A program made the position numbers and the translations under genes. Shown here in pieces: positions 1-64,000 of a DNA stretch of 64,000 nucleotides; within the stretch, counting starts at the first letter, position 1, and each line of letters begins with the position of its first letter. The stretch is from Saonia flava (GTDB taxonomy: Bacteria; Bacteroidota; Bacteroidia; Flavobacteriales; Flavobacteriaceae), in NCBI RefSeq assembly GCF_011927795.1, contig NZ_JAATJJ010000001.1, positions 1,923,062 to 1,987,061 of the forward strand, read 5' to 3'. Under the pieces are notes generated by a model, which saw nothing but the letters and a program-made list of their open reading frames with translations, made no database searches and was not told where the DNA came from.

Positions 1-67
1 AAGAACACACGTTATTGTAAGAAACTTTCATTTCTATAGGATAATACTTACGTAAATAGAAAAGCCG

Positions 68-75
68 TATCTTTG
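68..75 (+). promoter_or_regulatory. Candidate minus-7 box of the kinase/regulator operon
   Basis: TATCTTTG matches the Bacteroidota minus-7 consensus TAnnTTTG. Transcription would begin near 81, leaving a leader of about 33 nt before the TTG start at 115. No convincing minus-33 TTG lies at the usual distance, so this is a positional match only. Confidence 0.4.
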
Positions 76-114
76 TTTCTTAATAATAAGATTTATTCTT
101 AAATAAATTATTGT

Positions 115-2313
115 TTGAATACAAATATTTCAGAAGAACTTATTGCTCTGGCAACAGTTCCTGTTGCCCAGTTGGACTCCAACCTATGTTTTATAAATTA
201 CTCTCCAACATGGTTGATTCACTTTAATATTTCTGATACTAATATTATTGGCAAATATTATTTTGATGTGTTTTCTGATACTCCAATAGAAATCAATGAA
301 TTATTAACATTATGCCTTCAAGGACAAGAAAACACCAATCTTAAAGGGAAAAAATTTACTTTACCCAGTGGTAGAACACAGTGGTTAAAATGGAAAATGT
401 ATCCATGTAAAAATGATGCGGGAGAAGTTGACTCGATTTCGGTTATATTGGAAGATTTCACCAAAAAAAAACAACGTATTAATTTAGCCACACGAGCAGA
501 AAAAGTTGCCAATATTGGGGGGTGGCATGCTGATCTTTTGGACAATACTGTTTATTGGACAAGAAGAGCGAAACAAATTCATGAAGTTCCTTATGAGTTT
601 GTTCCCACACTTAATGAATGTATTGATTTCTACAAAATTGGAGAACATAGAAGTCGTATTAACAAAGCAATAAATACAGCAATCAATACTGGTAATCCTT
701 GGGATGAAGAAGCCATTCTTGTCACGGCAGAAGGAAAAGAAATCTGGGTAAGGGTTAAAGGAGAAGCTGAAACACATAATGGAAAAACCGTTAAATTATA
801 TGGAACTTTCCAAGATATAGATGATAAGAAGAAAATAGAATTAAAATATAGAGCAGTGGCCAAACGCCTAGAGCTTTCAACAAAGGCGGCCAAAATTGGG
901 ACTTGGGAATACAACATTCTTGACAAAACGGACACTTGGGATTCCAATATGTACAGTATTTATGAAGTTAATGAATTAGAAGACCAAGTTTTATATGATG
1001 TATGGAAAGAGAAAATTCACCCAGATGATTTCAAAAAAGTTGATGATGAAATGCAATTGGCCATAAAAAACGGCAAAAATGTAACTAGTGAATTTAGAAT
1101 CCAAACCGGCCATAATACTATAAAGTTTTTAAAATCAGTGGCCACTGTAGTAAAAAACCAAGAGGGCGTTCCTTCGCAGGTGGTTGGAGTAAATTGGGAT
1201 ATTACAGAGCAAAGATTGGCTCAGCAAAAACTTGAAAAAAGTAGGGAGTCCTTTAAATATGCTTTTGAACATTCTGCAATAGGCATGGCACTTGTTGGCC
1301 TGGATGGCAAATGGTTAGAAATAAACCAAAGTGTTTGCAATAGTTTGGGCTACTCAAAAGCTGAACTGTTAAAACTTACGTTCCAAGACATTACACACCC
1401 CAATGACTTGGAAAAAGATATAGAACTTCTAGAAGAAGTAATAAAAGGCAATAGAATAAGTTATCAAATAGATAAAAGATATTTTCATAAAAGAGGGGGA
1501 ATCGTGCATGCACTACTAACTGTTACTGCTGTAAAAAACTATGACGGTACCGTTTCTCATTTTATATCCCAAATTGTTGACCTAACTTCTAGGGTATACC
1601 AAGAAAACAAACTAAGAAGTTTGGTGGATGTTACTAGAAAACAAAATGAGAGTCTTTATAACTTTGCCCATATTGTATCCCACAACCTTAGATCACATTC
1701 CAGCAATTTATCAATGCTTAAGGATTTCTTGGACAAAGAGAAGGATGAAAAGGAAAAAGAAAACTTAATGAACATGTTGGGTAGTTCGGTAAACAGTCTT
1801 AGTGAAACGGTTGCCCATTTAAACGAGGTAGTACAAATAACAACCGACGTTAAAGTCAAAATGAGACGAATTTCGCTCTTAGAAGCAATTAATACCGTCC
1901 AAAAAAATATTAATGTCAACATTGCGGAACAAAATGCCAATGTAATTCTAAATATTGACGGAACACATTTTGTACATGTGGTCCCTGCTTATTTAGATAG
2001 TATTTTGCTTAATCTTTTCACCAATGCCCTTAAATATTCCTTCCCGAATAGAACACCAGTCTTGGAAATAAGTTCCAAAAATGTAGGGGGTAGAATTATA
2101 CTAGCTTTTAAAGATAATGGGTTGGGTATAGATTTAGACACACATGGCCCCAAAATGTTTGGCATGTACAAAACCTTTCACGCACATAAAGATGCTAAAG
2201 GAATTGGTCTGTTCATTACAAAGAACCAAATGATGTCCATGGGTGGAAAAATACATGTAGAAAGCGAGGTTAATGTAGGGACTACTTTTACATTAAGCTT
2301 TAATTCCAATTAA
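115..2313 (+). CDS. Multi-PAS sensor histidine kinase
   Basis: A soluble 732-residue histidine kinase with no signal peptide or membrane span. About four PAS-type sensor domains occupy roughly residues 10-115, 130-240, 250-365 and 378-495; the fourth contains HSAIGMALVGLDGKWLEIN, typical of PAS. The dimerisation helix carries the phospho-acceptor His523 in FAHIVSHNLRSH. The ATPase domain shows an N box (NLFTNALKYS, Asn637), DNGLGID and GIGLFITK. The start is TTG at 115: no ATG lies near, the first PAS strand begins only about ten residues in, and a TAnnTTTG box sits 40 nt upstream. The response regulator begins 13 bp downstream, so the two are probably co-transcribed partners. The stimulus is unknown; PAS domains often bind small ligands or sense redox state. 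Confidence 0.93.
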   Translation: MNTNISEELIALATVPVAQLDSNLCFINYSPTWLIHFNISDTNIIGKYYFDVFSDTPIEINELLTLCLQGQENTNLKGKKFTLPSGRTQWLKWKMYPCKNDAGEVDSISVILEDFTKKKQRINLATRAEKVANIGGWHADLLDNTVYWTRRAKQIHEVPYEFVPTLNECIDFYKIGEHRSRINKAINTAINTGNPWDEEAILVTAEGKEIWVRVKGEAETHNGKTVKLYGTFQDIDDKKKIELKYRAVAKRLELSTKAAKIGTWEYNILDKTDTWDSNMYSIYEVNELEDQVLYDVWKEKIHPDDFKKVDDEMQLAIKNGKNVTSEFRIQTGHNTIKFLKSVATVVKNQEGVPSQVVGVNWDITEQRLAQQKLEKSRESFKYAFEHSAIGMALVGLDGKWLEINQSVCNSLGYSKAELLKLTFQDITHPNDLEKDIELLEEVIKGNRISYQIDKRYFHKRGGIVHALLTVTAVKNYDGTVSHFISQIVDLTSRVYQENKLRSLVDVTRKQNESLYNFAHIVSHNLRSHSSNLSMLKDFLDKEKDEKEKENLMNMLGSSVNSLSETVAHLNEVVQITTDVKVKMRRISLLEAINTVQKNINVNIAEQNANVILNIDGTHFVHVVPAYLDSILLNLFTNALKYSFPNRTPVLEISSKNVGGRIILAFKDNGLGIDLDTHGPKMFGMYKTFHAHKDAKGIGLFITKNQMMSMGGKIHVESEVNVGTTFTLSFNSN

Positions 2314-2326
2314 AATATAAGGAAGA

Positions 2327-2737
2327 ATGACTATTGAAAATGTAAAAAATTGCTGTATCATAGATGACGACCCTATTTTTATATACGGCACTAAAAGACT
2401 AATGAAGGAAATAGAATTCTGTGAGAATTTCTTAATTTTCAATAATGGGAAAGAAGCAATAGAAGGCCTTGTAAATGACAATAAAAATGAAGGTGAGTTA
2501 CCCTGTCTTATTTTATTGGATCTAAATATGCCTGTTTTGAATGGTTGGGATTTTCTAGAGGCTATTTCCAAAATTAAAGATAAAAATATCACTAAAATCC
2601 CAATATTCATTATTACTTCTTCCATAGACCCTAGAGACTTGGAAAAAGTAAAAAATTATGCTTTTGTTCACGGTTACCTTACTAAGCCTATAACTTCAGA
2701 AGCCTTGGATGGCATTAAAAATACCCTAGACCTCTAA
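2327..2737 (+). CDS. Single-domain response regulator (CheY-like receiver)
   Basis: A 136-residue protein that is a receiver domain and nothing else. The acidic pocket is in CCIIDDDP, the phosphorylated Asp65 is in LILLDLNMP, the Thr/Ser switch is in FIITSS and the conserved Lys120 is in GYLTKPIT. No DNA-binding or enzymatic output domain is present, so it probably acts by protein-protein contact or passes phosphate on. It lies 13 bp after the multi-PAS kinase, its likely phosphodonor. Kinase/receiver pairs of this layout are common in Flavobacteriia. Confidence 0.93.
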   Translation: MTIENVKNCCIIDDDPIFIYGTKRLMKEIEFCENFLIFNNGKEAIEGLVNDNKNEGELPCLILLDLNMPVLNGWDFLEAISKIKDKNITKIPIFIITSSIDPRDLEKVKNYAFVHGYLTKPITSEALDGIKNTLDL

Positions 2738-2755
2738 CTTCTCGCTGTTATAGAT

Positions 2756-2806
2756 GTTTTGTTTAAAAACCCTAAGTTTTACCCTAGGGATTTTGTCTAA
2801 CAAAAC
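2756..2806. terminator. Hairpin between convergent genes
   Basis: Nested arms GTTTTGTT/AACAAAAC (2756-2763 and 2799-2806) enclose AAAA/TTTT and CCCTA/TAGGG pairs. It fills the gap between the response regulator (+) and the small membrane protein (-). Neither side has a strong T run, so termination is only likely. Confidence 0.4.
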
Positions 2807-2808
2807 AC

Positions 2809-2979
2809 TTAATCAAATATAAAGCCTGTGGAGACCCTATATATAAATCCGAAAAGGGCAAATACAAAAAGTGCCATGCATACCCAAAAATATACTTTAA
2901 ATGAATTTTCAAGAATTTTTTTCCCCAAATCCCTAAAGCTTGTACTGTAGATTTCTCTTAAAAGTAAAATTTGTTTCAT
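2809..2979 (-). CDS. Small single-pass membrane protein, DUF6747-like
   Basis: A 56-residue protein. A polar N-terminal half (LREIYSTSFRDLGKKILENS) is followed by one hydrophobic helix (about residues 30-47) and the tail YRVSTGFIFD. The layout and tail recall the small flavobacterial family DUF6747; that assignment is from memory. The reading frame extends upstream to 3042, but the ATG at 2979 gives a compact protein and leaves room for a promoter, so it is preferred. Upstream lie three phased direct repeats (3086-3137), a possible LytTR-type operator. Function unknown. Confidence 0.65.
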   Translation of the reverse strand: MKQILLLREIYSTSFRDLGKKILENSFKVYFWVCMALFVFALFGFIYRVSTGFIFD

Positions 2980-3085
2980 ATAATTTTTTGTTTGTTTAGA
3001 CACTGCAAATATGGTTTCCCATTCTGTCTTGGGCACAAACAATTAGATAATCGTATAAAAACCCCGATAAGCTGATCGTAGTTTC

Positions 3086-3137
3086 GGTCAGTGGCAGTTT
3101 GCTTTCGGTGAATGGTATTAGGTATGTTGGTGAGTGG
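3086..3137 (-). promoter_or_regulatory. Three phased direct repeats, LytTR-like operator candidate
   Basis: Read on the minus strand, CCACTCACCA, CCATTCACCG and CCACTGACCG recur at 22- and 21-bp intervals, two helical turns apart. Such spacing of roughly 9-10-bp direct repeats is typical of LytTR response-regulator sites. The array ends about 105 bp before the start of the small membrane protein and follows the DUF5689 gene. A weak CATATTTG minus-7 box lies at 3006-3013. Confidence 0.45.
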
Positions 3138-3204
3138 ATCGACAAAGTGTTAAGTTTTCTGGATATCCAAAAAACACAATGTTATATTTTGAACCTATAA
3201 TACC

Positions 3205-4557
3205 CTAATTTCTTATTCCAGGCGTAAAATCATCAGGAGCATTTTGTGGCAAATTGGTAGTTCCAGAATCTCCAGTGTCATTGAATATGGTCCATTCCGA
3301 AAAAGTATAGTTTGGATTTGCTTCTAAAATCAGGCTATTTCTTAACGCTCGTCCGTCCTCAAACTCATGATTGGTTCCCGAACCGTCTTCACCCACAATT
3401 CCAAAAGCATCAATTATAACTCCAAATGGATCTACCAACTCCAAATTGTCATCTCCATTAGAGTCGGCAGGACTGTTTGTTGAAACGCCCATATCTGGAG
3501 CAAAACCATAGACTGTTTCAAATTCCATTGCATTGGGTGAGATTACAAAGGTGTTTCCCGCCATAACACTGTAACCCGATAAGTCTATTGTAGAGCTAAT
3601 TTCTGCATTTGCATTGGTATACCGCCTAAATACCCATCCTTTTAATGATATGTCTTGGTTTGAAGCATTAAACAGCTCCACAAAACGAGCCCCTGTATTA
3701 TTGTTAGGGTCCGCCAACTCTGAAATAAATAATTGGTTGGATGTTACCTTATCTGGGGGACAACGTTCGCTATCAAAAATTATGTCCTGGATTTTTCTAA
3801 CTATTAGTTTAAATTCATCATTTTCTTTTGTTAATACTGCTTGTATAGTGCCATTTTCATCTGGTAATATTTCTGCCCGAAAATCTGAATAACCACTATT
3901 TACCATTACTATTTCATTCCCATCACAATCCTTTAGAGTTCGTTCGGTTTCCTCTTCTGGATCTGCATAAGGAAAGCCCCTTTCTTCTTCAATAACTTCT
4001 AAATCATCTATCTCCACCAATGTGTTTACCATATTATCTTGTAAGTCCTCAATTTTAACTAGCTTCGGCTTTACATTTACCGGCTCATCGCAACTCAAAA
4101 AAATATGTTGCGAAACAATAGATGATGGTAAGCGCCCAACCGATTCATTTCCAAAGGCGGTAAAGACCCCTCCCACCTTAAATACTCCTTTTGATTGACC
4201 TAAGTATAACCCTTTCAGCTTTATAAAAATTTTACTCCCAACTTGATAAAATAAATAGGAATCCCTAACATCTATTTCTATTTGAAAACCTTCAGTGGGA
4301 TTAATAGGACTATCTTGAATGTGAAGTGTCCCAAATATATTCCCTGCCTTATCAGATGAAATAACATACCCTTCAATAATTAAGTCTTCATGTATTTGGA
4401 TAAGCTCATCAACATACAGGTTCTTTATATTTGAAAACGTAGTATTGGCTTGTAAATCAATTATACAAGATAATTCTGGCGCATCAAAAGTTTTGTCTTT
4501 AACACATGATACCAGTATTAAACAGAAAAGTGGAATATGTATTTTATTTTTAATCAT
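3205..4557 (-). CDS. DUF5689 / lamin-tail domain lipoprotein
   Basis: A 450-residue surface lipoprotein. The N-terminus MIKNKIHIPLFCLILVSC is a lipoprotein signal with Cys18 as the lipidated residue. A DUF5689 region (about 35-270) has the OB-fold-like pattern of short beta strands (IIEGYVISSDKAGNIFGTL-type). A lamin-tail (LTD) domain (about 278-420) follows, beginning LFISELADPNNNTGARFVEL. It lies 92 bp after the TonB-dependent receptor on the same strand, with a secreted nuclease divergent from the receptor. LTD domains are frequent on extracellular nucleases and surface proteins, so a role in binding or processing extracellular nucleic acid or phosphate esters for import by the receptor is plausible. 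That role is inference from context. Confidence 0.85.
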   Translation of the reverse strand: MIKNKIHIPLFCLILVSCVKDKTFDAPELSCIIDLQANTTFSNIKNLYVDELIQIHEDLIIEGYVISSDKAGNIFGTLHIQDSPINPTEGFQIEIDVRDSYLFYQVGSKIFIKLKGLYLGQSKGVFKVGGVFTAFGNESVGRLPSSIVSQHIFLSCDEPVNVKPKLVKIEDLQDNMVNTLVEIDDLEVIEEERGFPYADPEEETERTLKDCDGNEIVMVNSGYSDFRAEILPDENGTIQAVLTKENDEFKLIVRKIQDIIFDSERCPPDKVTSNQLFISELADPNNNTGARFVELFNASNQDISLKGWVFRRYTNANAEISSTIDLSGYSVMAGNTFVISPNAMEFETVYGFAPDMGVSTNSPADSNGDDNLELVDPFGVIIDAFGIVGEDGSGTNHEFEDGRALRNSLILEANPNYTFSEWTIFNDTGDSGTTNLPQNAPDDFTPGIRN

Positions 4558-4648
4558 TCCTTAAAATATTCTATTACCATCATTTCGAGTGAAACAAGAA
4601 ATCTAAAATTTTATCAGATTTCTCCCTTTGGTCGAAATGACATTTTGT

Positions 4649-7382
4649 TTAAAAACTCACTGCCAAGTTTAAAAAATAAGTTCTTCCGTACCCATACCAA
4701 TATTTTGGAGCAAAAGATGGCGTGCCACTTAAATTATCTTGTTGCATCTGCCCAAAATTTCCATTTCTGCTCTGCTCATATCCCCCAGTTCTGAAAATCG
4801 TATCAAAAACATTGTTCACACTTATAAATACACTTATATATTTACCATTCAACAACCACGATTTTCCCCCAACCAAATTCAATAAATAAAAATTATCCAG
4901 CTTTTTTTGCGCAAGCAATCTGTTTACATTTTCGTCTGTTGCATTGGGGAAAGGTTCTCCTGTTTCTGGATTTAAATAAAAGCTATGGGTTCTAATAATA
5001 GTAGAAATATTGGCATAATTATTCGCCAGATAATTGGTTGTTGCTCCCATCCACCAATATTTTGGGTCACGATATTCCACCCCAAAAGCCATTGCTTTCT
5101 GTGGTCCCTGTGCCAACCTGTAGTCCTTGATATGTGCAATTCCTAAATCTATACTCCCTTCTGGGTTAATTAAATCCTCAACGGCCCCTGCCGTATCAAA
5201 ATTAATACTGACCGATGGGTCGCTGGCATAAAGATATTTTGAAATCGAAGCAACAGCAGACAACTTTACGCTGGATGAAACCTGATACTCCAACCCAACC
5301 TCAGTTCCCATATGTAATTTATCTAAATCTGTAATTACTTCCTGCACAAAATCAGAACCCACTCCGGCGTCAACAAAGAAGTAATTTACATCTGTTGTGT
5401 TTTGAAACCGAGTATAAAACCCTGTTACTCTTCCTGTGAGTTTTGAAAGTCGAATAAGATAATTTATATCTGTTGTTGAAATTTTTTCACTTTGAATGTT
5501 AGGCACTATAGCATTATTTTCTCTAGGGTTTATAAACACATTCTGAATGGTTGGCGCTCTATTAAGCAAAGCTCCATTTAAAGTTAACCAATGTCTCCCT
5601 GTAATTTTATATTCCAATCCGCTCTTTATTCCAAAATTGGAAAAGTTGACCTTTTCACTTTTACCAAATGAATTTGAAAAACGTTCATTTAAAAATAAAC
5701 CCTTCCTTTCATAATTGATGTTGGAGTAATTCCCTGCCAAAAATGCATTCCAAGTACTACCGCTGTACCGCAACTGAGAAAAGACATCAAAATCTGTAGC
5801 GTTCATTTTATAATGGTAATTAAATTGTTCTTTTTCAAATTTATTTATAGCACTATAAACATCATTGAGCGTATCGGAAAACGGGTCTATATCTTCATGA
5901 AATTCAGCCCCCAACAAGTCCTGGATTTCTGCATAGTTGTCCGACTCCAGTTTTTTTAAATGTTCCACCAAAATCAAATTTAAATTTATCACTCATGGTC
6001 AAATTAAAAATGCTATTTACTGTTAACTGACTATCATCTACTGTATCATCATATAGAACATAGCTAGCCTTTCCATTATTCGATTCATTTTGATTAGCGA
6101 TATAGTTATTTTCCCAATTCAATTGGGGTTCGTTCAAAAACCCATCCTTTGCGAGGTTGGCACCTATAAAATTTGCTCCTATGGAACTGTTAATACTAAA
6201 ACTAGGTAGATATCGATAATAAGTTGGGTCTGGATTAGGCGCATTATAATATCCAATTCTGCTTCGTGCATGTGTACCCGTTTGATATGCAATTCCCGTA
6301 TTTATATTAAAATTATTTGATTTGTAATAGTGGTTGAACATCAATATTGGCTCCTGAATTTTACGTTCCCTTGAATTTCTAATTTTTCCATTTTGCATAC
6401 CCCAATAAGGATTATATTTTCGGCCAACCAATTCAAAAACTTCTTCTGTTAAAGCAGAAGAACGTCCTCTTCTATTAGAAGCTAAAATAGAAGTGAGAAC
6501 AATAGAATGTTTTGGATTAAATTGATATTCCAATGTTCCAAAAAATGAGTACGCATCATATAAAGTTCCATTAATATACCCCTCTTTTGCCCATCTTCTG
6601 GAGCTAGAAAACGTATAGGCCAATCCGTTTTTACTTAATCCAGAGCTATATGTCGCCATCAACCTACCTGCATAGGTTCTATTGGAATAAGATGTTGATA
6701 CCCTAGTACCTGGCCTCAATCCGGATGGACGCATATCAATATTGGTCGTTCCCAAGATTCCTCCAAAATTATAATCAGATGCACTTAATCCATTACTAAA
6801 TTCTTGATTTCTGGTTACATCATTTAATCCTCCCCAATTATTCCATTGTGGTCGACCATCAAATTGTTTGTTCATAGAAATTCCATTAATGAGCACTTTT
6901 CCATTTTGAGAATCATACCCTCGTACCCTAAAAAATGCCTGCCCAAAATCGAAAGCGGCCCTATTTAGAAAAACATCTTTTGTAGCCTGTAATAAGCCAG
7001 AAGACATTGAAACACTTTCATCATCTGATAAATCTGCATCTGTTAGAGTAATAAGATTATCTGCTTTTTCCACAGTAATATCTCTTTCCAAATAAAGAGA
7101 GCCTATTTTCAATGTCTGTCCATTGAGCACTATAGGAATTCTTTTTGGAATAAAGTCCTTGATGACAACTTGTAGGACAAATTCCCCTGTCAGAACAGTC
7201 TCTAAAACAAAACTACCATTAGGATCTGTACTTGTAGAAAATTGAGTTCCTTCAATAGAAATCTGGCCATTGGGAATACCAGATTTAGTTTGCTCATTAA
7301 GAATTTGACCAGTTATCCTATAGACTTCTTGAGCTATAGCTACATTGGTAAACAAAAAAATAAAGAGGAAATATTTTCGCAT
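4649..7382 (-). pseudogene. TonB-dependent receptor, split by a +1 frameshift
   Basis: An outer-membrane receptor in two overlapping frames: N-terminal part 5904-7382 (ATG 7382, signal peptide MRKYFLFIFLFTNVAIAQ, carboxypeptidase-like domain about 20-110, plug domain, first barrel strands) and C-terminal part 4649-5992 (remaining barrel, ending YFLNLAVSF with a terminal aromatic). The frame breaks at a 7-A run (minus strand, 5957-5951). With six A the protein reads on from GGTFKK into LESDNYAEIQDLLG and would be about 911 residues, normal for the family. All other parts look intact, so this is a recent mutation, a sequencing error, or a slippage/phase-variable site. It forms a unit with the DUF5689 lipoprotein; the likely substrate is a product of the divergent nuclease/phosphatase (inference). 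Confidence 0.85.
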
Positions 7383-7452
7383 TAAAACATTAATATCCAA
7401 AGCAATCTAAGATAAATAAGTATAAAATTGACATTGGAATGTAAAAAATTTC

Positions 7453-7495
7453 TTCCAAAATATTTATTGCTAAAAAAATTAAAAGTATTTTGGAA
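7453..7495. promoter_or_regulatory. Inverted-repeat operator candidate in divergent promoter
   Basis: Perfect 10-bp arms TTCCAAAATA (7453-7462) and TATTTTGGAA (7486-7495) are separated by 23 AT-rich bases, so the half-sites are about three helical turns apart. They lie between the receptor/lipoprotein pair and the divergent nuclease, where one regulator could control both. The right arm overlaps a possible TTG start of the nuclease and favours the ATG at 7514. Confidence 0.35.
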
Positions 7496-7513
7496 CCTCC
7501 ATTTACTATATAT

Positions 7514-8554
7514 ATGTTCCTGAAAATTAGTTTATCATTTATTCTTTTTCTTTGTTTACACTGTGGCCATTCCCAAGAAAAATATAAGGTTAGAACCATT
7601 GCTTTTTATAATGTTGAAAATCTGTTTGACACACTGAACGATTCCCTTACTTTTGATGATGACCGTACACCATTGGGCAAGGACAATTGGACTTTGGAAA
7701 GGTATAATCAAAAACTAACCAATATATCTAAAGTCCTTTCTGAAATTGGTTTAGAGACTACAAAAACATCACCAGATATTATTGGTCTTTGTGAGGTTGA
7801 AAACAAACAAGTGATTGAAGACTTGATAAACCATCCCAACTTAAAGAATAAAGATTATGGTATAATTCATTATGACTCTCCTGATGAAAGAGGAATAGAT
7901 GTTGCCTTTTTATACAAAAAATCGGTCTTTGTACCTTCTTCTTTTAAAAGTCATAGGCTCTTGCTTAGCAATAATGAAGGTTTTAGAGACTACACCAGAG
8001 ACCAGTTAATTGTTGGTGGCTTTCTGGACAATGAAGAATTCTATTTTATAGTAAACCATTGGCCTTCCAGAAGTGGTGGTGAAACCCGCAGCAAGCCAAA
8101 TAGGTTGGCGGCGGCCAAACTCAATAAAAGAATTATAGATTCTATTAGAAAAGTAGATATTGATTCAAAAATAATAAGCATGGGTGATTTAAATGATGAC
8201 CCCATAGATGATAGTCTTACTAAAATCTTACATTCCAAAGGTAAAAAGAGAAAACTGGACAGTTTGAGTCTTTTTAACCCAATGGAAAAATTATATAAAA
8301 AAGGTGTGGGTTCCTTGGCTTACCGTGACAAGTGGAATCTATTTGATCAGATTTTCTTTACTCCTAATGTACTGGATCCTGGGAACAATTCTTATACCTT
8401 TTGGAAAGCAGGTGTTTTTAATCCACCCTATATAAAAACTTCATCTGGAAAATACAAAGGCTATCCTTTTAGGAGTTATGCAGGTGGAAGCTATACCGGA
8501 GGGTATAGCGACCATTTTCCAGTTTACCTTTTTTTAATTAGAAAAACAGAATAA
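7514..8554 (+). CDS. Secreted endonuclease/exonuclease/phosphatase-family protein
   Basis: A 346-residue exported member of the EEP superfamily, Mg2+-dependent phosphodiesterases of the DNase I fold. The signal peptide is MFLKISLSFILFLCLHCGHSQ. Family motifs in order: IAFYNVENLFD, DIIGLCEVENKQV (metal-binding Glu), DVAFLYKK, FIVNHWPSRSGG (catalytic His), ISMGDLNDDP (Asp/Asn pair) and the final GGYSDHFPVYL (Asp-His pair). The frame runs back to a TTG at 7490, but the ATG at 7514 places the signal peptide at the very N-terminus. Divergent from the TonB receptor/DUF5689 pair. Likely hydrolyses extracellular DNA, RNA or phosphodiesters; the exact substrate is not visible. Confidence 0.88.
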   Translation: MFLKISLSFILFLCLHCGHSQEKYKVRTIAFYNVENLFDTLNDSLTFDDDRTPLGKDNWTLERYNQKLTNISKVLSEIGLETTKTSPDIIGLCEVENKQVIEDLINHPNLKNKDYGIIHYDSPDERGIDVAFLYKKSVFVPSSFKSHRLLLSNNEGFRDYTRDQLIVGGFLDNEEFYFIVNHWPSRSGGETRSKPNRLAAAKLNKRIIDSIRKVDIDSKIISMGDLNDDPIDDSLTKILHSKGKKRKLDSLSLFNPMEKLYKKGVGSLAYRDKWNLFDQIFFTPNVLDPGNNSYTFWKAGVFNPPYIKTSSGKYKGYPFRSYAGGSYTGGYSDHFPVYLFLIRKTE

Positions 8555-8557
8555 GAA

Positions 8558-9157
8558 TTATTGAGGTGCATGAAGCAATTTAATATTCCTCCATTTTACC
8601 TTAATACCGCCCCCATCATGAATTTGTAAGGCAACGGAGCCTTCGCCTTCGCCTATTTTTTCATCTGTTATAGTAACCATTTCTGTACCATTTAGCCAAG
8701 AAGTCAAAGTGTCACCTTCCAAACGTATTTTCATTTGGTTCCATTCTCCCATTTTAAGGGCCTTATCCTTTTCTGGGTCTGGCTTTATTAACCATCCTCT
8801 TCCATAGGACTCATAAACTCCCCCTGTATCATGTCCTGGTGGTGCTACCTCAACTTGCCAACCACTTACTTTTGTGCCATCAACGGTAGAGCGTATAAAT
8901 ACGCCACTATTGCCATTTGCCTCCTGTTTAAACTCTAAAGTAAGTACAAAATCCTTATAATGTTCATTAGTCGCCAAATATCCGTATTGTTTATCTGGAC
9001 CACTTTCACATATTAATAGACCATCTTCCACATACCATTTTTCTGTTCCATAGACCGTCCAACCTGTTAAATCCTTGCCATTGAACAATGATTTTTCTTG
9101 CGCATTTACGGATAAAGAGAAAAAAACTGCAAGTGTAAATAAGATAAGATTTTTCAT
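8558..9157 (-). CDS. Secreted DUF1080 (3-keto-disaccharide hydrolase-like) protein
   Basis: A 199-residue exported protein with signal peptide MKNLILFTLAVFFSLSVNAQ followed by one DUF1080 domain, a concanavalin-like beta sandwich. Typical segments are SLFNGKDLTGWTVYG, VEDGLLICESG, FVLTLEFKQEANGNSGVFIRS, GWQVEVAPPGHDTGGVYES and ALQIHDGGGIKVKWRNIKL. The family includes 3-ketoglycoside hydrolases and surface glycan-binding proteins. Its 3' end meets the nuclease gene with a 3-bp gap. The membrane protein at 9181 lies just upstream on the same strand. No 3-keto-sugar dehydrogenase lies nearby, so the substrate is open. Confidence 0.9.
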   Translation of the reverse strand: MKNLILFTLAVFFSLSVNAQEKSLFNGKDLTGWTVYGTEKWYVEDGLLICESGPDKQYGYLATNEHYKDFVLTLEFKQEANGNSGVFIRSTVDGTKVSGWQVEVAPPGHDTGGVYESYGRGWLIKPDPEKDKALKMGEWNQMKIRLEGDTLTSWLNGTEMVTITDEKIGEGEGSVALQIHDGGGIKVKWRNIKLLHAPQ

Positions 9158-9180
9158 TTATAAAGTATATTTTAAATTAA

Positions 9181-9618
9181 TTAAAACCACTGTCCCCAAG
9201 GAATTCTGGACAATATGCAAAGTAGACCGAGACCATAAAAAATAGCAATAAGCTTAAATTTTTTGGCTGCTTCCATCACTTTTTTATGTTTGGACCAACC
9301 AATGGTAATTAAAACTATTGCAATAATATTGATAAAAGGATGTTCAACGGCCAACAACCTAGCAGGGGCATTTAAGCCTCCCATCCCTAAAGTACTTATA
9401 GCCTTATAACCATTTGAGGAGACAAAAAATAATATAAGCCCTACCAGTAATTGTATATGGCTTAAAATAAGTGCAAACAAGCTAATTCTTAGGTCTTTTT
9501 CCATGGTAAACATTTTTTTACCAACAAGACCTATAATTGCATTGGCTACGGCCAAAAATAATATAGCCAAAACTGCATAGGCCAAATAAGAATGTAAATT
9601 GAGGATAGTTTCGTACAT
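9181..9618 (-). CDS. Four-helix membrane protein of unknown function
   Basis: A 145-residue protein with four hydrophobic helices: about 8-32 (YLAYAVLAILFLAVANAIIG), 44-68 (SLFALILSHIQLLVGLILFFV), 90-110 (INIIAIVLITIGW) and 122-140. Conserved-looking points are His9, the SHIQLLVG helix and the ending SRIPWGQWF. From memory, relatives in this family have sometimes been mislabelled as ribosomal protein L27; the sequence is plainly an integral membrane protein, and the His residues in the helices might allow heme binding (speculative). It lies 23 bp upstream of the DUF1080 gene and downstream of a terminator, so it probably starts its own transcript. Confidence 0.75.
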   Translation of the reverse strand: MYETILNLHSYLAYAVLAILFLAVANAIIGLVGKKMFTMEKDLRISLFALILSHIQLLVGLILFFVSSNGYKAISTLGMGGLNAPARLLAVEHPFINIIAIVLITIGWSKHKKVMEAAKKFKLIAIFYGLGLLCILSRIPWGQWF

Positions 9619-9666
9619 GAACGTATTAGTTTTTAGTTGTCTAAATGTAGTGATTTTTAGGCATAA

Positions 9667-9693
9667 AAAAACCCTGCCAATGGCAGGGTTTTT
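9667..9693 (-). terminator. Intrinsic terminator of TonB receptor gene
   Basis: Perfect 13-bp arms (AAAAACCCTGCCA at 9667-9679, complement at 9681-9693) followed on the minus strand by a T run. It lies 19 bp after the stop of the receptor at 9712 and isolates it from the membrane-protein gene. Confidence 0.85.
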
Positions 9694-9711
9694 ATAAACT
9701 ATTTAAAAAGT

Positions 9712-12393
9712 TTAGAAATCGTAACGTAAGGTAATGTTCCAAGTTCTTCCCCAACCAAAGTATCCCTGGTTAGATACGGCAATACCCTCGTATGTCTCAT
9801 CTCCAGCCTCAACAAAATTCGCTGTAGTTAATCTAGAGATATACTCGGTATCCATTAAATTGTTAATGTTACCTCTTATCTTTAATTGCTTTAATTTATC
9901 AACTCCTAGAGGAACAGTAAAAGTTAGACCAGCATCCAACAAATTATAGGATGGCAACTCCAAATTCTCTTTTATGGCACCAACATCAGAATAAATCCCA
10001 TCATAATATCTCCAGTCAGAATCTACAGCAAAATTATCCGTAATTTGATATCTGAAACCAAGACCACCGGAAAGTTGAGCCGCACCACCTACTTTTCCTC
10101 CATCAACATCTTCTGTTTCCGTGCTTATAACATTACGCTCTTCATCTGTAACTTGCGTAACTACCTCTCCTTCATAAATCCAATCTCCAATTGAAGCAAA
10201 ACCATTAAAAGTTAAGCCTTGGGTAGGTTTTACTTTAAAATCTACTTCTACACCAGAGTGCAATTGAGACGTTCCAAAGTTACTTTCAAAAGTTACCACA
10301 TCATCCACAACATCAGAGCTAGAAACTACCCTATCTTTCCATGAAGTTCTATACAAGTTTATGTTTGCAGAGAAAATAGAGCTAGAAAAACCATACCCTG
10401 CTTCCAAACCTAAGATTTTTTCATTCTCTGTTAACGGGTTTACTTGGTTTGTAAAGTTTAAGTAGATATTATCATGATATGGTTGACGGTTGTAGTAACC
10501 TGCATTGGCATAAAAACTATGCTTCTCTGTAGGACTATAACTAAACCCAGCCTTTGCATTGTATCCAAAATTATCAACTTTTTCAGAATCAACACCATCA
10601 GTAATTCCTGCAGGCAATGGTTCTCCAGTGCTTTGAGAAGATGTACCATCAATCAAAGATTGATCTGCATATTGATAATAGTCAAATCTTTGGTGGTACT
10701 GATTTGATACTGACCCTTGGAAAAAGGCAGAAAAAACATCTGTAGCATATTCTAATTGAGTGAACAAACCGCCATAAGAAATACGCTCATCGTTACTATA
10801 TGCAATTTTTTGGTCTTCGTCATAAGTCGCAAAAGCAGCTTCCCAGCCTGACGGCCTAAAACTTTCTGTTGCGATTACATTTTTATAAGTTCCAAATGTA
10901 CCGTATGATTCATGATTATTATTTTGATCAATCAAACGAATATTCTCTTGCCATGAACTTAAGCCATGAAAATTTGAAACTACTCTAAAATGCTTACCGT
11001 AATAAGTTCTTAAATCAAACCCAGCATTCCAAGTAAGGTTATCAGAAAGTTTCTTTTCAAAATTAGTAATTACACCGTACCAGTTATGCAAGTTCATTGA
11101 TGCTCTGGTAACATATCCTCCTCCAGCAGCAAAATATCCGCCTTCTCCATTTGGAACACTTTGATTAAAGCTATAAATAGCATCATAATCAATACGCCCT
11201 TCATCTGTTCTTATTCTATTTCCTCTATTACCGGTACCACCACCATTACCAAATGACGCATAAAGTACAGTTGATAAGTTGGAGGTTTCATTAATATTCC
11301 AGTCCCAGTTTAAGTTGATAACCGGTTTATGGTAGAAGTTTCTTCTTTCAGTCATGTATTGACCATTATATGTACCCCAGTTATTGTTATACTTAAGACC
11401 ATACTCTAAATAACTTGAGATTGATTTAGTGAAGTTTTGATCGTGGAACTGTGGAGCGCCTGTAATCAAAAAGTTGAAACCGTGATTGTCGTTAGGTCTA
11501 TATCCTGCTGATATAAAGTAGGTTTGACCCTCACCAAAGTTACCTTCATTATAACCATCACCTTGCCAGTGAGAAAGCATAACACTCAATCCCCATCCTT
11601 TTTCAGAAACACCTGTATTATAACCAGCTGATGTTTTAATATAATTATCATTTGCAATAGTTGAATATGCAAATCCTCCTTGGTCCATTTCTGTGGCTTT
11701 AGTAACGAAGTTTACCGTGCCCCCAACAGAAGATATGGCCAATTTAGAAGAGCCCAGACCACGTTGAATTTGAACTCCACTGGCAATATCATTTAATCCA
11801 GACCAGTTAGACCAATACATTAAACCATCTTCCATACCGTTAATCGGTTGACCATTTAAAAGAAAAGCAGTGTTGTCCTGGTCAAAACCACGAACTCTCA
11901 TGTTAGTATCTCCAAAACCTCCTGCTTGTCCAGAAACATATACGGAAGGAGTATTTACCAATGTCATGGTAATATCCTGAGTTCCTATTTTTTCTTGAAT
12001 AAGTTTTACTGGAACGGAAGAAACCGCTATTGGCGTTCTTCTATCGCTAGCAAGGTCAATAATCCCCGTACCTACTACTACAACCCCTTCCAATTCTTCT
12101 GCATCTACTTGCAATGTAATGTTTCCTATACTTCCTGTTGAAGTAAAAGGTATTCTCTTTGCAACAAAACCAATGTAGGAAACAACCAAAGTTCCTGAGT
12201 TTTGCGAAACTTCTATGGAGAAGTTTCCATCAAAATCCGTAGCTGTCCCATTAGACGTTCCCTGTACAACTACACTGGCCCCTGGCAATGGACCGCCAGT
12301 ATCGCCATCCATAACAGTACCCGTGATAGTTCCTTGTGAAAAAGCAATTGTTGTCATTAAAAATGCAGCAATCGCAAAGTACATTTTTTTCAT
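9712..12393 (-). CDS. TonB-dependent outer-membrane receptor
   Basis: An intact 893-residue receptor. Signal peptide MKKMYFAIAAFLMTTIAFSQ; carboxypeptidase-like regulatory domain about 21-105 (GTITGTVMDGDTGGPLPGASV, DFDGNFSIEV); plug domain about 110-235 (INGMEDGLMYWSNWSGL, GLGSSKLAISSVGGTVNF); then a 22-strand type barrel ending in WNITLRYDF with a C-terminal aromatic. No SusD-like partner follows; a terminator comes at once, so it is monocistronic. Imported substrate unknown: FeCT-like siderophore uptake or a sugar/peptide are both possible. A TAnnTTTG box lies about 90 bp upstream. Confidence 0.93.
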   Translation of the reverse strand: MKKMYFAIAAFLMTTIAFSQGTITGTVMDGDTGGPLPGASVVVQGTSNGTATDFDGNFSIEVSQNSGTLVVSYIGFVAKRIPFTSTGSIGNITLQVDAEELEGVVVVGTGIIDLASDRRTPIAVSSVPVKLIQEKIGTQDITMTLVNTPSVYVSGQAGGFGDTNMRVRGFDQDNTAFLLNGQPINGMEDGLMYWSNWSGLNDIASGVQIQRGLGSSKLAISSVGGTVNFVTKATEMDQGGFAYSTIANDNYIKTSAGYNTGVSEKGWGLSVMLSHWQGDGYNEGNFGEGQTYFISAGYRPNDNHGFNFLITGAPQFHDQNFTKSISSYLEYGLKYNNNWGTYNGQYMTERRNFYHKPVINLNWDWNINETSNLSTVLYASFGNGGGTGNRGNRIRTDEGRIDYDAIYSFNQSVPNGEGGYFAAGGGYVTRASMNLHNWYGVITNFEKKLSDNLTWNAGFDLRTYYGKHFRVVSNFHGLSSWQENIRLIDQNNNHESYGTFGTYKNVIATESFRPSGWEAAFATYDEDQKIAYSNDERISYGGLFTQLEYATDVFSAFFQGSVSNQYHQRFDYYQYADQSLIDGTSSQSTGEPLPAGITDGVDSEKVDNFGYNAKAGFSYSPTEKHSFYANAGYYNRQPYHDNIYLNFTNQVNPLTENEKILGLEAGYGFSSSIFSANINLYRTSWKDRVVSSSDVVDDVVTFESNFGTSQLHSGVEVDFKVKPTQGLTFNGFASIGDWIYEGEVVTQVTDEERNVISTETEDVDGGKVGGAAQLSGGLGFRYQITDNFAVDSDWRYYDGIYSDVGAIKENLELPSYNLLDAGLTFTVPLGVDKLKQLKIRGNINNLMDTEYISRLTTANFVEAGDETYEGIAVSNQGYFGWGRTWNITLRYDF

Positions 12394-12480
12394 TTTTCTT
12401 GTGTTTTAGTTTTTAATCAGTCTGCAAATGTGCTTCATTTTAAACACATCTACATTAAGACAATGTTAAATTAGTCGTCG

Positions 12481-12488
12481 CAAATTTA
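12481..12488 (-). promoter_or_regulatory. Candidate minus-7 box of the TonB receptor gene
   Basis: TAAATTTG on the minus strand is an exact TAnnTTTG match in the intergenic region upstream of the receptor at 12393, giving a leader of about 80 nt. No clear minus-33 element was seen. Confidence 0.35.
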
Positions 12489-12562
12489 ACATAAATTTTT
12501 ACTTAAAAATACTGTAAGACAAGAGTTTATGAAATCCCTTTAACAAATAGAAAAGTTGCAGT

Positions 12563-14200
12563 TCAATTCTTAAAATTTTGCAAAAGTTGCAATGTGGAGC
12601 TATCATGATCAGCAATTTCGGAATTAGTTATGTCCTTAAGAATCGTAGTTGCCAATTGCTTCCCAAGCTCGACCCCCCATTGATCATAACTGTAGATGTT
12701 CCAAATAACTCCCTGAACAAATATTTTATGTTCATAAAGTGCAATTAATGACCCCAAACTTTTAGGAGTTAGTTTATCTATTAAAATAGTATTGGTAGGT
12801 TTATTTCCTTCAAAAATCTTAAAGGGCAATAAGTTTTCAATTTCTTCTTTTGACAATCCCTTAGAAATGAGTTCTTTTTTAACTTCCCCAGCAGTTTTAC
12901 CATTCATTAAAGCTTCGGTTTGAGCAAAGAAATTGGCCATTAACTTATTATGGTGATCCACATCTCCATGTAATGATTCTTTATACCCAATAAAATCCAC
13001 AGGAATTACTTTTGTTCCCTGATGAATCAACTGAAAAAAAGCGTGTTGCGAATTTGTTCCCGGCTCCCCCCATATGATAGTTCCTGTTTGATAGCCTGTT
13101 CTAATTCCTTTTCTATCCACACTTTTGCCATTGCTTTCCATTATACCTTGTTGTAAATAGGCAGAAAACCTACTTAAGTATTGAGCATATGGAATTATAG
13201 CTTCAGTTTCCGCTTCATGGAAATTATTATACCAAATACTTATAAGCGCTAAAACAATTGGGATATTATTTTCAAAATCCGCAGTTCTAAAGTGATCATC
13301 CATTTGATTAGCACCTTTTAAAAGCTTATCAAAATTTTCAAATCCAACTGACAAGGCAATTGAAAGTCCAACAGCACTCCAAAGAGAAAAACGACCCCCA
13401 ACCCAATCCCACATTGGAAATACATTGTCAGCCGAAATTCCAAATTCTGATATTTTACTCGTATTGGTTGATACAGCAGCAAAGTGTTTGGCAACATCTT
13501 CTTGGGAGCCATATTTTAAAAACCATTTTTTAATGGTGGTGGCATTGCTCAAAGTTTCTTGGGTTGTAAAAGTTTTAGATACGACCACAAACAAAGTAGT
13601 TTCTGGATTAAGTTCTTTTAAAACCTCATGTACATGGTCTCCATCTACATTGCTTACAAAATGCATTTTTAAATGGTTCTTATAAAACTTCAATGCTTCA
13701 ACCACCATTGCCGGCCCCAAGTCCGATCCCCCAATACCAATATTGACAACATCTGTAAATGTTTTGCCCGTATATCCTTTCTTTTCACCAGAAACAACAG
13801 CATCCGTAAAGACTTTTATCTTGTTCTTTACTTCATAAATTTCAGGAACTATATTTTTACCATCAACTTTTATAATAGCTTCTTTTGATGCACGCAAAGC
13901 AGTGTGTAATACCGCTCGCCCTTCAGTTTGATTAATAGCTTCTCCATCAAAGCATTTTTGGATTGCAGTTTTTAAGCCCACTTCTTCGGCCAGTTCCAAC
14001 AAAAGACCCATTGTTTCCCCTGTAATCCTATTTTTGGAATAATCCACCAAAAAATCTTCCCATTTAATGGTAAAATTCTTTGCCCTATCCATATTGGAAT
14101 TAAAAAGGGTTTTAAGATGTACATCCTTGCTTTCTTGAAAATGTTTTGTAAGCTTTTTCCAGGCTAGGGTAGTGGTTGGATTTATATTTGGCAGGGGCAT
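12563..14200 (-). CDS. pgi: Glucose-6-phosphate isomerase
   Basis: Cytoplasmic enzyme that interconverts glucose 6-phosphate and fructose 6-phosphate (glycolysis/gluconeogenesis). At 545 residues it has the length of the classical family. Signatures: [16 protein letters not shown] (sugar-phosphate site), [13 protein letters not shown], the family signature around [18 protein letters not shown], and [18 protein letters not shown] with the active-site Glu and His. It is the last gene of a close run, starting 5 bp after the M23 peptidase stop codon. Confidence 0.97.
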
Positions 14201-14205
14201 TTTAT

Positions 14206-15468
14206 TTAGTTTAGTGTTAACAATTCTTCATTTAGAGACTCAAAGAACTCAATACAGTCCAACTGTTCTTTTATTGGTATAATATGTTCCAAATATTTAA
14301 CTTTAATTGTCTCTGCTATAGGTTCTGCTTCAGGCAACTTTTCTCTTAACGGGTCCACTTGTCTTCCATTTTTCCAAAAACGGTAACAAACGTGTGGCCC
14401 CCCTGTATTTCCTGTCATACCTACCCATCCAATTACGTCTCCCTGCCTCACAAAATCACCTCTTCTTACATTTTGTTTTCTCATGTGTAGGTATTGTGTA
14501 CTATAGGTCCCATTATGTCTTATCTTAACATATCTACCATTCCCTCCCCTTCTAGTGGATTCAGTCACGGTGCCATCTGCCGTGGCCAATATGGGCGTTC
14601 CCACACTGGCAGCATAATCCGTTCCTTTATGGGGACGAACTTTATAACCGTAATAGGCAATTCTTCTTTTTAGATTATACCGCGAAGACAATCTGCCATA
14701 TTCCACTGGCATTCTTAAAAAAGCCCTTCTTAGGTTATTGGCCTTGTCATCAAAATAATCCGTAATATTTTTAAGGGAATCCGCTTCGTAAGAAAAAGCA
14801 TATAAAGGGGTCCCATTGTGTTCAAAATAAGCAGCATCAATAGGTTCTGCTCCAGCATAGATAGTGTCGTTTATATACTTCTCCTTATAGATTACCTTGA
14901 ATTTATCATTCTTTTGTAGCCTTGAAAAATCTATCGTCCAAGCATATACATTGGCCAAGTTATTGGTAACATTATAATCTATTCCCTGCTTTAAAATAGC
15001 TTCGGACAAACTTGTTTCTATTATACCGGAAACTTCTCGTTCCACATATTTTACTTCCTTTCTTTTCTTGTAGGCAATCACACTGTCCCTCATATCTATT
15101 ACCGTATAATTTATACGGTCATTTTCATAAATAAATATTTGGGCGGTCTCAGATGTATCTTTGGATTTTAATATAACATAGGGCTTGCCAACCACAATTT
15201 TACGGACATCAAAAGTGTCCTTAAACTGCTCGGATACCTTATAGATTTTTGGGTAGTCCACTTTGTTTTTCAACATTAATTCACCAAAACTATCACCACT
15301 TTTTACCGTGTCTTGCAGTACACTAAAGTCATTTAGGTTAAACCCATATTGCTTAAGAATTACAGGTTCCTCAATTGTCTTGATTGCTATTTCTTCTGGA
15401 TTAGGTTCTTCTTCTCGACACGATGTCAAAAAAACCAATACCAATATTGCGCCCCAATATTTATGCAT
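14206..15468 (-). CDS. M23-family peptidoglycan endopeptidase lipoprotein
   Basis: A 420-residue envelope protein. [17 protein letters not shown] is a lipoprotein signal with Cys17 lipidated. A long N-terminal region (about 40-260) resembles the OapA/LysM-like regulatory domains of MepM-type proteins. The C-terminal M23 domain (about 275-375) contains [12 protein letters not shown] (H-x3-D zinc ligands), [23 protein letters not shown] and QYLHM. In the last zinc motif the usual HxH reads HVC ([10 protein letters not shown]), so Cys stands where the second His normally binds zinc. Expected role: cleaving cross-links in peptidoglycan. It sits 4 bp after the tryptophan dioxygenase gene and 5 bp before pgi. 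Confidence 0.9.
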
Positions 15469-15472
15469 TATT

Positions 15473-16435
15473 CTATACTTTTTCTGGGTTAAAGATATGG
15501 TCTACCCATTGCTTTCCCCAATTATTTAACTCTAGTTTTGTATATAAATTTGGAAAAAAGACTACTTTTTGAAAACTAGGAGGAAGGTATTCTTTCCAAT
15601 TAGTCCCTCCACTGGCATCTATAGGAGCATTTTCCTTGTTTAAATACCTATATGCCGATCCCATATGCATTAAAGGCCAATTTACATTTGCATTGATATC
15701 CAAAGCTTTTAACCCCTCCACTAAAACATCATTCTGCCGGTCATTTTCTGATAATTGGGAATACTTGTGAAAAATAGTGTTTCCCTTAACTTGTTTGGCT
15801 ATTCTAACCAATCTAGGCGTATACCTATACTCAAATTGCTTTAGGGTCAATGTTTTTTCACCTGTGGCAATATCCGTTGCTCCCTTTTTCCAATAAATAT
15901 GCTCATAAAGCTCCTCTATCCCATTTAAAGAATTAAACTGCTCACGCTCCGTATGGTGCACTAAATGCTCCAAAGGCGTGGCATAGATTTCAATCATTCT
16001 ATACTGTGCAGATTGAAAACCACTGGCAGGTAAAAGTGCCATTCTGTATTGCAAAAATTGTTCTCTTTCCATTCCTTTTATCATAATCCCAAAGGAAGAA
16101 ATAAGTGCTTTGTAGTAACTGTTCACCCTATTGACCTTCTCTATAAAAAACTCAACATTTTGTGTTTTGTCGTCCACAATTTGCTTTTGTTCATGCAAAA
16201 TAAGCTTAAAATAAAGCTCGGTAATTTGGTGATACATGATGAATATTTCCTCATCAGGAAAATGTGTTCTAGGAACTTGTATGCTTAAGAGAGTGTCTAA
16301 ATGAATATAGTCCCAGTAGGTGAGATAACGTTGGTAGAGAAGTCCGTCCAAGTAGGAATTTAAGTCCTGCCCAGAATCTTTATATTTTTCTTCAAGTTTA
16401 GATATTCTTTCCTCAATATCTTTTTTATTCTTCAT
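15473..16435 (-). CDS. kynA: Tryptophan 2,3-dioxygenase family protein
   Basis: A 320-residue heme dioxygenase that opens the indole ring of tryptophan to N-formylkynurenine, the first step of the kynurenine pathway. Diagnostic segments: YLTYWDYIHLDTLLSIQ, EIFIMYHQITELYFKLILHE (catalytic His69), SGFQSAQYRMIEI, HHTEREQFN and the C-terminal WPLMHMGSAYRYL with a candidate heme-ligand His. Other kynurenine-pathway genes are not adjacent; a 3-hydroxyanthranilate dioxygenase lies 37 kb away at 53.2 kb. It is in a tight run with DUF3108, M23 and pgi, which may be housekeeping linkage and not a shared pathway. Confidence 0.92.
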   Translation of the reverse strand: MKNKKDIEERISKLEEKYKDSGQDLNSYLDGLLYQRYLTYWDYIHLDTLLSIQVPRTHFPDEEIFIMYHQITELYFKLILHEQKQIVDDKTQNVEFFIEKVNRVNSYYKALISSFGIMIKGMEREQFLQYRMALLPASGFQSAQYRMIEIYATPLEHLVHHTEREQFNSLNGIEELYEHIYWKKGATDIATGEKTLTLKQFEYRYTPRLVRIAKQVKGNTIFHKYSQLSENDRQNDVLVEGLKALDINANVNWPLMHMGSAYRYLNKENAPIDASGGTNWKEYLPPSFQKVVFFPNLYTKLELNNWGKQWVDHIFNPEKV

Positions 16436-16443
16436 CTAAAGGC

Positions 16444-17223
16444 TTAATCCATTATAATCTTGAATTGGTTTTTAAGTCCGTTATACCCATCCAAATCTGC
16501 TTTTATTGAACCTACTGCTAGGTCAGCTTTTATTCGGATAGGAATTTTGTTCAAATCATTGGAAACCCATAGAGAAAGACTTTCTTGCTCTTTAAAGACC
16601 CTCCCTGATTGCACATAAGGTCTAAATTTTAAACATTCGACCTTTCCATATTTGGTCTTTACCACTTCTTTTCCCAAATATTTCAGCTTGAACTTAAAAA
16701 CTCCATCATCATCGAACAACATATCCAACTGTATGGATTCATTTTCTACCAAATCCTCAAAAGTGTAATTGTTTCTTAGATAGTAAAAAGCAGAAATTAA
16801 ATCTTGGACATTGTCCTCAATTGTAAAATTAAGCTTTTTATTGTTTTTTTTATCATTTAAGATTGCTTCATCATTTTTATGATCAAAATCTATTTCAATA
16901 TCCTTGGTATACCCACCTTCATCTATCTTTCGGACAAATTTATAGGGCCTACCATCCCATCTTCCAAAATAGCTCTCATAGGTGTCATCTACCTTAAAAA
17001 ACCAACTGGCAACCCCAGTAGTCTCGCCATGCCCCACAACATGGTAAACAGGAATACTGTCCAACTCTTTGGATTTTACCTGGAGTGTTGCATAACTCGC
17101 GTTTAAAAACCCGTAATGAATTCTAAACTTAAGCCACTCACCAGACTTAAAAGCAGTGTGGTTTTTTTGGCCATTGAGTGAAATTCCAAGAAAAAGGAAC
17201 AATATGATTGATATTTTTTTCAT
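16444..17223 (-). CDS. DUF3108 periplasmic protein
   Basis: A 259-residue exported protein from the ATG at 17223 (signal peptide MKKISIILFLFLGISLNGQ); an ATG four codons earlier (17235) is also in frame. The rest is a beta-rich DUF3108 domain with FKSGEWLKFRIHYGFLNASYATL, FKVDDTYESYFG, VECLKFRPYVQSGRVFKEQE and LSLWVSNDLNKIPIRIKADL. The fold is thought to be periplasmic and carrier-like; no enzymatic residues are apparent. First gene of the run leading to TDO, M23 and pgi; its stop lies 8 bp before the TDO start. Confidence 0.88.
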   Translation of the reverse strand: MKKISIILFLFLGISLNGQKNHTAFKSGEWLKFRIHYGFLNASYATLQVKSKELDSIPVYHVVGHGETTGVASWFFKVDDTYESYFGRWDGRPYKFVRKIDEGGYTKDIEIDFDHKNDEAILNDKKNNKKLNFTIEDNVQDLISAFYYLRNNYTFEDLVENESIQLDMLFDDDGVFKFKLKYLGKEVVKTKYGKVECLKFRPYVQSGRVFKEQESLSLWVSNDLNKIPIRIKADLAVGSIKADLDGYNGLKNQFKIIMD

Positions 17224-17310
17224 AGCAAATAGCATTGTAAAATTACTAAAACCAAACCAATGTAGTTCTGGTTTACAATTATTTAAACAAAATTTAAGCC
17301 AAAGTATTGT

Positions 17311-17415
17311 ATAAAAAAAGCCCAGTCATAAAACTGGGCTTTTCCTAAATAACCAACCAAACTTTAAATTATGAAAAACCAATACTTAAAGTAATAAGGG
17401 AACCACCCCTTATGT
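17311..17415 (-). ncRNA. Candidate small RNA A (shared 16-nt box plus terminator)
   Basis: Predicted transcript of about 105 nt between the patatin gene and the DUF3108 gene. Order on the minus strand: hairpin ATAAGGG/CCCTTAT; second hairpin ACTTTAA/TTAAAGT; unpaired box TTGGTTGGTTATTTAG (17360-17345); terminator hairpin AAAAGCCCAGT/ACTGGGCTTTT (17343-17316) ending in a 7-T run. A TAGATTTG box at 17421-17428, with TTTTG 16 nt further up, would start it. The same box, layout and length recur at 48.3 kb. It could instead be the 3' untranslated end of the patatin mRNA. No open reading frame of note. Possible relation to the flavobacterial Flavo-1 RNA is untested. Confidence 0.55.
17316..17343 (-). 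terminator. Intrinsic terminator of candidate small RNA A
   Basis: 11-bp perfect stem with a 6-nt loop. The long T run (seven T) is on the minus strand; on the plus strand the hairpin is followed only by four T and then CC. Confidence 0.85.
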
Positions 17416-17420
17416 TTATA

Positions 17421-17428
17421 CAAATCTA
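17421..17428 (-). promoter_or_regulatory. Candidate promoter of small RNA A
   Basis: TAGATTTG, an exact TAnnTTTG match, with TTTTG 16 nt upstream. Spacing and elements parallel those in front of small RNA B at 48.4 kb. Confidence 0.45.
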
Positions 17429-17571
17429 AGACAACTTTTAACTTCAAAATATGTTTTAACGTACTTTAACTATTGTCTTAACACTAATTTATAGATTACA
17501 ATTAAAATTTAAGGATTTGTTAGGAATAATGGGCTTTTACCATAGTGTTGACATCCATATTAGGTTCCTTT

Positions 17572-19833
17572 TTAAAACCAATATCCTACGCTAAAAAAAA
17601 TCGTTTTTGAACCTACTTCCGGCGACCACGAATACATTAATTGAACAGGTCCAATAAAAGACTCCAAACCATAGCCCAAACCATAGCCAGAAAAATCTGG
17701 TGGTGTGAACCATTCACCAGTCCTAAAAAGGTCATCATCCACATTTGAAAAATTGGCAGCAAACATAAAATGATTTTTAGGTGTAAATTCATAATCCAAC
17801 TTACCATATGCCTTTACAAAACTATTCCCTGGCAAAGTAAGAAAATCATAACCCAAGAAAGGGACAAAGTTATTTATCATTGAACTTCCAAAACCACCGA
17901 GAACAAAGTCAAAAGAAGATACTCTTGAAATTCCAAATTTAACCCCTCCCTCTGTTTCCAAGTTTAAAGATAAATTCTTGGTAAAAGAAAATGCAGCTCC
18001 CATCCTTGCTTTTCCAACAGAAAATTCCTTGAAATTGTTATTAAAATCAGAAGAAAAAAGATAAACATGTAAATCTCCATTAAAATATAGCCCCTTGGTA
18101 GGAAAATATTTGTCATCATAAGTATCCAAGGTCAATTGCCCATAAGTACTATAATAATGGCTTTTGTCAAAAATTGTTCTATTATTTGCATTGGACACCA
18201 AAAGAGAATTGCCACTTACTTCTTGGGAACCATCAAATGTTCTTGTACTAAATCTTAAAAAATTATGTTCCAAACCAGCAGTAAATGCAAACTCTTCTTG
18301 CCATACCGATTGTATGTAAAATTGGTTTGTAAGATTGATAACATCCATATTAATATTATTGATGTTGGTGTTTATGGGAACATTAAAATTGGATTGAATA
18401 AGGCCATAATTGATTTCTTGGTCAAAACTGGTATATTTAGAATTTAAACCAAAACTCCAATAAGAACCTTTATCCACATAATACTGCATATTGTACCTAA
18501 GGTTGTCTCCAAGAATAAAATCAAAAGAAGTCACATCATCCTTCATTAAAAAATTCTTCTTAGTTAAGTTAATAAGGGCTGCACTTTTAAACAAATCATC
18601 ATAATGCACACCTAGCCTAATAAATGTTTTGTTATGATTTTCACTTAGTTTTAAAACTAAATCGTCGCCCGCACCATTGGATTTTAATTGGTACCTAATG
18701 GTCTTGAAGTTGTTAGTTGCTGCTAAATTCCCTATCCCTTTTTGAACTTTGTCAAAAGTAGTTTTCTGTGCAAGGTCAAATCTTAATTTTCCTTTTACAT
18801 ATCCCCTACTATAATTATTGTTTCCTATTAACCTTAACCTATTTACAGTTAATGAATCTTTAAGCACAACCTGCTTCTTCTCCTCCTCTTTGTTTATTTG
18901 TTTGATAGATACTTCCTTTAATTGATCAATCTTCTCCATGGCTGCAATTTGTCCACTTTGAATTATTTGCTCGGTCAAATTAAAATCTATTACGGAGAAT
19001 TCATCTATGTCTGGCTTTATGTAAATATCCGTTAATTTGGATTTTTCCACCATATCGTTTACCGTCCTATAGTTATTAATCTGTAATAATACTTCCGTTG
19101 CGGATAAAAGTGACTCCCTTTCAGAAAGGCCATGTTGCACATCAACCCCAATAACATAATTTGCACCCCTTTCTTTTACCTCTCTAATTGGATAATTATT
19201 TACTACACCACCATCAATCAGGATTTGACCCTCTATTTCAGTTGGCTCAAAAAGGGATGGAAAAGTACCGCTAGCCATAATTGCTTCGGGCAGATACCCT
19301 TTATCCAACATCACCTGTTTTCCTGTTTCTACATTGGTAGCAATGCAAAAGAAGGGGATGGGCAATTCTTCAAAATTGTTTATGTCTTTTACATGATACA
19401 AGGCTTTAACAAGTTCATTATATATGTTTTGCCCTCCTGATATTGCCTCTGGAAATGAAACCTTAAGATTGTTAAAGGGTAATGTTAGGGCATATCTTTC
19501 TGAATCTTCTTTTTCATAAAATGTTTTTGCATCCCTTGGCAATTCATCCTGAATAAGTTTCGAGAAATCCACACTTGTAAAAAGTGAGTCCAACTCCTGT
19601 GCGGAATACCCAGAAGCATACAAAGCACCAATTATAGCGCCCATACTGGTGCCTCCTATATAATCTATCTTTATACCTGCTTCTTCGAGTACTTTAAGCG
19701 CTCCAATATGGGCAAGACCCTTTGCACCCCCACCACTCAACACCAATCCAACTTTAATGTCCTTATTCCCAACTTCCTGTCCCAGTGCAAGGAACGAAAT
19801 TAAGAATGTGGATAGTAGTAGTAATCTTCTCAT
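17572..19833 (-). CDS. Patatin-like phospholipase with BamA-type barrel
   Basis: A fusion of an esterase with an outer-membrane barrel, about 753 residues from the ATG at 19833 (signal peptide MRRLLLLSTFLISFLALGQ). An ATG at 19851 sharing one base with the uvrC stop (TAATG) is an alternative start that would suggest coupling. The patatin domain (about 28-225) has the oxyanion loop LSGGGAKGLAHIG, nucleophile GGTSMG and the catalytic Asp in LIDGGVVNNYP. A POTRA-like stretch (about 320-400) and a surface-antigen barrel follow, ending KTIFFSVGYWF. Such proteins (PlpD/RssA-like) are thought to carry or secrete their lipase across the outer membrane; the lipid substrate is unknown. Confidence 0.92.
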   Translation of the reverse strand: MRRLLLLSTFLISFLALGQEVGNKDIKVGLVLSGGGAKGLAHIGALKVLEEAGIKIDYIGGTSMGAIIGALYASGYSAQELDSLFTSVDFSKLIQDELPRDAKTFYEKEDSERYALTLPFNNLKVSFPEAISGGQNIYNELVKALYHVKDINNFEELPIPFFCIATNVETGKQVMLDKGYLPEAIMASGTFPSLFEPTEIEGQILIDGGVVNNYPIREVKERGANYVIGVDVQHGLSERESLLSATEVLLQINNYRTVNDMVEKSKLTDIYIKPDIDEFSVIDFNLTEQIIQSGQIAAMEKIDQLKEVSIKQINKEEEKKQVVLKDSLTVNRLRLIGNNNYSRGYVKGKLRFDLAQKTTFDKVQKGIGNLAATNNFKTIRYQLKSNGAGDDLVLKLSENHNKTFIRLGVHYDDLFKSAALINLTKKNFLMKDDVTSFDFILGDNLRYNMQYYVDKGSYWSFGLNSKYTSFDQEINYGLIQSNFNVPINTNINNINMDVINLTNQFYIQSVWQEEFAFTAGLEHNFLRFSTRTFDGSQEVSGNSLLVSNANNRTIFDKSHYYSTYGQLTLDTYDDKYFPTKGLYFNGDLHVYLFSSDFNNNFKEFSVGKARMGAAFSFTKNLSLNLETEGGVKFGISRVSSFDFVLGGFGSSMINNFVPFLGYDFLTLPGNSFVKAYGKLDYEFTPKNHFMFAANFSNVDDDLFRTGEWFTPPDFSGYGLGYGLESFIGPVQLMYSWSPEVGSKTIFFSVGYWF

Positions 19834-19850
19834 GTAATTAAAATACAACA

Positions 19851-21638
19851 TTATCGGAAAGTTGTATATATTTTTTTTGCTTTAGCCATTCCTATTACTT
19901 CTGCCAAATTTTCTATCGAAGCTTCTTTAACCCTTTTAACCGATTTAAACTTCTTCAACAATTGTTCAGTTGTTTTTTCTCCTATGCCCTCTATACTTTC
20001 CAATTCAGAATTTATAGCGGCTTTGCTTCGCTTGTTCCGATGAAAAGTTATTCCAAAACGATGAGCCTCATTCCTTAAGTGCTGAATTATTTTTAGGCTT
20101 TCAGATTTTTTATCCAAGTAAAGTGGGATGGAATCTCCTGGAAAATAGATTTCTTCAAGCCTTTTTGCAATTCCCACAATAGCAATTTTTCCTCTAAGAC
20201 CCAAAATATCCAAACTTTTTAAAGCCGAAGATAATTGTCCTTTCCCTCCATCTATAACTATAAGCTGCGGAAGAGGTTGTTCTTCGTTCACCAATCTTTT
20301 GTAACGCCTAAAAACCACTTCTTCCATGGATGCAAAATCATCCGGTCCTTCAACAGTTTTTATATTATAATGTCTATATTCTTTTTTTGATGGCTTTCCA
20401 TTCTTAAAAACTACACAAGCTGCTACTGGGTAAGTCCCTTGTATATTGGAATTGTCAAAACATTCAATATGCCTAGGCTCCTCAGAAAGCCTTAAATCCT
20501 TTTGCATTTGGGCCATTATTCTATTTGTATGCCTATCTGGGTCAGTAATTTTAATTTGTTTAAACCTCTCCATTCTATAAAACTTTGCATTTCTTAATGA
20601 GAGGTCTAAGATCTTTTTTTTATCTCCAAGTTTGGGAACCGTTATTTTTATATGAGGCTCCAAAACAACTTTAAAGGGTAGGTACAATTCTTTTGATTGG
20701 GAGTTGAAACGTTGCCTAATATCTATAATTCCCAACTGAAGCAAGTCTTCATCAGTCTCATTTAGTTTTTTCTTTAATTCAGCTGTGTGAGACCTAATAA
20801 CAGAACCATGTGAAAGTTGTAAAAAATTAATATAGGCATGGGTTTCATCAGAAACTATAGTAAAAACATCCACATTATTGATTTTAGGGTTGACAATTGT
20901 GGATTTTGATTGATAATTCTCCAGAACCCCTATTTTCTCCTTAATTAATTGAGCCTCCTCAAACTTCATTTCCATGGCCAAAGACTCCATTTGTTTTTTA
21001 AAATAGGTTAGAGATGACTTAAAGTTACCTTTAACTATCTGTCGTATATCCTCTATTTGCTTTTGATATTCCTCTTCCTTTTGTAATCCTTCACAACCCC
21101 CCAAACAATTTCCGAGATGGTACTCCAAACACACCTTGTATTTACCCGCTTGGATTTTCTCCTGTGACAAATCGTAATTGCAAGTTCTTAGGGGATACAC
21201 ACTTTTAATAAGGTCCAAAAGTGTTTTCACGGTATGCATACTGGTATATGGCCCATAGTATTCAGAACCATCTTTGATTAATCTTCTAGTAGGAAATATT
21301 CTTGGAAAACGCTCATTTTTAATACAAATCCATGGATAGGACTTGTCATCCTTAAGCATTACATTGTATCTAGGTTGGTACTTTTTGATCAAGTTATTTT
21401 CCAAAAGAAGCGCATCGGACTCCGTAGGAACAACAATATGTTTAATAGCAACAATCTTTTTTACCAATACCCTCGTCTTACCGTACTCATGCTTTTTGGT
21501 AAAATAAGAGGACACTCTTTTCTTTAAATTCTTTGCTTTGCCCACATAAAGAATAACCCCTTCTTTGTCATAAAATTGATATACTCCAGGATTACTGGGC
21601 AAACTAGCAAGTTGAACATTAATTGGGATATCTGCCAT
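19851..21638 (-). CDS. uvrC: Excinuclease ABC subunit UvrC
   Basis: The dual-incision nuclease of nucleotide excision repair, 595 residues as usual. Domains in order: GIY-YIG nuclease at about 12-95 (NPGVYQFYDKEGVILYVGKAKNLKKRVSSYF) for the 3' cut; a Cys cluster (CNYDLS, CLEYHLGNCLGGCEG) at 155-185; the UVR domain at about 205-240 (EMKFEEAQLIKEKI) that contacts UvrB; the RNase H-like endonuclease domain (ECFDNSNIQGTYPVA, VIDGGKGQL) for the 5' cut; and a C-terminal HhH pair (ESIEGIGEKTTEQLLKKF). The patatin gene follows with a TAATG junction. Confidence 0.97.
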   Translation of the reverse strand: MADIPINVQLASLPSNPGVYQFYDKEGVILYVGKAKNLKKRVSSYFTKKHEYGKTRVLVKKIVAIKHIVVPTESDALLLENNLIKKYQPRYNVMLKDDKSYPWICIKNERFPRIFPTRRLIKDGSEYYGPYTSMHTVKTLLDLIKSVYPLRTCNYDLSQEKIQAGKYKVCLEYHLGNCLGGCEGLQKEEEYQKQIEDIRQIVKGNFKSSLTYFKKQMESLAMEMKFEEAQLIKEKIGVLENYQSKSTIVNPKINNVDVFTIVSDETHAYINFLQLSHGSVIRSHTAELKKKLNETDEDLLQLGIIDIRQRFNSQSKELYLPFKVVLEPHIKITVPKLGDKKKILDLSLRNAKFYRMERFKQIKITDPDRHTNRIMAQMQKDLRLSEEPRHIECFDNSNIQGTYPVAACVVFKNGKPSKKEYRHYNIKTVEGPDDFASMEEVVFRRYKRLVNEEQPLPQLIVIDGGKGQLSSALKSLDILGLRGKIAIVGIAKRLEEIYFPGDSIPLYLDKKSESLKIIQHLRNEAHRFGITFHRNKRSKAAINSELESIEGIGEKTTEQLLKKFKSVKRVKEASIENLAEVIGMAKAKKIYTTFR

Positions 21639-22150
21639 GAAACTTAGGGAAGGTTATTCTAGATTTAATATCTGACAGTTAAAATACTTTGTTTTTATGA
21701 AAACGCATAGTTATAAACACAATTTTAACTCATAGCAATAGGATAATCCAACAGTTAATTTTATAAAAACAAGGGTGATTTTAAACAACGAATAGATGTT
21801 CTTGAGATTATTGAATTCCCAAAATTACCCGGTAAATTTGAAAGAAAAATAAAAATGAATTAAAAAATTGTTATAATAGTAAATTTAGTAGCGCTTTTTT
21901 GTTAAAAAACTAATCAACAGGGTTTGCTCCCAAAAAGGGTGAAATCATACATCCCATGCCAAAAAACCTATTTCAATTCACACATAATCAATGAATTATA
22001 CTCATACACTTAAAATCATATACCGGTTTTCAAAATCTTTTTAATGTTAAATTTTTTATAAAAAAGTGTATTTCGTCGGAAAAAGAGTGCTTTTGGTGGA
22101 ATTTGTGCTAATATTTTGTTTATATTTATTTCATCAAAATTTAATGTTAG
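21639..22150. other. Long AT-rich intergenic stretch
   Basis: About 510 bases upstream of uvrC (-) and of a short plus-strand reading frame. No gene-length frame, RNA gene or strong hairpin was found. The right end holds the phased repeats described at 22071-22100. Confidence 0.6.
22071..22100 (+). promoter_or_regulatory. Phased direct repeats, possible LytTR-type site
   Basis: TTTCGTCGGA (22071-22080) and TTTTGGTGGA (22091-22100) are related 10-mers 20 bp apart, each preceded by a GTG-containing tract. They lie about 50-80 bp upstream of the 28-codon frame at 22151. Spacing resembles the repeats at 3.1 kb. Confidence 0.35.
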
Positions 22151-22237
22151 ATGGAAAATTATGTTATCGTTTTGGGAATGTACCTGATTTTGATGCTTTT
22201 CTTTAAAATATACGTCGCTGTATCTGTTAAAGAGTAG
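22151..22237 (+). CDS. Possible 28-residue membrane peptide
   Basis: ATG at 22151 to TAG at 22237. The product starts MENYVIVLGMYLILMLFF and ends KIYVAVSVKE: one hydrophobic helix with a charged C-terminus. It lies 38 bp upstream of the 5-formyltetrahydrofolate cyclo-ligase gene and below phased repeats. The hydrophobic composition and clean stop suggest a real small membrane protein, but length alone cannot prove coding and I know of no named family. Confidence 0.35.
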   Translation: MENYVIVLGMYLILMLFFKIYVAVSVKE

Positions 22238-22275
22238 TTTATATTCAGTTCCCTACACTAGTTTAATCAATACCA

Positions 22276-22836
22276 ATGCTTAAAAAAGAATTGCGATTAA
22301 ACTATATTCAGAAAAGAAGGAAAATCTCCTTAGAAAGCTTACAAGATTTTAGTCTTAAAATTGCTAATAACCTATTGGAATTGCCCATATGGTCCTTTAG
22401 TAATTATCATTTATTTTTACCTATATTGGAAAAGAATGAAATTGACACCAGTTTTATTCTATCTATATTACAAGGCAAGGATAAAAATGTAATTTTGCCA
22501 AAAATGACAGGGCAAAATATGCTCCAAAACATATTACTAACCGACAATACAATTCTCCGAAAAAACGATTGGGGGGTGCCAGAACCTGAAGATGGCATAG
22601 AAATCCCATCTAAAAAAATTGAAGTCATTTTTGTACCACTACTTGCATACGATAGTTCTGGAAATAGAGTCGGGTACGGAAAAGGATATTATGATAAGCT
22701 CTTGAATGAATGTAATCCTAGTGTGTTAAAAATAGGTCTTTCATTTTTTGGCCCAGAGGATACAATTTCTGATATTAACGAACACGATGTGCCTTTGGAT
22801 TATTGTGTAACCCACAGTAAGGTCTATAAATTCTGA
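22276..22836 (+). CDS. 5-formyltetrahydrofolate cyclo-ligase
   Basis: A 186-residue cytoplasmic enzyme (5,10-methenyltetrahydrofolate synthetase) that converts 5-formyl-THF to 5,10-methenyl-THF using ATP. Family marks: N-terminal KKELRLNYIQKRRKIS, central FVPLLAYDSSGNRVGYGKGYYDKLL (the GRLGYGKGYYD-type nucleotide/substrate motif) and the C-terminal LGLSFFGPE-type segment with DVPLDYCVTH. Tail-to-tail overlap of 13 bp with lspA. Confidence 0.95.
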   Translation: MLKKELRLNYIQKRRKISLESLQDFSLKIANNLLELPIWSFSNYHLFLPILEKNEIDTSFILSILQGKDKNVILPKMTGQNMLQNILLTDNTILRKNDWGVPEPEDGIEIPSKKIEVIFVPLLAYDSSGNRVGYGKGYYDKLLNECNPSVLKIGLSFFGPEDTISDINEHDVPLDYCVTHSKVYKF

Positions 22837-23456
22837 CTTTCCTCCTTTTTTTCAAATGCTTTTTTGTTGAAAACAATCAAAATCCCTACACCTGTACTAA
22901 TTGCCGTGTCGGCAATATTAAAAACGGGCTCAAAGAAACGAAAGTTGTTTCCTCCAAAATATGGAACCCAATCTGGCCAAGTAGTATCAACCATTGGGAA
23001 GTATAACATATCTACCACCTTTCCATAAAAAAGGCTTCCATAGGGTTCATTAGAAAATAAAGTCGCGACCTGATTATAACTATCGTTAAAAATAACCCCA
23101 TAAAAAACCGAATCCAAAATATTGCCTAAAGCACCCGCAAAAATCAAGGACAAAGCCAATATTAATGTTCTAGACGATTTTTTACTAATTATATCATACA
23201 GCCAATAACCAATTCCCACAATGGCAAAAAGCCTGAACACTGTTAAAATAAGTTTTCCTACTGAGTCAGAAATTGGTAATATATCACTTAATTTTGTCCC
23301 CCAAGCTGCGCCTTCATTTTCTATAAAAAGGATTTTGAACCAATTAAAAACGGTAACGGATTCCCCAAGTTGAAAGTGTGTTTTTATATAAATTTTACTT
23401 ACTTGGTCAACTATTAAAACTGCCAAAATAAGTACTAAGGACTTTTTTAAATTCAT
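22824..23456 (-). CDS. lspA: Lipoprotein signal peptidase (signal peptidase II)
   Basis: Inner-membrane aspartyl protease that removes signal peptides from prolipoproteins. The 210 residues are longer than the roughly 165 of E. coli, as usual in Bacteroidota. Helices at about 5-22, 68-90, 97-115 and 180-200. Catalytic Asp residues are in GNILDSVFYG and FNIADTAISTG; VDQVSKIYIK and IENEGAAWG are the other conserved boxes. It is the last gene of the ileS-dksA-like run and its 3' end overlaps the folate gene. Confidence 0.96.
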   Translation of the reverse strand: MNLKKSLVLILAVLIVDQVSKIYIKTHFQLGESVTVFNWFKILFIENEGAAWGTKLSDILPISDSVGKLILTVFRLFAIVGIGYWLYDIISKKSSRTLILALSLIFAGALGNILDSVFYGVIFNDSYNQVATLFSNEPYGSLFYGKVVDMLYFPMVDTTWPDWVPYFGGNNFRFFEPVFNIADTAISTGVGILIVFNKKAFEKKEESQNL

Positions 23457-23489
23457 TCTTAAAATATCGATTGGGCAAAAATAAGGATA

Positions 23490-24113
23490 TTATTCGGTTT
23501 TGCTTAGATAGATGTTTCCTGTCACTGAAGTTAGTTTGTAATGATAATCTCCCTTTTGGCTAATGTTCTTAACTACCTTTCCATATTTGGTTGTAGCATC
23601 GATTATAGCATTTGCATTCTCTACTTTTATATCACCACTATGTGTTATAACCTGTGCTTCTTCTCCTACATCGTTAAGTGTACATATTCCATCATTAAGG
23701 GTCACCATTAAATTTTTATACATACCGGTTATATGCACATTACAGCCAGTACCATATACTTTAACATTTTTGTATTGTGGCATCTTAATTTTCAAAGCTA
23801 TAGATATTACTTTGTGAGCACTTAATTTATCGTTTGGATTAATAAAATTTGGACGAAAATCTGTATTTACAAGAGTAGTTTGTCCTTCTTCTATAACATC
23901 CAGTAGTAAATCATTCTTGTACTCCCCATCTATAATGGCCTCAACGATAAGCTCGTCTCCTTCATAAGTTTCCAAATTCAATTGGAAGCACTTAGCAACA
24001 TCAATCTGAATAAAATGTGTATCAGGACTCACCAAAGTCTTATTAACCACATTTTGGGCCTCAACTATGGTAATTGTACATACAAACCATAACAGGGTGT
24101 ATATTTTATTCAT
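23490..24113 (-). CDS. Secreted DUF4097/adhesin-like beta-repeat protein
   Basis: A 207-residue exported protein from the ATG at 24113 (signal peptide MNKIYTLLWFVCTITIVEAQ). The upstream TTG at 24119 would fall inside the T run of a terminator and is not used here. The C-terminal half has short strands ending in Val/Ile with Asn/Gly turns (VKVYGTGCNVHITGMYKNLMVTL, THSGDIKVENANAIIDAT, VTGNIYLSKTE) like the DUF4097/head-GIN right-handed beta helix. No enzymatic motif. It sits between dksA-like and lspA genes; the terminator in front suggests partly separate transcription. Function unknown. Confidence 0.75.
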   Translation of the reverse strand: MNKIYTLLWFVCTITIVEAQNVVNKTLVSPDTHFIQIDVAKCFQLNLETYEGDELIVEAIIDGEYKNDLLLDVIEEGQTTLVNTDFRPNFINPNDKLSAHKVISIALKIKMPQYKNVKVYGTGCNVHITGMYKNLMVTLNDGICTLNDVGEEAQVITHSGDIKVENANAIIDATTKYGKVVKNISQKGDYHYKLTSVTGNIYLSKTE

Positions 24114-24117
24114 TTCC

Positions 24118-24141
24118 AAAAAAAACGCCCCTAAAGGCGTT
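24118..24141 (-). terminator. Intrinsic terminator after the dksA-like gene
   Basis: Stem AACGCC/GGCGTT (24124-24129 and 24136-24141) with a 6-nt loop, followed on the minus strand by eight T (24125-24118, partly in the stem). It ends the ileS-dksA-like transcript just before the next start codon. Confidence 0.75.
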
Positions 24142-24151
24142 CTATAAATGT

Positions 24152-24532
24152 TTACTGCATGTTTTTTGCCTCTATACTAAGCGTGGCATGGGGCACCAAT
24201 TTTAATCGCTCTTTATTAATAAGTTTACCAGTTACTCTACAAATACCGTAGGTTTTATTTTCAATACGCAATATTGCATTTTTTAAATCCCTAATAAACT
24301 TCTCTTGTCTTATAGCCAATTGGGTATTGGCTTCTTTGCTCATGGTTTCCGAACCTTCTTCAAAAGCTTTAAAAGTTGGCGATGTATCATCTGTTCCATT
24401 ATTGCCGTCATTCATATAGGCACTTTTAAGAAGCTCCAAATGGTTTTTTGCTTTTTCTATTTTCTCTTCAATAAGAACTTTAAATTCTTCCAAATCCTTG
24501 TCGGAATATCTTATTTTTAAATCCTCTGCCAT
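24152..24532 (-). CDS. TraR/DksA-family protein lacking the full Cys4 zinc site
   Basis: A 126-residue cytoplasmic coiled-coil protein related to DksA, which binds the RNA polymerase secondary channel and modulates stress and stringent-response transcription. Residues 1-85 form a charged coiled coil with the acidic tip region NDGNNGTDDTS. The globular part reads YGICRVTGKLINKERLKLVPHATLSIEAKN: only the first of the four zinc Cys remains, with Thr, Ser and Ala at the other places. Such Cys-poor versions are usual in Flavobacteriia as far as I recall. Starts 4 bp after the ileS stop. Confidence 0.92.
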   Translation of the reverse strand: MAEDLKIRYSDKDLEEFKVLIEEKIEKAKNHLELLKSAYMNDGNNGTDDTSPTFKAFEEGSETMSKEANTQLAIRQEKFIRDLKNAILRIENKTYGICRVTGKLINKERLKLVPHATLSIEAKNMQ

Positions 24533-24536
24533 AGTT

Positions 24537-27500
24537 TTAATGTTTTTGGATAAACAATTTAGTATTTACTTCATCAAAGGCAATTTCTATGCCTTTTTCT
24601 AATTTTTCTTCAATATTTAATTCAGCTGTCAATGTTTCAGCTTTAATATATTTTATATTGTTTTTAACGGCCTTTTCCACATAACCATCTTTCAATATTT
24701 TAATATCTATTTTATCGGTAACCTCTAGACCAGAATCTTTTCTAAGATTTTGAATCCTATTTACTAGTTCCCTTGCAATACCTTCTTCTCTTAACTCATC
24801 GTTTATGGTTATATCCAGCGCAACTGTTAATGCTCCAGATGTAGCAACCAACCATCCTTCTATATCCTGAGAAGAAATCTCTACATCATCTAACTGTAAA
24901 TTAATGGTTTTATTTTCAATATTTAATGATATTTCGCCTTCTTGCTCAATTTTTTGGATGTCCTCTTGGTTAAAACCTGCAACTACTTGGGCAATTTGCT
25001 TCATATCTTTCCCGAATTTTGGACCCAAAGTCTTGAAATTGGGTTTTATTTGCTTCACCAAAATTCCTGAGGCATCATCAAGCAATTCTATTTCTTTAAC
25101 ATTTACCTCGGACTTTATTAAATCTGCTACTGCCTCTATTTCTCGTTTTTGATTCTCATCTAATATGGGAATCATTATTTTTTGTAAAGGTTGACGAACT
25201 TTGATTCTTTCTTTCTGACGAATGGACAACACCAAAGAAGATATAATCTGCGCCTTCTCCATTTTTCCCTCCAATTCTTTATTTACAAATGCCTCGTTAT
25301 ATTCTGGAAAGTGAGCCAGATGAACGCTTTCAAAAATCTCCCCTTTTGTGGCCTTGTTTAAATCACAGTACAACCTATCCATAAAGAATGGCGCAACAGG
25401 GGCAGATAGTTTGGCAACTGTCTCCAAACACGTATATAAGGTTTGGTAGGCCGATATTTTATCTTTTTGATAATCCCCTTTCCAAAAACGTCTTCTACAC
25501 AACCTAACATACCAATTGCTAAGGTTTTCCTGAACATAGTCCGATATCATCCTTGACGCCTTTGTAGGCTCATAATCCGCATAGGCCTCATCTACTTTTT
25601 TAATGAGTGTATGAAGTTCTGACAGTATCCATTGATCTATCTCCGGACGTTCGTTCAAAGGAATATTCGCCTCAGCATAGGAAAAATCATCAATATTGGC
25701 ATATAATCCAAAGAAAGAATAAGTGTTATAAAGTGTTCCGAAAAACTTGCGCTTAACCTCTACAATCCCATCAATATCAAATTTTAGGTTGTCCCAGGGG
25801 TTTGCATTGGATATCATATACCAACGCGTGGCATCTGCTCCATGGGCATCCATTGTTTCAAATGGATCTGCTGCATTCCCTAATCGCTTGGACATTTTTT
25901 TGCCTTCCTTATCCAAAACCAAACCGTTGGATACTACATTTTTATATGCAACCGAATCAAAAACCATAGTGGCAATGGCATGGAGGGTATAAAACCATCC
26001 CCTTGTTTGATCCACGCCTTCAGCAATAAAATTAGCTGGAAAAGTTTCTCCTTTATCAATGAAATCCGAATTCTCAAAAGGATAATGCCATTGTGCATAG
26101 GGCATTGAACCACTATCAAACCAAACATCAATCAAATCACTTTCTCGCTTCATTGGTTTTCCAGATTCAGAAACCAAGATGATTTGATCAACAATATTTT
26201 TATGTAAATCTATTTTATCATAGTTTTCCTCACTCATATCACCAACAACAAAGTCAGCAAAAATGTCTTCTTTTAAGACTCCTGCCTTTATTGCTTTTGA
26301 AATCTCTTCTTTAAGCTCGCCTACAGAGCCAATTATGATTTCTTCCCTGCCATCGTCAGTTCTCCAAATAGGTAGTGGAATACCCCAATAACGAGACCTA
26401 GAAAGGTTCCAATCATTTGCGTTGGACAACCAATTTCCAAAACGACCTTCACCTGTAGCCTTAGGCTTCCAATTGATTGTTTGATTCAAATCAAACATTC
26501 TATCTTTAACATCTGTGACTTTAATGAACCAAGAATCCAATGGATAATACAAAATAGGCTTGTCCGTACGCCAGCAATTTGGATAACTGTGCACATACTT
26601 TTCAACCCTAAAGGCCTTGTTTTCTTCTTTTAATTTGATGGCAATGTCAACATCTACAGATCTATCTGGAGCTTCCCCATCATTATAGTATTCATTTTTT
26701 ACATACTTGCCACCAAGTTCTTGCAGCTCTGGCCTAAACTTACCTTGCAAGTCCACCAAAGGAACAGGGTTTCCGTTTTCATCCAAAATTAACATAGGAG
26801 GCACTTCTGGCACTGCCTGTTTTGCAACCAATGCATCATCTGCTCCAAAGGTCGGGGCTGTATGTACTATACCCGTACCATCCTCCGTTGTCACAAAATC
26901 TCCAGCTATGACCCTAAAAGCATTTTCAGGATTTTGATAGGGCAATGTATATGGTAAAAGTTGTTCATATTTTATCCCAACTAAATCTTTTCCTAAAAAA
27001 GTTTCTCCAATGACATATAGGATTTTTTTGTCCTCTTTTTTATATGACTCTAACTCTTCATTGTGCTCAGCTTCCGTATATTTTCCTGCAAATTGTTTTC
27101 CTACCAGAGCTTTTGCAAGAACCACATTAATTGGTTCAAAAGTATATTGGTTAAAGGTCTTAACCAATACATATTCTATCTTAGGACCTACTGTTAAAGC
27201 GGTATTGGATGGCAATGTCCAAGGCGTGGTAGTCCAGGCCAGGAAATAAATTTCTCCATCAACAGCATTAAATGAAGTTGGCAATGTTTCTTTCTTTATT
27301 TTAAACTGTGCCGTAACCGTAGTATCTGTTACATCTTGATAAGTCCCTGGTTGATTTAATTCATGGGAACTTAAACCCGTACCTGCTTTAGGTGAATACG
27401 GCTGAATGGTATACCCTTTATAGATTAGACCTTTGTCATATATTTGCTTTAGCAACCACCAAACAGACTCCATATATTTGGATTTATAGGTAATATATGG

Positions 27501-27938
27501 GTCGTCCATATCAACCCAATACCCTACTTTTTCGGTCATTGAGTTCCAAACATCCGTATAACGCATTACTGCCTTTTTGCAGGCGGCATTGTATTCTTCA
27601 ACAGATATTTTTGTCCCTATATCCTCTTTGGTAATTCCCAATTCTTTTTCAACACCAAGCTCTATAGGCAGTCCATGGGTATCCCATCCTGCTTTTCTTT
27701 TTACTTGAAACCCTTTCATGGTTTTGTACCTTGGGAAGATATCCTTTATGGTACGTGCCATTACATGGTGAATTCCAGGCATACCGTTTGCAGATGGTGG
27801 GCCTTCATAAAAAACATACGCTTCCTTTCCCTCTCTACTGGAAACGCTTTTTTCAAAAATTTGATGGTCTTTCCAATAGCTTAGAGTTTCCTCTGCAATT
27901 TTTGGTAAATCCAACCCTTTGTATTCTGCAAACTTCAT
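24537..27938 (-). CDS. ileS: Isoleucyl-tRNA synthetase, type 2, with altered HIGH motif
   Basis: Class I synthetase that charges tRNA-Ile. About 1133 residues from the ATG at 27938 (another in-frame ATG at 27953), the length of the eukaryote-like IleRS2 group and not the roughly 930 of IleRS1; no C-terminal zinc-binding Cys cluster is present. The HIGH position reads GIHH within PPSANGMPGIHHVMA (residues 55-58). The editing domain carries AWTTTPWTLPSNTAL; KMSKR is in KEGKKMSKRLGNAADP. IleRS2 enzymes tolerate mupirocin, and the HxGH to GxHH swap is known to raise that resistance further. It heads the run ileS-dksA-like(-adhesin-like-lspA). Confidence 0.97.
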   Translation of the reverse strand: MKFAEYKGLDLPKIAEETLSYWKDHQIFEKSVSSREGKEAYVFYEGPPSANGMPGIHHVMARTIKDIFPRYKTMKGFQVKRKAGWDTHGLPIELGVEKELGITKEDIGTKISVEEYNAACKKAVMRYTDVWNSMTEKVGYWVDMDDPYITYKSKYMESVWWLLKQIYDKGLIYKGYTIQPYSPKAGTGLSSHELNQPGTYQDVTDTTVTAQFKIKKETLPTSFNAVDGEIYFLAWTTTPWTLPSNTALTVGPKIEYVLVKTFNQYTFEPINVVLAKALVGKQFAGKYTEAEHNEELESYKKEDKKILYVIGETFLGKDLVGIKYEQLLPYTLPYQNPENAFRVIAGDFVTTEDGTGIVHTAPTFGADDALVAKQAVPEVPPMLILDENGNPVPLVDLQGKFRPELQELGGKYVKNEYYNDGEAPDRSVDVDIAIKLKEENKAFRVEKYVHSYPNCWRTDKPILYYPLDSWFIKVTDVKDRMFDLNQTINWKPKATGEGRFGNWLSNANDWNLSRSRYWGIPLPIWRTDDGREEIIIGSVGELKEEISKAIKAGVLKEDIFADFVVGDMSEENYDKIDLHKNIVDQIILVSESGKPMKRESDLIDVWFDSGSMPYAQWHYPFENSDFIDKGETFPANFIAEGVDQTRGWFYTLHAIATMVFDSVAYKNVVSNGLVLDKEGKKMSKRLGNAADPFETMDAHGADATRWYMISNANPWDNLKFDIDGIVEVKRKFFGTLYNTYSFFGLYANIDDFSYAEANIPLNERPEIDQWILSELHTLIKKVDEAYADYEPTKASRMISDYVQENLSNWYVRLCRRRFWKGDYQKDKISAYQTLYTCLETVAKLSAPVAPFFMDRLYCDLNKATKGEIFESVHLAHFPEYNEAFVNKELEGKMEKAQIISSLVLSIRQKERIKVRQPLQKIMIPILDENQKREIEAVADLIKSEVNVKEIELLDDASGILVKQIKPNFKTLGPKFGKDMKQIAQVVAGFNQEDIQKIEQEGEISLNIENKTINLQLDDVEISSQDIEGWLVATSGALTVALDITINDELREEGIARELVNRIQNLRKDSGLEVTDKIDIKILKDGYVEKAVKNNIKYIKAETLTAELNIEEKLEKGIEIAFDEVNTKLFIQKH

Positions 27939-28117
27939 AGTGTTATCCCTCATTCTAAATAAGGCTGCAAAATTATAAATTTAGATTGAATTATCCGTTG
28001 ATTACCAAGATGAAATCTTCATTACTAAATGTTTACACAAGTAACCTGTTTTCATCAAGTCCAAAATTATCATAACTTCGTATCTACTATAAATTTTAAC
28101 ACTAAACATTAAACAAA

Positions 28118-28510
28118 ATGAAAAAAGTAATTTTAGGTTCAATTTTAATGATAGCCTTGGGCTTCTCGTTTCAATCCTGTAACAACTGTACCGATAAGGC
28201 CAAAGATGCCGTTGAAGAAACAGGTGAGGCATTGGATGAAGCGGGGGATGACCTTAAAGAAGCGGGTGAAGATGTAATGGATGCCACTGAAGATGCTGTA
28301 GATTCTGCAGGAGATGCCATAGACAATGCGGTTGATGCAACAAAAGATGCCACCAACAATGCAATGGATGCAACAAAAGACGCTGCAAATGATGCGATTG
28401 ATGGTGCCAAAGAACTTGGTAAAGATGTAAAAGAGGCTGGAGAAGATGTTATTGACAAAGCAAAAGAAACAGCTAAAGACGTAAAAGATGCCGTAAAGGA
28501 CAATAACTAG
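28118..28510 (+). CDS. LEA-like amphipathic-repeat lipoprotein
   Basis: A 130-residue protein. MKKVILGSILMIALGFSFQSC is a lipoprotein signal with Cys21 at the cleavage site. Nearly all the rest is built of 11-residue units rich in Ala, Asp, Lys and Glu (such as DATKDATNNAM and DATKDAANDAI), the pattern of group-3 LEA and apolipoprotein-like helices. It probably forms a long surface-exposed or periplasmic amphipathic helix; desiccation, salt or membrane protection is a guess from composition. Monocistronic, closed by a strong bidirectional terminator. Its repeats create open antisense frames, which are not genes. Confidence 0.85.
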   Translation: MKKVILGSILMIALGFSFQSCNNCTDKAKDAVEETGEALDEAGDDLKEAGEDVMDATEDAVDSAGDAIDNAVDATKDATNNAMDATKDAANDAIDGAKELGKDVKEAGEDVIDKAKETAKDVKDAVKDNN

Positions 28511-28532
28511 TCTGGTTCTTTTATATGAAAAC

Positions 28533-28560
28533 AAAAGCCCGGTCATAAGGCCGGGCTTTT
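28533..28560. terminator. Bidirectional intrinsic terminator
   Basis: Perfect 10-bp stem AAAAGCCCGG/CCGGGCTTTT with an 8-nt loop, between the convergent LEA-like lipoprotein and TonB receptor genes. T-rich tails are present on both sides. Confidence 0.9.
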
Positions 28561-28564
28561 AATT

Positions 28565-30976
28565 TTAAAAAATATACCCCAATCCCATAATTAGGTTAAA
28601 CCCTGGCGCAACTATTCCAGATGAGTAGGAGCGGTATCTCTGATCGGTAATATTTTCTAGACCAAAAGAGGCTTTAAAGGCATTTGAAATAGTATACTGG
28701 GAACGAAAATTTAAAGTATGCCAAGAAGGGGAATATGGGTTGCCATTGGCATCCAATGCATAAATATAATCCTTACTCTTTTCTGATGGCGCTAAATCTT
28801 CATTGGCAATTTCCCCGTTATAATTAAGAAAAATATCTGCCTGTAATCTTTGGTTTTTCCATACCACATGAAAATCCCCAAATGTTGGGGCAACGTGTCT
28901 TCCAGGAGAATCTGTGCCATCTTCTTCCTCTTCTATTCCTTTTGTTATAGTTAAGTTTGAAATAACTGATAAATTATCTGACAGAAATGCTTCCAAACCA
29001 AGCTCAAATCCATACACGTAAGCTTTTGCGGCATTTTGAATAGCTTGTACGTTGCTCAATTCCCCATTATACTCAATTTGCGACTCCCCATTAAACTGAT
29101 AATCCCTTCGCACCAAGGCATCTACCATATATGTATAAAAAGATGTCCCCTTAAGAACCAACCTATCATTAAAATTTTTCTGAACCCCCACCTCGGTATT
29201 GTACACATATTCGGGTTCTAATTCTGGGTTTGGAACCACAACAGAGCCTGGTTCCGAATCAAAAATCTTACCTACATCATCAATATTGGGCGCCCTAAAT
29301 CCCGTGGAGCCATTCCAAGTAAACTGTAAATCCTCTTTGGGAAACCAACTTAGCCCTAAACTACCAGTTAATGCCCCTGTACTCAAATCGGCATTATCAA
29401 AAGGAAAAGGATAAAAAGTCTTATCAAAAATAGCATCTATCCAAACATGGCTATAGCGCAACCCGGATAAAAATGTAAGGTTGGGTTTGGCTTTGTATTC
29501 TCCATTTATATACCCTGCCATAGTCTGCCATAAGGCATTATTCGGATATCTGGATGCCGCATCCATAACCATATTGGCCTCTATATTTCTCTGGCCACCA
29601 TACGAATGGACTTTATTAAACACGTATTCCCCTCCATAATAAAGCCTAAGATTCCCCATTCTTTTATTTTCAAAATCCAGATTCATAGAAATTGCATCAA
29701 CTTGTTCTTTGGTGGAAAACAAAACTGGGTTTTGAAAAGCGCGGTCATTTCTACTTTCTCCAAAATTTTGATAGGCCACATTAATTTTCATCCTATCATA
29801 AAATTTGTTCTTTCCTTTTTGTGATATTTGAAAATTTCCCATGAACCATTTTTGCGGTCCATAATACCACTCTGCAGAGCGAAGACCCAGGCCATCTCCG
29901 GTAGGTCGTATTAATCTATCATATCTAGAATAATCTGAGGTTTCAGAATAATATAACCCCAAACTATAGTCCCAATTATGACTGGGTCTAAATGCAATTT
30001 TTTGCATTAAATTTAATTGATTATAACCAGTAGTAACCTGAATCCTAGGATTTCCGTTCTTCAACAAAACATCCGAGCCATCTATGGTGGAAACATAATT
30101 GTTTCGCAAATAAGAATCCGGACCATAGCTTCCCATCTTTAAATCTCCAAAATCATTAAATGTAATATTGGAAAAAAATGCCCATTTCTCTTTTCCAATA
30201 TTAAAATCCAAATGTACTGTGTTCTCATTATTTGCAGAAGCATATCTATAGGAGGAGCTTCCCGAAAAAGTTAAGCTATCATTAGAAGAAAAATGAGGTT
30301 TTTTGGTATAAAAATTCATAACACCCCCTATTGCATCACTTCCATAAATAACAGAACCTGGGCCAAAAATTATCTCAGTATTCTTAACAGAAAAAGGGTC
30401 AATGGATATAATGTTCTGTATGTTACCTCCCCTAAAAATAGCATTATTCATTCTTACACCATCCACAATAAGCAACAGCCTGTTAGTGGCGAAACCCCTG
30501 ATCATAGGACTTCCTCCCCCTAACTGGCTTTTTTGCACAAACACTTTTCCACTATTCTGTAATAAATCTGCAGATGTTTGTGGGTTTGTAAAAGCAATGG
30601 CCCTCGCATTAATAGAGGCTATCTTTTGTGGGACATCCTTTCTTTGTTGTTCCCACTTGGAAATGGACATAACCACCTCATCTAGCTGTTCGGCTTTTAA
30701 ATTAAGATAAATTTTACCTCCCCTTCTCAATATACTTGCCTTAGTTGTTCTCCTATTTTCATAACTAATATGTGCAAAGAATATACGCTCATTTGGTGTA
30801 AAAAAGGAAACATCACACTTACCATCAAAATCTGAAATAGCTGTTTTGGACTTATCTAAATTAAAAACAGCAACATTGATAACAGGAGCTTTTGTTTCGG
30901 CATCCAAAATGGTTACTTCCTGAGCCGGTGCTAGTTGAAACAGCAATAAGATTACAATGAAACTAAACTTATACAT
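28565..30976 (-). CDS. TonB-dependent receptor, heme/hemoglobin-receptor type
   Basis: An intact 803-residue receptor. Signal peptide MYKFSFIVILLLFQLAPAQ; carboxypeptidase-like domain about 20-95; plug about 110-225 with TSADLLQNSGKVFVQKSQ, GGGSPMIRGFATNRLLLIVD and IFGPGSVIYGSDAIGGVMNF, the pattern of the hemoglobin/heme and colicin-type receptors; barrel with LRAPNIDDV-type (TGFRAPNIDDVGKIF) and NPELEPEYVYNTEVG boxes; C-terminus INLIMGLGYIF-like with a final Phe. It starts one base after the recO stop, so probably shares its transcript. Heme or another iron complex is the best guess for the substrate; no hemophore or iron regulator lies nearby. Confidence 0.9.
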   Translation of the reverse strand: MYKFSFIVILLLFQLAPAQEVTILDAETKAPVINVAVFNLDKSKTAISDFDGKCDVSFFTPNERIFFAHISYENRRTTKASILRRGGKIYLNLKAEQLDEVVMSISKWEQQRKDVPQKIASINARAIAFTNPQTSADLLQNSGKVFVQKSQLGGGSPMIRGFATNRLLLIVDGVRMNNAIFRGGNIQNIISIDPFSVKNTEIIFGPGSVIYGSDAIGGVMNFYTKKPHFSSNDSLTFSGSSSYRYASANNENTVHLDFNIGKEKWAFFSNITFNDFGDLKMGSYGPDSYLRNNYVSTIDGSDVLLKNGNPRIQVTTGYNQLNLMQKIAFRPSHNWDYSLGLYYSETSDYSRYDRLIRPTGDGLGLRSAEWYYGPQKWFMGNFQISQKGKNKFYDRMKINVAYQNFGESRNDRAFQNPVLFSTKEQVDAISMNLDFENKRMGNLRLYYGGEYVFNKVHSYGGQRNIEANMVMDAASRYPNNALWQTMAGYINGEYKAKPNLTFLSGLRYSHVWIDAIFDKTFYPFPFDNADLSTGALTGSLGLSWFPKEDLQFTWNGSTGFRAPNIDDVGKIFDSEPGSVVVPNPELEPEYVYNTEVGVQKNFNDRLVLKGTSFYTYMVDALVRRDYQFNGESQIEYNGELSNVQAIQNAAKAYVYGFELGLEAFLSDNLSVISNLTITKGIEEEEDGTDSPGRHVAPTFGDFHVVWKNQRLQADIFLNYNGEIANEDLAPSEKSKDYIYALDANGNPYSPSWHTLNFRSQYTISNAFKASFGLENITDQRYRSYSSGIVAPGFNLIMGLGYIF

Positions 30977-30977
30977 G

Positions 30978-31697
30978 CTAATTGAAAACTTTGTTCAAAA
31001 TGGCAAGGGATTTGGGCTTTCTAAATCCCTGCAAATGTAATTCAAAATAAAGAACAAGTGATTGCAATAGCCTTTGTCTATTGGCTTTCTTCATTTTAAT
31101 TGTATGAATAGCATCAAAATTTGTGCCCAAGAAGGTTTTAAATACATTTAAATTCTCCCCTTCTAGTACTGGGCTCAAAGAGAGTATATTGGTGAACTCT
31201 CCCTCCTGTAAATCAAAATAAGGTGCGTCGCTATTTGATGTGTCTGGATTGAACCCCAAATAGCGTGTTAATTTCAATAAAAAAGCAATATGAAAATTTG
31301 AGATATCATCATGGGTATCCAACCATTGAAAAGAAGCCTCTAAAAAATGGAAAAGCCCTTGGTTTTGCTCTTCCTCATGAATACTGTTTCCCAGCATTTC
31401 TGACAAAAAAAGGGTCGTTGCATTCTTGGAAATATCAGAATGTAAGGTTTTATAGTGATAATATACCTTGGCTTCCCTTATACTCTCCAAAGCGCCCTTA
31501 TTCCTATGGGATGCTACCAATTCCAATTGAGTCAAAGGTTGAAAATAAGCTGCTTTAAGCTTTCCCTTTTTTGATGTCAAAACCCCTTTTAGCATATAGG
31601 ACTTTATACCATCGGATTCTGTATACATCTTTACAATTAAACTGGTATCCCCATATTTTAGGGAAGATAAAACAATGGCTTTGGTGGTAATTTGCAT
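30978..31697 (-). CDS. recO: DNA repair protein RecO
   Basis: About 239 residues from the ATG at 31697; the longer frame to 31754 adds an unlikely hydrophobic lead. RecO helps load RecA in the RecFOR pathway. An N-terminal OB fold (MQITTKAIVLSSLKYGDTSLIVKMYTE) is followed by the helical RecO_C domain (FLSEMLGNSIHEEEQNQGLFHFLEAS). The four zinc Cys of some RecO proteins are absent, as is common in Bacteroidota. One base separates it from the receptor gene. Confidence 0.95.
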   Translation of the reverse strand: MQITTKAIVLSSLKYGDTSLIVKMYTESDGIKSYMLKGVLTSKKGKLKAAYFQPLTQLELVASHRNKGALESIREAKVYYHYKTLHSDISKNATTLFLSEMLGNSIHEEEQNQGLFHFLEASFQWLDTHDDISNFHIAFLLKLTRYLGFNPDTSNSDAPYFDLQEGEFTNILSLSPVLEGENLNVFKTFLGTNFDAIHTIKMKKANRQRLLQSLVLYFELHLQGFRKPKSLAILNKVFN

Positions 31698-31757
31698 ACT
31701 AGGTAATTGGATTCCCAAAGATAAAAGTATCCTAATGAAATTGTAGAAAAACAATAA

Positions 31758-31780
31758 GGCTTTCCAAAATTTGGAAAGCC
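31758..31780 (-). terminator. Intrinsic terminator after gdhA
   Basis: Perfect 11-bp stem GGCTTTCCAAA/TTTGGAAAGCC, about 30 bp past the gdhA stop, followed on the minus strand by TTATTGTTTTTC. Confidence 0.75.
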
Positions 31781-31810
31781 CTATTGCCTAATTAATCAAG
31801 AGCTTGTAAT

Positions 31811-33154
31811 TTATATTACCCCTTGTGCCAACATAGCATCGGCAACTTTTACAAAACCAGCAATATTAGCTCCCTTTACATAATTGCAATATCCATTTTC
31901 ATCCCTTCCGTACTCAATACAAGAATCATGAATATCACTCATAATATCTTTTAAACGACCATCCACCTCTTCTCTTGTCCAACTAATACGCAGTGAGTTT
32001 TGTGACATTTCCAATCCTGATGTCGCCACACCACCCGCATTGGAAGCTTTTCCAGGGGCGAACAATATCTTCGCCAGATGGAACTCATGAATGGCCTCGG
32101 GTGTAGAAGGCATATTTGCCCCTTCTGCAACACAGATACATCCATTTTTAATTAGTGTTTTTGCATCATCCCCCTTCAATTCATTTTGTGTAGCACAGGG
32201 CAATGCAATATCACATGTAACTTCCCAAGGTGTTTTACCTTGATGATATGTTGCCGATTTGTATTTGTTAGCGTATTCCGAAATACGACCTCTTTTATTA
32301 TTTTTTAAATCCATTACAAACTCCAACTTCTCTGTATTTATACCCTCTTTATCATATATATACCCTTGAGAATCAGAAAGCGTCAATACTTTAGCCCCTA
32401 ATTGAATTGCCTTTTCAGCTGCATACTGCGCAACGTTTCCAGATCCAGAAATCACAACATTTTTATTCGAAAAGTCCTTGCCTTGAGTTTGTAACATGCT
32501 ATTGGCAAAATAGACGGTGCCGTAACCTGTTGCTTCTGGACGAATCAAAGAGCCACCCCAAGAACGGCCTTTACCTGTTAAGACACCTGTAAATTCATTT
32601 CTAATTTTCTTATACATCCCAAACAAAAAACCAATTTCCCTTGCCCCAACACCAATATCCCCAGCAGGAACATCCGTATTTGGCCCAATATGTCTGTTTA
32701 ATTCCAACATAAAAGCATGGCAAAAACGCATTACCTCATCATCAGATTTTCCCTTTGGATCAAAATCTGAGCCTCCTTTACCACCACCCATTGGCAATGT
32801 TGTCAAACTATTTTTAAACACTTGCTCAAAAGCCAAGAACTTAAGAATGCTAGCATTCACAGATGGATGAAAACGCAATCCACCTTTATAAGGCCCAATG
32901 GCAGAATTCATTTGTATTCTATATCCACGATTCACATGTATTTCCCCTTTATCATCTACCCATGCCACCCTAAAGGAAATCAACCTCTCTGGTTCCACCA
33001 TTCGCAAGAGGATATTTTTACCATAATAGATATCGTTTTCCACTATATAGGGAATAACCGTTTCGGCCACTTCTTGTACTGCTTGTATAAACTCAGGTTC
33101 ATGACCATTTCGGGCCTTCACCTCATCCATAAACCCTTTAATTTTTGTTTCCAT
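31811..33154 (-). CDS. gdhA: NADP-specific glutamate dehydrogenase
   Basis: A 447-residue hexameric-type enzyme that makes glutamate from 2-oxoglutarate and ammonium with NADPH, the main ammonium entry route when GS/GOGAT is idle. Signatures: GPYKGGLRFHPSVN, TTLPMGGGKGGSDFDPKGKSD (catalytic Lys), VPAGDIGVGAREIGFLFG, GRSWGGSLIRPEATGYG and the Rossmann GSGNVAQYAAEKA. Monocistronic, with a terminator at 31758-31780. Confidence 0.97.
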   Translation of the reverse strand: METKIKGFMDEVKARNGHEPEFIQAVQEVAETVIPYIVENDIYYGKNILLRMVEPERLISFRVAWVDDKGEIHVNRGYRIQMNSAIGPYKGGLRFHPSVNASILKFLAFEQVFKNSLTTLPMGGGKGGSDFDPKGKSDDEVMRFCHAFMLELNRHIGPNTDVPAGDIGVGAREIGFLFGMYKKIRNEFTGVLTGKGRSWGGSLIRPEATGYGTVYFANSMLQTQGKDFSNKNVVISGSGNVAQYAAEKAIQLGAKVLTLSDSQGYIYDKEGINTEKLEFVMDLKNNKRGRISEYANKYKSATYHQGKTPWEVTCDIALPCATQNELKGDDAKTLIKNGCICVAEGANMPSTPEAIHEFHLAKILFAPGKASNAGGVATSGLEMSQNSLRISWTREEVDGRLKDIMSDIHDSCIEYGRDENGYCNYVKGANIAGFVKVADAMLAQGVI

Positions 33155-33331
33155 AAAAAGACTTTATTTAGCGCGTGCTTTTTGTTAAATTGATAACACA
33201 ACGGCAAAATTATGTTAATAATATAATTTGATGATTCTTTTTTATCTTTTTTTTGAACTATCCTAAAAACCTTCATTCAAATAATTAGGCTTTCAAACTC
33301 AATGACCATACATTAATCGCAATTACAATAG

Positions 33332-33339
33332 TACCTTTG
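33332..33339 (+). promoter_or_regulatory. Candidate minus-7 box of the DUF3298 lipoprotein gene
   Basis: TACCTTTG, an exact TAnnTTTG match 20 bp before the ATG at 33359, predicting a leader of about 13 nt. Confidence 0.45.
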
Positions 33340-33358
33340 TTAAAAATACCCCAGATTT

Positions 33359-34102
33359 ATGAAAAAAATAGTTCTGCTTCTGTTTTTATTTTTGATTGTG
33401 GTTGGTTGTAAAAATGATACGCAACTTACGTTTGAACCATCAGTTTTTTCCAATGACACCTGTAAAGACTGTCCAAAGGTTGCCATAAATATTCCAAAAG
33501 CCTTGGACAATTCTAAAATTGCGGAATCTATTAATTCATCCTTAAGAGAAGAACTAATTTCCCTATTGACTTTTGATGAAGAAACTGAAGTCGCAACCAT
33601 AGATGAAGCCCTTACTTCCTTTAATAATGGATACCTAGAGATAAAAAAGAAATTCAACGATGAAAGTGAAAATTGGGAAGCGGATATCAATGGTATAATT
33701 ACATTTGAAAATAAAAATTTACTGGCCTTGCAACTGGACACCTATATGTTCACCGGCGGGGCCCATGGATACAGCTCTGTTACCTATTTGAATTTTGACA
33801 AAAAAAAAGGAATTGAATTGGAGAACTGGGAACTCTTTAAGGACAATACACATTTCATAAAATTTGCAGAAACAAAATTTAGAATTCAAGAGGGCATACC
33901 ACAAGGAAGTCCGATAAACAGTACTGGGTTTATGTTTGAGAACGAAGTATTTCATCTTCCTATAAATATAGGGTTTAATAAAGAGGGGCTTGTTCTTCAT
34001 TACAACCAATATGAAGTGGCGTCTTTTGCAGATGGGCCTATCATAGTAATTCTTCCCTTCGATGAAATAAAAAACTATTTGTCCTTTAAAATAAAACCTT
34101 AA
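33359..34102 (+). CDS. DUF3298/DUF4163 (PdaC/RsiV-like) lipoprotein
   Basis: A 247-residue protein. MKKIVLLLFLFLIVVGC is a lipoprotein signal with Cys17. The N-terminal DUF4163-like part (about 40-130) precedes a DUF3298 domain (about 150-245) starting near YMFTGGAHGYSSVTYLNFD and ending FADGPIIVILPFDEIKNYL. This domain pair occurs in PdaC-like deacetylases and in anti-sigma factor RsiV, where it binds lysozyme, but no deacetylase domain is present here. Probably an envelope-bound binding protein; role unknown. Tail-to-tail 4-bp overlap with the DinB gene. Confidence 0.85.
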   Translation: MKKIVLLLFLFLIVVGCKNDTQLTFEPSVFSNDTCKDCPKVAINIPKALDNSKIAESINSSLREELISLLTFDEETEVATIDEALTSFNNGYLEIKKKFNDESENWEADINGIITFENKNLLALQLDTYMFTGGAHGYSSVTYLNFDKKKGIELENWELFKDNTHFIKFAETKFRIQEGIPQGSPINSTGFMFENEVFHLPINIGFNKEGLVLHYNQYEVASFADGPIIVILPFDEIKNYLSFKIKP

Positions 34103-34560
34103 TTAGCAATGGCCCTTCTTAAAGCTAAGATATATCCTAAGTGCATCCCTTCATGATATAAATTAAAGGCGAATGCATCCTCTACATTTCTTATAGTAAC
34201 ATTGACGCTTGTGGTATACTCATCATAATCTTTAAAAATCCCACTCACATAGTCGGTCTTCGTCTTCTCAATTGTTGAAAAAATAAGTTTTTCAATACTT
34301 TTCATTTCCCCTTCGGTTACCGTTCCATCCGGGGAAGTTCCTTTTCTATATTTATTTACCAATTCATCACTTACCATCATAGGAAGTCCGCTCATTTTAT
34401 ACATTAATAATTGCTCGGTTACCACAACATGGGCTATGTTCCACCAAATATTGTTGTTAAATCCTTCTGGAATCATAAGCAAATGCTCTTTTGGAGTTTC
34501 AGTTAAAAACTTAAATAAGCTTTTCCTGTTCTTTTCTGTGATATCAAATAGTTTTTCCAT
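34099..34560 (-). CDS. DinB-family protein
   Basis: A 153-residue four-helix-bundle protein of the DinB/YfiT type. The metal-site His pattern is visible as one His in WNIAHVVVTEQLL (about 47) and HEGMHLGYILALRRA near the C-terminus (about 136-140). Relatives include bacillithiol-S-transferase-like and other thiol-dependent enzymes; no specific substrate can be named. Convergent with the DUF3298 gene. Confidence 0.88.
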   Translation of the reverse strand: MEKLFDITEKNRKSLFKFLTETPKEHLLMIPEGFNNNIWWNIAHVVVTEQLLMYKMSGLPMMVSDELVNKYRKGTSPDGTVTEGEMKSIEKLIFSTIEKTKTDYVSGIFKDYDEYTTSVNVTIRNVEDAFAFNLYHEGMHLGYILALRRAIAN

Positions 34561-34639
34561 ATTCTTTGTTTAAAGGCTGATAAAAATAGTACAATTGATA
34601 GTAAATAGGTTACTTTGTATCTATCAACTTTTAGCTTTT

Positions 34640-34993
34640 ATGAAAAAAATATACTACCTAAAAACTTGTTCTACCTGCCAGAGAATTTTAAAAGAATTGG
34701 CTCCTATTGATAGTTTTGAGCTTCAGAATATAAAAACAGACCCTATTACTCCTAAACAATTGGAGGAAATAAAAAATTTAGCAGGTAGTTACGAATCACT
34801 TTTTAGCAGAAAAGCAATGCTTTTTCGCCAAAGGGGCCTACATGAAAAACAACTTACAGAAACAGATTATAAAAACCTGATTCTTGAACAATATACTTTC
34901 TTAAAACGACCCGTAGTTTTGGTCAACAACCAAATATTCATAGGCAATAGTAAAAAAGTAGTTTCTGCCGCCAAAGAAACCATTCACTCTTGA
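34640..34993 (+). CDS. ArsC/Spx-family thioredoxin-fold protein
   Basis: 117 residues from the ATG at 34640; the frame opens at 34595 but the added residues are not thioredoxin-like. MKKIYYLKTCSTCQRILKEL holds the ArsC-family C-x2-C motif (TCSTC), and RPVVLVNNQIFIG is the cis-Pro strand. The Arg residues needed for arsenate reduction are not clearly all present, so arsenate reductase, Spx-like or another glutaredoxin-like role is possible. Its TGA overlaps the TTG start of the EamA transporter (TTGA), suggesting translational coupling. Confidence 0.88.
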   Translation: MKKIYYLKTCSTCQRILKELAPIDSFELQNIKTDPITPKQLEEIKNLAGSYESLFSRKAMLFRQRGLHEKQLTETDYKNLILEQYTFLKRPVVLVNNQIFIGNSKKVVSAAKETIHS

Positions 34994-35883
34994 GCAAAAG
35001 AACCCTAGCCATATTCGCTGCCGTTTGTGCCACCACTATTTATGGATTGAACCATACCATTGCTAAGGGGGTTATGCCATTGCATGTAAAGCCTTTCGGC
35101 TTTATAATGCTAAGGGTAACAGGGGCAGCCATTTTATTTTGGATTATTTCCATTTTTGGTCCAAAAGAAAAAATTGAGAAAAAAGATTGGGGACGTTTGG
35201 TTATTTGTGCATTTTTTGGAATGGTTTTAAATATGTTGGCTTTTTTTAAAGGCCTAGAACTTTCAACCCCAATAAACAGTTCTGTTTTGGTTACCATAAC
35301 CCCAATTATTGTGGTACTTCTCTCCGCATTTTTAATCAAGGAAAAGATCACAGGTTATAAAGCTTCAGGAATTATTATTGGATTTATCGGCGCTTTGGCA
35401 CTCATTCTTTTTGGAAGTGAAACCAGACAAGATGCCCCAAACATTCCATTGGGAAATACTTTGTTTATTGTTAATTCCATTTGTTATGGAACCTATTTAA
35501 TTTTAGCAAAAAAACTAATTGAAAAATACCATCCTTTTACATTTATGAAGTGGCTTTTTACCATAGCCGTTGTAATTAATTTTCCAATAACTTATTCCGA
35601 AGTGGTTCAAATACAATGGAGTGAACTTCCAATAGAAATACTTGGTTCCATTGCTTTTGTAGTAATTTGTACCACTTTCCTAACATATCTGTTCAACATA
35701 TTCGCACTGACCCAATTAAAAGCTTCCACCGTGGGTTCTTTTACATATTTACAACCAGTAATTGGGATACTATTTGCCATAGCAATGGGTATGGACCATC
35801 TTACCCTTATAAAAGTTATGGCGGCTTCACTGGTTCTGATAGGAGTTTACTTAGCTAGCAAAAGACCTAAGCCAAGTCCTTAG
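34990..35883 (+). CDS. EamA-family (DMT) transporter
   Basis: A 297-residue inner-membrane protein with ten predicted helices arranged as two EamA repeats (about 5-130 and 150-290). Repeat marks include the helix-end GFIGALALIL and PVIGILFAIAMG near the C-terminus. The start is a TTG overlapping the previous stop codon. EamA proteins export amino acids or other metabolites; the substrate cannot be read from sequence. Convergent overlap of 17 bp with the thioesterase gene. Confidence 0.9.
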   Translation: MSKRTLAIFAAVCATTIYGLNHTIAKGVMPLHVKPFGFIMLRVTGAAILFWIISIFGPKEKIEKKDWGRLVICAFFGMVLNMLAFFKGLELSTPINSSVLVTITPIIVVLLSAFLIKEKITGYKASGIIIGFIGALALILFGSETRQDAPNIPLGNTLFIVNSICYGTYLILAKKLIEKYHPFTFMKWLFTIAVVINFPITYSEVVQIQWSELPIEILGSIAFVVICTTFLTYLFNIFALTQLKASTVGSFTYLQPVIGILFAIAMGMDHLTLIKVMAASLVLIGVYLASKRPKPSP

Positions 35884-36343
35884 GTTGCTTTGCAAATTTT
35901 CTTGTGTCTTCCTTTGTAAGCCATTTAAATCCTTCAGCTTTTTCTACCTTATTAAAAACACTTAAAATACTCTTTGGCAGAGCTGTTAATGTTCGTTTTT
36001 CCATATCTATCCATGCACCCATCATCTCACAATGTGCAACATGTCTGCCTTTATAATCGTAAAAATTATGGTGGAATGTAAAAAACTTACCGTCCTCGCT
36101 CATTCCTTGAAATTCCAAAGAAACTCTAATGGGCTTACCTGGGAAAACTTCTTTAAAATAGTAGATATGTTCATAAAAAACGACTGGCCCAATACCATGT
36201 TGAACAAACTCTTTATGTCCAAACCCTATGTCTGTAAGGAATGACATTCTCGTATGGCTCATAAAATTTATATAGGCAGAATTGGCCATATGCCTGTTTG
36301 CGTCAACATCGTTCCAGCGTATTTCAAACTCCTTTAAGTACAT
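35867..36343 (-). CDS. Acyl-CoA thioesterase (hotdog fold)
   Basis: 158 residues from the ATG at 36343; the frame reaches 36409 but the ATG puts the hotdog fold directly at the N-terminus (MYLKEFEIRWNDVDANRHM). DVDANRHMANSAYINFMSHTR matches the 4-hydroxybenzoyl-CoA thioesterase active-site helix with the Asp nucleophile. Hydrolyses an acyl-CoA, perhaps a small aromatic or fatty acyl thioester. Divergent from the flavin oxidoreductase gene across a palindrome. Confidence 0.9.
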   Translation of the reverse strand: MYLKEFEIRWNDVDANRHMANSAYINFMSHTRMSFLTDIGFGHKEFVQHGIGPVVFYEHIYYFKEVFPGKPIRVSLEFQGMSEDGKFFTFHHNFYDYKGRHVAHCEMMGAWIDMEKRTLTALPKSILSVFNKVEKAEGFKWLTKEDTRKFAKQPKDLA

Positions 36344-36394
36344 AAATAAAAATATTAAGTTCTTATGCGTGCATAATATCTTCAAAACTATGCT

Positions 36395-36402
36395 ATTTTT
36401 GA
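36395..36402 (+). promoter_or_regulatory. Candidate minus-7 box of the flavin oxidoreductase gene
   Basis: TATTTTTG, an exact TAnnTTTG match. Transcription would start near 36408, immediately before the 25-bp palindrome at 36415-36439. Confidence 0.4.
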
Positions 36403-36414
36403 AGAACAAATAGT

Positions 36415-36439
36415 ATCATCCGATTAAATCTGATGATAA
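36415..36439. promoter_or_regulatory. 25-bp near-perfect palindrome, operator or 5' hairpin
   Basis: Twelve-base arms TATCATCCGATT and AATCTGATGATA around one central A, with one mismatched pair. It lies between the divergent thioesterase and flavin oxidoreductase genes, just downstream of a candidate minus-7 box. Confidence 0.45.
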
Positions 36440-36473
36440 TTATTAAATTTAAGTCAAACTAAATTTCAAACAA

Positions 36474-37442
36474 ATGAGCGATAAAGCACCTTTCATAAAA
36501 AATCTTAATCTACCGGCCATAGCGGCACCCATGTTTTTAATTTCTGGGCCAAAAATGGTCATAGAATGTTGTAAAAACGGCATTGTAGGCACTTTTCCTG
36601 CCCTCAACCAAAGAACAAGTGAAGGTTTTGAGGAATGGCTCATTGAAATAAAAACCGAACTCAAAAAGTTTGAAGAAGAAACAGGAAAAAAACCTGCCCC
36701 TTTTGGAGTTAACCTTATTGTACACCCAACAAATCCAAGATTAGAGGCCGATGTAAAATTATGCATGAAGCACAAAGTTCCATTGGTAATAACCTCTTTG
36801 GGAGCAGTAGCTATGGTAGTAAATGCTATTCATAGTTATGGTGGACTGGTGTTCCATGATATCATTAAAAAAAGACATGCCGAAAAAGCTGCCGAAGCGG
36901 GTGTGGATGGTTTAATACTTGTTGCGGCCGGTGCCGGTGGACATGCAGGAACCATTAACCCTATGACTTTGGTGGCAGAAATCAAAAAAATATTTCAAAA
37001 AACCATTATCCTTTCGGGATGCATTAGTACTGGGAGAGACATAGCTTCTGCCAAACAAATGGGTGCAGACCTGGCATATATGGGCACAAGGTTTATCAAT
37101 ACAAAAGAAAGCAAAGCCACAGAAGAATATCGTAAAATGATTATTGATGCGGGAGCCAGTGATGTGGTCTATACTGCCGCAATATCTGGTGTACATGCCA
37201 ACTTTCTTGGAGCAAGTTTAAACGCTGCAGGCATTACAGCAGAAGACTTAAAAAAAGACACTAAAATTGATTTTGGAAAGGAATTGGACACAGAAGCAAA
37301 GGCATGGAAAACTATATGGTCTGCAGGGCAAGGAGTTGCAACCATTGATGATGTTCTAAGCATTTCCGAACTTGTACAACAATTAAAATCAGAATATAAA
37401 TCTGCTTTAGAGGAACAATCCAAATTATTGGAAGACTTGTAA
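36474..37442 (+). CDS. NAD(P)H-dependent flavin oxidoreductase (nitronate monooxygenase-like)
   Basis: A 322-residue FMN-binding TIM barrel of the NMO/2-nitropropane dioxygenase family. Marks: LNLPAIAAPMFLISGP (N-terminal strand), FGVNLIVHPTNPR, LVVAAGAGGHAG (here LILVAAGAGGHAGTINPM), LSGCISTGRDIASAKQMGADLAYMGTRF (FMN phosphate site). The family oxidises alkyl nitronates, or in other branches acts as a quinone or enoyl reductase; the actual substrate is uncertain. The hydrolase at 37455 begins 12 bp later. Confidence 0.92.
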   Translation: MSDKAPFIKNLNLPAIAAPMFLISGPKMVIECCKNGIVGTFPALNQRTSEGFEEWLIEIKTELKKFEEETGKKPAPFGVNLIVHPTNPRLEADVKLCMKHKVPLVITSLGAVAMVVNAIHSYGGLVFHDIIKKRHAEKAAEAGVDGLILVAAGAGGHAGTINPMTLVAEIKKIFQKTIILSGCISTGRDIASAKQMGADLAYMGTRFINTKESKATEEYRKMIIDAGASDVVYTAAISGVHANFLGASLNAAGITAEDLKKDTKIDFGKELDTEAKAWKTIWSAGQGVATIDDVLSISELVQQLKSEYKSALEEQSKLLEDL

Positions 37443-37454
37443 TAACCTTTTAAA

Positions 37455-38417
37455 ATGCCACTTCTCGCATCCATTTACAACCCTCCCCTATTCTATAAAA
37501 GTGGGCATTTATCCACCATATACTCCGGTCTTTTTAGAAAAGTAAATGGGGTCGAGCAAAAAAGAGAACGAATATACCTTGTAGATGGTGATTTTTTGGA
37601 TTTGGACTGGAGTTTCTCTGAAAAGGAAAGTGCAAAAGTGGTCATCCTTTTACATGGTTTGGAGGGAGATGCACAAAGGCCATACATAACGGGCAGTGCA
37701 AAGCAGTTTAATTTGGCAGGGTATGATGCCTGTGCCGTTAATTATAGGGCATGTAGTGGAGAATCCAATGCTCTTTTTTGTTCTTACCATTCAGGAGCTA
37801 CAGATGATTTAGATGCTGTAATCCAACATATTTTAAAAACTAAAGTATATACAGAGATTTACATAAAAGGATTTAGTCTCGGTGGAAATCTTCTTTTAAA
37901 GTATTTAGGAGAAAGAGATGATATTCCAAAAGAAGTTAAAGCTGGCTTGGCCATTTCTGTTCCCTGCTCTCTTTATAGTTCCCTTAAGCAATTAATGTCA
38001 TTTCAAAACATACCCTATTCAAATCGATTCAAAAAACATTTGATTAAAAAACTAAGGATAAAGCAACAGCAATTTCCAGATAACATATCAGATGCCGATA
38101 TAGCATCTATAAAAACCCTAAAAGATTTTGATGACATCTATACCAGCAGGGCACATGGATTTATAGATGCCATGGATTACTATGAAAAATGCAGTTCTTT
38201 ACAGTTTTTGCCCAAAATAAAAATTCCCACATTGATAATCAATGCAAAAAATGACAGTTTTTTAGGGCCAGAATGTTATCCTCACAAAGAAGCGGAAAGT
38301 AATCACAACATATTTTTAGAAATTCCCAAATATGGTGGGCACGTTGGTTTTTATGGCCCGCAAAATATAACATATACAGAAAAAAGGGTTATAAAATTTT
38401 TGCAAGAGTCAATTTAA
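37455..38417 (+). CDS. Alpha/beta hydrolase, YheT family
   Basis: A 320-residue cytoplasmic hydrolase. The oxyanion loop is LLHGLEGDAQRPYITG, the nucleophile elbow GFSLGG holds Ser in YIKGFSLGGNLLLKYLGE, the acid is near NAKNDSFLG, and His is in GGHVGF. AVNYRACSGE and FDDIYTSRAHGF are characteristic of YheT-type esterases. Natural substrate unknown. In an operon with the preceding flavin oxidoreductase (12-bp gap). Confidence 0.93.
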   Translation: MPLLASIYNPPLFYKSGHLSTIYSGLFRKVNGVEQKRERIYLVDGDFLDLDWSFSEKESAKVVILLHGLEGDAQRPYITGSAKQFNLAGYDACAVNYRACSGESNALFCSYHSGATDDLDAVIQHILKTKVYTEIYIKGFSLGGNLLLKYLGERDDIPKEVKAGLAISVPCSLYSSLKQLMSFQNIPYSNRFKKHLIKKLRIKQQQFPDNISDADIASIKTLKDFDDIYTSRAHGFIDAMDYYEKCSSLQFLPKIKIPTLIINAKNDSFLGPECYPHKEAESNHNIFLEIPKYGGHVGFYGPQNITYTEKRVIKFLQESI

Positions 38418-38459
38418 ACTTGTGTATTTCTTATCTTAGTGGACTTAAATAATCGTTAC

Positions 38460-38936
38460 ATGAAAAAAATATTTGCTGTATTTGCGCTTGCCACACTTAT
38501 TGTTAGCTGTGGAGAGAAAAAAGAAGAAAAAAAAGAAGGGTTTGAAGTAACTCGTACCAAAGAAGAACCTAAAGCAGTAGAAGCAGAAGGTGTGCCCGTT
38601 GATTTGAACAATAAGGGTGTCGGTCCAATAAAAGCAATTGCTTTTGGAGAGGTAATAAATACCGAAATGGCGGCTAAAGGAGAAGAGAAGTTTAAAGCTA
38701 TATGTACCGCATGTCACATGGCCGACCAAAGGATGATAGGGCCTGCACTTGCGGGAGTATATGATCGTAGAAGTCCTGAATGGGTAATGAACATGATTAT
38801 GAACCCCGACGGCATGATAAAGGAAGACCCCATTGCCAAAGCGTTATTAAAAGAATACAATAATGCCATAATGTTAAACCAAAACCTTGGTGAAGACGAG
38901 GCTAGGTCTATAGCTGAATATTTAAGGACATTATAA
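38460..38936 (+). CDS. Lipoprotein c-type cytochrome
   Basis: 158 residues from the ATG at 38460; a GTG seven codons earlier is less likely because the lipoprotein signal MKKIFAVFALATLIVSC (Cys17) begins at the ATG. A charged linker (about 20-45) leads to a small monoheme cytochrome c domain with CTACHMAD (CxxCH) and a probable axial Met in NMIMNPDGM. Membrane-anchored, facing the periplasm, carrying electrons in respiration. Closed by a strong terminator. Confidence 0.9.
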   Translation: MKKIFAVFALATLIVSCGEKKEEKKEGFEVTRTKEEPKAVEAEGVPVDLNNKGVGPIKAIAFGEVINTEMAAKGEEKFKAICTACHMADQRMIGPALAGVYDRRSPEWVMNMIMNPDGMIKEDPIAKALLKEYNNAIMLNQNLGEDEARSIAEYLRTL

Positions 38937-38961
38937 TTTTACATAGAAGTTATCTCATACT

Positions 38962-39004
38962 AGTGCTTTCATTTTCTAATTAAAAAGTGAAAGCACTTTT
39001 TATT
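38962..39004 (+). terminator. Intrinsic terminator after the cytochrome gene
   Basis: Stem AGTGCTTTCA/TGAAAGCACT (38962-38971 and 38988-38997), with extra TTTT/AAAA pairing inside, followed by TTTTATTT. Confidence 0.85.
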
Positions 39005-39014
39005 TCTACACACC

Positions 39015-40103
39015 ATGGCCGATTTTTTACACACCTCTGGAACAAAAATTCTTAATGAAAACAACGAACAGGTTTTTTTAAGAGGTGTCGGTATGGGCAA
39101 CCAGGTTTGGGAAACGGAAAATGTCCCCCTAAATCACCATTCTGAAATTGATTATGAACGGATAAAGGATATGGGGATGAATGCCGTTCGCTTCTATATA
39201 AATTTGGGAACGTTACAGGAAGATGTCTCTCCATTTAATAACAAGGTTGAAGGTGAAGGTTGGAAATGGCTTGACCAAAACATAGCTTGGGCAAAAAAAT
39301 ACGACATTTATCTTATTCTAAACCTACATATTGTTCCCGGTGGGTTTCAATCCATGGGTGATGGTGATGCCCTTTGGAAAGATGCCGTTTTTCAACAGAA
39401 AATCACTTCTTTTTGGAAGAAAGTGGCGAAAAAGTATAAAAACAAGTCTCAAATTGCCGGTTTTGGCTTGTTAAATGAACCCGTGCCGACAGATTCCATT
39501 GCACAATGGCAAAGTTTTGCCCAACATTTAGTTGATGAAATACGGAAAATTGATAAAAATCACATTGTTTTTGTTGAAAGATGTAGAGAAATAAAAGGAA
39601 ATCCAGAAGAGGATATTAATCTAAACTTTCCTTTACTGAAGGGTGATAATTTGGTCTACGAGTTTCATACATTTCAGCCCTATGGCTATACACATCAATT
39701 ATTGGAATGGGCAGGCCTTGGTGATAAAGGTTCTTATCCCGACTTAACTATAACACAATACATTAATGAATTAAATGGCGCCAACATTACCCAACAAACT
39801 GCTTATAAAAGAGATAAATCCTATCTTAAGGCAGTAATAGAACGCTTTGTGAAATGGGGAAGCACACACGAGGTTCCATTATATATGGGAGAATTTGGCT
39901 CTTGTATTCCTTCTTTTAAAAATGGAAAAGGGGGGCTTGAGTGGGTAAGAGATATGTTGACAATTGCCCATAAAAACAACCTCAGCTACACGTATCATGC
40001 ATATCATGAAGACTCCTATGGGCTTTATTATGGTGCTAAGCATTTGCCAGCCCCAGAAGCATCCAATAAAGAATTGATAGATCTATTTAAAAGTGTTCTA
40101 TAA
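39015..40103 (+). CDS. Glycoside hydrolase family 5 (cellulase-like), no export signal
   Basis: A 362-residue TIM-barrel glycosidase. Typical GH5 parts: LRGVGMGNQVW, MGMNAVRFYINLG, LILNLHIVPGGFQ, the acid/base Glu in GLLNEPVP (about residue 156) and the nucleophile Glu in LYMGEFGSC (about 295). It begins MADFLHTSG with no signal peptide, so it appears cytoplasmic and may act on imported oligosaccharides or glycosides; an upstream start with a signal was not found, and the terminator at 38962 lies just before it. No SusCD or transporter partner nearby. Confidence 0.88.
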   Translation: MADFLHTSGTKILNENNEQVFLRGVGMGNQVWETENVPLNHHSEIDYERIKDMGMNAVRFYINLGTLQEDVSPFNNKVEGEGWKWLDQNIAWAKKYDIYLILNLHIVPGGFQSMGDGDALWKDAVFQQKITSFWKKVAKKYKNKSQIAGFGLLNEPVPTDSIAQWQSFAQHLVDEIRKIDKNHIVFVERCREIKGNPEEDINLNFPLLKGDNLVYEFHTFQPYGYTHQLLEWAGLGDKGSYPDLTITQYINELNGANITQQTAYKRDKSYLKAVIERFVKWGSTHEVPLYMGEFGSCIPSFKNGKGGLEWVRDMLTIAHKNNLSYTYHAYHEDSYGLYYGAKHLPAPEASNKELIDLFKSVL

Positions 40104-40214
40104 GGGTGTCTTTTGACTCCTGTATTTATTTTCAAAATGATTCCTATTCGCTTATATCCCATAAGTAACAAACTTATTGATGAGTCGTCTTAAATTCATA
40201 ACAATAGAACAAAT

Positions 40215-40928
40215 ATGGAAGAAGAGAACGAAATATTGATTTATAAAAAAGCAAGAATAGCAGGACTTCTATATTGTTTTGTTTTTGCCGGGGGTTTCTT
40301 TGCCGAAGTATTTGTCCGTCAAAAACTAATGGTCTATGGTGACCCCATTGCAACCGCAACAAATATCTTGGCCAATGAAAGTCTTTATCGATGGGGGTTT
40401 GCAATATCTCTACTCTATTTAATCTGTAATATTCCTATTGCTCTAATTTTTTATAATATATTTAAAAGAGCTGATAAGTTCTTGGCGGCACTTCTCCTTT
40501 TGTTTTTTCTAACGGGCAATACTGTGGAAATTGTTAATATAATAAACCATTATACACCCTTGGATGTTTTGAAAATCACTTCTGGAGTAAATGGATTTAA
40601 TCAAAACCAATCCTCCTTACTGGCTTATTTATCCCTAAATGCTTTTACAACCGGTTTTGGTATTACTCTTGTGTTTTTTGCATGTTATGATTTGGTTATA
40701 GGATTGCTTATTCTCAAATCTAAATATCTTCCAAAGCTTATAGGTATATTAATGCTCATGGCAGGAGTATGTTACTTAACCAATAGTTTTTCACTTTTCC
40801 TATACCCTGAGTTTGCCGAAAAATTATTCCCTTTTGTTTTATTCCCTTGTTTTGTTGGAGAATTGGTTCTAGCTCTTTGGCTTACCTTCAAAGGAATAAA
40901 ATTATTGAGATACACATATGCTAAATAG
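40215..40928 (+). CDS. DUF4386 membrane protein
   Basis: A 237-residue inner-membrane protein with about six helices (near 15-35, 55-78, 88-110, 138-165, 172-195, 205-228). IAGLLYCFVFAGGFFAEVFVR and FGITLVFFACYDLVIGLLI match DUF4386. A hypothetical transporter- or sensor-like protein; function unknown. Monocistronic as far as can be seen. Confidence 0.88.
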   Translation: MEEENEILIYKKARIAGLLYCFVFAGGFFAEVFVRQKLMVYGDPIATATNILANESLYRWGFAISLLYLICNIPIALIFYNIFKRADKFLAALLLLFFLTGNTVEIVNIINHYTPLDVLKITSGVNGFNQNQSSLLAYLSLNAFTTGFGITLVFFACYDLVIGLLILKSKYLPKLIGILMLMAGVCYLTNSFSLFLYPEFAEKLFPFVLFPCFVGELVLALWLTFKGIKLLRYTYAK

Positions 40929-40974
40929 CTGGGTTGAATCATCAAAAGTTGAAAAGTTCAATCCAGTTGCGACT

Positions 40975-40982
40975 TAGATTTG
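40975..40982 (+). promoter_or_regulatory. Candidate minus-7 box of the ThuA gene
   Basis: TAGATTTG, an exact TAnnTTTG match, about 97 bp before the ATG at 41079, with TTG 23 nt upstream. Confidence 0.4.
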
Positions 40983-41078
40983 AAAAGTATATTTTTCTTA
41001 AGCTACGCTTTGTGAGCTCCTCATTAATTTTATTCTTATCTTCATATGCCAGACACAACCACTCTTAAATAAATGGAA

Positions 41079-42113
41079 ATGAAAAAACTAAGCTGGATTA
41101 TTTTAGTAGTACTATTTGTGACCGCATGCGGTGAAACTCCTAAAGAAAAAGAAGAGCCAAGCAAACTCAAAGCATTAATTATTGATGGTCAGAACAACCA
41201 TTATGTATGGCCTAAAACTACAATGATGATGCAGGATTATCTGGAAGAGAGCAACCTTTTTGATGTGGACATACACCGTATGGATTCTGTATGGCTTGGT
41301 ACCAAATACAACCAAAGTAGACCAGAAGCATATACCTATTTTATCGAAACTTACCCCTTGGATTCCACTGCTTATGGCATTTCTCATAAACCAATAAAAA
41401 CATCTCGTTTCTCAATTGATTTTAGTAAATATGATGTAGTAATTTCCAATCTAGGTGCAGGCACACCACGTTGGCCAGAAGAAACCGAAAAGAATTTTGA
41501 AAAGTATATGAGTGAAGGTGGTGGCTTTGTTGTTGTGCATGCCGCGGACAATGCCTGGGGAGATTGGGACGAATTCAATAAAATGATTGGAATTGGTGCA
41601 TGGGGTGGCCGTGATAGTATTACGGGACCTTATGTGTATTACACTGATGCCGGCGAACTGGAAAAAGACTATTCAGAAGGACCTAGTGGGTCGCACGGAG
41701 CGGAGTATCCCTTTATTGTTACCACACGCGCACCGGAGCATCCTATTATGAAAGGATTGCCCTCAGAATGGATGCATGCCCAAGATGAAATGTACGAACG
41801 TATGAGAGGACCTTTTGAAAACGCAACTGTTTTAGCTACTGCTTATTCGGATGTAGAAGGCAATGCTCCACCTTGGAATCCTGATGTGAAAGGCATGGGG
41901 CAACATGTTCCCTCAATGATGGCAATTAATTATGGTCAAGGTCGTGTATACCATACTACACAGGGTCATTTTGATTATTCCATGGAATGTTCGGGATTTA
42001 TCACCATGTTACAGAGAGGCGCGGAATGGGCTGCCACTGGTAATGTTACCCAAAAAATTCCAGAAGATTTTCCATCATCTGAGGAAACGGTATCAAGAAA
42101 GTGGGTGGAGTAA
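41079..42113 (+). CDS. ThuA-domain lipoprotein
   Basis: 344 residues from the ATG at 41079 (ATG 41073 also in frame). MKKLSWIILVVLFVTAC is a lipoprotein signal with Cys17. The ThuA fold (class-I glutamine-amidotransferase-like) follows: LKALIIDGQNNHYVWP, FSKYDVVISNLG, GGGFVVVHAADNAWG, and PSMMAINYGQGRVYHTTQGHF near the end. ThuA proteins occur with trehalose/disaccharide 3-keto pathways and DUF1080 enzymes; here the nearest DUF1080 gene is 32 kb away. Likely a periplasmic or surface sugar-processing protein. Confidence 0.9.
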   Translation: MKKLSWIILVVLFVTACGETPKEKEEPSKLKALIIDGQNNHYVWPKTTMMMQDYLEESNLFDVDIHRMDSVWLGTKYNQSRPEAYTYFIETYPLDSTAYGISHKPIKTSRFSIDFSKYDVVISNLGAGTPRWPEETEKNFEKYMSEGGGFVVVHAADNAWGDWDEFNKMIGIGAWGGRDSITGPYVYYTDAGELEKDYSEGPSGSHGAEYPFIVTTRAPEHPIMKGLPSEWMHAQDEMYERMRGPFENATVLATAYSDVEGNAPPWNPDVKGMGQHVPSMMAINYGQGRVYHTTQGHFDYSMECSGFITMLQRGAEWAATGNVTQKIPEDFPSSEETVSRKWVE

Positions 42114-42128
42114 ATGGTTGTTCTTAGG

Positions 42129-43727
42129 TTATAAAATCTTATACCCTTCCCTAATCTGGTCGGCAGCCACTTTATAGGTAGGATCTTCCAACACGTTTAC
42201 CTCTATTATTTGTTCAGCATTTTTTAGCAACTTAATACAGTCCTTGCTCAAATGCTGTAGGTGTACTTTTTTACCTATTTTTTGATAGCGCTCAGTTATT
42301 TTGTTCAAAGCCTCGATTGCTGACATGTCCGCAACTCGACTTTCTTTAAAATCTATAAAAACCTCGTCCGGATCATTCTGAACATCAAACTTTTCATTGA
42401 ATGCTGTTACAGAACCAAAAAATAATGGCCCGTATATTTCATAATGTTTTGCTCCATTTTTATCAAAACTTTTTCTAGCACGGATACGTTTTGCATTCTC
42501 CCAAGAATATGCCAAGGCAGAAATTATAACTCCCAATAATACTGCAACTGCTAAATTATGTGTAATAGCAGTAATCAAGGTTACCAATATCATCACTATA
42601 ACATCTGATGTGGGCATTTTTTTAAAAGTTCTAAAGCTGGCCCACTCAAACGTTCCAATAGCCACCATAAACATTAACCCCACCAATGCCGCCATAGGCA
42701 ATTGCTCTATTAAACCAGAACCAAACATGATAAACACCAATAACATAATGGCCGCAGTAATACCAGATAGACGGGCTCTGGCGCCTGAAGAAGTATTAAT
42801 TAAACTCTGACCAATCATAGCACAACCACCCATACCCGATAAAAACCCAGAAAGAATATTTGCTGTTCCTTGTGCAATACACTCACGGTTACCACTGCCA
42901 CGGGTTTCAGTAATTTCATCAATTATATTTAAAGTAAGTAAACTTTCTATAAGTCCAACACCTGCAACAATTGCCGCATAAGGCAATACTATTTTAAAAG
43001 ATGCCAATGTCAAAGGAATATTCGGTATGGACAAAGGTGGAAACCCACCTTTTATGCTTTCGCCCTCATTCATTGTATCAGCAACGGTAAGCGTATCTAT
43101 TCCAAAACCAATTACAATTGCAGAAACCACTAAAATAGCCACCAACGAAGATGGAACCGCTTTGGTAAGCTTAGGTAGTCCCCAAATTATTAGCATGGTC
43201 AAAAGGGTTAACCCAAGCATAATTCCAAAATCCATTCCTGCCAATAGGTTTTCAGTTCCTTTTTGATAAAAGTTAGGAAACTGCGCCATAAAAATGATAA
43301 TTGCCAAACCGTTCACAAATCCAAACATTACAGGGTGAGGCACTAAACGTATAAACTTTCCTAATTTTAAAAATCCTGCGGCTATTTGTAATACTCCCGC
43401 TAAAATTACTGTTGCAAATACATAGTGGAGTATACTTTCTGGCTCTATGCCTGGAAAGTTTCGTTTTAATTCCAAAATCAATCCCACAAAAATTACAGCT
43501 ACAGCACCTGTTGCACCGGAAATCATGCCAGGTCTACCTCCCAAAATAGAAGTGACCAATGCCAAAATAAAGGCCGCATATAATCCTGTCAAAGGTGAGA
43601 ATCCAGGAATTAATGCAAAAGCAATAGCCTCAGGAACTAAAGCCAGAGCAACGGTCAATCCAGATAAGATTTCTGTTTTATAATTTACTTTTTGGGAAAA
43701 ATCGAAGAGATTTAAATACTTTTTCAT
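42129..43727 (-). CDS. SulP-family inorganic anion transporter
   Basis: 532 residues from the ATG at 43727. Unusually for this phylum, AAGGAG stands 7 nt before that ATG, a classic Shine-Dalgarno site; the longer TTG frame to 43751 is therefore not used. About 12 membrane helices (20-400) with GLTVALALVPEAIAFALIPG at the SulP signature, then a C-terminal STAS domain (about 430-525; VFIDFKESRVADMSAIEALN). Imports sulfate, bicarbonate or another anion; bicarbonate is possible since no sulfate-assimilation genes are near. Confidence 0.92.
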   Translation of the reverse strand: MKKYLNLFDFSQKVNYKTEILSGLTVALALVPEAIAFALIPGFSPLTGLYAAFILALVTSILGGRPGMISGATGAVAVIFVGLILELKRNFPGIEPESILHYVFATVILAGVLQIAAGFLKLGKFIRLVPHPVMFGFVNGLAIIIFMAQFPNFYQKGTENLLAGMDFGIMLGLTLLTMLIIWGLPKLTKAVPSSLVAILVVSAIVIGFGIDTLTVADTMNEGESIKGGFPPLSIPNIPLTLASFKIVLPYAAIVAGVGLIESLLTLNIIDEITETRGSGNRECIAQGTANILSGFLSGMGGCAMIGQSLINTSSGARARLSGITAAIMLLVFIMFGSGLIEQLPMAALVGLMFMVAIGTFEWASFRTFKKMPTSDVIVMILVTLITAITHNLAVAVLLGVIISALAYSWENAKRIRARKSFDKNGAKHYEIYGPLFFGSVTAFNEKFDVQNDPDEVFIDFKESRVADMSAIEALNKITERYQKIGKKVHLQHLSKDCIKLLKNAEQIIEVNVLEDPTYKVAADQIREGYKIL

Positions 43728-43803
43728 TGGTTTTCTCCTTAGAAGCCGCAAAAATAGGGCTATTTGGCCTTTTTCGCCCCGTTATTAGAAGAAAATAACA
43801 ATT

Positions 43804-44598
43804 TTATAGGATTCCACCTGTACTTCCTCCGTCCACTTTAATTGTCGCGCCATTTGTAGCAGATGATAAGGGACTTGCCAAATAGGTTATAGTATTTGCC
43901 ACTTCTTCAACTTCGGCAAATCTTTGTATTAAAGAGGATGTACGGACATTGGTAAAAAAATCTTTCTCTACTTCCTTTTTGGTCTTGTCCTCATTCACGG
44001 CAACTTCCTCTAAAAATTGCTCCGCCCCTTCTGAAAGTGTAGAGCCAGGAAGAATAGTATTTACCGTGACATTGGTGCCTTTGGTCAATTGTGCCAACCC
44101 TCGTGAAATAGATAACATAGCCGCTTTTGTCATGCTATAAGAAATCATATCTGCTGGAACCAAAGTGGCACACTCGCTGGAAATGAATAAGATACGCCCC
44201 CATTTTGCATCCAGCATTTTTGGCAAACAATGTTTGGAAAGCCTTACACCACTCATAACATTGATTTCAAACTGATTATACCAATCTTTATCTGAAGTTT
44301 CAAAAAAAGATTCCGACTTATAAATTCCAACATTATTGATAAGAATATCAACTTTGGGCAATTGTTTTAACAACGATTGGACATCTTTAGGATTACCAAA
44401 ATCAGCGGGCAAACCTAAGATAGTAGCATTGGGAAAATCCGATTTTAATTTCTCCATGGCAACATCAACTCCTTTTTGAGTTCTTCCATTAATGATAACA
44501 TTTGCTCGTTCTTTCAACAATGACTTTGCTGTGGCAAAACCTATTCCCGAAGTAGAACCCGATATAAATGCTGTTTTATGTTCTAATTTTAAATCCAT
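43804..44598 (-). CDS. Short-chain dehydrogenase/reductase
   Basis: A 264-residue Rossmann-fold SDR. Cofactor loop GSTSGIG (Thr-Gly-x3-Gly-x-Gly type), NNVG, catalytic Ser in ILFISSE and Y-x3-K in ISYSMTKAAM; near the C-terminus NGATIKVDGG. Arg in NGRTQKG after strand 2 suggests NADP(H). Last gene of a close set with a sodium symporter and a PhyH-type oxygenase, so it probably oxidises an intermediate made by the oxygenase; substrate unknown. Confidence 0.92.
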   Translation of the reverse strand: MDLKLEHKTAFISGSTSGIGFATAKSLLKERANVIINGRTQKGVDVAMEKLKSDFPNATILGLPADFGNPKDVQSLLKQLPKVDILINNVGIYKSESFFETSDKDWYNQFEINVMSGVRLSKHCLPKMLDAKWGRILFISSECATLVPADMISYSMTKAAMLSISRGLAQLTKGTNVTVNTILPGSTLSEGAEQFLEEVAVNEDKTKKEVEKDFFTNVRTSSLIQRFAEVEEVANTITYLASPLSSATNGATIKVDGGSTGGIL

Positions 44599-44620
44599 TA
44601 ATTATATATTAAATCTATTT

Positions 44621-46300
44621 TTACCCTGCCATGCCCCATGGACTAAAAATCCACCATAGGATAAGCACTAGAACAATTAAAATAATAGTCAATATTATAT
44701 CTGTTGACCACTTAAGGCCTGTTCTTTTTGACTTTCTTTGAAAAGTGACCATTTCTAAAACATCATCCGGTTGCGGCTGACTCATTTTACTGACCAGCAT
44801 CAATACCACTGCACAAAATATAAACAAGAACAAGGCAAAATGTAAAAAATTAATTCCTAAAAACATTCCTAGTATAGAATCATTTTGTACAACTATGGTT
44901 CCTTCATTTTTAAGAAACTCCGTTACCAATCTAAAAATACCAATCCCAAAACCTGTCCATAATGCCACAATGGCTCCCCGTGCATTAATCCATTTATAAA
45001 GAAGCCCAAAAAGAAAAACCGCAGCTATTGGTGGAGAAATATAAGCTTGCACACTTTGTAGGTAATGAAAAATACCTCCTCCCATAAGTGATTTCATAAA
45101 AGGTATCCACCCCAAACTTACTATTACCAAGACAATGGTGGCCAGCTGGCCAAAACGGACCAAGTCCTTTTGAGATGCATTGGGCCTGTATTTTTGATAA
45201 AAATCTATGGTCAATAATGTGGAACTAGAATTAAAAGCTGAAGACAAAGAACTCATTAGAGCAGCTAACAATCCTGCAATGGCAAGACCTTTTAATCCCA
45301 TGGGAAGAAAACCATTGATCATGGCAGGTAAAGCCTGATCGGCATTCTCCATAGAAAAACTTATTTCTCCCTTTTGCAATAAAGCATATGCAATAACGCC
45401 AGGAATAAAAAATATAAAAACAGGTAATAATTTTAAATACCCAGCAAAAAGAGCGCCTTTTCTGGCATTACTTACATCTTTAGCCGATAAAGTTCGTTGC
45501 ACTATGTATTGATCCGTACACCAATACCAAATACCTAGGATAGGTGCTCCAAATAGCATTCCGGTCCATGGATATTCTGTGTCCAACATAGGTCTCCAAA
45601 GATTAAAAAACCGTTCAACAGGAGGGTTTTCTGGTAATTCCGAGGCTTGGGAAATAACCTGTATCATTTCATTCCACCCACCTAAATGGTGAAGCCCAAA
45701 CCACGTAACGGCAATCGTTCCTATTAAAAGTATAACAGCTTGAACCATATCCGTATATATGACCGCTTTTAGCCCACCCAATACGGTATAAAATCCAGTG
45801 GCAATAACAGTAATTATGGCTCCCGTCCAAAATGGCACCCCGATAGTTTCGAAAACCAAGGCTCCGGCAAAAATAATAAGAGAAATTTTTGTGATAACAT
45901 ATGCCAAAATTGAAATTACCGATAGATAACTCCTACAGGCTTTTGAATAACGTTTTTCCAGAAATTCTGGCATGGTATATACCCCTGTCCTTAAATAAAA
46001 AGGGACAAATACCCACCCTAAGAGAATTAAGACCAGTGCTGCAATAATTTCAAAATTGGCCATGGGCATATTTGCCCTTGCTCCTGCACCAGAAACACCC
46101 AAAATAATCTCCGAGCCTATATTGGAAGCAAATAAAGACGCGCCAACAACCAACCAACCTTGGTTCTTTCCTGCTAGGAAATAATCCACTGCCCCCTGAG
46201 ATTCCGATTTACTTCTAGAAGCCCATTGGGCAATCCAGAGAATTATTACAAAATAAAAAACAATAATGGCGATATCCCAAATGCCGAGGCTTGTTAACAT
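44621..46300 (-). CDS. Sodium:solute symporter (SSS family)
   Basis: A 559-residue inner-membrane symporter with about 14 helices. Family segments include ASLFASNIGSEIILGVSGAGA, the helix containing GGLKAVIYTDMVQAVILL (SSS signature), QYIVQRTLSAKD and LAALMSSLSSAFNSSSTLLTID with the Na+-site Ser residues. This branch resembles sodium/sugar symporters (SGLT-like). It lies between the PhyH-like gene (36-bp gap) and the SDR (22-bp gap), so it likely imports the substrate of the cassette. Confidence 0.93.
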   Translation of the reverse strand: MLTSLGIWDIAIIVFYFVIILWIAQWASRSKSESQGAVDYFLAGKNQGWLVVGASLFASNIGSEIILGVSGAGARANMPMANFEIIAALVLILLGWVFVPFYLRTGVYTMPEFLEKRYSKACRSYLSVISILAYVITKISLIIFAGALVFETIGVPFWTGAIITVIATGFYTVLGGLKAVIYTDMVQAVILLIGTIAVTWFGLHHLGGWNEMIQVISQASELPENPPVERFFNLWRPMLDTEYPWTGMLFGAPILGIWYWCTDQYIVQRTLSAKDVSNARKGALFAGYLKLLPVFIFFIPGVIAYALLQKGEISFSMENADQALPAMINGFLPMGLKGLAIAGLLAALMSSLSSAFNSSSTLLTIDFYQKYRPNASQKDLVRFGQLATIVLVIVSLGWIPFMKSLMGGGIFHYLQSVQAYISPPIAAVFLFGLLYKWINARGAIVALWTGFGIGIFRLVTEFLKNEGTIVVQNDSILGMFLGINFLHFALFLFIFCAVVLMLVSKMSQPQPDDVLEMVTFQRKSKRTGLKWSTDIILTIILIVLVLILWWIFSPWGMAG

Positions 46301-46336
46301 AGTTAGTGATCTGGTTATTAAAATCTTAAATTATAC

Positions 46337-47335
46337 TTACCAAGTTTTTGAACCAAGTAGTTTTTGGCCCAATTCCGATAATTCAGCAGTATCATATTTG
46401 GTCTGTTCCCAATTCCTAGGATCTCCTGGAAAAGCATAACCTTCTGGAGCGATGCGATTTTTCCATGAATTTACCCGCCACTCCCTTAATTCTTTGTTGT
46501 CTTCTTCTGCCGGCATCATGGAAATATATTGTGCCATACGAACTTTATCCTGAGATTTGTTTGGTCGAATTCCATGAGGTTCCGTACTATTAAAAATCAA
46601 CAAATCTCCTGCCTCCATTTTCACTTTTACAATTTTGTCCTGTAAATCGGATACATCTGGCTTAAAATGATCTCTATCCTCGGGTTGTGTTAATTTCCAT
46701 GAATCATAATTTCTATATAACCAGGGAATACATTGAAAACCACCCATATTTTCATCTGTTTGGTCCGCTAATGCCAAAACGCCCTGTACATTTTGAGGCC
46801 TTGTCTCTGGATCATAATCCCAATGGATGAATCCCTTATATTCATGCCCTGGACGCATAGGAAAATTTAAGTTGGCCCTATCTATGGTCACCCATAGCTT
46901 TTCTGTTCCCCATACATCTACAAAAGCATCATACACTTTTTGCATTTGCCGATTGTTCCATAAATGTTGATGGTTATAAACCTCCACCATTCCAGTGCCT
47001 GCTAATTCTTTCATTTGCATTTCTGCACGTGGAGGAGCGTACCAGGTTTCAATATCATTAGGGTCCTTTTCCTCAAATTCCCATAAAAAATCAGCAGTAG
47101 CTTGGACCTGTTCTTTTGGGACCGCATTTTTCACTACTATATATCCATTTTGTTTCCAAAATTCCCAATCTGTTTCACTTAAAACTCGCAAGGGTTTTCC
47201 ATTGGCACGTTCGTTCAAACTTATTTTACTGCTCGTAGCAGTTGATGGGTTCCCCGGAATATCTTCATGGCCCTTATTTGCCATTTCTAATTTAGTTTTC
47301 ATGCTTTCCAAGTTAATCCTATTTCTAGGGTTCAT
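46337..47335 (-). CDS. Phytanoyl-CoA dioxygenase (PhyH)-family protein
   Basis: A 332-residue Fe(II)/2-oxoglutarate oxygenase. The jelly-roll core spans about 60-310: WKQNGYIVVKNAVPKEQV, iron motif H-x-D in GFIHWDYD, distal His in STEPHGIRPNKSQD with the 2OG-binding Arg shortly after (RMAQY). No signal peptide; cytoplasmic. The family hydroxylates diverse small molecules; ectoine-hydroxylase and sugar- or amine-processing members exist, so the substrate is open. First gene of the PhyH-SSS-SDR run, divergent from an AraC regulator. Confidence 0.9.
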   Translation of the reverse strand: MNPRNRINLESMKTKLEMANKGHEDIPGNPSTATSSKISLNERANGKPLRVLSETDWEFWKQNGYIVVKNAVPKEQVQATADFLWEFEEKDPNDIETWYAPPRAEMQMKELAGTGMVEVYNHQHLWNNRQMQKVYDAFVDVWGTEKLWVTIDRANLNFPMRPGHEYKGFIHWDYDPETRPQNVQGVLALADQTDENMGGFQCIPWLYRNYDSWKLTQPEDRDHFKPDVSDLQDKIVKVKMEAGDLLIFNSTEPHGIRPNKSQDKVRMAQYISMMPAEEDNKELREWRVNSWKNRIAPEGYAFPGDPRNWEQTKYDTAELSELGQKLLGSKTW

Positions 47336-47465
47336 ACTATTTATGATAATGTAAAAGTAAATTTCATACTACTTATCCTTACCCTTGATATTGACCATTA
47401 TTTGCATTATTTTGATTTTTTTTGTACTATAATTCTATATTATGGTAATTTAGTTAAAATTTAAG

Positions 47466-48314
47466 GTGAGAATCCAGTTAGAAAACATAAGTCCAGATAG
47501 TAAAAGTTCATTCAGGCTATTGCACAACCCAAGGCTCAACCATTTGTTTTTTTGGCATATACATCCAGAGTATGAACTAGTATATATAGAAGGGGCAAAC
47601 GGTACTCGCCATGTAGGCAGCCACATAGCCCAGTATAAAGAAAGCGACCTAGTTCTTATAGGATCCAATATCCCACACCTTAATTTTGACTATGGTATAC
47701 AAACAGATTATAAAAAAGAAGTATTACATATTAACCCAACGTTTAAAAACAATGTATTTAATGAGATTTCTGAACTGTCAGAAATATTCCAGCTATTTGA
47801 AAGATCACAACATGGCATTGCCTTTACAGGTCTCACTAAAGCAATTGTAGGGGAACGATTAAAAAAACTTCACGCTTTAACACCATTTCAACAATTTTTA
47901 GAAATACTTAATATTTTTGAAATTCTATCAACTAGTGATGAGTTTTTTTTGCTCCACGATAATCCAGTGGTAAACAAATACAACAAAAAAGAGCAAGAAC
48001 GATTGCGGAAAGTTTATGGTTTTATTGATGAACATTACCAAAGAAAAATTGAGGTTGATGAAGTGGCGGCTCTTTGCAATTTAGGAAAATCGGCATTTTG
48101 TAGGTACTTTAAAAAAGCAACTGGAAGTACCTTTATCGAGTTTTTGAATCAATATAGAATAGGTCAGGCAAAACGATTATTGTTAATGGGTAAAAATGTA
48201 AGCGAAACCTGTTATGAATGTGGTTTCGAAGGTCTTTCTTATTTTAATAGGACCTTTAAGAAGGTAGTTGGTGAAAATCCTTCCAAATTCAAGAAAAAGA
48301 TTTTAAATAGTTAA
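47466..48314 (+). CDS. AraC-family transcriptional regulator
   Basis: A 282-residue regulator with a GTG start at 47466. An N-terminal cupin sensor (about 20-150; FFWHIHPEYELVYIEGANGTRHVGSH) and a C-terminal double HTH (about 180-282) with IEVDEVAALCNLGKSAFCRYFK and VSETCYECGFEGLSYFNRTF. The cupin probably binds the imported substrate or a product. It is divergent from the PhyH-SSS-SDR genes over 130 bp and most likely controls them. Confidence 0.92.
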   Translation: MRIQLENISPDSKSSFRLLHNPRLNHLFFWHIHPEYELVYIEGANGTRHVGSHIAQYKESDLVLIGSNIPHLNFDYGIQTDYKKEVLHINPTFKNNVFNEISELSEIFQLFERSQHGIAFTGLTKAIVGERLKKLHALTPFQQFLEILNIFEILSTSDEFFLLHDNPVVNKYNKKEQERLRKVYGFIDEHYQRKIEVDEVAALCNLGKSAFCRYFKKATGSTFIEFLNQYRIGQAKRLLLMGKNVSETCYECGFEGLSYFNRTFKKVVGENPSKFKKKILNS

Positions 48315-48316
48315 AT

Positions 48317-48355
48317 AAAAAAACCGCCTCGAATATAAAATTTCGCGACGGTTTT
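48317..48355 (-). terminator. Intrinsic terminator of candidate small RNA B
   Basis: Stem AAAACCG/CGGTTTT with further CGAA/TTCG pairing inside. The seven-T run is on the minus strand, where no protein gene lies upstream; on the plus strand it is followed by CAAC. The AraC gene ends only 3 bp before it. Confidence 0.75.
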
Positions 48356-48423
48356 CAACTAAATAACCAACCAATACCCGTTAGTCGTATAAAACATATA
48401 TTCCTAACTTTCATTTATTAAAA
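48317..48423 (-). ncRNA. Candidate small RNA B (shared 16-nt box plus terminator)
   Basis: Predicted transcript of about 105 nt in the AraC-gpsA gap, where the minus strand has no upstream gene. On the minus strand: a 5' hairpin with GTTAG/CTAAC ends, box TTGGTTGGTTATTTAG (48374-48359, identical to that in small RNA A), then the terminator hairpin with T run. A TATATTTG box at 48429-48436 with TTG 15 nt upstream would start it. No reading frame. Same order of elements and length as RNA A, but different flanking and terminator sequences, so it is not a simple duplication. Confidence 0.6.
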
Positions 48424-48428
48424 TATTT

Positions 48429-48436
48429 CAAATATA
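48429..48436 (-). promoter_or_regulatory. Candidate promoter of small RNA B
   Basis: TATATTTG, an exact TAnnTTTG match, with TTG 15 nt further upstream. Spacing resembles the small RNA A promoter. Confidence 0.45.
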
Positions 48437-48506
48437 GTAAGAAAATAATTACAATCTATATATTTCAATATATCCCTCCATTCTTAATAATAGCCCTTTT
48501 TTTAAT

Positions 48507-48514
48507 TACTTTTG
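48507..48514 (+). promoter_or_regulatory. Candidate minus-7 box of gpsA
   Basis: TACTTTTG, an exact TAnnTTTG match 20 bp before the gpsA ATG, predicting a leader of roughly 13 nt. Confidence 0.45.
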
Positions 48515-48533
48515 GTATGGATAACTTTTATCA

Positions 48534-49535
48534 ATGAATAAACAATTGGAGTTTGCGGTCTTAGGTGGTGGTAGTTGGGCAACCGCTTTGGTTAAAATAC
48601 TTACTGAAAATTTAAGACAGGTAACATGGTATATGCGCAATGAAGATGCTTTGAACCACATAAAAATTGAAAAACATAACCCCAACTATTTAAGCTCTGT
48701 AGAATTTAGTACAGATCAACTAAATTTAACAAGCGACATTAATACTGCCGTAAAACATGCAGATATATTGATTTTTGCAATTCCTTCTGCATTTTTGGAA
48801 ACCGAATTAAAAAAATTATCTGTTTCCCTTAAAGATAAAATCATTTTTTCTGCAATTAAAGGTATCGTTCCAGAAACGGGACTAATTGTTGGCGAGCATT
48901 TCAATGAAGTATATGACATTCCCTTTGAAAACATTGGCGTTATAACAGGTCCTTGTCACGCAGAAGAAGTTGCCCTTGAACGCTTGTCTTATCTAACCAT
49001 TGCTTGCACAGACAAAACAAAGGCCGAATTGGTTGCTAAAAATTTAAGAGGTGATTATATAAAGACCAAAATATCTGATGATATTGTTGGTACGGAATAT
49101 GCTGCAATGCTCAAAAATATTTATGCCATTGCAGCTGGCATAGCCCATGGATTAGGTTATGGGGATAATTTTCAAAGTGTGCTTATGAGCAATGCCATAA
49201 GAGAAATGAAACGGTTTATCGGACGCGTGCATAAAATGAAGCGAAATATTAACAACTCTGCTTATTTAGGCGACCTTTTGGTAACGGGCTACTCAACTTT
49301 TAGTAGGAATAGAATGTTTGGAAACATGATAGGTAAAGGTTATACCGTGAAAAGCGCCATGATGGAAATGAGTATGGTAGCTGAAGGGTACTATGCAACT
49401 AAAAGTGCACATCTTTTAAACCAAAAACATAAAAAGAAATCCAAAACACCTATAATTGATGCGGTATATAAAATACTATACGAGAACAAATCTCCAAAAA
49501 AAATATTTATACAACTTACGGATCAACTAAATTAA
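48534..49535 (+). CDS. gpsA: Glycerol-3-phosphate dehydrogenase [NAD(P)+]
   Basis: A 333-residue cytoplasmic enzyme reducing dihydroxyacetone phosphate to sn-glycerol 3-phosphate for phospholipid synthesis. N-terminal Rossmann motif FAVLGGGSWATALVKIL, then FAIPSAFLE, FSAIKGIVPETG, VITGPCHAEEVA, and the catalytic Lys region EYAAMLKNIYAIAAGIAHGLGYGDN. Length fits. Its 3' end overlaps that of glpD by 4 bp, so the synthetic and degradative G3P enzymes face each other. Confidence 0.96.
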   Translation: MNKQLEFAVLGGGSWATALVKILTENLRQVTWYMRNEDALNHIKIEKHNPNYLSSVEFSTDQLNLTSDINTAVKHADILIFAIPSAFLETELKKLSVSLKDKIIFSAIKGIVPETGLIVGEHFNEVYDIPFENIGVITGPCHAEEVALERLSYLTIACTDKTKAELVAKNLRGDYIKTKISDDIVGTEYAAMLKNIYAIAAGIAHGLGYGDNFQSVLMSNAIREMKRFIGRVHKMKRNINNSAYLGDLLVTGYSTFSRNRMFGNMIGKGYTVKSAMMEMSMVAEGYYATKSAHLLNQKHKKKSKTPIIDAVYKILYENKSPKKIFIQLTDQLN

Positions 49536-51199
49536 GTTCGTCTTATAGAAAAATTGGAGTGCTCCTCAATTGTTTCTTCCAATTCCTTTTTATACACACC
49601 TATTGTAGAGTCTTCCAGTTTAAATATTATTTTAAACTCTTCCAGAACGGGGTCGATTAATTTTTTAATATTTTCTATATCAAAATAAAGCCTACCAGTT
49701 CTTCTTACGAAAAAGTCCATTGGAGTTAAAACCAATTCATAATCTATACCAAAATGAAGCTCGGCCTTTGCCATTTTAATATATATGTCCTTTTCCTTAA
49801 TTGAGTTAAAGAATTCCAAAACTGTTTCCGTTTGCTTTCCATATGTAGTGACCAAGAACCATGCGTCATATTCTGTAAAACCGTACTCTTTTATTCTTTC
49901 AAATATTTCGGTAATGTATTTTTTTACGTGTTTGTATTTTTTAAAATCGTTTCCACACAATGGGATTTTGTCCGTAGTGCAAGGTTTTAGTTCCATTTCA
50001 TAATCTTCCTTAATTCTTTTGGAAATTAGGTCAACAGTACGTTCTGCCATTTTTCTATAACCTGTAAGTTTTCCTCCTGCAATACTAATCAGTCCCGTAT
50101 CGGAAACAAATATCTCGTCCTTTCTAGAAAGTTCAGATGCAGATTTTCCTTCTTCGTGAATCAAAGGCCGTAACCCTGCCCAAGAAGAAATAATATCGCT
50201 CATCTCAAGATTAATTTCAGGAAACATATTGTTTACCGCAGATATCAGGTATATAGCATCGGCCATATCTACTGTAATCTTATTTTTATTCTGTGCATAA
50301 TTTGTATCAGTAGTTCCAATGTATGTCACATTCCCTCTTGGTATGGCAAACATCATACGCCCGTCTGGGATATCAAAATAAACAGATTGCTTTACCGGTA
50401 ATTTTTTATGTGGAAAAACCAAATGCACCCCTTTTGTTAAATGCAATCTCTTTCCTTGGTTAGATTTATTTACTGTTCGCAACTCATCTACCCAAGGACC
50501 TGCTGCATTGATAACATACTTGGAGTTGATATTGAGTTCTAGACCAGAAACAACATCAATTGCTTTAACACCTGCTACAATTTCGTCTTTATAAATAAAA
50601 TCATTGACTTGTATATAATTTAAAGCAACAACACCATATTTAAGGCTTGTTTTTATGTTCTCAATGGTCAATCTTGCATCATCTGTTCTGTATTCTGCAT
50701 AATACCCAGCACCCTTTAATATCTTCTTTGGCAGCAAGGGTTCTAATTTAAGGGCTTCTTTTTTTTCAAGCATTTTTCTTTGGTCATCACCTTCTACCTG
50801 GGCCAAAATATCATACACCTTAAGACCTATGGATGTCAACCACTTTCCATATGAACCATGTTCTATTAATGGTAGTAACATTTTTTCGGGCAAGACCAAA
50901 TGGGGTGCCAATTTATGTACAATAGCCCGCTCAGAACCTACTTCCTTTACAAGCCAAAAATCGAACTGTTTTAAATAACGTAATCCTCCATGGATAAGTT
51001 TGGTAGATTTACTACTAGTTCCAGATGCAAAATCGCCCTTTTCTACCAAAGCAACTTTTAAACCCCTTGAGGCTGCATCCAAAGCAATTCCACCTCCAGT
51101 AATTCCACCGCCAATAACAACAAGGTCATAAACATCCCTTGAGAGTTTCTGAATATTTTTCTCCCTATCTAAGTTTGAAAACCTAATATTTTCTTTCAT
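49532..51199 (-). CDS. glpD: FAD-dependent glycerol-3-phosphate dehydrogenase
   Basis: A 555-residue membrane-associated flavoenzyme oxidising glycerol 3-phosphate to dihydroxyacetone phosphate and passing electrons to quinone. FAD-binding YDLVVIGGGITGGGIALDAASRGLKVALVE; GTSSKSTKLIHGGLRYLKQ; FAIPRGNVTYIGTTD; and SWAGLRPLIHEEGKSASELSRKDEI. A GlpD C-terminal helical domain completes it. No glycerol kinase or facilitator is adjacent. Starts within an ATGA overlap with the ABM-domain gene, suggesting coupled translation. Confidence 0.95.
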   Translation of the reverse strand: MKENIRFSNLDREKNIQKLSRDVYDLVVIGGGITGGGIALDAASRGLKVALVEKGDFASGTSSKSTKLIHGGLRYLKQFDFWLVKEVGSERAIVHKLAPHLVLPEKMLLPLIEHGSYGKWLTSIGLKVYDILAQVEGDDQRKMLEKKEALKLEPLLPKKILKGAGYYAEYRTDDARLTIENIKTSLKYGVVALNYIQVNDFIYKDEIVAGVKAIDVVSGLELNINSKYVINAAGPWVDELRTVNKSNQGKRLHLTKGVHLVFPHKKLPVKQSVYFDIPDGRMMFAIPRGNVTYIGTTDTNYAQNKNKITVDMADAIYLISAVNNMFPEINLEMSDIISSWAGLRPLIHEEGKSASELSRKDEIFVSDTGLISIAGGKLTGYRKMAERTVDLISKRIKEDYEMELKPCTTDKIPLCGNDFKKYKHVKKYITEIFERIKEYGFTEYDAWFLVTTYGKQTETVLEFFNSIKEKDIYIKMAKAELHFGIDYELVLTPMDFFVRRTGRLYFDIENIKKLIDPVLEEFKIIFKLEDSTIGVYKKELEETIEEHSNFSIRRT

Positions 51200-51516
51200 T
51201 CAGCTTCAGATTTAACGAACTCATATTCCCGTTCTACCAGACAGATCCTTGTTTTGTACCATGTGTACCAATCCTTTTTGCCTCTATCCTGTGCAAATTT
51301 ATGACTCACGTTGGCTTTCCATTTGGCAATATCATCCAAGGTTTCCCAATAACTTATACTTATTCCAATTTCATCGCGAGCGCTTTCAAAATCAATAAAA
51401 CCAGGCTGTAATCTTGCCAAATCTTCCATTTGTTGCGCCATTTCTGCATACCCATCATCCAAATTTGTTCTTGTATTGGTGAAAATTACAGCATAATAAG
51501 ATTTAGTATTGCCCAT
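51196..51516 (-). CDS. Antibiotic biosynthesis monooxygenase (ABM)-domain protein
   Basis: A 106-residue ferredoxin-like-fold protein (ABM domain; YAVIFTNTRTNLDDGYAEMAQQM, QPGFIDFESARDEIGISISYWE, WKAN). Members include cofactor-free monooxygenases and heme-degrading enzymes; the heme-binding residues of IsdG types cannot be confirmed. It overlaps the glpD start by 4 bp and follows a hypothetical gene by 1 bp, so the three are one operon. Confidence 0.88.
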   Translation of the reverse strand: MGNTKSYYAVIFTNTRTNLDDGYAEMAQQMEDLARLQPGFIDFESARDEIGISISYWETLDDIAKWKANVSHKFAQDRGKKDWYTWYKTRICLVEREYEFVKSEAE

Positions 51517-51517
51517 A

Positions 51518-51874
51518 TCAATCTATATATTCTTTTTCAATAAAATAATTGACCAAGGCCTCTTTCATCAATACACTTTGTTCCCCTGCCTTTAAAGCAG
51601 GTAATTCTTGCCTTACCTTATAATGTGGCCATTTTTCATCATCGAAAAAATCAAACTCATAATAGCCATAGGGTTCCAATAATCTACATATGGCAATGTG
51701 CATTAAGTTTAATTTTTCATCCTTCTTGTATTTCTTGTGGTACTGTCCCAATTCTTGAACGCCCACAAGATAGATAATGGCATCCAACTCCAATATGTCG
51801 CCATCGGAAAACTGACCCGACAGCTTCTCAACAAGCTCTTCCCATCTTTCTTTTAACTGTATATCTCTCGCCAC
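51518..51874 (-). CDS. Conserved hypothetical protein of the glpD operon
   Basis: 118 residues from a GTG at 51874 (VARDIQLKERWEELVEKLSG). A longer frame from a TTG at 51931 (137 residues) would run into the CvpA promoter, so the GTG is preferred, but this choice is uncertain. The protein is helical with YLVGVQELGQYHKKYKKDEKLNLMHIAICRLLEPYGYYEFDFFDDEKWPHYKV as its most conserved-looking stretch (residues about 35-90). No known domain recognised. First gene before ABM and glpD. Confidence 0.75.
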   Translation of the reverse strand: MARDIQLKERWEELVEKLSGQFSDGDILELDAIIYLVGVQELGQYHKKYKKDEKLNLMHIAICRLLEPYGYYEFDFFDDEKWPHYKVRQELPALKAGEQSVLMKEALVNYFIEKEYID

Positions 51875-51918
51875 TTTTATACTTTTTGAATCCTTTTCAA
51901 AGGTACAAATCAAAGTTC

Positions 51919-51926
51919 TATATTTG
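51919..51926 (+). promoter_or_regulatory. Candidate minus-7 box of the cvpA-like gene
   Basis: TATATTTG, an exact TAnnTTTG match 17 bp before the ATG at 51943, predicting a leader of about 11 nt. It supports that ATG over the in-frame start at 51886. Confidence 0.5.
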
Positions 51927-51942
51927 CCCAAAAGAATTTGGC

Positions 51943-52443
51943 ATGAACATAATGGATATCATTTTAGGTGTGGTTCTTATTTGGGGGCTATACAAAGGTT
52001 TTAAAAATGGGCTTTTGATTGAGGTTGCCGCCATACTTGCCCTTATTGCCGGTATTTATGGGGCTATCCATTTCTCGTATATTGCCGGAGATTACCTTTC
52101 CAGAAACATGCAATGGAATGAGCGTTACATTAATACAACTGCATTCATTATTACTTTTATCATCATTGTAATTGCTGTGCATTTTGCTGGAAAATTGCTT
52201 ACCAAAGTTGCCAATATTGTTTTGTTAGGAGCTATCAACAAAATTGCCGGAGCATTATTTGGCGCTCTCAAAGTCGCCGTTATCCTTGGCGCCGTTCTCA
52301 TCTTTTTTGACCGATTAAACAACACACTATCCATAGTTTCAGAAGACACAAAAAAAGAATCTATTCTATACGAACCAGTAAAAGAAATTGGAGCTTTTGT
52401 TTTTAGTAAAGTATTAAAAAACAAAGAGGATGAAGAGGGTTGA
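51943..52443 (+). CDS. CvpA-family membrane protein
   Basis: 166 residues from the ATG at 51943. Four hydrophobic helices (about 5-22, 27-47, 65-85, 100-125) in the CvpA/colicin V production arrangement: MDIILGVVLIWGLYKGFKNGLLIEVAAILALIAG, then FAGKLLTKVANIVLLGAINKIAGALFGALKVAVILG. The gene is named for a role in colicin V production in E. coli; its cellular function is envelope-related and poorly known. Divergent from the glpD operon. Confidence 0.9.
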   Translation: MNIMDIILGVVLIWGLYKGFKNGLLIEVAAILALIAGIYGAIHFSYIAGDYLSRNMQWNERYINTTAFIITFIIIVIAVHFAGKLLTKVANIVLLGAINKIAGALFGALKVAVILGAVLIFFDRLNNTLSIVSEDTKKESILYEPVKEIGAFVFSKVLKNKEDEEG

Positions 52444-52597
52444 TTTCTAATCTCTAATTCTGGAATATCTCATTATAAAACAAATACCGTTTATCGTCTT
52501 TTTTTGCATATTATAGTCTAATATGTGCACATTGTCGAAAAAAAAGATGGCTATGTCGAGCGGCTCAATTTTTTTTTAATATTTGTTGTAACGGACA

Positions 52598-52634
52598 GGT
52601 ATACACCTATATACCTTTTGAGTTCCCCAACTCA
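52598..52634 (+). promoter_or_regulatory. Two small palindromes before the CAP-domain gene
   Basis: GGTATA-N6-TATACC (52598-52615) and TGAGTT-CCCC-AACTCA (52619-52634) lie 35-70 bp upstream of the ATG at 52669. They may be an operator and a leader hairpin; no regulator is identified. Confidence 0.25.
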
Positions 52635-52668
52635 GTATTGACTTTCCTACTTACAAATAGAACATTAT

Positions 52669-53151
52669 ATGAAAATGAGATTGCACTATGCTATCCTTGT
52701 TTTATTTGTAATTATTTTATGCTCTTGTACAAAAGAGCCTTTGGATGATGCAAATACGATAAGCGTTGAAGCAGTAAATGTTACGGCAGCAGAATCAGAA
52801 TTATTGACCATTGTAAATGACCATAGAAACACGCTAGGTCAAAATTCCTTGGACTTTAGTGAGGTGGCTTACGAATATGCCAATTTGCACACGGATTATA
52901 TGATTTCTGTTGGTGCTATTAATCATAATAATTTTGATTCTAGAGCTTCTAAAATTATAGCGGAAGTAAATGCTAAATTGGTGGCTGAAAATGTTGCCAA
53001 GGATTATTCTTCTGCATTGGAAGCTTTTGAAAGTTGGTTAAATAGCGCTGACCACCGCAAAACAATGGAAGGAGATTTTACCCATACCGCCGTTAGTGTA
53101 AAGAAGAATTCAGAAGGAAAACTATATTTCACACAATTGTTCTACCGATAA
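52669..53151 (+). CDS. CAP/SCP-domain lipoprotein
   Basis: A 160-residue surface or periplasmic protein. MKMRLHYAILVLFVIILCSC gives a lipoprotein signal with Cys20. The CAP domain (about 40-160) has LLTIVNDHRNTLGQNSLDF, YANLHTDYMI, AENVAKDYSSALEAFESWLNSADHRKTMEGDFTHTAVSV, the usual order including the H/E cavity residues. CAP proteins bind lipids, carbohydrates or act in stress; role here unknown. Single gene with its own promoter region. Confidence 0.9.
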   Translation: MKMRLHYAILVLFVIILCSCTKEPLDDANTISVEAVNVTAAESELLTIVNDHRNTLGQNSLDFSEVAYEYANLHTDYMISVGAINHNNFDSRASKIIAEVNAKLVAENVAKDYSSALEAFESWLNSADHRKTMEGDFTHTAVSVKKNSEGKLYFTQLFYR

Positions 53152-53229
53152 AAAAGAATCCTTTAAGCCGTTTTCTTTTCTTAAATTTGATTGTTTGGTT
53201 CTTACCAAGAATGTCAAAAAGTAAAGATT

Positions 53230-53769
53230 ATGCCCATACAAACTCCTTTTAATCTAAATAAGTGGATTGAAGAAAACAGGGATACACTAAAACCCCCTGT
53301 TGGAAATAAAAACCTCTATAAAGATGCCGGTGACTATATCGTAATGATTGTTGCAGGACCCAATGCCAGAAAAGACTACCATTACAATGAAACGGAGGAG
53401 CTTTTCTACCAATTGGAAGGAAACATAGAAGTACACATTCAAGAAGACCGCACCAAAAAAACAATGAAATTAGGACCTGGAGATATGTATCTGCACCCAG
53501 CAGGAGTTCCCCATTCACCTGTTCGACATGAAGGCTCCATAGGTTTGGTCATAGAACGTAAACGAACTGACTTGGAAGGAAAAGATGGGTTGCTCTGGTT
53601 CTGTGACAACTGCAATAATTTATTGCACGAGGTTTATTTTCCTTTAAATGATATAGAAAAAGACTTTTTGGGGCACTTTAAGAATTTTTACAATTCAAAA
53701 GAATTACGCACTTGTAATGATTGTGGTACAGTGATGCCCATGGATAAGCGATTTTTATCAGAAGAATAA
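53230..53769 (+). CDS. 3-hydroxyanthranilate 3,4-dioxygenase
   Basis: 179 residues from the ATG at 53230 (an earlier frame start at 53191 lacks family similarity). A cupin non-heme Fe(II) enzyme that opens 3-hydroxyanthranilate, the step leading to quinolinate and NAD. MPIQTPFNLNKWIEENRD is the usual N-terminus; iron ligands are in KDYHYNETEELFYQLEG (His, Glu) and MYLHPAGVPHSPVRH (His). The C-terminus carries the bacterial rubredoxin-like second iron site CDNC...CNDC. Followed by DUF1304 and an ALDH7 gene; tryptophan 2,3-dioxygenase is at 15.5 kb. Confidence 0.93.
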   Translation: MPIQTPFNLNKWIEENRDTLKPPVGNKNLYKDAGDYIVMIVAGPNARKDYHYNETEELFYQLEGNIEVHIQEDRTKKTMKLGPGDMYLHPAGVPHSPVRHEGSIGLVIERKRTDLEGKDGLLWFCDNCNNLLHEVYFPLNDIEKDFLGHFKNFYNSKELRTCNDCGTVMPMDKRFLSEE

Positions 53770-53779
53770 TAAGGTTACG

Positions 53780-54142
53780 ATGAATATTATAATCAACATA
53801 TTAATTGGAATTGTAGCCCTTCTTCATCTTTACTTTCTTTGGTTGGAAATGTTTGCATGGACAACAAGGGCCAAAAAAGTATTTAGAAATTTTCCTGCTG
53901 ACCTATTTGAACCAACAAAAACATTGGCTGCCAATCAAGGATTGTATAATGGGTTTTTGGCAGCAGGTCTCATCTGGTCTTTCTTTATAAATGACGCCTT
54001 ATGGAAAACCAATATCTCCCTGTTTTTTCTTGGATGTGTTGCAATTGCAGGAATATATGGAGCCTTAACTGCTGACAAAAAAATATTCTTTGTACAGGCA
54101 CTTCCTGCTTTGCTGGGTATTTTGTTGTTACTTGTTCTTTAA
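53780..54142 (+). CDS. DUF1304 membrane protein
   Basis: A 120-residue membrane protein with four helices (about 3-22, 50-72, 77-98, 102-118). LLHLYFLWLEMFAWTT and NQGLYNGFLAAGLIW are hallmarks of DUF1304. No function known. It starts 10 bp after the 3-hydroxyanthranilate dioxygenase stop and precedes the ALDH gene by 87 bp, so it probably belongs to that transcript. Confidence 0.9.
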   Translation: MNIIINILIGIVALLHLYFLWLEMFAWTTRAKKVFRNFPADLFEPTKTLAANQGLYNGFLAAGLIWSFFINDALWKTNISLFFLGCVAIAGIYGALTADKKIFFVQALPALLGILLLLVL

Positions 54143-54229
54143 TCATAATCCATAAACACTCCGCATAAAACCACTATTAATTTGTAATTTTGTCATAATT
54201 ACAACATTTCAATTCATAAAAGTTATAAA

Positions 54230-55783
54230 ATGAATATTTCTGCCCTAGATTTTGGAATACAAAAGGCCCTAACGCAATTAGGTATTAAAGATATAAATAA
54301 TGGGACCTCAACCGGTTCCAACAATTTTGGTTCGGGAGAGCTAATAAAATCTTATTCTCCTGTTGATGGTTCCCTTATTGGCAAAGTAAAAACAACTTCC
54401 AAGAAAGATTATGAAAAAACCATGGAAGTTGCCACAGAAGCGTTTAAACAGTGGAGGACAAAACCCGCACCACAAAGAGGGGAAGTCGTTCGTCAATTTG
54501 GAGAAAAATTACGAGAACATAAAGACGCACTTGGAAAGTTAGTTTCTTATGAAATGGGAAAATCTTACCAAGAAGGTTTGGGAGAGGTTCAAGAAATGAT
54601 AGATATCTGTGATTTTGCAGTAGGGCTTTCTAGACAGCTTCATGGACTTACCATGCATTCTGAAAGACCCGGACACCGTATGTACGAACAATATCATTCC
54701 CTAGGCGTTGTTGGTATTATATCCGCATTTAACTTTCCTGTGGCAGTATGGGCCTGGAATACGGCCTTAGCTTGGATTTGTGGTGATGTTTGTATTTGGA
54801 AACCTTCGGAAAAAACACCTCTTTGTGGAATTGCCTGTCAAAATATTATCGCTGAAGTTCTAAAAGAAAATAATCTTCCCGAAGGCATTTCGTGTCTGAT
54901 CAATGGGGATTATCAGGTAGGTGAGTATATGACCCAAGACACCAGAATTCCTCTAATATCAGCAACAGGTTCTATAAGAATGGGAAAAATTGTAGCTCAA
55001 GCGGTCGCGGCGAGACTAGGAAAATCATTATTGGAACTGGGTGGAAACAATGCTATTATAGTTACCCCTGACGCAGATATTAAAATGACTATCATTGGGG
55101 CTGTTTTTGGTGCTGTTGGCACAGCAGGACAACGATGTACATCAACCCGAAGATTGATTATTCATGAATCTCTTTATGACAAAGTAAAAGAAACCTTGGT
55201 AAATGCCTACAAGCAACTATCCATTGGCAATCCTTTGGATGAAAAAAACCATATGGGTCCTTTAATTGATGTACAAGCAGTAAAAATGTACGAAAACGCA
55301 CTGAAAAAACTGGTGGATGAAGGAGGTAAATTAATTGTAGAAGGCGGAACCTTAAAAGGAGAAGGATATGAAAGTGGGTGCTATGTAAAACCCGCTATCG
55401 CCGAGGCCAAAAATGAGTATGCTATTGTACAGGAGGAAACTTTTGCCCCCATATTATACCTACTTAAATATAGCGGCGACGTAGAAAATGCCATTGCCAT
55501 CCAAAACAATGTGGTACAAGGGCTGTCATCTGCTATTATGACCAACAACTTAAGGGAAGCCGAACGCTTTTTATCTGTTTCTGGAAGTGATTGTGGCATT
55601 GCCAATGTAAATATTGGAACCAGCGGAGCCGAGATTGGTGGTGCATTCGGTGGTGAAAAAGAAACCGGTGGCGGTCGCGAATCCGGTTCTGATGCTTGGA
55701 AGATTTATATGAGAAGGCAGACAAATACCATAAATTACACTACTGAACTTCCCTTGGCACAAGGCATAAAATTCAACCTATAA
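54230..55783 (+). CDS. ALDH7-family aldehyde dehydrogenase (P6C dehydrogenase-like)
   Basis: A 517-residue NAD(P)-dependent aldehyde dehydrogenase. Cofactor-binding ISAFNFPVAVWAWNTALAWICGD and SATGSIRMG, catalytic Glu in LLELGGNN and Cys in AGQRCTSTRRLIIHESLYD. The TSTRRL stretch, FNFPVAVWAWN and length match the ALDH7/antiquitin subgroup, which oxidises alpha-aminoadipic semialdehyde/piperideine-6-carboxylate in lysine breakdown. Neighbouring genes fit tryptophan breakdown instead, so aminomuconate-semialdehyde-type oxidation is an alternative, though less supported by subgroup features. Followed by a strong terminator. Confidence 0.92.
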   Translation: MNISALDFGIQKALTQLGIKDINNGTSTGSNNFGSGELIKSYSPVDGSLIGKVKTTSKKDYEKTMEVATEAFKQWRTKPAPQRGEVVRQFGEKLREHKDALGKLVSYEMGKSYQEGLGEVQEMIDICDFAVGLSRQLHGLTMHSERPGHRMYEQYHSLGVVGIISAFNFPVAVWAWNTALAWICGDVCIWKPSEKTPLCGIACQNIIAEVLKENNLPEGISCLINGDYQVGEYMTQDTRIPLISATGSIRMGKIVAQAVAARLGKSLLELGGNNAIIVTPDADIKMTIIGAVFGAVGTAGQRCTSTRRLIIHESLYDKVKETLVNAYKQLSIGNPLDEKNHMGPLIDVQAVKMYENALKKLVDEGGKLIVEGGTLKGEGYESGCYVKPAIAEAKNEYAIVQEETFAPILYLLKYSGDVENAIAIQNNVVQGLSSAIMTNNLREAERFLSVSGSDCGIANVNIGTSGAEIGGAFGGEKETGGGRESGSDAWKIYMRRQTNTINYTTELPLAQGIKFNL

Positions 55784-55784
55784 A

Positions 55785-55826
55785 AAAAACCCGCAAACTA
55801 GATGGAAGAAGTAATAGCGGGTTTTT
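55785..55826. terminator. Bidirectional intrinsic terminator
   Basis: Stem AAAAACCCGC/GCGGGTTTTT with a 22-nt loop. It closes the ALDH gene on the plus strand and, with eight T on the minus strand, the 45-codon gene at 55856-55993. Confidence 0.8.
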
Positions 55827-55855
55827 AATAAACTAAACAAACTAACTCAAATATT

Positions 55856-55993
55856 TCATAGTTCCTTTTTCAATGCCAGACTTTGCTGGGAGAAATAGGG
55901 TTCTATTCTAAATCTTCTACGAAGTACCGTATAATATTCTATTGGACGGCCTATAAAATTATAATTGGTCGTAAATATTGTATATCTGGTCAT
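55856..55993 (-). CDS. Small basic protein, 45 residues, unrecognised
   Basis: ATG at 55993 to TGA at 55856. The product begins MTRYTIFTTNYNFIGRPIEY and ends SQQSLALKKEL; the middle holds YYTVLRRRFRIEPYF, rich in Arg and aromatic residues. Support for coding: A-rich leader before the ATG (typical of flavobacterial starts), protein-like composition, and an intrinsic terminator 30 bp past the stop with its T run on this strand. It sits alone between the ALDH gene and an OmpA-family gene. No domain recognised; role unknown. Confidence 0.6.
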   Translation of the reverse strand: MTRYTIFTTNYNFIGRPIEYYTVLRRRFRIEPYFSQQSLALKKEL

Positions 55994-56130
55994 TTTTATA
56001 GTTTTTTTAAAAAATGACCCGTCAACCATTACACTTTAAGGATTGATAATCAATATTTAATGAATACATTTTAACATTTTTAGGTTTTTTTTAATACATT
56101 GTGACGTAAACACTAAATCCTTTATTAACA

Positions 56131-57033
56131 ATGACAAAAACAACAACAAATCTGTTGGGAATTTTAATTACAATCCTTGCAGGAACCTATTTCTATATAT
56201 GCATGTGCAGCGAATGTGGCACAAGTCCTGTAGAAGAAATAGCTCCTGTTGTGGAAGAGGTGATTCCCGAAGCAACGTCCAATCCCTTTGCTTTTAATGA
56301 TGGGGACTATTCTTACAATGTAAACGATAATTTTAATTTTGATGCATCATCATCAACAATACTTACTCCAATATCCACCAATATTGAAGATGGAATCGAA
56401 AGTCTTAAGTCGTTTTTCACTGAAAACGCCAATAAGGTTATCAATATTACCGGATTTTATAAGGATGATGAAACTAATGGTTCTGCTTTCCCAAATTTGG
56501 GGTTGGCCAGAGCTAATTCTGTAAAGAATTATTTAGTCTCAAAAGGACTTTCTTCTTCACAAATGAACATATTTGGAGAGGAAATGGATAACATGGTCCC
56601 AAAAAACAATACATATCTTGGTCCAATAACATATAGCTTGGACAACAAATCTGAGGATGCAGAAAACCAACTCCAGGCACTATATGATAAAATTAAGGCC
56701 AATCCTTTAGTGCTTTATTTTGAAACAGGAGAGGCTTCTATTAACTTAACACCGGAACAAAGACAAAAAGTAGCGGATATTTCCAGGTATTTGGACAAGG
56801 TAGAGGGGTCCAGTGCAAAAGTTGTGGGTCATACTGATAACACTGGTAGTAGAACTACTAACATAAATCTTGGCCAGGGACGTGCGGATTTTGCAAAGGC
56901 CTATCTTTCCCAGAACGGTATTTCCGAAGCAAAAATTGTCACCTCTTCAGAAGGTCCAGATTCTCCTGTAGCCTCTAATTCTACTGAAGAAGGAAGGTCT
57001 AAAAATAGAAGAACTGTTGTTACATTAAACTAA
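56131..57033 (+). CDS. OmpA-family protein with degenerate first domain
   Basis: A 300-residue envelope protein. One N-terminal hydrophobic helix (about 8-25) acts as signal or anchor, followed by a Cys-rich point (CMCSECG). A degenerate OmpA-like domain (about 50-165; LARANSVKNYLVSKGL) precedes a complete OmpA domain (about 190-300) with YFETGEASINLTPEQRQKV, VVGHTDNTGSRTTNINLGQGRADFAKAYL and a final EEGRSKNRRTVVTLN, the peptidoglycan-binding pattern with Asp and Arg. Probably links membrane and cell wall. Followed after 26 bp by the HhH protein, likely one transcript. Confidence 0.9.
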   Translation: MTKTTTNLLGILITILAGTYFYICMCSECGTSPVEEIAPVVEEVIPEATSNPFAFNDGDYSYNVNDNFNFDASSSTILTPISTNIEDGIESLKSFFTENANKVINITGFYKDDETNGSAFPNLGLARANSVKNYLVSKGLSSSQMNIFGEEMDNMVPKNNTYLGPITYSLDNKSEDAENQLQALYDKIKANPLVLYFETGEASINLTPEQRQKVADISRYLDKVEGSSAKVVGHTDNTGSRTTNINLGQGRADFAKAYLSQNGISEAKIVTSSEGPDSPVASNSTEEGRSKNRRTVVTLN

Positions 57034-57059
57034 AAACATTAACCATTAAATTATACAAT

Positions 57060-57650
57060 ATGAATTTTGATTTTGAAAATATGAACTTTTGGTGCTGGCT
57101 AATTCCTTTACTATGCACATTACTTGGAGCCCTTTTTGGTTATTTGTTAGGAAAAGGGAGGGGTACTACTATTGATAATTCTGCTGACCTTAAAGTTTTG
57201 ACAGATAAAAATGCCAAACTGGAAGCTGATTTGGCCGCTTGCACACAAAAATTGTCGGCTAAAGTTACTGCTGCTCCAGTTAAAGTTAACACCCCGTCGA
57301 CTAAAAAGACCACTTCTATTAAAGCTCCAGCCGCTTCTTTGGCGGCAGTTCCTTTTGATGCCGATGCAGCAAAAGCCGTTTTTGGAAAGAAAATAAAGCA
57401 AGACGATCTTAAACTTGTTGAAGGAATAGGTCCGAAAATAGAAGGATTGTTTCACAACTTTAATATTAAGACATGGAAAGCACTTTCTGAAACTAAAGTT
57501 GCAAAATGTCAGGAAGTATTGAACTCTGGTGGTGACCGTTATAAAATTCATGACCCTGCTTCATGGCCTTTACAGGCTAAGATGTGTTATAAGGGCGAAT
57601 GGAAAAAACTTGCAAAATGGCAAGATGAACACAAAGGTGGAAGACTGTAA
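57060..57650 (+). CDS. Membrane-anchored helix-hairpin-helix protein (COG3743-like)
   Basis: A 196-residue protein. One helix at about 10-30 (WCWLIPLLCTLLGALFGYLLG) anchors it, a short coiled coil (about 45-65) and a Pro/Ala/Lys-rich linker follow, and the C-terminal domain (about 115-190) has DDLKLVEGIGPKIEGLFHNFNIKTWKALSE, a helix-hairpin-helix typical of flap-endonuclease-like COG3743 proteins. It may bind DNA or act as a structural partner of the preceding OmpA-family protein; the function is not known. Confidence 0.85.
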   Translation: MNFDFENMNFWCWLIPLLCTLLGALFGYLLGKGRGTTIDNSADLKVLTDKNAKLEADLAACTQKLSAKVTAAPVKVNTPSTKKTTSIKAPAASLAAVPFDADAAKAVFGKKIKQDDLKLVEGIGPKIEGLFHNFNIKTWKALSETKVAKCQEVLNSGGDRYKIHDPASWPLQAKMCYKGEWKKLAKWQDEHKGGRL

Positions 57651-57651
57651 T

Positions 57652-57683
57652 AAAAAAACCGGCTCATATGAGCCGGTTTTTTT
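57652..57683. terminator. Bidirectional terminator, perfect 32-bp palindrome
   Basis: A fully self-complementary sequence centred on CAT/ATG at 57667-57668, with A and T runs at the ends. It ends the HhH gene (+) and its last base overlaps the stop codon of the desaturase gene (-). Confidence 0.92.
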
Positions 57684-58678
57684 TATATCATTCCATTTGC
57701 TTCGACCCATTTAAATCGATACTGATCCTCAGGAAATTGCATTCGCTCAGAAATTCTTTCCAATCTTGCCGGCAATTTCATTAAGTAGTCCCTAGCCTTT
57801 TCAGCCTCATCATTTAAAGCTCTAATCGTTCCTATTTCCCAATAATCGTTAAGCTTACTAAGAATGTCTATGTAATCCTGTGCTGTATAAACTCCAAGTC
57901 TTTGTGCGCAATTTGAAAAGTTCTCAAAAGCTGTCCCTATACTTCCACCTGACTCTCTTAAAAAATGCGCTGGCATCACTATTTTTTTCTTCATCATATC
58001 TGCAAAGGCAGTCATCATTTGATTTGGGTCATGATCAAAAATTGTTTTTACAAATTCTCTATACGCCAAATGGTGCCTCATTTCATCCCCTGCAATAATG
58101 GTACACATTTTTCCAAGTAACTTATTTCCTTGCTTTTTTGCCATTTGACCCACTCTTTTATGGGAAATATTAGTTGCCAATTCCTGAAAGGAAGTGTATA
58201 CAAAGTTTTTATAGGGGTCTCTATCTGTTCCTATGTCAAAACCATCGGCAATTAAATGTTGTGTTGTTATTTCAACCTCGCGCATATTAACCCTACCTGA
58301 TAAGTATAGGTATTTGTTGAGCACATCTCCGTGTCTGTTCTCTTCAGCCGTCCACTGACGTACCCATTTGGACCATCCATTTTTATTTTCACCATGTTGA
58401 TCTATCCCCTCAACATCCATAAGCCATGACTCATATGTGGGCAAAGCTTCTTCTGTAACAGTATCTGCAACCATGGTCACCCAAAAATCATATCCCATTT
58501 CCTTGGATTCCTCACGAATCTGTTCCACTTCACTTAAAAACCCTTCATTTTGAGAATCTGGCAAGAAATCTGATGGTTGCCAAATACTCTCAATTGGGGT
58601 AAGAAATGATTCTATAAAACCATCCACTTTCCCCTCAATGGCCTTCATTACTTCAATTCTAATATTCTTGGCAGACAT
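57683..58678 (-). CDS. Acyl-[acyl-carrier-protein] desaturase
   Basis: A 331-residue soluble di-iron enzyme that introduces a double bond into acyl-ACP for membrane lipid tuning. Iron-site motifs: TAEENRHGDVLNKYLYL (E-E-N-R-H) and IAGDEMRHHLAYREF (D-E-x-R-H). Length and helical layout fit the plant/bacterial stearoyl-ACP type, a known enzyme of many aerobic Bacteroidota. Follows the phosphoesterase gene by 40 bp on the same strand; whether co-transcribed is unclear. Confidence 0.93.
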   Translation of the reverse strand: MSAKNIRIEVMKAIEGKVDGFIESFLTPIESIWQPSDFLPDSQNEGFLSEVEQIREESKEMGYDFWVTMVADTVTEEALPTYESWLMDVEGIDQHGENKNGWSKWVRQWTAEENRHGDVLNKYLYLSGRVNMREVEITTQHLIADGFDIGTDRDPYKNFVYTSFQELATNISHKRVGQMAKKQGNKLLGKMCTIIAGDEMRHHLAYREFVKTIFDHDPNQMMTAFADMMKKKIVMPAHFLRESGGSIGTAFENFSNCAQRLGVYTAQDYIDILSKLNDYWEIGTIRALNDEAEKARDYLMKLPARLERISERMQFPEDQYRFKWVEANGMI

Positions 58679-58718
58679 ACATTGTTTTTTACAAAGGTCG
58701 TTTAATTAATGATACAAT

Positions 58719-59444
58719 TCAATTCCTTCCTTTTTCTTTGGGATAAAAAGTATGAACTGGGTCACTTTGCCAAAATTCTTTGGTATTGGCATCCATAATA
58801 GTCAAGGGTCCTTTAAATGCCGCCCCAGTATCTATATTCCATACATTGGTAGCGTTTACAGGAACCGTTTCCCCTATCCTTGTCACGGGGGTATGTCCTA
58901 TGAATATTTCCTTATAGCATTTTAACCGTTTGGGATAATATTTATGGTCTTCCCCCATTTCTGGATGAACGGATAGTGCCAATTCCCACAAGGTTCTATC
59001 CCAATAAAAAGTTTTTGTAAAATATTCAGATTCAATCCCTTTAAGATTGGTGAATCCCGCGTGGAGGAACAGTTTTTTATCTGAGTCCAAATGATAATTC
59101 AATAAATTTTCATAAAAAGAAAGGTGCTGACCCAATACAGTTTCATCAATTTTTTTATACGAGTTTAACGTTGCCGTTCCTCCATGTGCAAGCCATGTTG
59201 GGTTCTCGGCTCTTGTAGTTAACCAATCATAACATAGTTCATCATGGTTGCCTCGAAGAAAGATACAATCATGTGTTTTTCCCAATCCATTTAAAAAATT
59301 TATGGTTTCAGCGGCCTCACTCCATCCATCTACATAATCCCCTAAGAAAATCAATTTGTCCTTTTGGGAAACTTGAGCAATCTGCAAAACCTGTTTCAAC
59401 GCTTTTAATCCAGAATGGATATCTCCTATTACCAGTGTTCTCAT
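58719..59444 (-). CDS. Metallophosphoesterase (serine/threonine phosphatase-like)
   Basis: A 241-residue calcineurin-fold phosphatase. Metal motifs in order: RTLVIGDIHSG (D-x-H), IFLGDYVDGW (GD-x2-D), FLRGNHDELCYDW (GNHD) and IGHTPVTRIG (GH-x-P). The family includes protein phosphatases PrpA/PrpB and Ap4A hydrolases. It overlaps the zinc-ribbon gene by 4 bp, linking it to the YdjG/YdjI-like pair; its target there is unknown. Confidence 0.92.
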   Translation of the reverse strand: MRTLVIGDIHSGLKALKQVLQIAQVSQKDKLIFLGDYVDGWSEAAETINFLNGLGKTHDCIFLRGNHDELCYDWLTTRAENPTWLAHGGTATLNSYKKIDETVLGQHLSFYENLLNYHLDSDKKLFLHAGFTNLKGIESEYFTKTFYWDRTLWELALSVHPEMGEDHKYYPKRLKCYKEIFIGHTPVTRIGETVPVNATNVWNIDTGAAFKGPLTIMDANTKEFWQSDPVHTFYPKEKGRN

Positions 59445-60523
59445 TGTGCAAAAATCGCAATAGTTAATATAATTAGAAGTATAATTAGTATTAAGAAAAA
59501 GATTTTCCAGAAAGAATAGGGATGTGTACCGCTAATATTTCCAGTTTGGCCGTTAATATAAAAGTGATAATCCTTACCATTATAATTATAAGAGCTTATA
59601 TAAACTGGAAGCAGAATATGTTTAAATGTTTCATTAGATAATTTAATGTCCGTGTTGTGAATACGCTGGGTGTCCCCACCTATATCTTGCCGAATCCAAT
59701 TATGGGCAATCCGTTTTGCTTCTTGAAAAGATTGGCGGTGACCATCTTTTAATGAAATTGTATACTTCTCTGTAACAAAACCCGACAAATATTTTGTGTT
59801 GAAAATAACCAATTCCTTTAAGTTCCAGTGGGCAATCTGGGAAGGAATATCCCTTCTTTTCTTTTCAGAGGCATTAATCAAGATATCATCTATAAACCCA
59901 TCCACAGATCCTGATGCATGGGACCATCTAGTCCTTCTTACCTGCCTGGTCTGGGTACCATTTTTGGTCTTATACCTTTGTGTTTCATAATAATAATCCC
60001 CGCGCTGGCCTTGGTAAGAGGCATACAATTGCGCATCAAACGTCCAGTAGGGGAGATACAACCCATGTATTCCTTCTGGGTCCAAAGCCGCTCTTTTAAG
60101 TTTATCTGGGGCAAACCATATTTTACCTACCCAGTTTTTAAAAATAGTCCTGGCTTTATTGGCATCCATTTGAAATGGAATAAGAGCACCAGGTATAATC
60201 CAACCTTCTTTTTCTATATCCTCCTTCACCAAGGGTTCCCCACAATACACGCAAGCCAATGATTTATAGTTTTCCTCGACATGTTGGTTGGCACCACAAT
60301 TCTTACAATGAAGAAGGTCTATAGTTTCTGTATAAGCATTATCCCCAACAACTTTTAAATAATGGGTAAGTTCCAATTCCTCAAAACTGCTTTTGGTTTG
60401 CTCAATAAACTCCTCGTACCCACAGTATTCACATTTTAATTGATGTGAACCAGGTTTAAACCGTAACTCTGCACCACAATTGGCACAAGGTCTTTTCTCT
60501 TCTGATTTTTGGGTTTCTTCCAT
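59441..60523 (-). CDS. Zinc-ribbon membrane protein, YdjG-like
   Basis: A 360-residue protein. Two zinc ribbons at the N-terminus (CANCGAELRFKPGSHQLKCEYCGYEE, about 13-38; CKNCGANQ...CVYCGEPL, about 73-100), a beta-rich middle (YLPYWTFDAQLYASYQGQRGDYYYE, about 180-205) and one C-terminal membrane helix (about 335-358). This matches the TFIIB-type-ribbon proteins like Bacillus YdjG, which are wrongly called helicase- or phage-related in databases. Located between a YdjI-like SPFH gene (58 bp) and a phosphoesterase (4-bp overlap). Confidence 0.85.
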   Translation of the reverse strand: MEETQKSEEKRPCANCGAELRFKPGSHQLKCEYCGYEEFIEQTKSSFEELELTHYLKVVGDNAYTETIDLLHCKNCGANQHVEENYKSLACVYCGEPLVKEDIEKEGWIIPGALIPFQMDANKARTIFKNWVGKIWFAPDKLKRAALDPEGIHGLYLPYWTFDAQLYASYQGQRGDYYYETQRYKTKNGTQTRQVRRTRWSHASGSVDGFIDDILINASEKKRRDIPSQIAHWNLKELVIFNTKYLSGFVTEKYTISLKDGHRQSFQEAKRIAHNWIRQDIGGDTQRIHNTDIKLSNETFKHILLPVYISSYNYNGKDYHFYINGQTGNISGTHPYSFWKIFFLILIILLIILTIAIFAQ

Positions 60524-60581
60524 GTATACAAGTTGTCATTCCCATGAAAATAGGAATCCACTACAAAACAAATTACCGAAT

Positions 60582-61721
60582 TTAAACAGTTGGTAAAGGT
60601 GGTGGCGTACTTCCTCCCAAAAACGCCTTTAATTCTTCAACCTCACTCAATGCAGTCCAATTTTGCATTCCCTGTTTCCAGATTAAAGAATCTTTGTTTA
60701 TGGTCCTATTGGCAAAAAGCTCCTTTAGCTTATCAAATGAAACCGGCCCTACTTGTTGTCCATTTACAGCATAATGGTATCCCACTTGTACCGGCATGGG
60801 AGGGGGAACCACAGGCCCTTGATTTGACTGTCCTCCAAAAGGCTGTTGCCCTGCATTGGGATTCATCATATTCCCCATTTGTTGGGCCAATACAAAACCC
60901 ATTCCCATTCCCATTCCAGCTCCCGCAGTACCGCCTTCATTCTTGGCAGCTTCTTCCATGGCTTTAGCAGCTTTGAACTGTGCCAGTTTGGCCATATCCA
61001 ACTTATCCAATCTACTGTACTCAAAGATTTCTTTTTTAAGCTCCTCCGGCATGGAAACATTTTCAATATAGAATTTCTCTAATTCTATCCCCACTCTACC
61101 AAACTCTGGTTGCATAACTTCTTGACAAGTTTCGGATAACTCGGATGTATTAGCTGCGTATAGTTCTATTGGCAGGTTTGCCTCACCCACAGTATCTGTG
61201 AAACGGGTAACGATTAAACTTTTTAGATGTTCATTTACTTCATAATTGGTAAAATTTCCATCTGTACCAACAACATCAATCACAAATTTTCCGGCATCGC
61301 TTATTCTAAAGCTATATGTTCCAAAAGCACGTATTTCCGTCAATCCAAAACGCTCGTCACTCAACATAACCGGGTTTTTTGTCCCCCATTTTTCATCTGT
61401 AAATAATCGTGTGTTTACAAAATATACTTCGGCCTTAAAAGGGCTATCAAAACCATATTTCCATCCTTTCAATGTTGTTAAAATCGGTAGATTTTTAGTA
61501 TTAAGCGTATAAGTTCCAGGAGTAAAAACATCTGCTAGTTGCCCTTCGTTCACAAACACGGCAGTTTGTCCTTCCCTAACAATAAGCTTGGCGTTGTTCT
61601 TTATTTCATTTTGGTAGCGCTCAAAACGATGGACAATGGTATCATTGGTATTGTCCATCCACTCGATAATATCTATAAATTCATGGCTGAGCTTCTTTTT
61701 TATTTCGTCAAATAAGTTCAT
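60582..61721 (-). CDS. SPFH-domain protein with C-terminal GYF_2 domain, YdjI-like
   Basis: A 379-residue protein. SPFH/virion-core-like region about 40-260 (VREGQTAVFVNEGQLADVFTPGTYTLNTKNLPIL, RAFGTYSFRISDAGKFV). A Gly/Met- and Pro-rich linker (about 265-310) with GAGMGMGMGF, then a GYF_2 domain (about 315-370; YHYAVNGQQVGPVSFDKLKELFANRTI, WKQGMQNWTAL). SPFH proteins oligomerise on membranes; in Bacillus YdjI works with YdjG and YdjH in PspA-linked envelope stress. No PspA gene is seen here. First gene of its operon. Confidence 0.9.
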   Translation of the reverse strand: MNLFDEIKKKLSHEFIDIIEWMDNTNDTIVHRFERYQNEIKNNAKLIVREGQTAVFVNEGQLADVFTPGTYTLNTKNLPILTTLKGWKYGFDSPFKAEVYFVNTRLFTDEKWGTKNPVMLSDERFGLTEIRAFGTYSFRISDAGKFVIDVVGTDGNFTNYEVNEHLKSLIVTRFTDTVGEANLPIELYAANTSELSETCQEVMQPEFGRVGIELEKFYIENVSMPEELKKEIFEYSRLDKLDMAKLAQFKAAKAMEEAAKNEGGTAGAGMGMGMGFVLAQQMGNMMNPNAGQQPFGGQSNQGPVVPPPMPVQVGYHYAVNGQQVGPVSFDKLKELFANRTINKDSLIWKQGMQNWTALSEVEELKAFLGGSTPPPLPTV

Positions 61722-61841
61722 TTTAGTCGTGTTTATAATTTTTAAAAAGGTACTAATTTTAGGTTTAATAGCTAATTATTTGATGTAAAGTTTTGGCTTG
61801 GCTTTGTATTTCTAACTACCTTCGGGCATCTTTTAATAAAT

Positions 61842-62786
61842 ATGACAAATAAGGTATTTTGTATAGGTGAACTTTTAATAGATTTTGTTGCCGAAAACCA
61901 AGGAAGTGATTTGTCCAAAGCAACTCTATTTACCAAAAAAGCGGGTGGAGCACCTGCAAATGTTGCCTGCGCCATAGCGAAATTGGGGGGCAAAAGTTAT
62001 TTTGTGGGTTGTGTAGGAAAAGACCCTTTTGGCACCTTTTTACTTGATGTTCTAGAAAAAAACGATGTGGATATTTCATTGGCCCAACAATCCAAGACCT
62101 TTACCACATTGGCATACGTTTCTATAGCAGAAGATGGGGAGCGCGACTTTGTTTTTAGCAGGGGTGCGGACAAGGAGTTAAAATATGACTCATCCCTAAA
62201 AAAGGATTTTAAGGATAGTCTAATTCATTTTGGTGCAGCCACGGCTTTTTTGGGTGGTAAGTTGGAAGAGGCATATGGGCGATATTATTTTGACGCACTT
62301 ACACAAGAAGCCTTCATAAGCTTTGATCCAAATTTTAGAAGCGACCTTTGGAAGGACGATGAAGCAACTTTTATTAAAAAATGCCTAATATTTATTGAAA
62401 AAGCACATTTATGTAAGTTTAGCTTGGAAGAAGCATTGATTATTTCCGGAAAAGAAACCATTAATGATGCTTGTGACCATCTACATGAAACCGGCGCAAA
62501 AATTATTGCAGTTACTTTAGGTGGTCAAGGCACCTACATTAGTGCCCCTAGCCTAAAATTGACCGTGCCAAGTATTAAGGTAAAGCCTGTGGATACCACG
62601 GGTGCAGGGGACGCTTTTATTGGATGTCTGTTACAACAAATTGCAACTTTGAACAGTCCTTTTGATATTTTGGAAAACAACCAATTATTGCTTAAAATGG
62701 TGACAAAGGCCAATAAAGCAGGGGCTCTTACAACAACGGGCTATGGAGCCATAGATTCTTTGCCCGCAAAAGAGCAATTAGATTAA
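61842..62786 (+). CDS. PfkB-family carbohydrate kinase (fructokinase-like)
   Basis: A 314-residue ribokinase-fold sugar kinase. VFCIGELLIDFV, KKAGGAPANVACAIAKLG (sugar contact), GCVGKDPFG, GADKEL, and the catalytic-base region VDTTGAGDAFIGCLL with the anion hole. The pattern is that of bacterial fructokinases, which phosphorylate fructose to fructose 6-phosphate; 2-keto-3-deoxygluconate kinase is an alternative. Divergent from the SPFH operon; its stop overlaps that of the AlbA_2 gene by 4 bp. Confidence 0.93.
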   Translation: MTNKVFCIGELLIDFVAENQGSDLSKATLFTKKAGGAPANVACAIAKLGGKSYFVGCVGKDPFGTFLLDVLEKNDVDISLAQQSKTFTTLAYVSIAEDGERDFVFSRGADKELKYDSSLKKDFKDSLIHFGAATAFLGGKLEEAYGRYYFDALTQEAFISFDPNFRSDLWKDDEATFIKKCLIFIEKAHLCKFSLEEALIISGKETINDACDHLHETGAKIIAVTLGGQGTYISAPSLKLTVPSIKVKPVDTTGAGDAFIGCLLQQIATLNSPFDILENNQLLLKMVTKANKAGALTTTGYGAIDSLPAKEQLD

Positions 62787-63919
62787 TTATACTGTACCTT
62801 TCTTATTACCCGTAAAGATTCTTTTAAAGACTGATATATTTTTTCATTCTGTTTCTTAAGAACAGGTCTAGCCTTGGCCATTCTGTCTTTTGCCTCTTCA
62901 AAGCCATTTAAAAAACAGATTAAATAGGTAGCTGGCAAAAGCTTTAAATCCATTTTTTCAGATGGATTGAGGTCTATGTTTTTGGTAAGCTTTGCCAACA
63001 ATGCATTGTTGGCATTTAGAATATGGTGTAATGTTTTTTTATCATACTGAGGTGGTTCAAAAATTAGATTGCTCTTAATGTTGTAGGTTCCATTTTCTGA
63101 AAAAGTAATAACCACTTTTTCCAACGGATAATATTTTTGTTGTGCTCCCAATCCCAATTGTACATATTCAATAGTAGTAAAAGAGTCGTCATCATAAGAA
63201 ATAGTTACCTCATCTAGAGCAGAATAAAACAATTTTACTTGCTCATTTATCAATTCTATATCCACTCTGGAGTAATATTCCTGTTTCTTTACCTTTTTAA
63301 GGTTTCCTGCCCAACAAACCACAAATTGCTCCTTAAAAACCTTGTAATTACTGGATAAGTCACGATGTCTATTATTGATAAAATCTATGACTCCATCTAG
63401 AGTAAATTCAATGTTGTTGCGGGCGTGTTGCTCAATGGTTGCGACAGTTGAGGAGTTAATGTCCTTCATTTCAATATCAAAAACCTTGGGCATACTAATA
63501 CTTCCTTCCCTAAAAAAAACCGACCCTCCATAATACTTCCAAATATTTCTTCTTAGGGAACATATTTTTCCATTGGATTTTATAGTGACCAACCCTACTA
63601 CCTTACCATCGCGTAATTGAGGAAATGGAATGTTTTCATAGGAAATTAAAGGCGGGTTATCCAAATAGGCATTTACCAGGTTTTGTATTTTGCTATCATC
63701 AAAAAAATCGACACCAACTATTTTGTTGTCTTCATCCTCTACCCCAATTACGATAAACGAGTTGTTTTTAGGGTTACTGTTGGCCAGAGCACAAACATGT
63801 TTTAAAAACTTCCCCTTGCCCTCTTTTTGACCAATATCAATAAATCGCTTTTTGTCGTAAAAACTATTTTCATCATTATGTGCCAGAAGGTTTTTTACAA
63901 GTAGGCGTTTATTAATCAT
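62783..63919 (-). CDS. AlbA_2 (Schlafen-like) domain protein
   Basis: A 378-residue protein with an N-terminal AlbA_2/AAA_4 putative DNA-binding domain (about 10-150; FLKHVCALANSNPKNNSFIVIGVED, FREGSISMPK) and a C-terminal region of unknown fold (about 170-378). The canonical ATP-binding P-loop is not visible, although relatives are often labelled ATP-binding proteins. Its start codon overlaps the stop of the gene upstream (ATGA), so it is translationally coupled to it. Not part of an obvious defence system. Confidence 0.85.
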   Translation of the reverse strand: MINKRLLVKNLLAHNDENSFYDKKRFIDIGQKEGKGKFLKHVCALANSNPKNNSFIVIGVEDEDNKIVGVDFFDDSKIQNLVNAYLDNPPLISYENIPFPQLRDGKVVGLVTIKSNGKICSLRRNIWKYYGGSVFFREGSISMPKVFDIEMKDINSSTVATIEQHARNNIEFTLDGVIDFINNRHRDLSSNYKVFKEQFVVCWAGNLKKVKKQEYYSRVDIELINEQVKLFYSALDEVTISYDDDSFTTIEYVQLGLGAQQKYYPLEKVVITFSENGTYNIKSNLIFEPPQYDKKTLHHILNANNALLAKLTKNIDLNPSEKMDLKLLPATYLICFLNGFEEAKDRMAKARPVLKKQNEKIYQSLKESLRVIRKVQYN

Positions 63920-64000
63920 ATCGTTTTGTTCACAATGGTACTACTTGCCTGTGCTGTGGACATAACAACTAAATCCGCAATATTAACATGATAGGGACGG
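63916..64000 (-). CDS. 3' end of an unidentified gene, partial
   Basis: The last 27 codons of a frame entering from the right edge: residues RPYHVNIADLVVMSTAQASS followed by TIVNKTI and TGA at 63918-63916. The frame is open to the window end, and the stop overlaps the AlbA_2 start as ATGA, a strong coupling signal. Too short for identification. Confidence 0.6.
   Translation of the reverse strand, partial: RPYHVNIADLVVMSTAQASSTIVNKTI

Follow-up and report, generated by a model that had tools for sequence, protein, structure and literature searches.

The 64,000-nucleotide stretch of the Saonia flava genome analysed here (the window) carries a gap of 219 nt between a gene for an AraC-type regulator and gpsA. 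A minus-strand RNA of about 105 nt, RNA B, had been proposed for this gap in an initial annotation, and the gap has no ORF of at least 100 residues on that strand. The features of the locus are listed in Table 1 together with those of RNA A, the predicted partner RNA with the same 16-nt box. The flavobacterial σA −7 element is given as TAnnTTTG at −12 to −5 in the sections of PMC9723704 at hand. The RNA B predicted with this rule folds with −25.0 kcal/mol (z −2.58). A simple terminator scan missed the B hairpin (0 found).

Table 1 Coordinates of the features at the two box-bearing loci of the window
Feature	Position	Strand	Remark
RNA B (predicted, 108 nt)	48317..48424	−	start by the TAnnTTTG rule, end at the last T of the run; +1 (48424) placed by the σA consensus in the sections of PMC9723704 at hand
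TATATTTG, candidate σA −7 element of RNA B	48429..48436	−	fits the consensus; seldom kept in relatives
Box TTGGTTGGTTATTTAG of RNA B, 16 nt	48359..48374	−	exact match, directly 5′ of the intrinsic terminator
Local hairpin GACUAAC/GUUGGUU of RNA B	48365..48386	−	predicted fold; pairs part of the box
Terminator hairpin of RNA B	48319..48356	−	T run 48317-48323 (seven T); same place in relatives
AraC-type regulator, other side of RNA B	47466..48314	+	
gpsA, glycerol-3-phosphate dehydrogenase	48534..49535	+	conserved neighbour of class B
RNA A (predicted, 104 nt, three hairpins)	17313..17416	−	same TAnnTTTG rule
Box of RNA A	17345..17360	−	exact copy
TAGATTTG, −7 element of RNA A	17421..17428	−	TAnnTTT[GA] at fixed place in 27/27 class A loci
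Direct repeat GTTAAAGTACGTTAAA, operator-like	17455..17470	−	GTTAAA-N4-GTTAAA in 27/27 class A loci

The two RNAs had been described as sharing the box and the architecture only. Both loci indeed carry exact, minus-strand copies of the box, and apart from the box and its place before the terminator they have little in common. In the proposed comparison with genome-wide copies, the exact box TTGGTTGGTTATTTAG occurs in the 3.8 Mb genome in no forward and two reverse copies, those of A and B, which lie 31.0 kb apart, and the reversed pattern used as a control does not occur at all. With up to two mismatches allowed, the box gave 19 matches and its reversed control 15, which leaves the exact copies as the only distinctive ones in this genome. 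Of the 397 family genomes, 194 have the exact 16-mer and 203 lack it; the reversed control, counted by eye, was present in 11. A scan of named genomes gave at least 118 stretches with the box, mainly from Flavobacteriaceae. The distinct box contexts numbered 147, comprising 27 of class A, 87 called as class B and 33 others. Two script-called class B loci (L156 and L163), lying in coding DNA by eye, were dropped and 85 were kept; five of the 33 others resemble truncated or borderline class B, and 28 are coding or terminator-free, many of them in unrelated taxa. In 25 of the 27 genomes that have both exact copies listed on the same contig, the distance between the copies is 15.6–50 kb (by eye; not each pair was confirmed as one A plus one B), the exceptions being G264 (320 bases) and G174 (120 kb).

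Since these contexts had been selected by the box, gpsA loci were also drawn irrespective of it. The gene was found in 39 of 41 genomes, and the best 30 of the 39 loci by score, one per genus and including our own, were searched for the box in 1.5 kb on the divergent side, with 20 shuffled boxes per locus as controls. The box was exact in 15 of the 30 loci, had at most two mismatches in 22 and at most three in 25 (14, 21 and 24 of 29, respectively, when our own genome was left aside). None of the 600 shuffled boxes matched with two or fewer mismatches and 32 of the 600 did so with three. The other five loci have no recognisable box (4–6 mismatches). Hairpin-like sequence follows the box on its 3′ side in the displayed rows of the 25 loci with up to three mismatches, and the box varies least in its first 11 letters, the last five being variable. 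The family-wide count and the 22 loci set against none of the shuffled boxes mean that the box at the gpsA locus is not a product of chance. Its presence in most of the genera examined bears out the suggestion of a functional family and not a recent copy. Absence of the box from related genomes, named beforehand as counter-evidence, was not the general picture, with the five gpsA loci and the 203 genomes without the (exact) box to be kept in mind.

The same results decide a simpler reading of the locus. The B hairpin begins 4 nt past the AraC stop codon. Read on the plus strand it has four T behind it, and it may thus act as a terminator for the AraC transcript too. AraC-type-like genes are found next to B in some relatives as well (L022, L069 and L032; by eye). 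However, it is very improbable that the hairpin merely terminates the AraC-type gene and that the box matches by accident, as the box lies beside gpsA at the same place in most of the 30 genera whatever the other neighbour, and this reading was rejected on the family-wide excess of the box over controls and the gpsA-locus test.

A gpsA piece lies within 1.5 kb in all 29 distinct class B loci read (by eye). At 25 of these loci, a gene of some 300–345 codons points to the box and ends 3–102 nt before it, which makes the B module the 3′ UTR of that gene. Four of these genes have lipoprotein-like starts, and none of three tested gave a Pfam match. The gene family between gpsA and the box in L022–L072 is divergent to gpsA and has tails such as NPRENTR. 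In our own genome the lipoprotein-like gene is missing at the B spot, the only place covered, and the same-genus genome G001 is without it at that spot as well. In G001, B is retained with a fold z of −5.56 and a box with three mismatches, and a longer version of the local hairpin is predicted (L032); the TAnnTTTG promoter is not kept.

Within 250 nt upstream, TAnnTTTG occurs at only 4 of the 85 B modules, where shuffles predict 10.1, and at 21 of the 27 A loci, where they predict 6.2. With a frequency of 0.83 per kb on the minus strand, the chance of one match somewhere in the gap is about 0.18, and the match of B would be notable only through its distance, which is similar to that of A. No GTTAAA-type direct repeat was seen upstream of our own B. 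If a conserved promoter of its own is taken as the mark of an independent sRNA, class B lacks it, as the 4 of 85 loci and G001 demonstrate. The idea that B is an independent RNA of about 105 nt like A can therefore be kept only in part, and is not supported for B modules in general: TATATTTG predicts 108 nt here (104 nt for A), but the promoter is found near few B modules and is absent from G001, and most of the modules read follow a gene. B is a real, conserved module, the weak part being its status as a stand-alone RNA, which rests on one promoter match in our own genome.

These data also suit the view that B is only a 3′ UTR or terminator element, serving stability or termination, of the gpsA-divergent lipoprotein-like gene, which would make it an orphan here after gene loss. 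The position behind that gene in 25 of 29 loci, a promoter motif rarer than in shuffles and the decayed box of G001, where the gene is also absent, all speak for it. Yet the same box occurs in the sRNA A and after other genes, our own copy is exact despite the absence of the lipoprotein-like gene at the spot, and G001 retains a B that folds well. Moreover, GGTTGGTT precedes only 5 of 252 terminators in the sample from our own genome vs none in control windows, and two of these five are A and B while one lies inside an ORF. In a genome of the large genus g151, probably Flavobacterium, it precedes 0 of 256 terminators (controls 0). These numbers contradict the box as a general terminator signal and indicate a special class. 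We therefore hold the pure 3′ UTR reading to be quite unlikely.

RNA A is flanked in the window by a patatin-like gene and a DUF3108 gene; in relatives its upstream gene resembles a 4-hydroxyphenylpyruvate dioxygenase gene. The class A architecture consists of a 5′ hairpin with a covarying lower stem, a near-invariant second hairpin, the box and a covarying terminator. In this structure, 97.8% of 775 cells are paired and 42 two-sided changes were counted vs 12.9 in shuffles, none of 500 shuffles reaching as many. The direct repeat GTTAAA-N4-GTTAAA precedes the −7 element by about 42 nt and looks like a response-regulator site; many class A rows have an extra GTTAA unit further upstream. A has a conserved promoter, structure and terminator of its own, as an independent sRNA would, and class A is, judged from the aligned loci, one structured sRNA with a conserved promoter, a direct repeat and covarying stems. 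The plus strand of the invariant block (17345-17416) reads like a translation start (CTAAATAACCAACCAAACTTTAAATTATGAAAAACC...). A leader peptide on the reverse strand of A (ATG AAA AAC CAA TAC TTA AAG TAA) was considered and set aside because the promoter and the T run point the other way.

When the A model was run against 296 genomes of the order, matches at E ≤ 0.001 were obtained in 56. The ten close homologues (E below 1e-24, our own included) all contain the exact box. Three of the 13 weaker stretches are clearly related (class C), L373 carries GGTTGGTT, and the rest look terminator-only; a fourteenth stretch, L377, was left out. Diverged homologues are found in g151, where the box reads TTGGTTRGTTAATAG; it was exact in 25 of the 25 genomes tested and lay inside an A-model match in 18. 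A second A-like sRNA with the box TTGGTTGGTTAGTTA was found in three genomes and in L213. The second match of model R1 in our own genome resembles a tRNA beside a terminator and was discarded as chance.

A model of the box–terminator module gave matches at E ≤ 0.05 in 30 of 30 genomes, most of which had been chosen for carrying the box; 23 matches in 18 stretches were read, several of them singles. In our own genome, a box GGTTGGTTAGTTG, whose last letters vary, and a terminator follow a gene coding for an Arg/Ser-rich tail (C1:163731-163793, minus strand; L408). That gene gave no Pfam match, and its module also occurs in four relatives (L418–L421; by eye). L408 contains TTAGTTG, an exact complement to the 7-mer CAACTAA, which ranks second for enrichment in our own start regions (−30..−3). 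In class C, an Hsp20-type gene ends in GGTTGGTTTGTTTAGTTGGTTAGTT-like sequence followed by the terminator (L365 by Pfam; L369 and L370 by eye), and L422 has the same arrangement by eye. Six modules lie within about 16 kb in L414 (G018:C7:100000-118000), mostly as CATATGGTTAGTTTGGTTAGTTT before CCGCTC hairpins; this multicopy set is reminiscent of FopS. A stretch from Pedobacter changchengzhani, outside the Flavobacteriaceae (L180), has tandem CTAAATAACCAACCAA-like units before an ATG, one of them an exact complement of the box, and was excluded from the family as a leader-like repeat.

The initial annotation had treated the box as unpaired, which the predicted folds do not confirm. In our own B, the GGUUGG part of the box is paired (unpaired probability 0.03–0.3), and in our own A the box is mostly open (0.68–0.92 over 13 positions). 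Single-sequence folding of 26 class A loci gave the box a mean unpaired probability of 0.48–0.54, no more than the 0.53 of a shuffled box; the 85 B loci gave 0.48 vs 0.38 for the shuffled box. The box is unpaired in the class A consensus structure. Taken together, the models give no clear picture of an open box.

Pairing of the box is possible with AACCAACC and, through G-U pairs, with AACTAACTAA. Motifs of this kind were sought in 336 start regions of our own genome (−30..−3, with the first ATG as the start), taken from a 400-kb sample and the window. CAACTAA, which needs a G-U pair to match the B/A box, was seen 10 times vs 1.3 expected (rank 2 of 5370), and the 6-mers AACTAA, CAACCA and AACCAA ranked 3, 11 and 17 of 3208. 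The exact 7-mer complements of the box ranked lower (CAACCAA 60, AACCAAC 256 and ACCAACC 1065 of 5370). Enrichment was weaker in start regions of g151 (AACCAA 58 and AACTAA 202 of 2574). In terms of duplex energy, 3 of 40 shuffles were as good as the box against the 336 regions, both for the mean and for the top 20, while the g151 box was equalled against g151 start regions by 27 of 40 (mean) and 10 of 40 (top 20). Mid-gene windows paired with the box nearly as well as start regions.

Among single candidates, a fumarylacetoacetate-hydrolase-like gene is the top predicted target of the box, and a POT-family transporter has CTAACCAACTAAG before its start. Orthologues of the latter were sought in 30 genomes, with a match at E ≤ 1e-100 in 13 and none in 17. 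With the discovery case excluded, ACCAAC lies no more than 35 nt from the start in 4 of the 13 (by eye; related species and not independent), vs a background of 6 of 353 own genes and 6 of 516 other genes. The direct target tests are thus weak for the duplex energies and only suggestive for the POT leaders. SusC-type leaders, expected at first to be the main targets, were given up, their complementarity to the box being mainly of the G-U kind by eye. Here, there were 57 matches in our own genome, 15 of them over the cut-off; of 30 loci obtained, the leaders of 28 were read, L276 having no ATG and L267 and L273 being the same gene.

Comparison of the loci shows the box–terminator module, its link with gpsA and its distribution over genera. 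We give an even chance to the explanation that B is a gpsA-linked member of a set of terminator-bounded RNAs and that its box is probably an antisense seed. A conserved UUGGUUGGUUA box directly 5′ of a terminator hairpin would define this module set of the Flavobacteriaceae. In most species, B would be released from, or act within, the 3′ UTR of the lipoprotein-like gene, and here, where that gene is absent from the spot, B may have TATATTTG as a promoter of its own. Close to the start codon, mRNA leaders would offer AACCAACC/CAACUAA-type motifs to which the box binds, G-U pairs included, so that translation is altered, and probably lowered, without Hfq. RNA A, RNA B and further 3′-UTR modules would then share overlapping targets. 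A wider scheme, which we consider doubtful, is an Hfq-free network in which GGUUGGUUAGUUG-type boxes are anti-leader seeds directed against the CAACUAACCAACC-type translation leaders of the family. Its boxes would be carried by one dedicated sRNA (A) and by a varying set of mRNA 3′ ends, such as those of the lipoprotein/gpsA locus and hsp20.

The main rival takes the box as a protein-binding site, for an RNA chaperone, a nuclease guard or a sponge, on A and on several 3′ ends including that of B, with the protein reading repeated GGUU units. UUGG/GGUU units are repeated in A (loop of hairpin 2 and box), in B and in further modules, and hairpin 2 of A is almost invariant in 25 sequences selected by the box only, beyond the needs of a short seed. 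There is also a precedent: RbpB, an RRM protein of Bacteroides, binds the members of a family of paralogous sRNAs in their single-stranded parts, according to the sections of PMC11697453 at hand. On the other hand, searches of our own genome with two profiles, Hfq (PF17209) and RRM_1 (PF00076), gave no match, with 5 and 2 of 14 control genomes matched, respectively, and the enrichment in start regions suits a seed better. We regard this rival as rather unlikely. The antisense seed thus ranks first, the protein site second and the pure 3′ UTR reading third.

The Flavobacteriaceae are widespread, few of their sRNAs have been described, and Hfq was not found in our own genome. With box and RNA in about half of the sampled family genomes and without a match in Rfam, the antisense-seed modules would offer a testable entry to Hfq-free mRNA regulation. 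OmrA and OmrB, twin sRNAs of Enterobacterales, have a common seed and differ in the rest, are Hfq-dependent, carry the seed at the 5′ end and are encoded by adjacent genes. A and B likewise share a box only; unlike OmrA/OmrB, they are 31 kb apart, have the box at the 3′ side and belong to a genome without an Hfq match.

Rfam 15 gave no match in the window at the gathering score, and B, our own A and one A homologue of g151 gave sub-threshold matches only. Flavo-1, a flavobacterial RNA motif (PMC9723704, sections at hand) and in this respect akin to A and B, was not among them. No description of the box or the RNA was found in the literature searched, which consisted of open-licence full texts, and B would be one of a group of apparently undescribed Flavobacteriaceae RNA elements sharing the GGUUGGUUA box just before the terminator. 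Rfp18 of Flavobacterium psychrophilum, the nearest known system by taxon, is, as described in the same sections of PMC9723704, a structured sRNA conserved across its genus and predicted to pair with mRNA. By that description alone it resembles A and B in coming from the same bacterial family, in being structured and in its predicted mRNA pairing; it pairs through its third stem-loop.

The paralogous FopS/GibS sRNAs of Bacteroides thetaiotaomicron, the nearest known system in presumed mode of action, have a short block in common and occur in 12–15 copies (PMC11697453, sections at hand). By their description there, they differ from A and B in several respects: the seed of FopS is in the 5′ region, whereas the A/B box is on the 3′ side before the terminator; mostly 0–2 exact boxes per genome are found here; and FopS/GibS have the RRM protein RbpB, while our own genome has no RRM_1 match. 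As far as these sections go, the likenesses are that FopS/GibS too belong to Bacteroidota, share a short block, include one 3′-UTR-derived member and have a promoter of the σA type (FopS), and, as proposed for A and B, pair at translation starts in a group of bacteria without classical chaperones.
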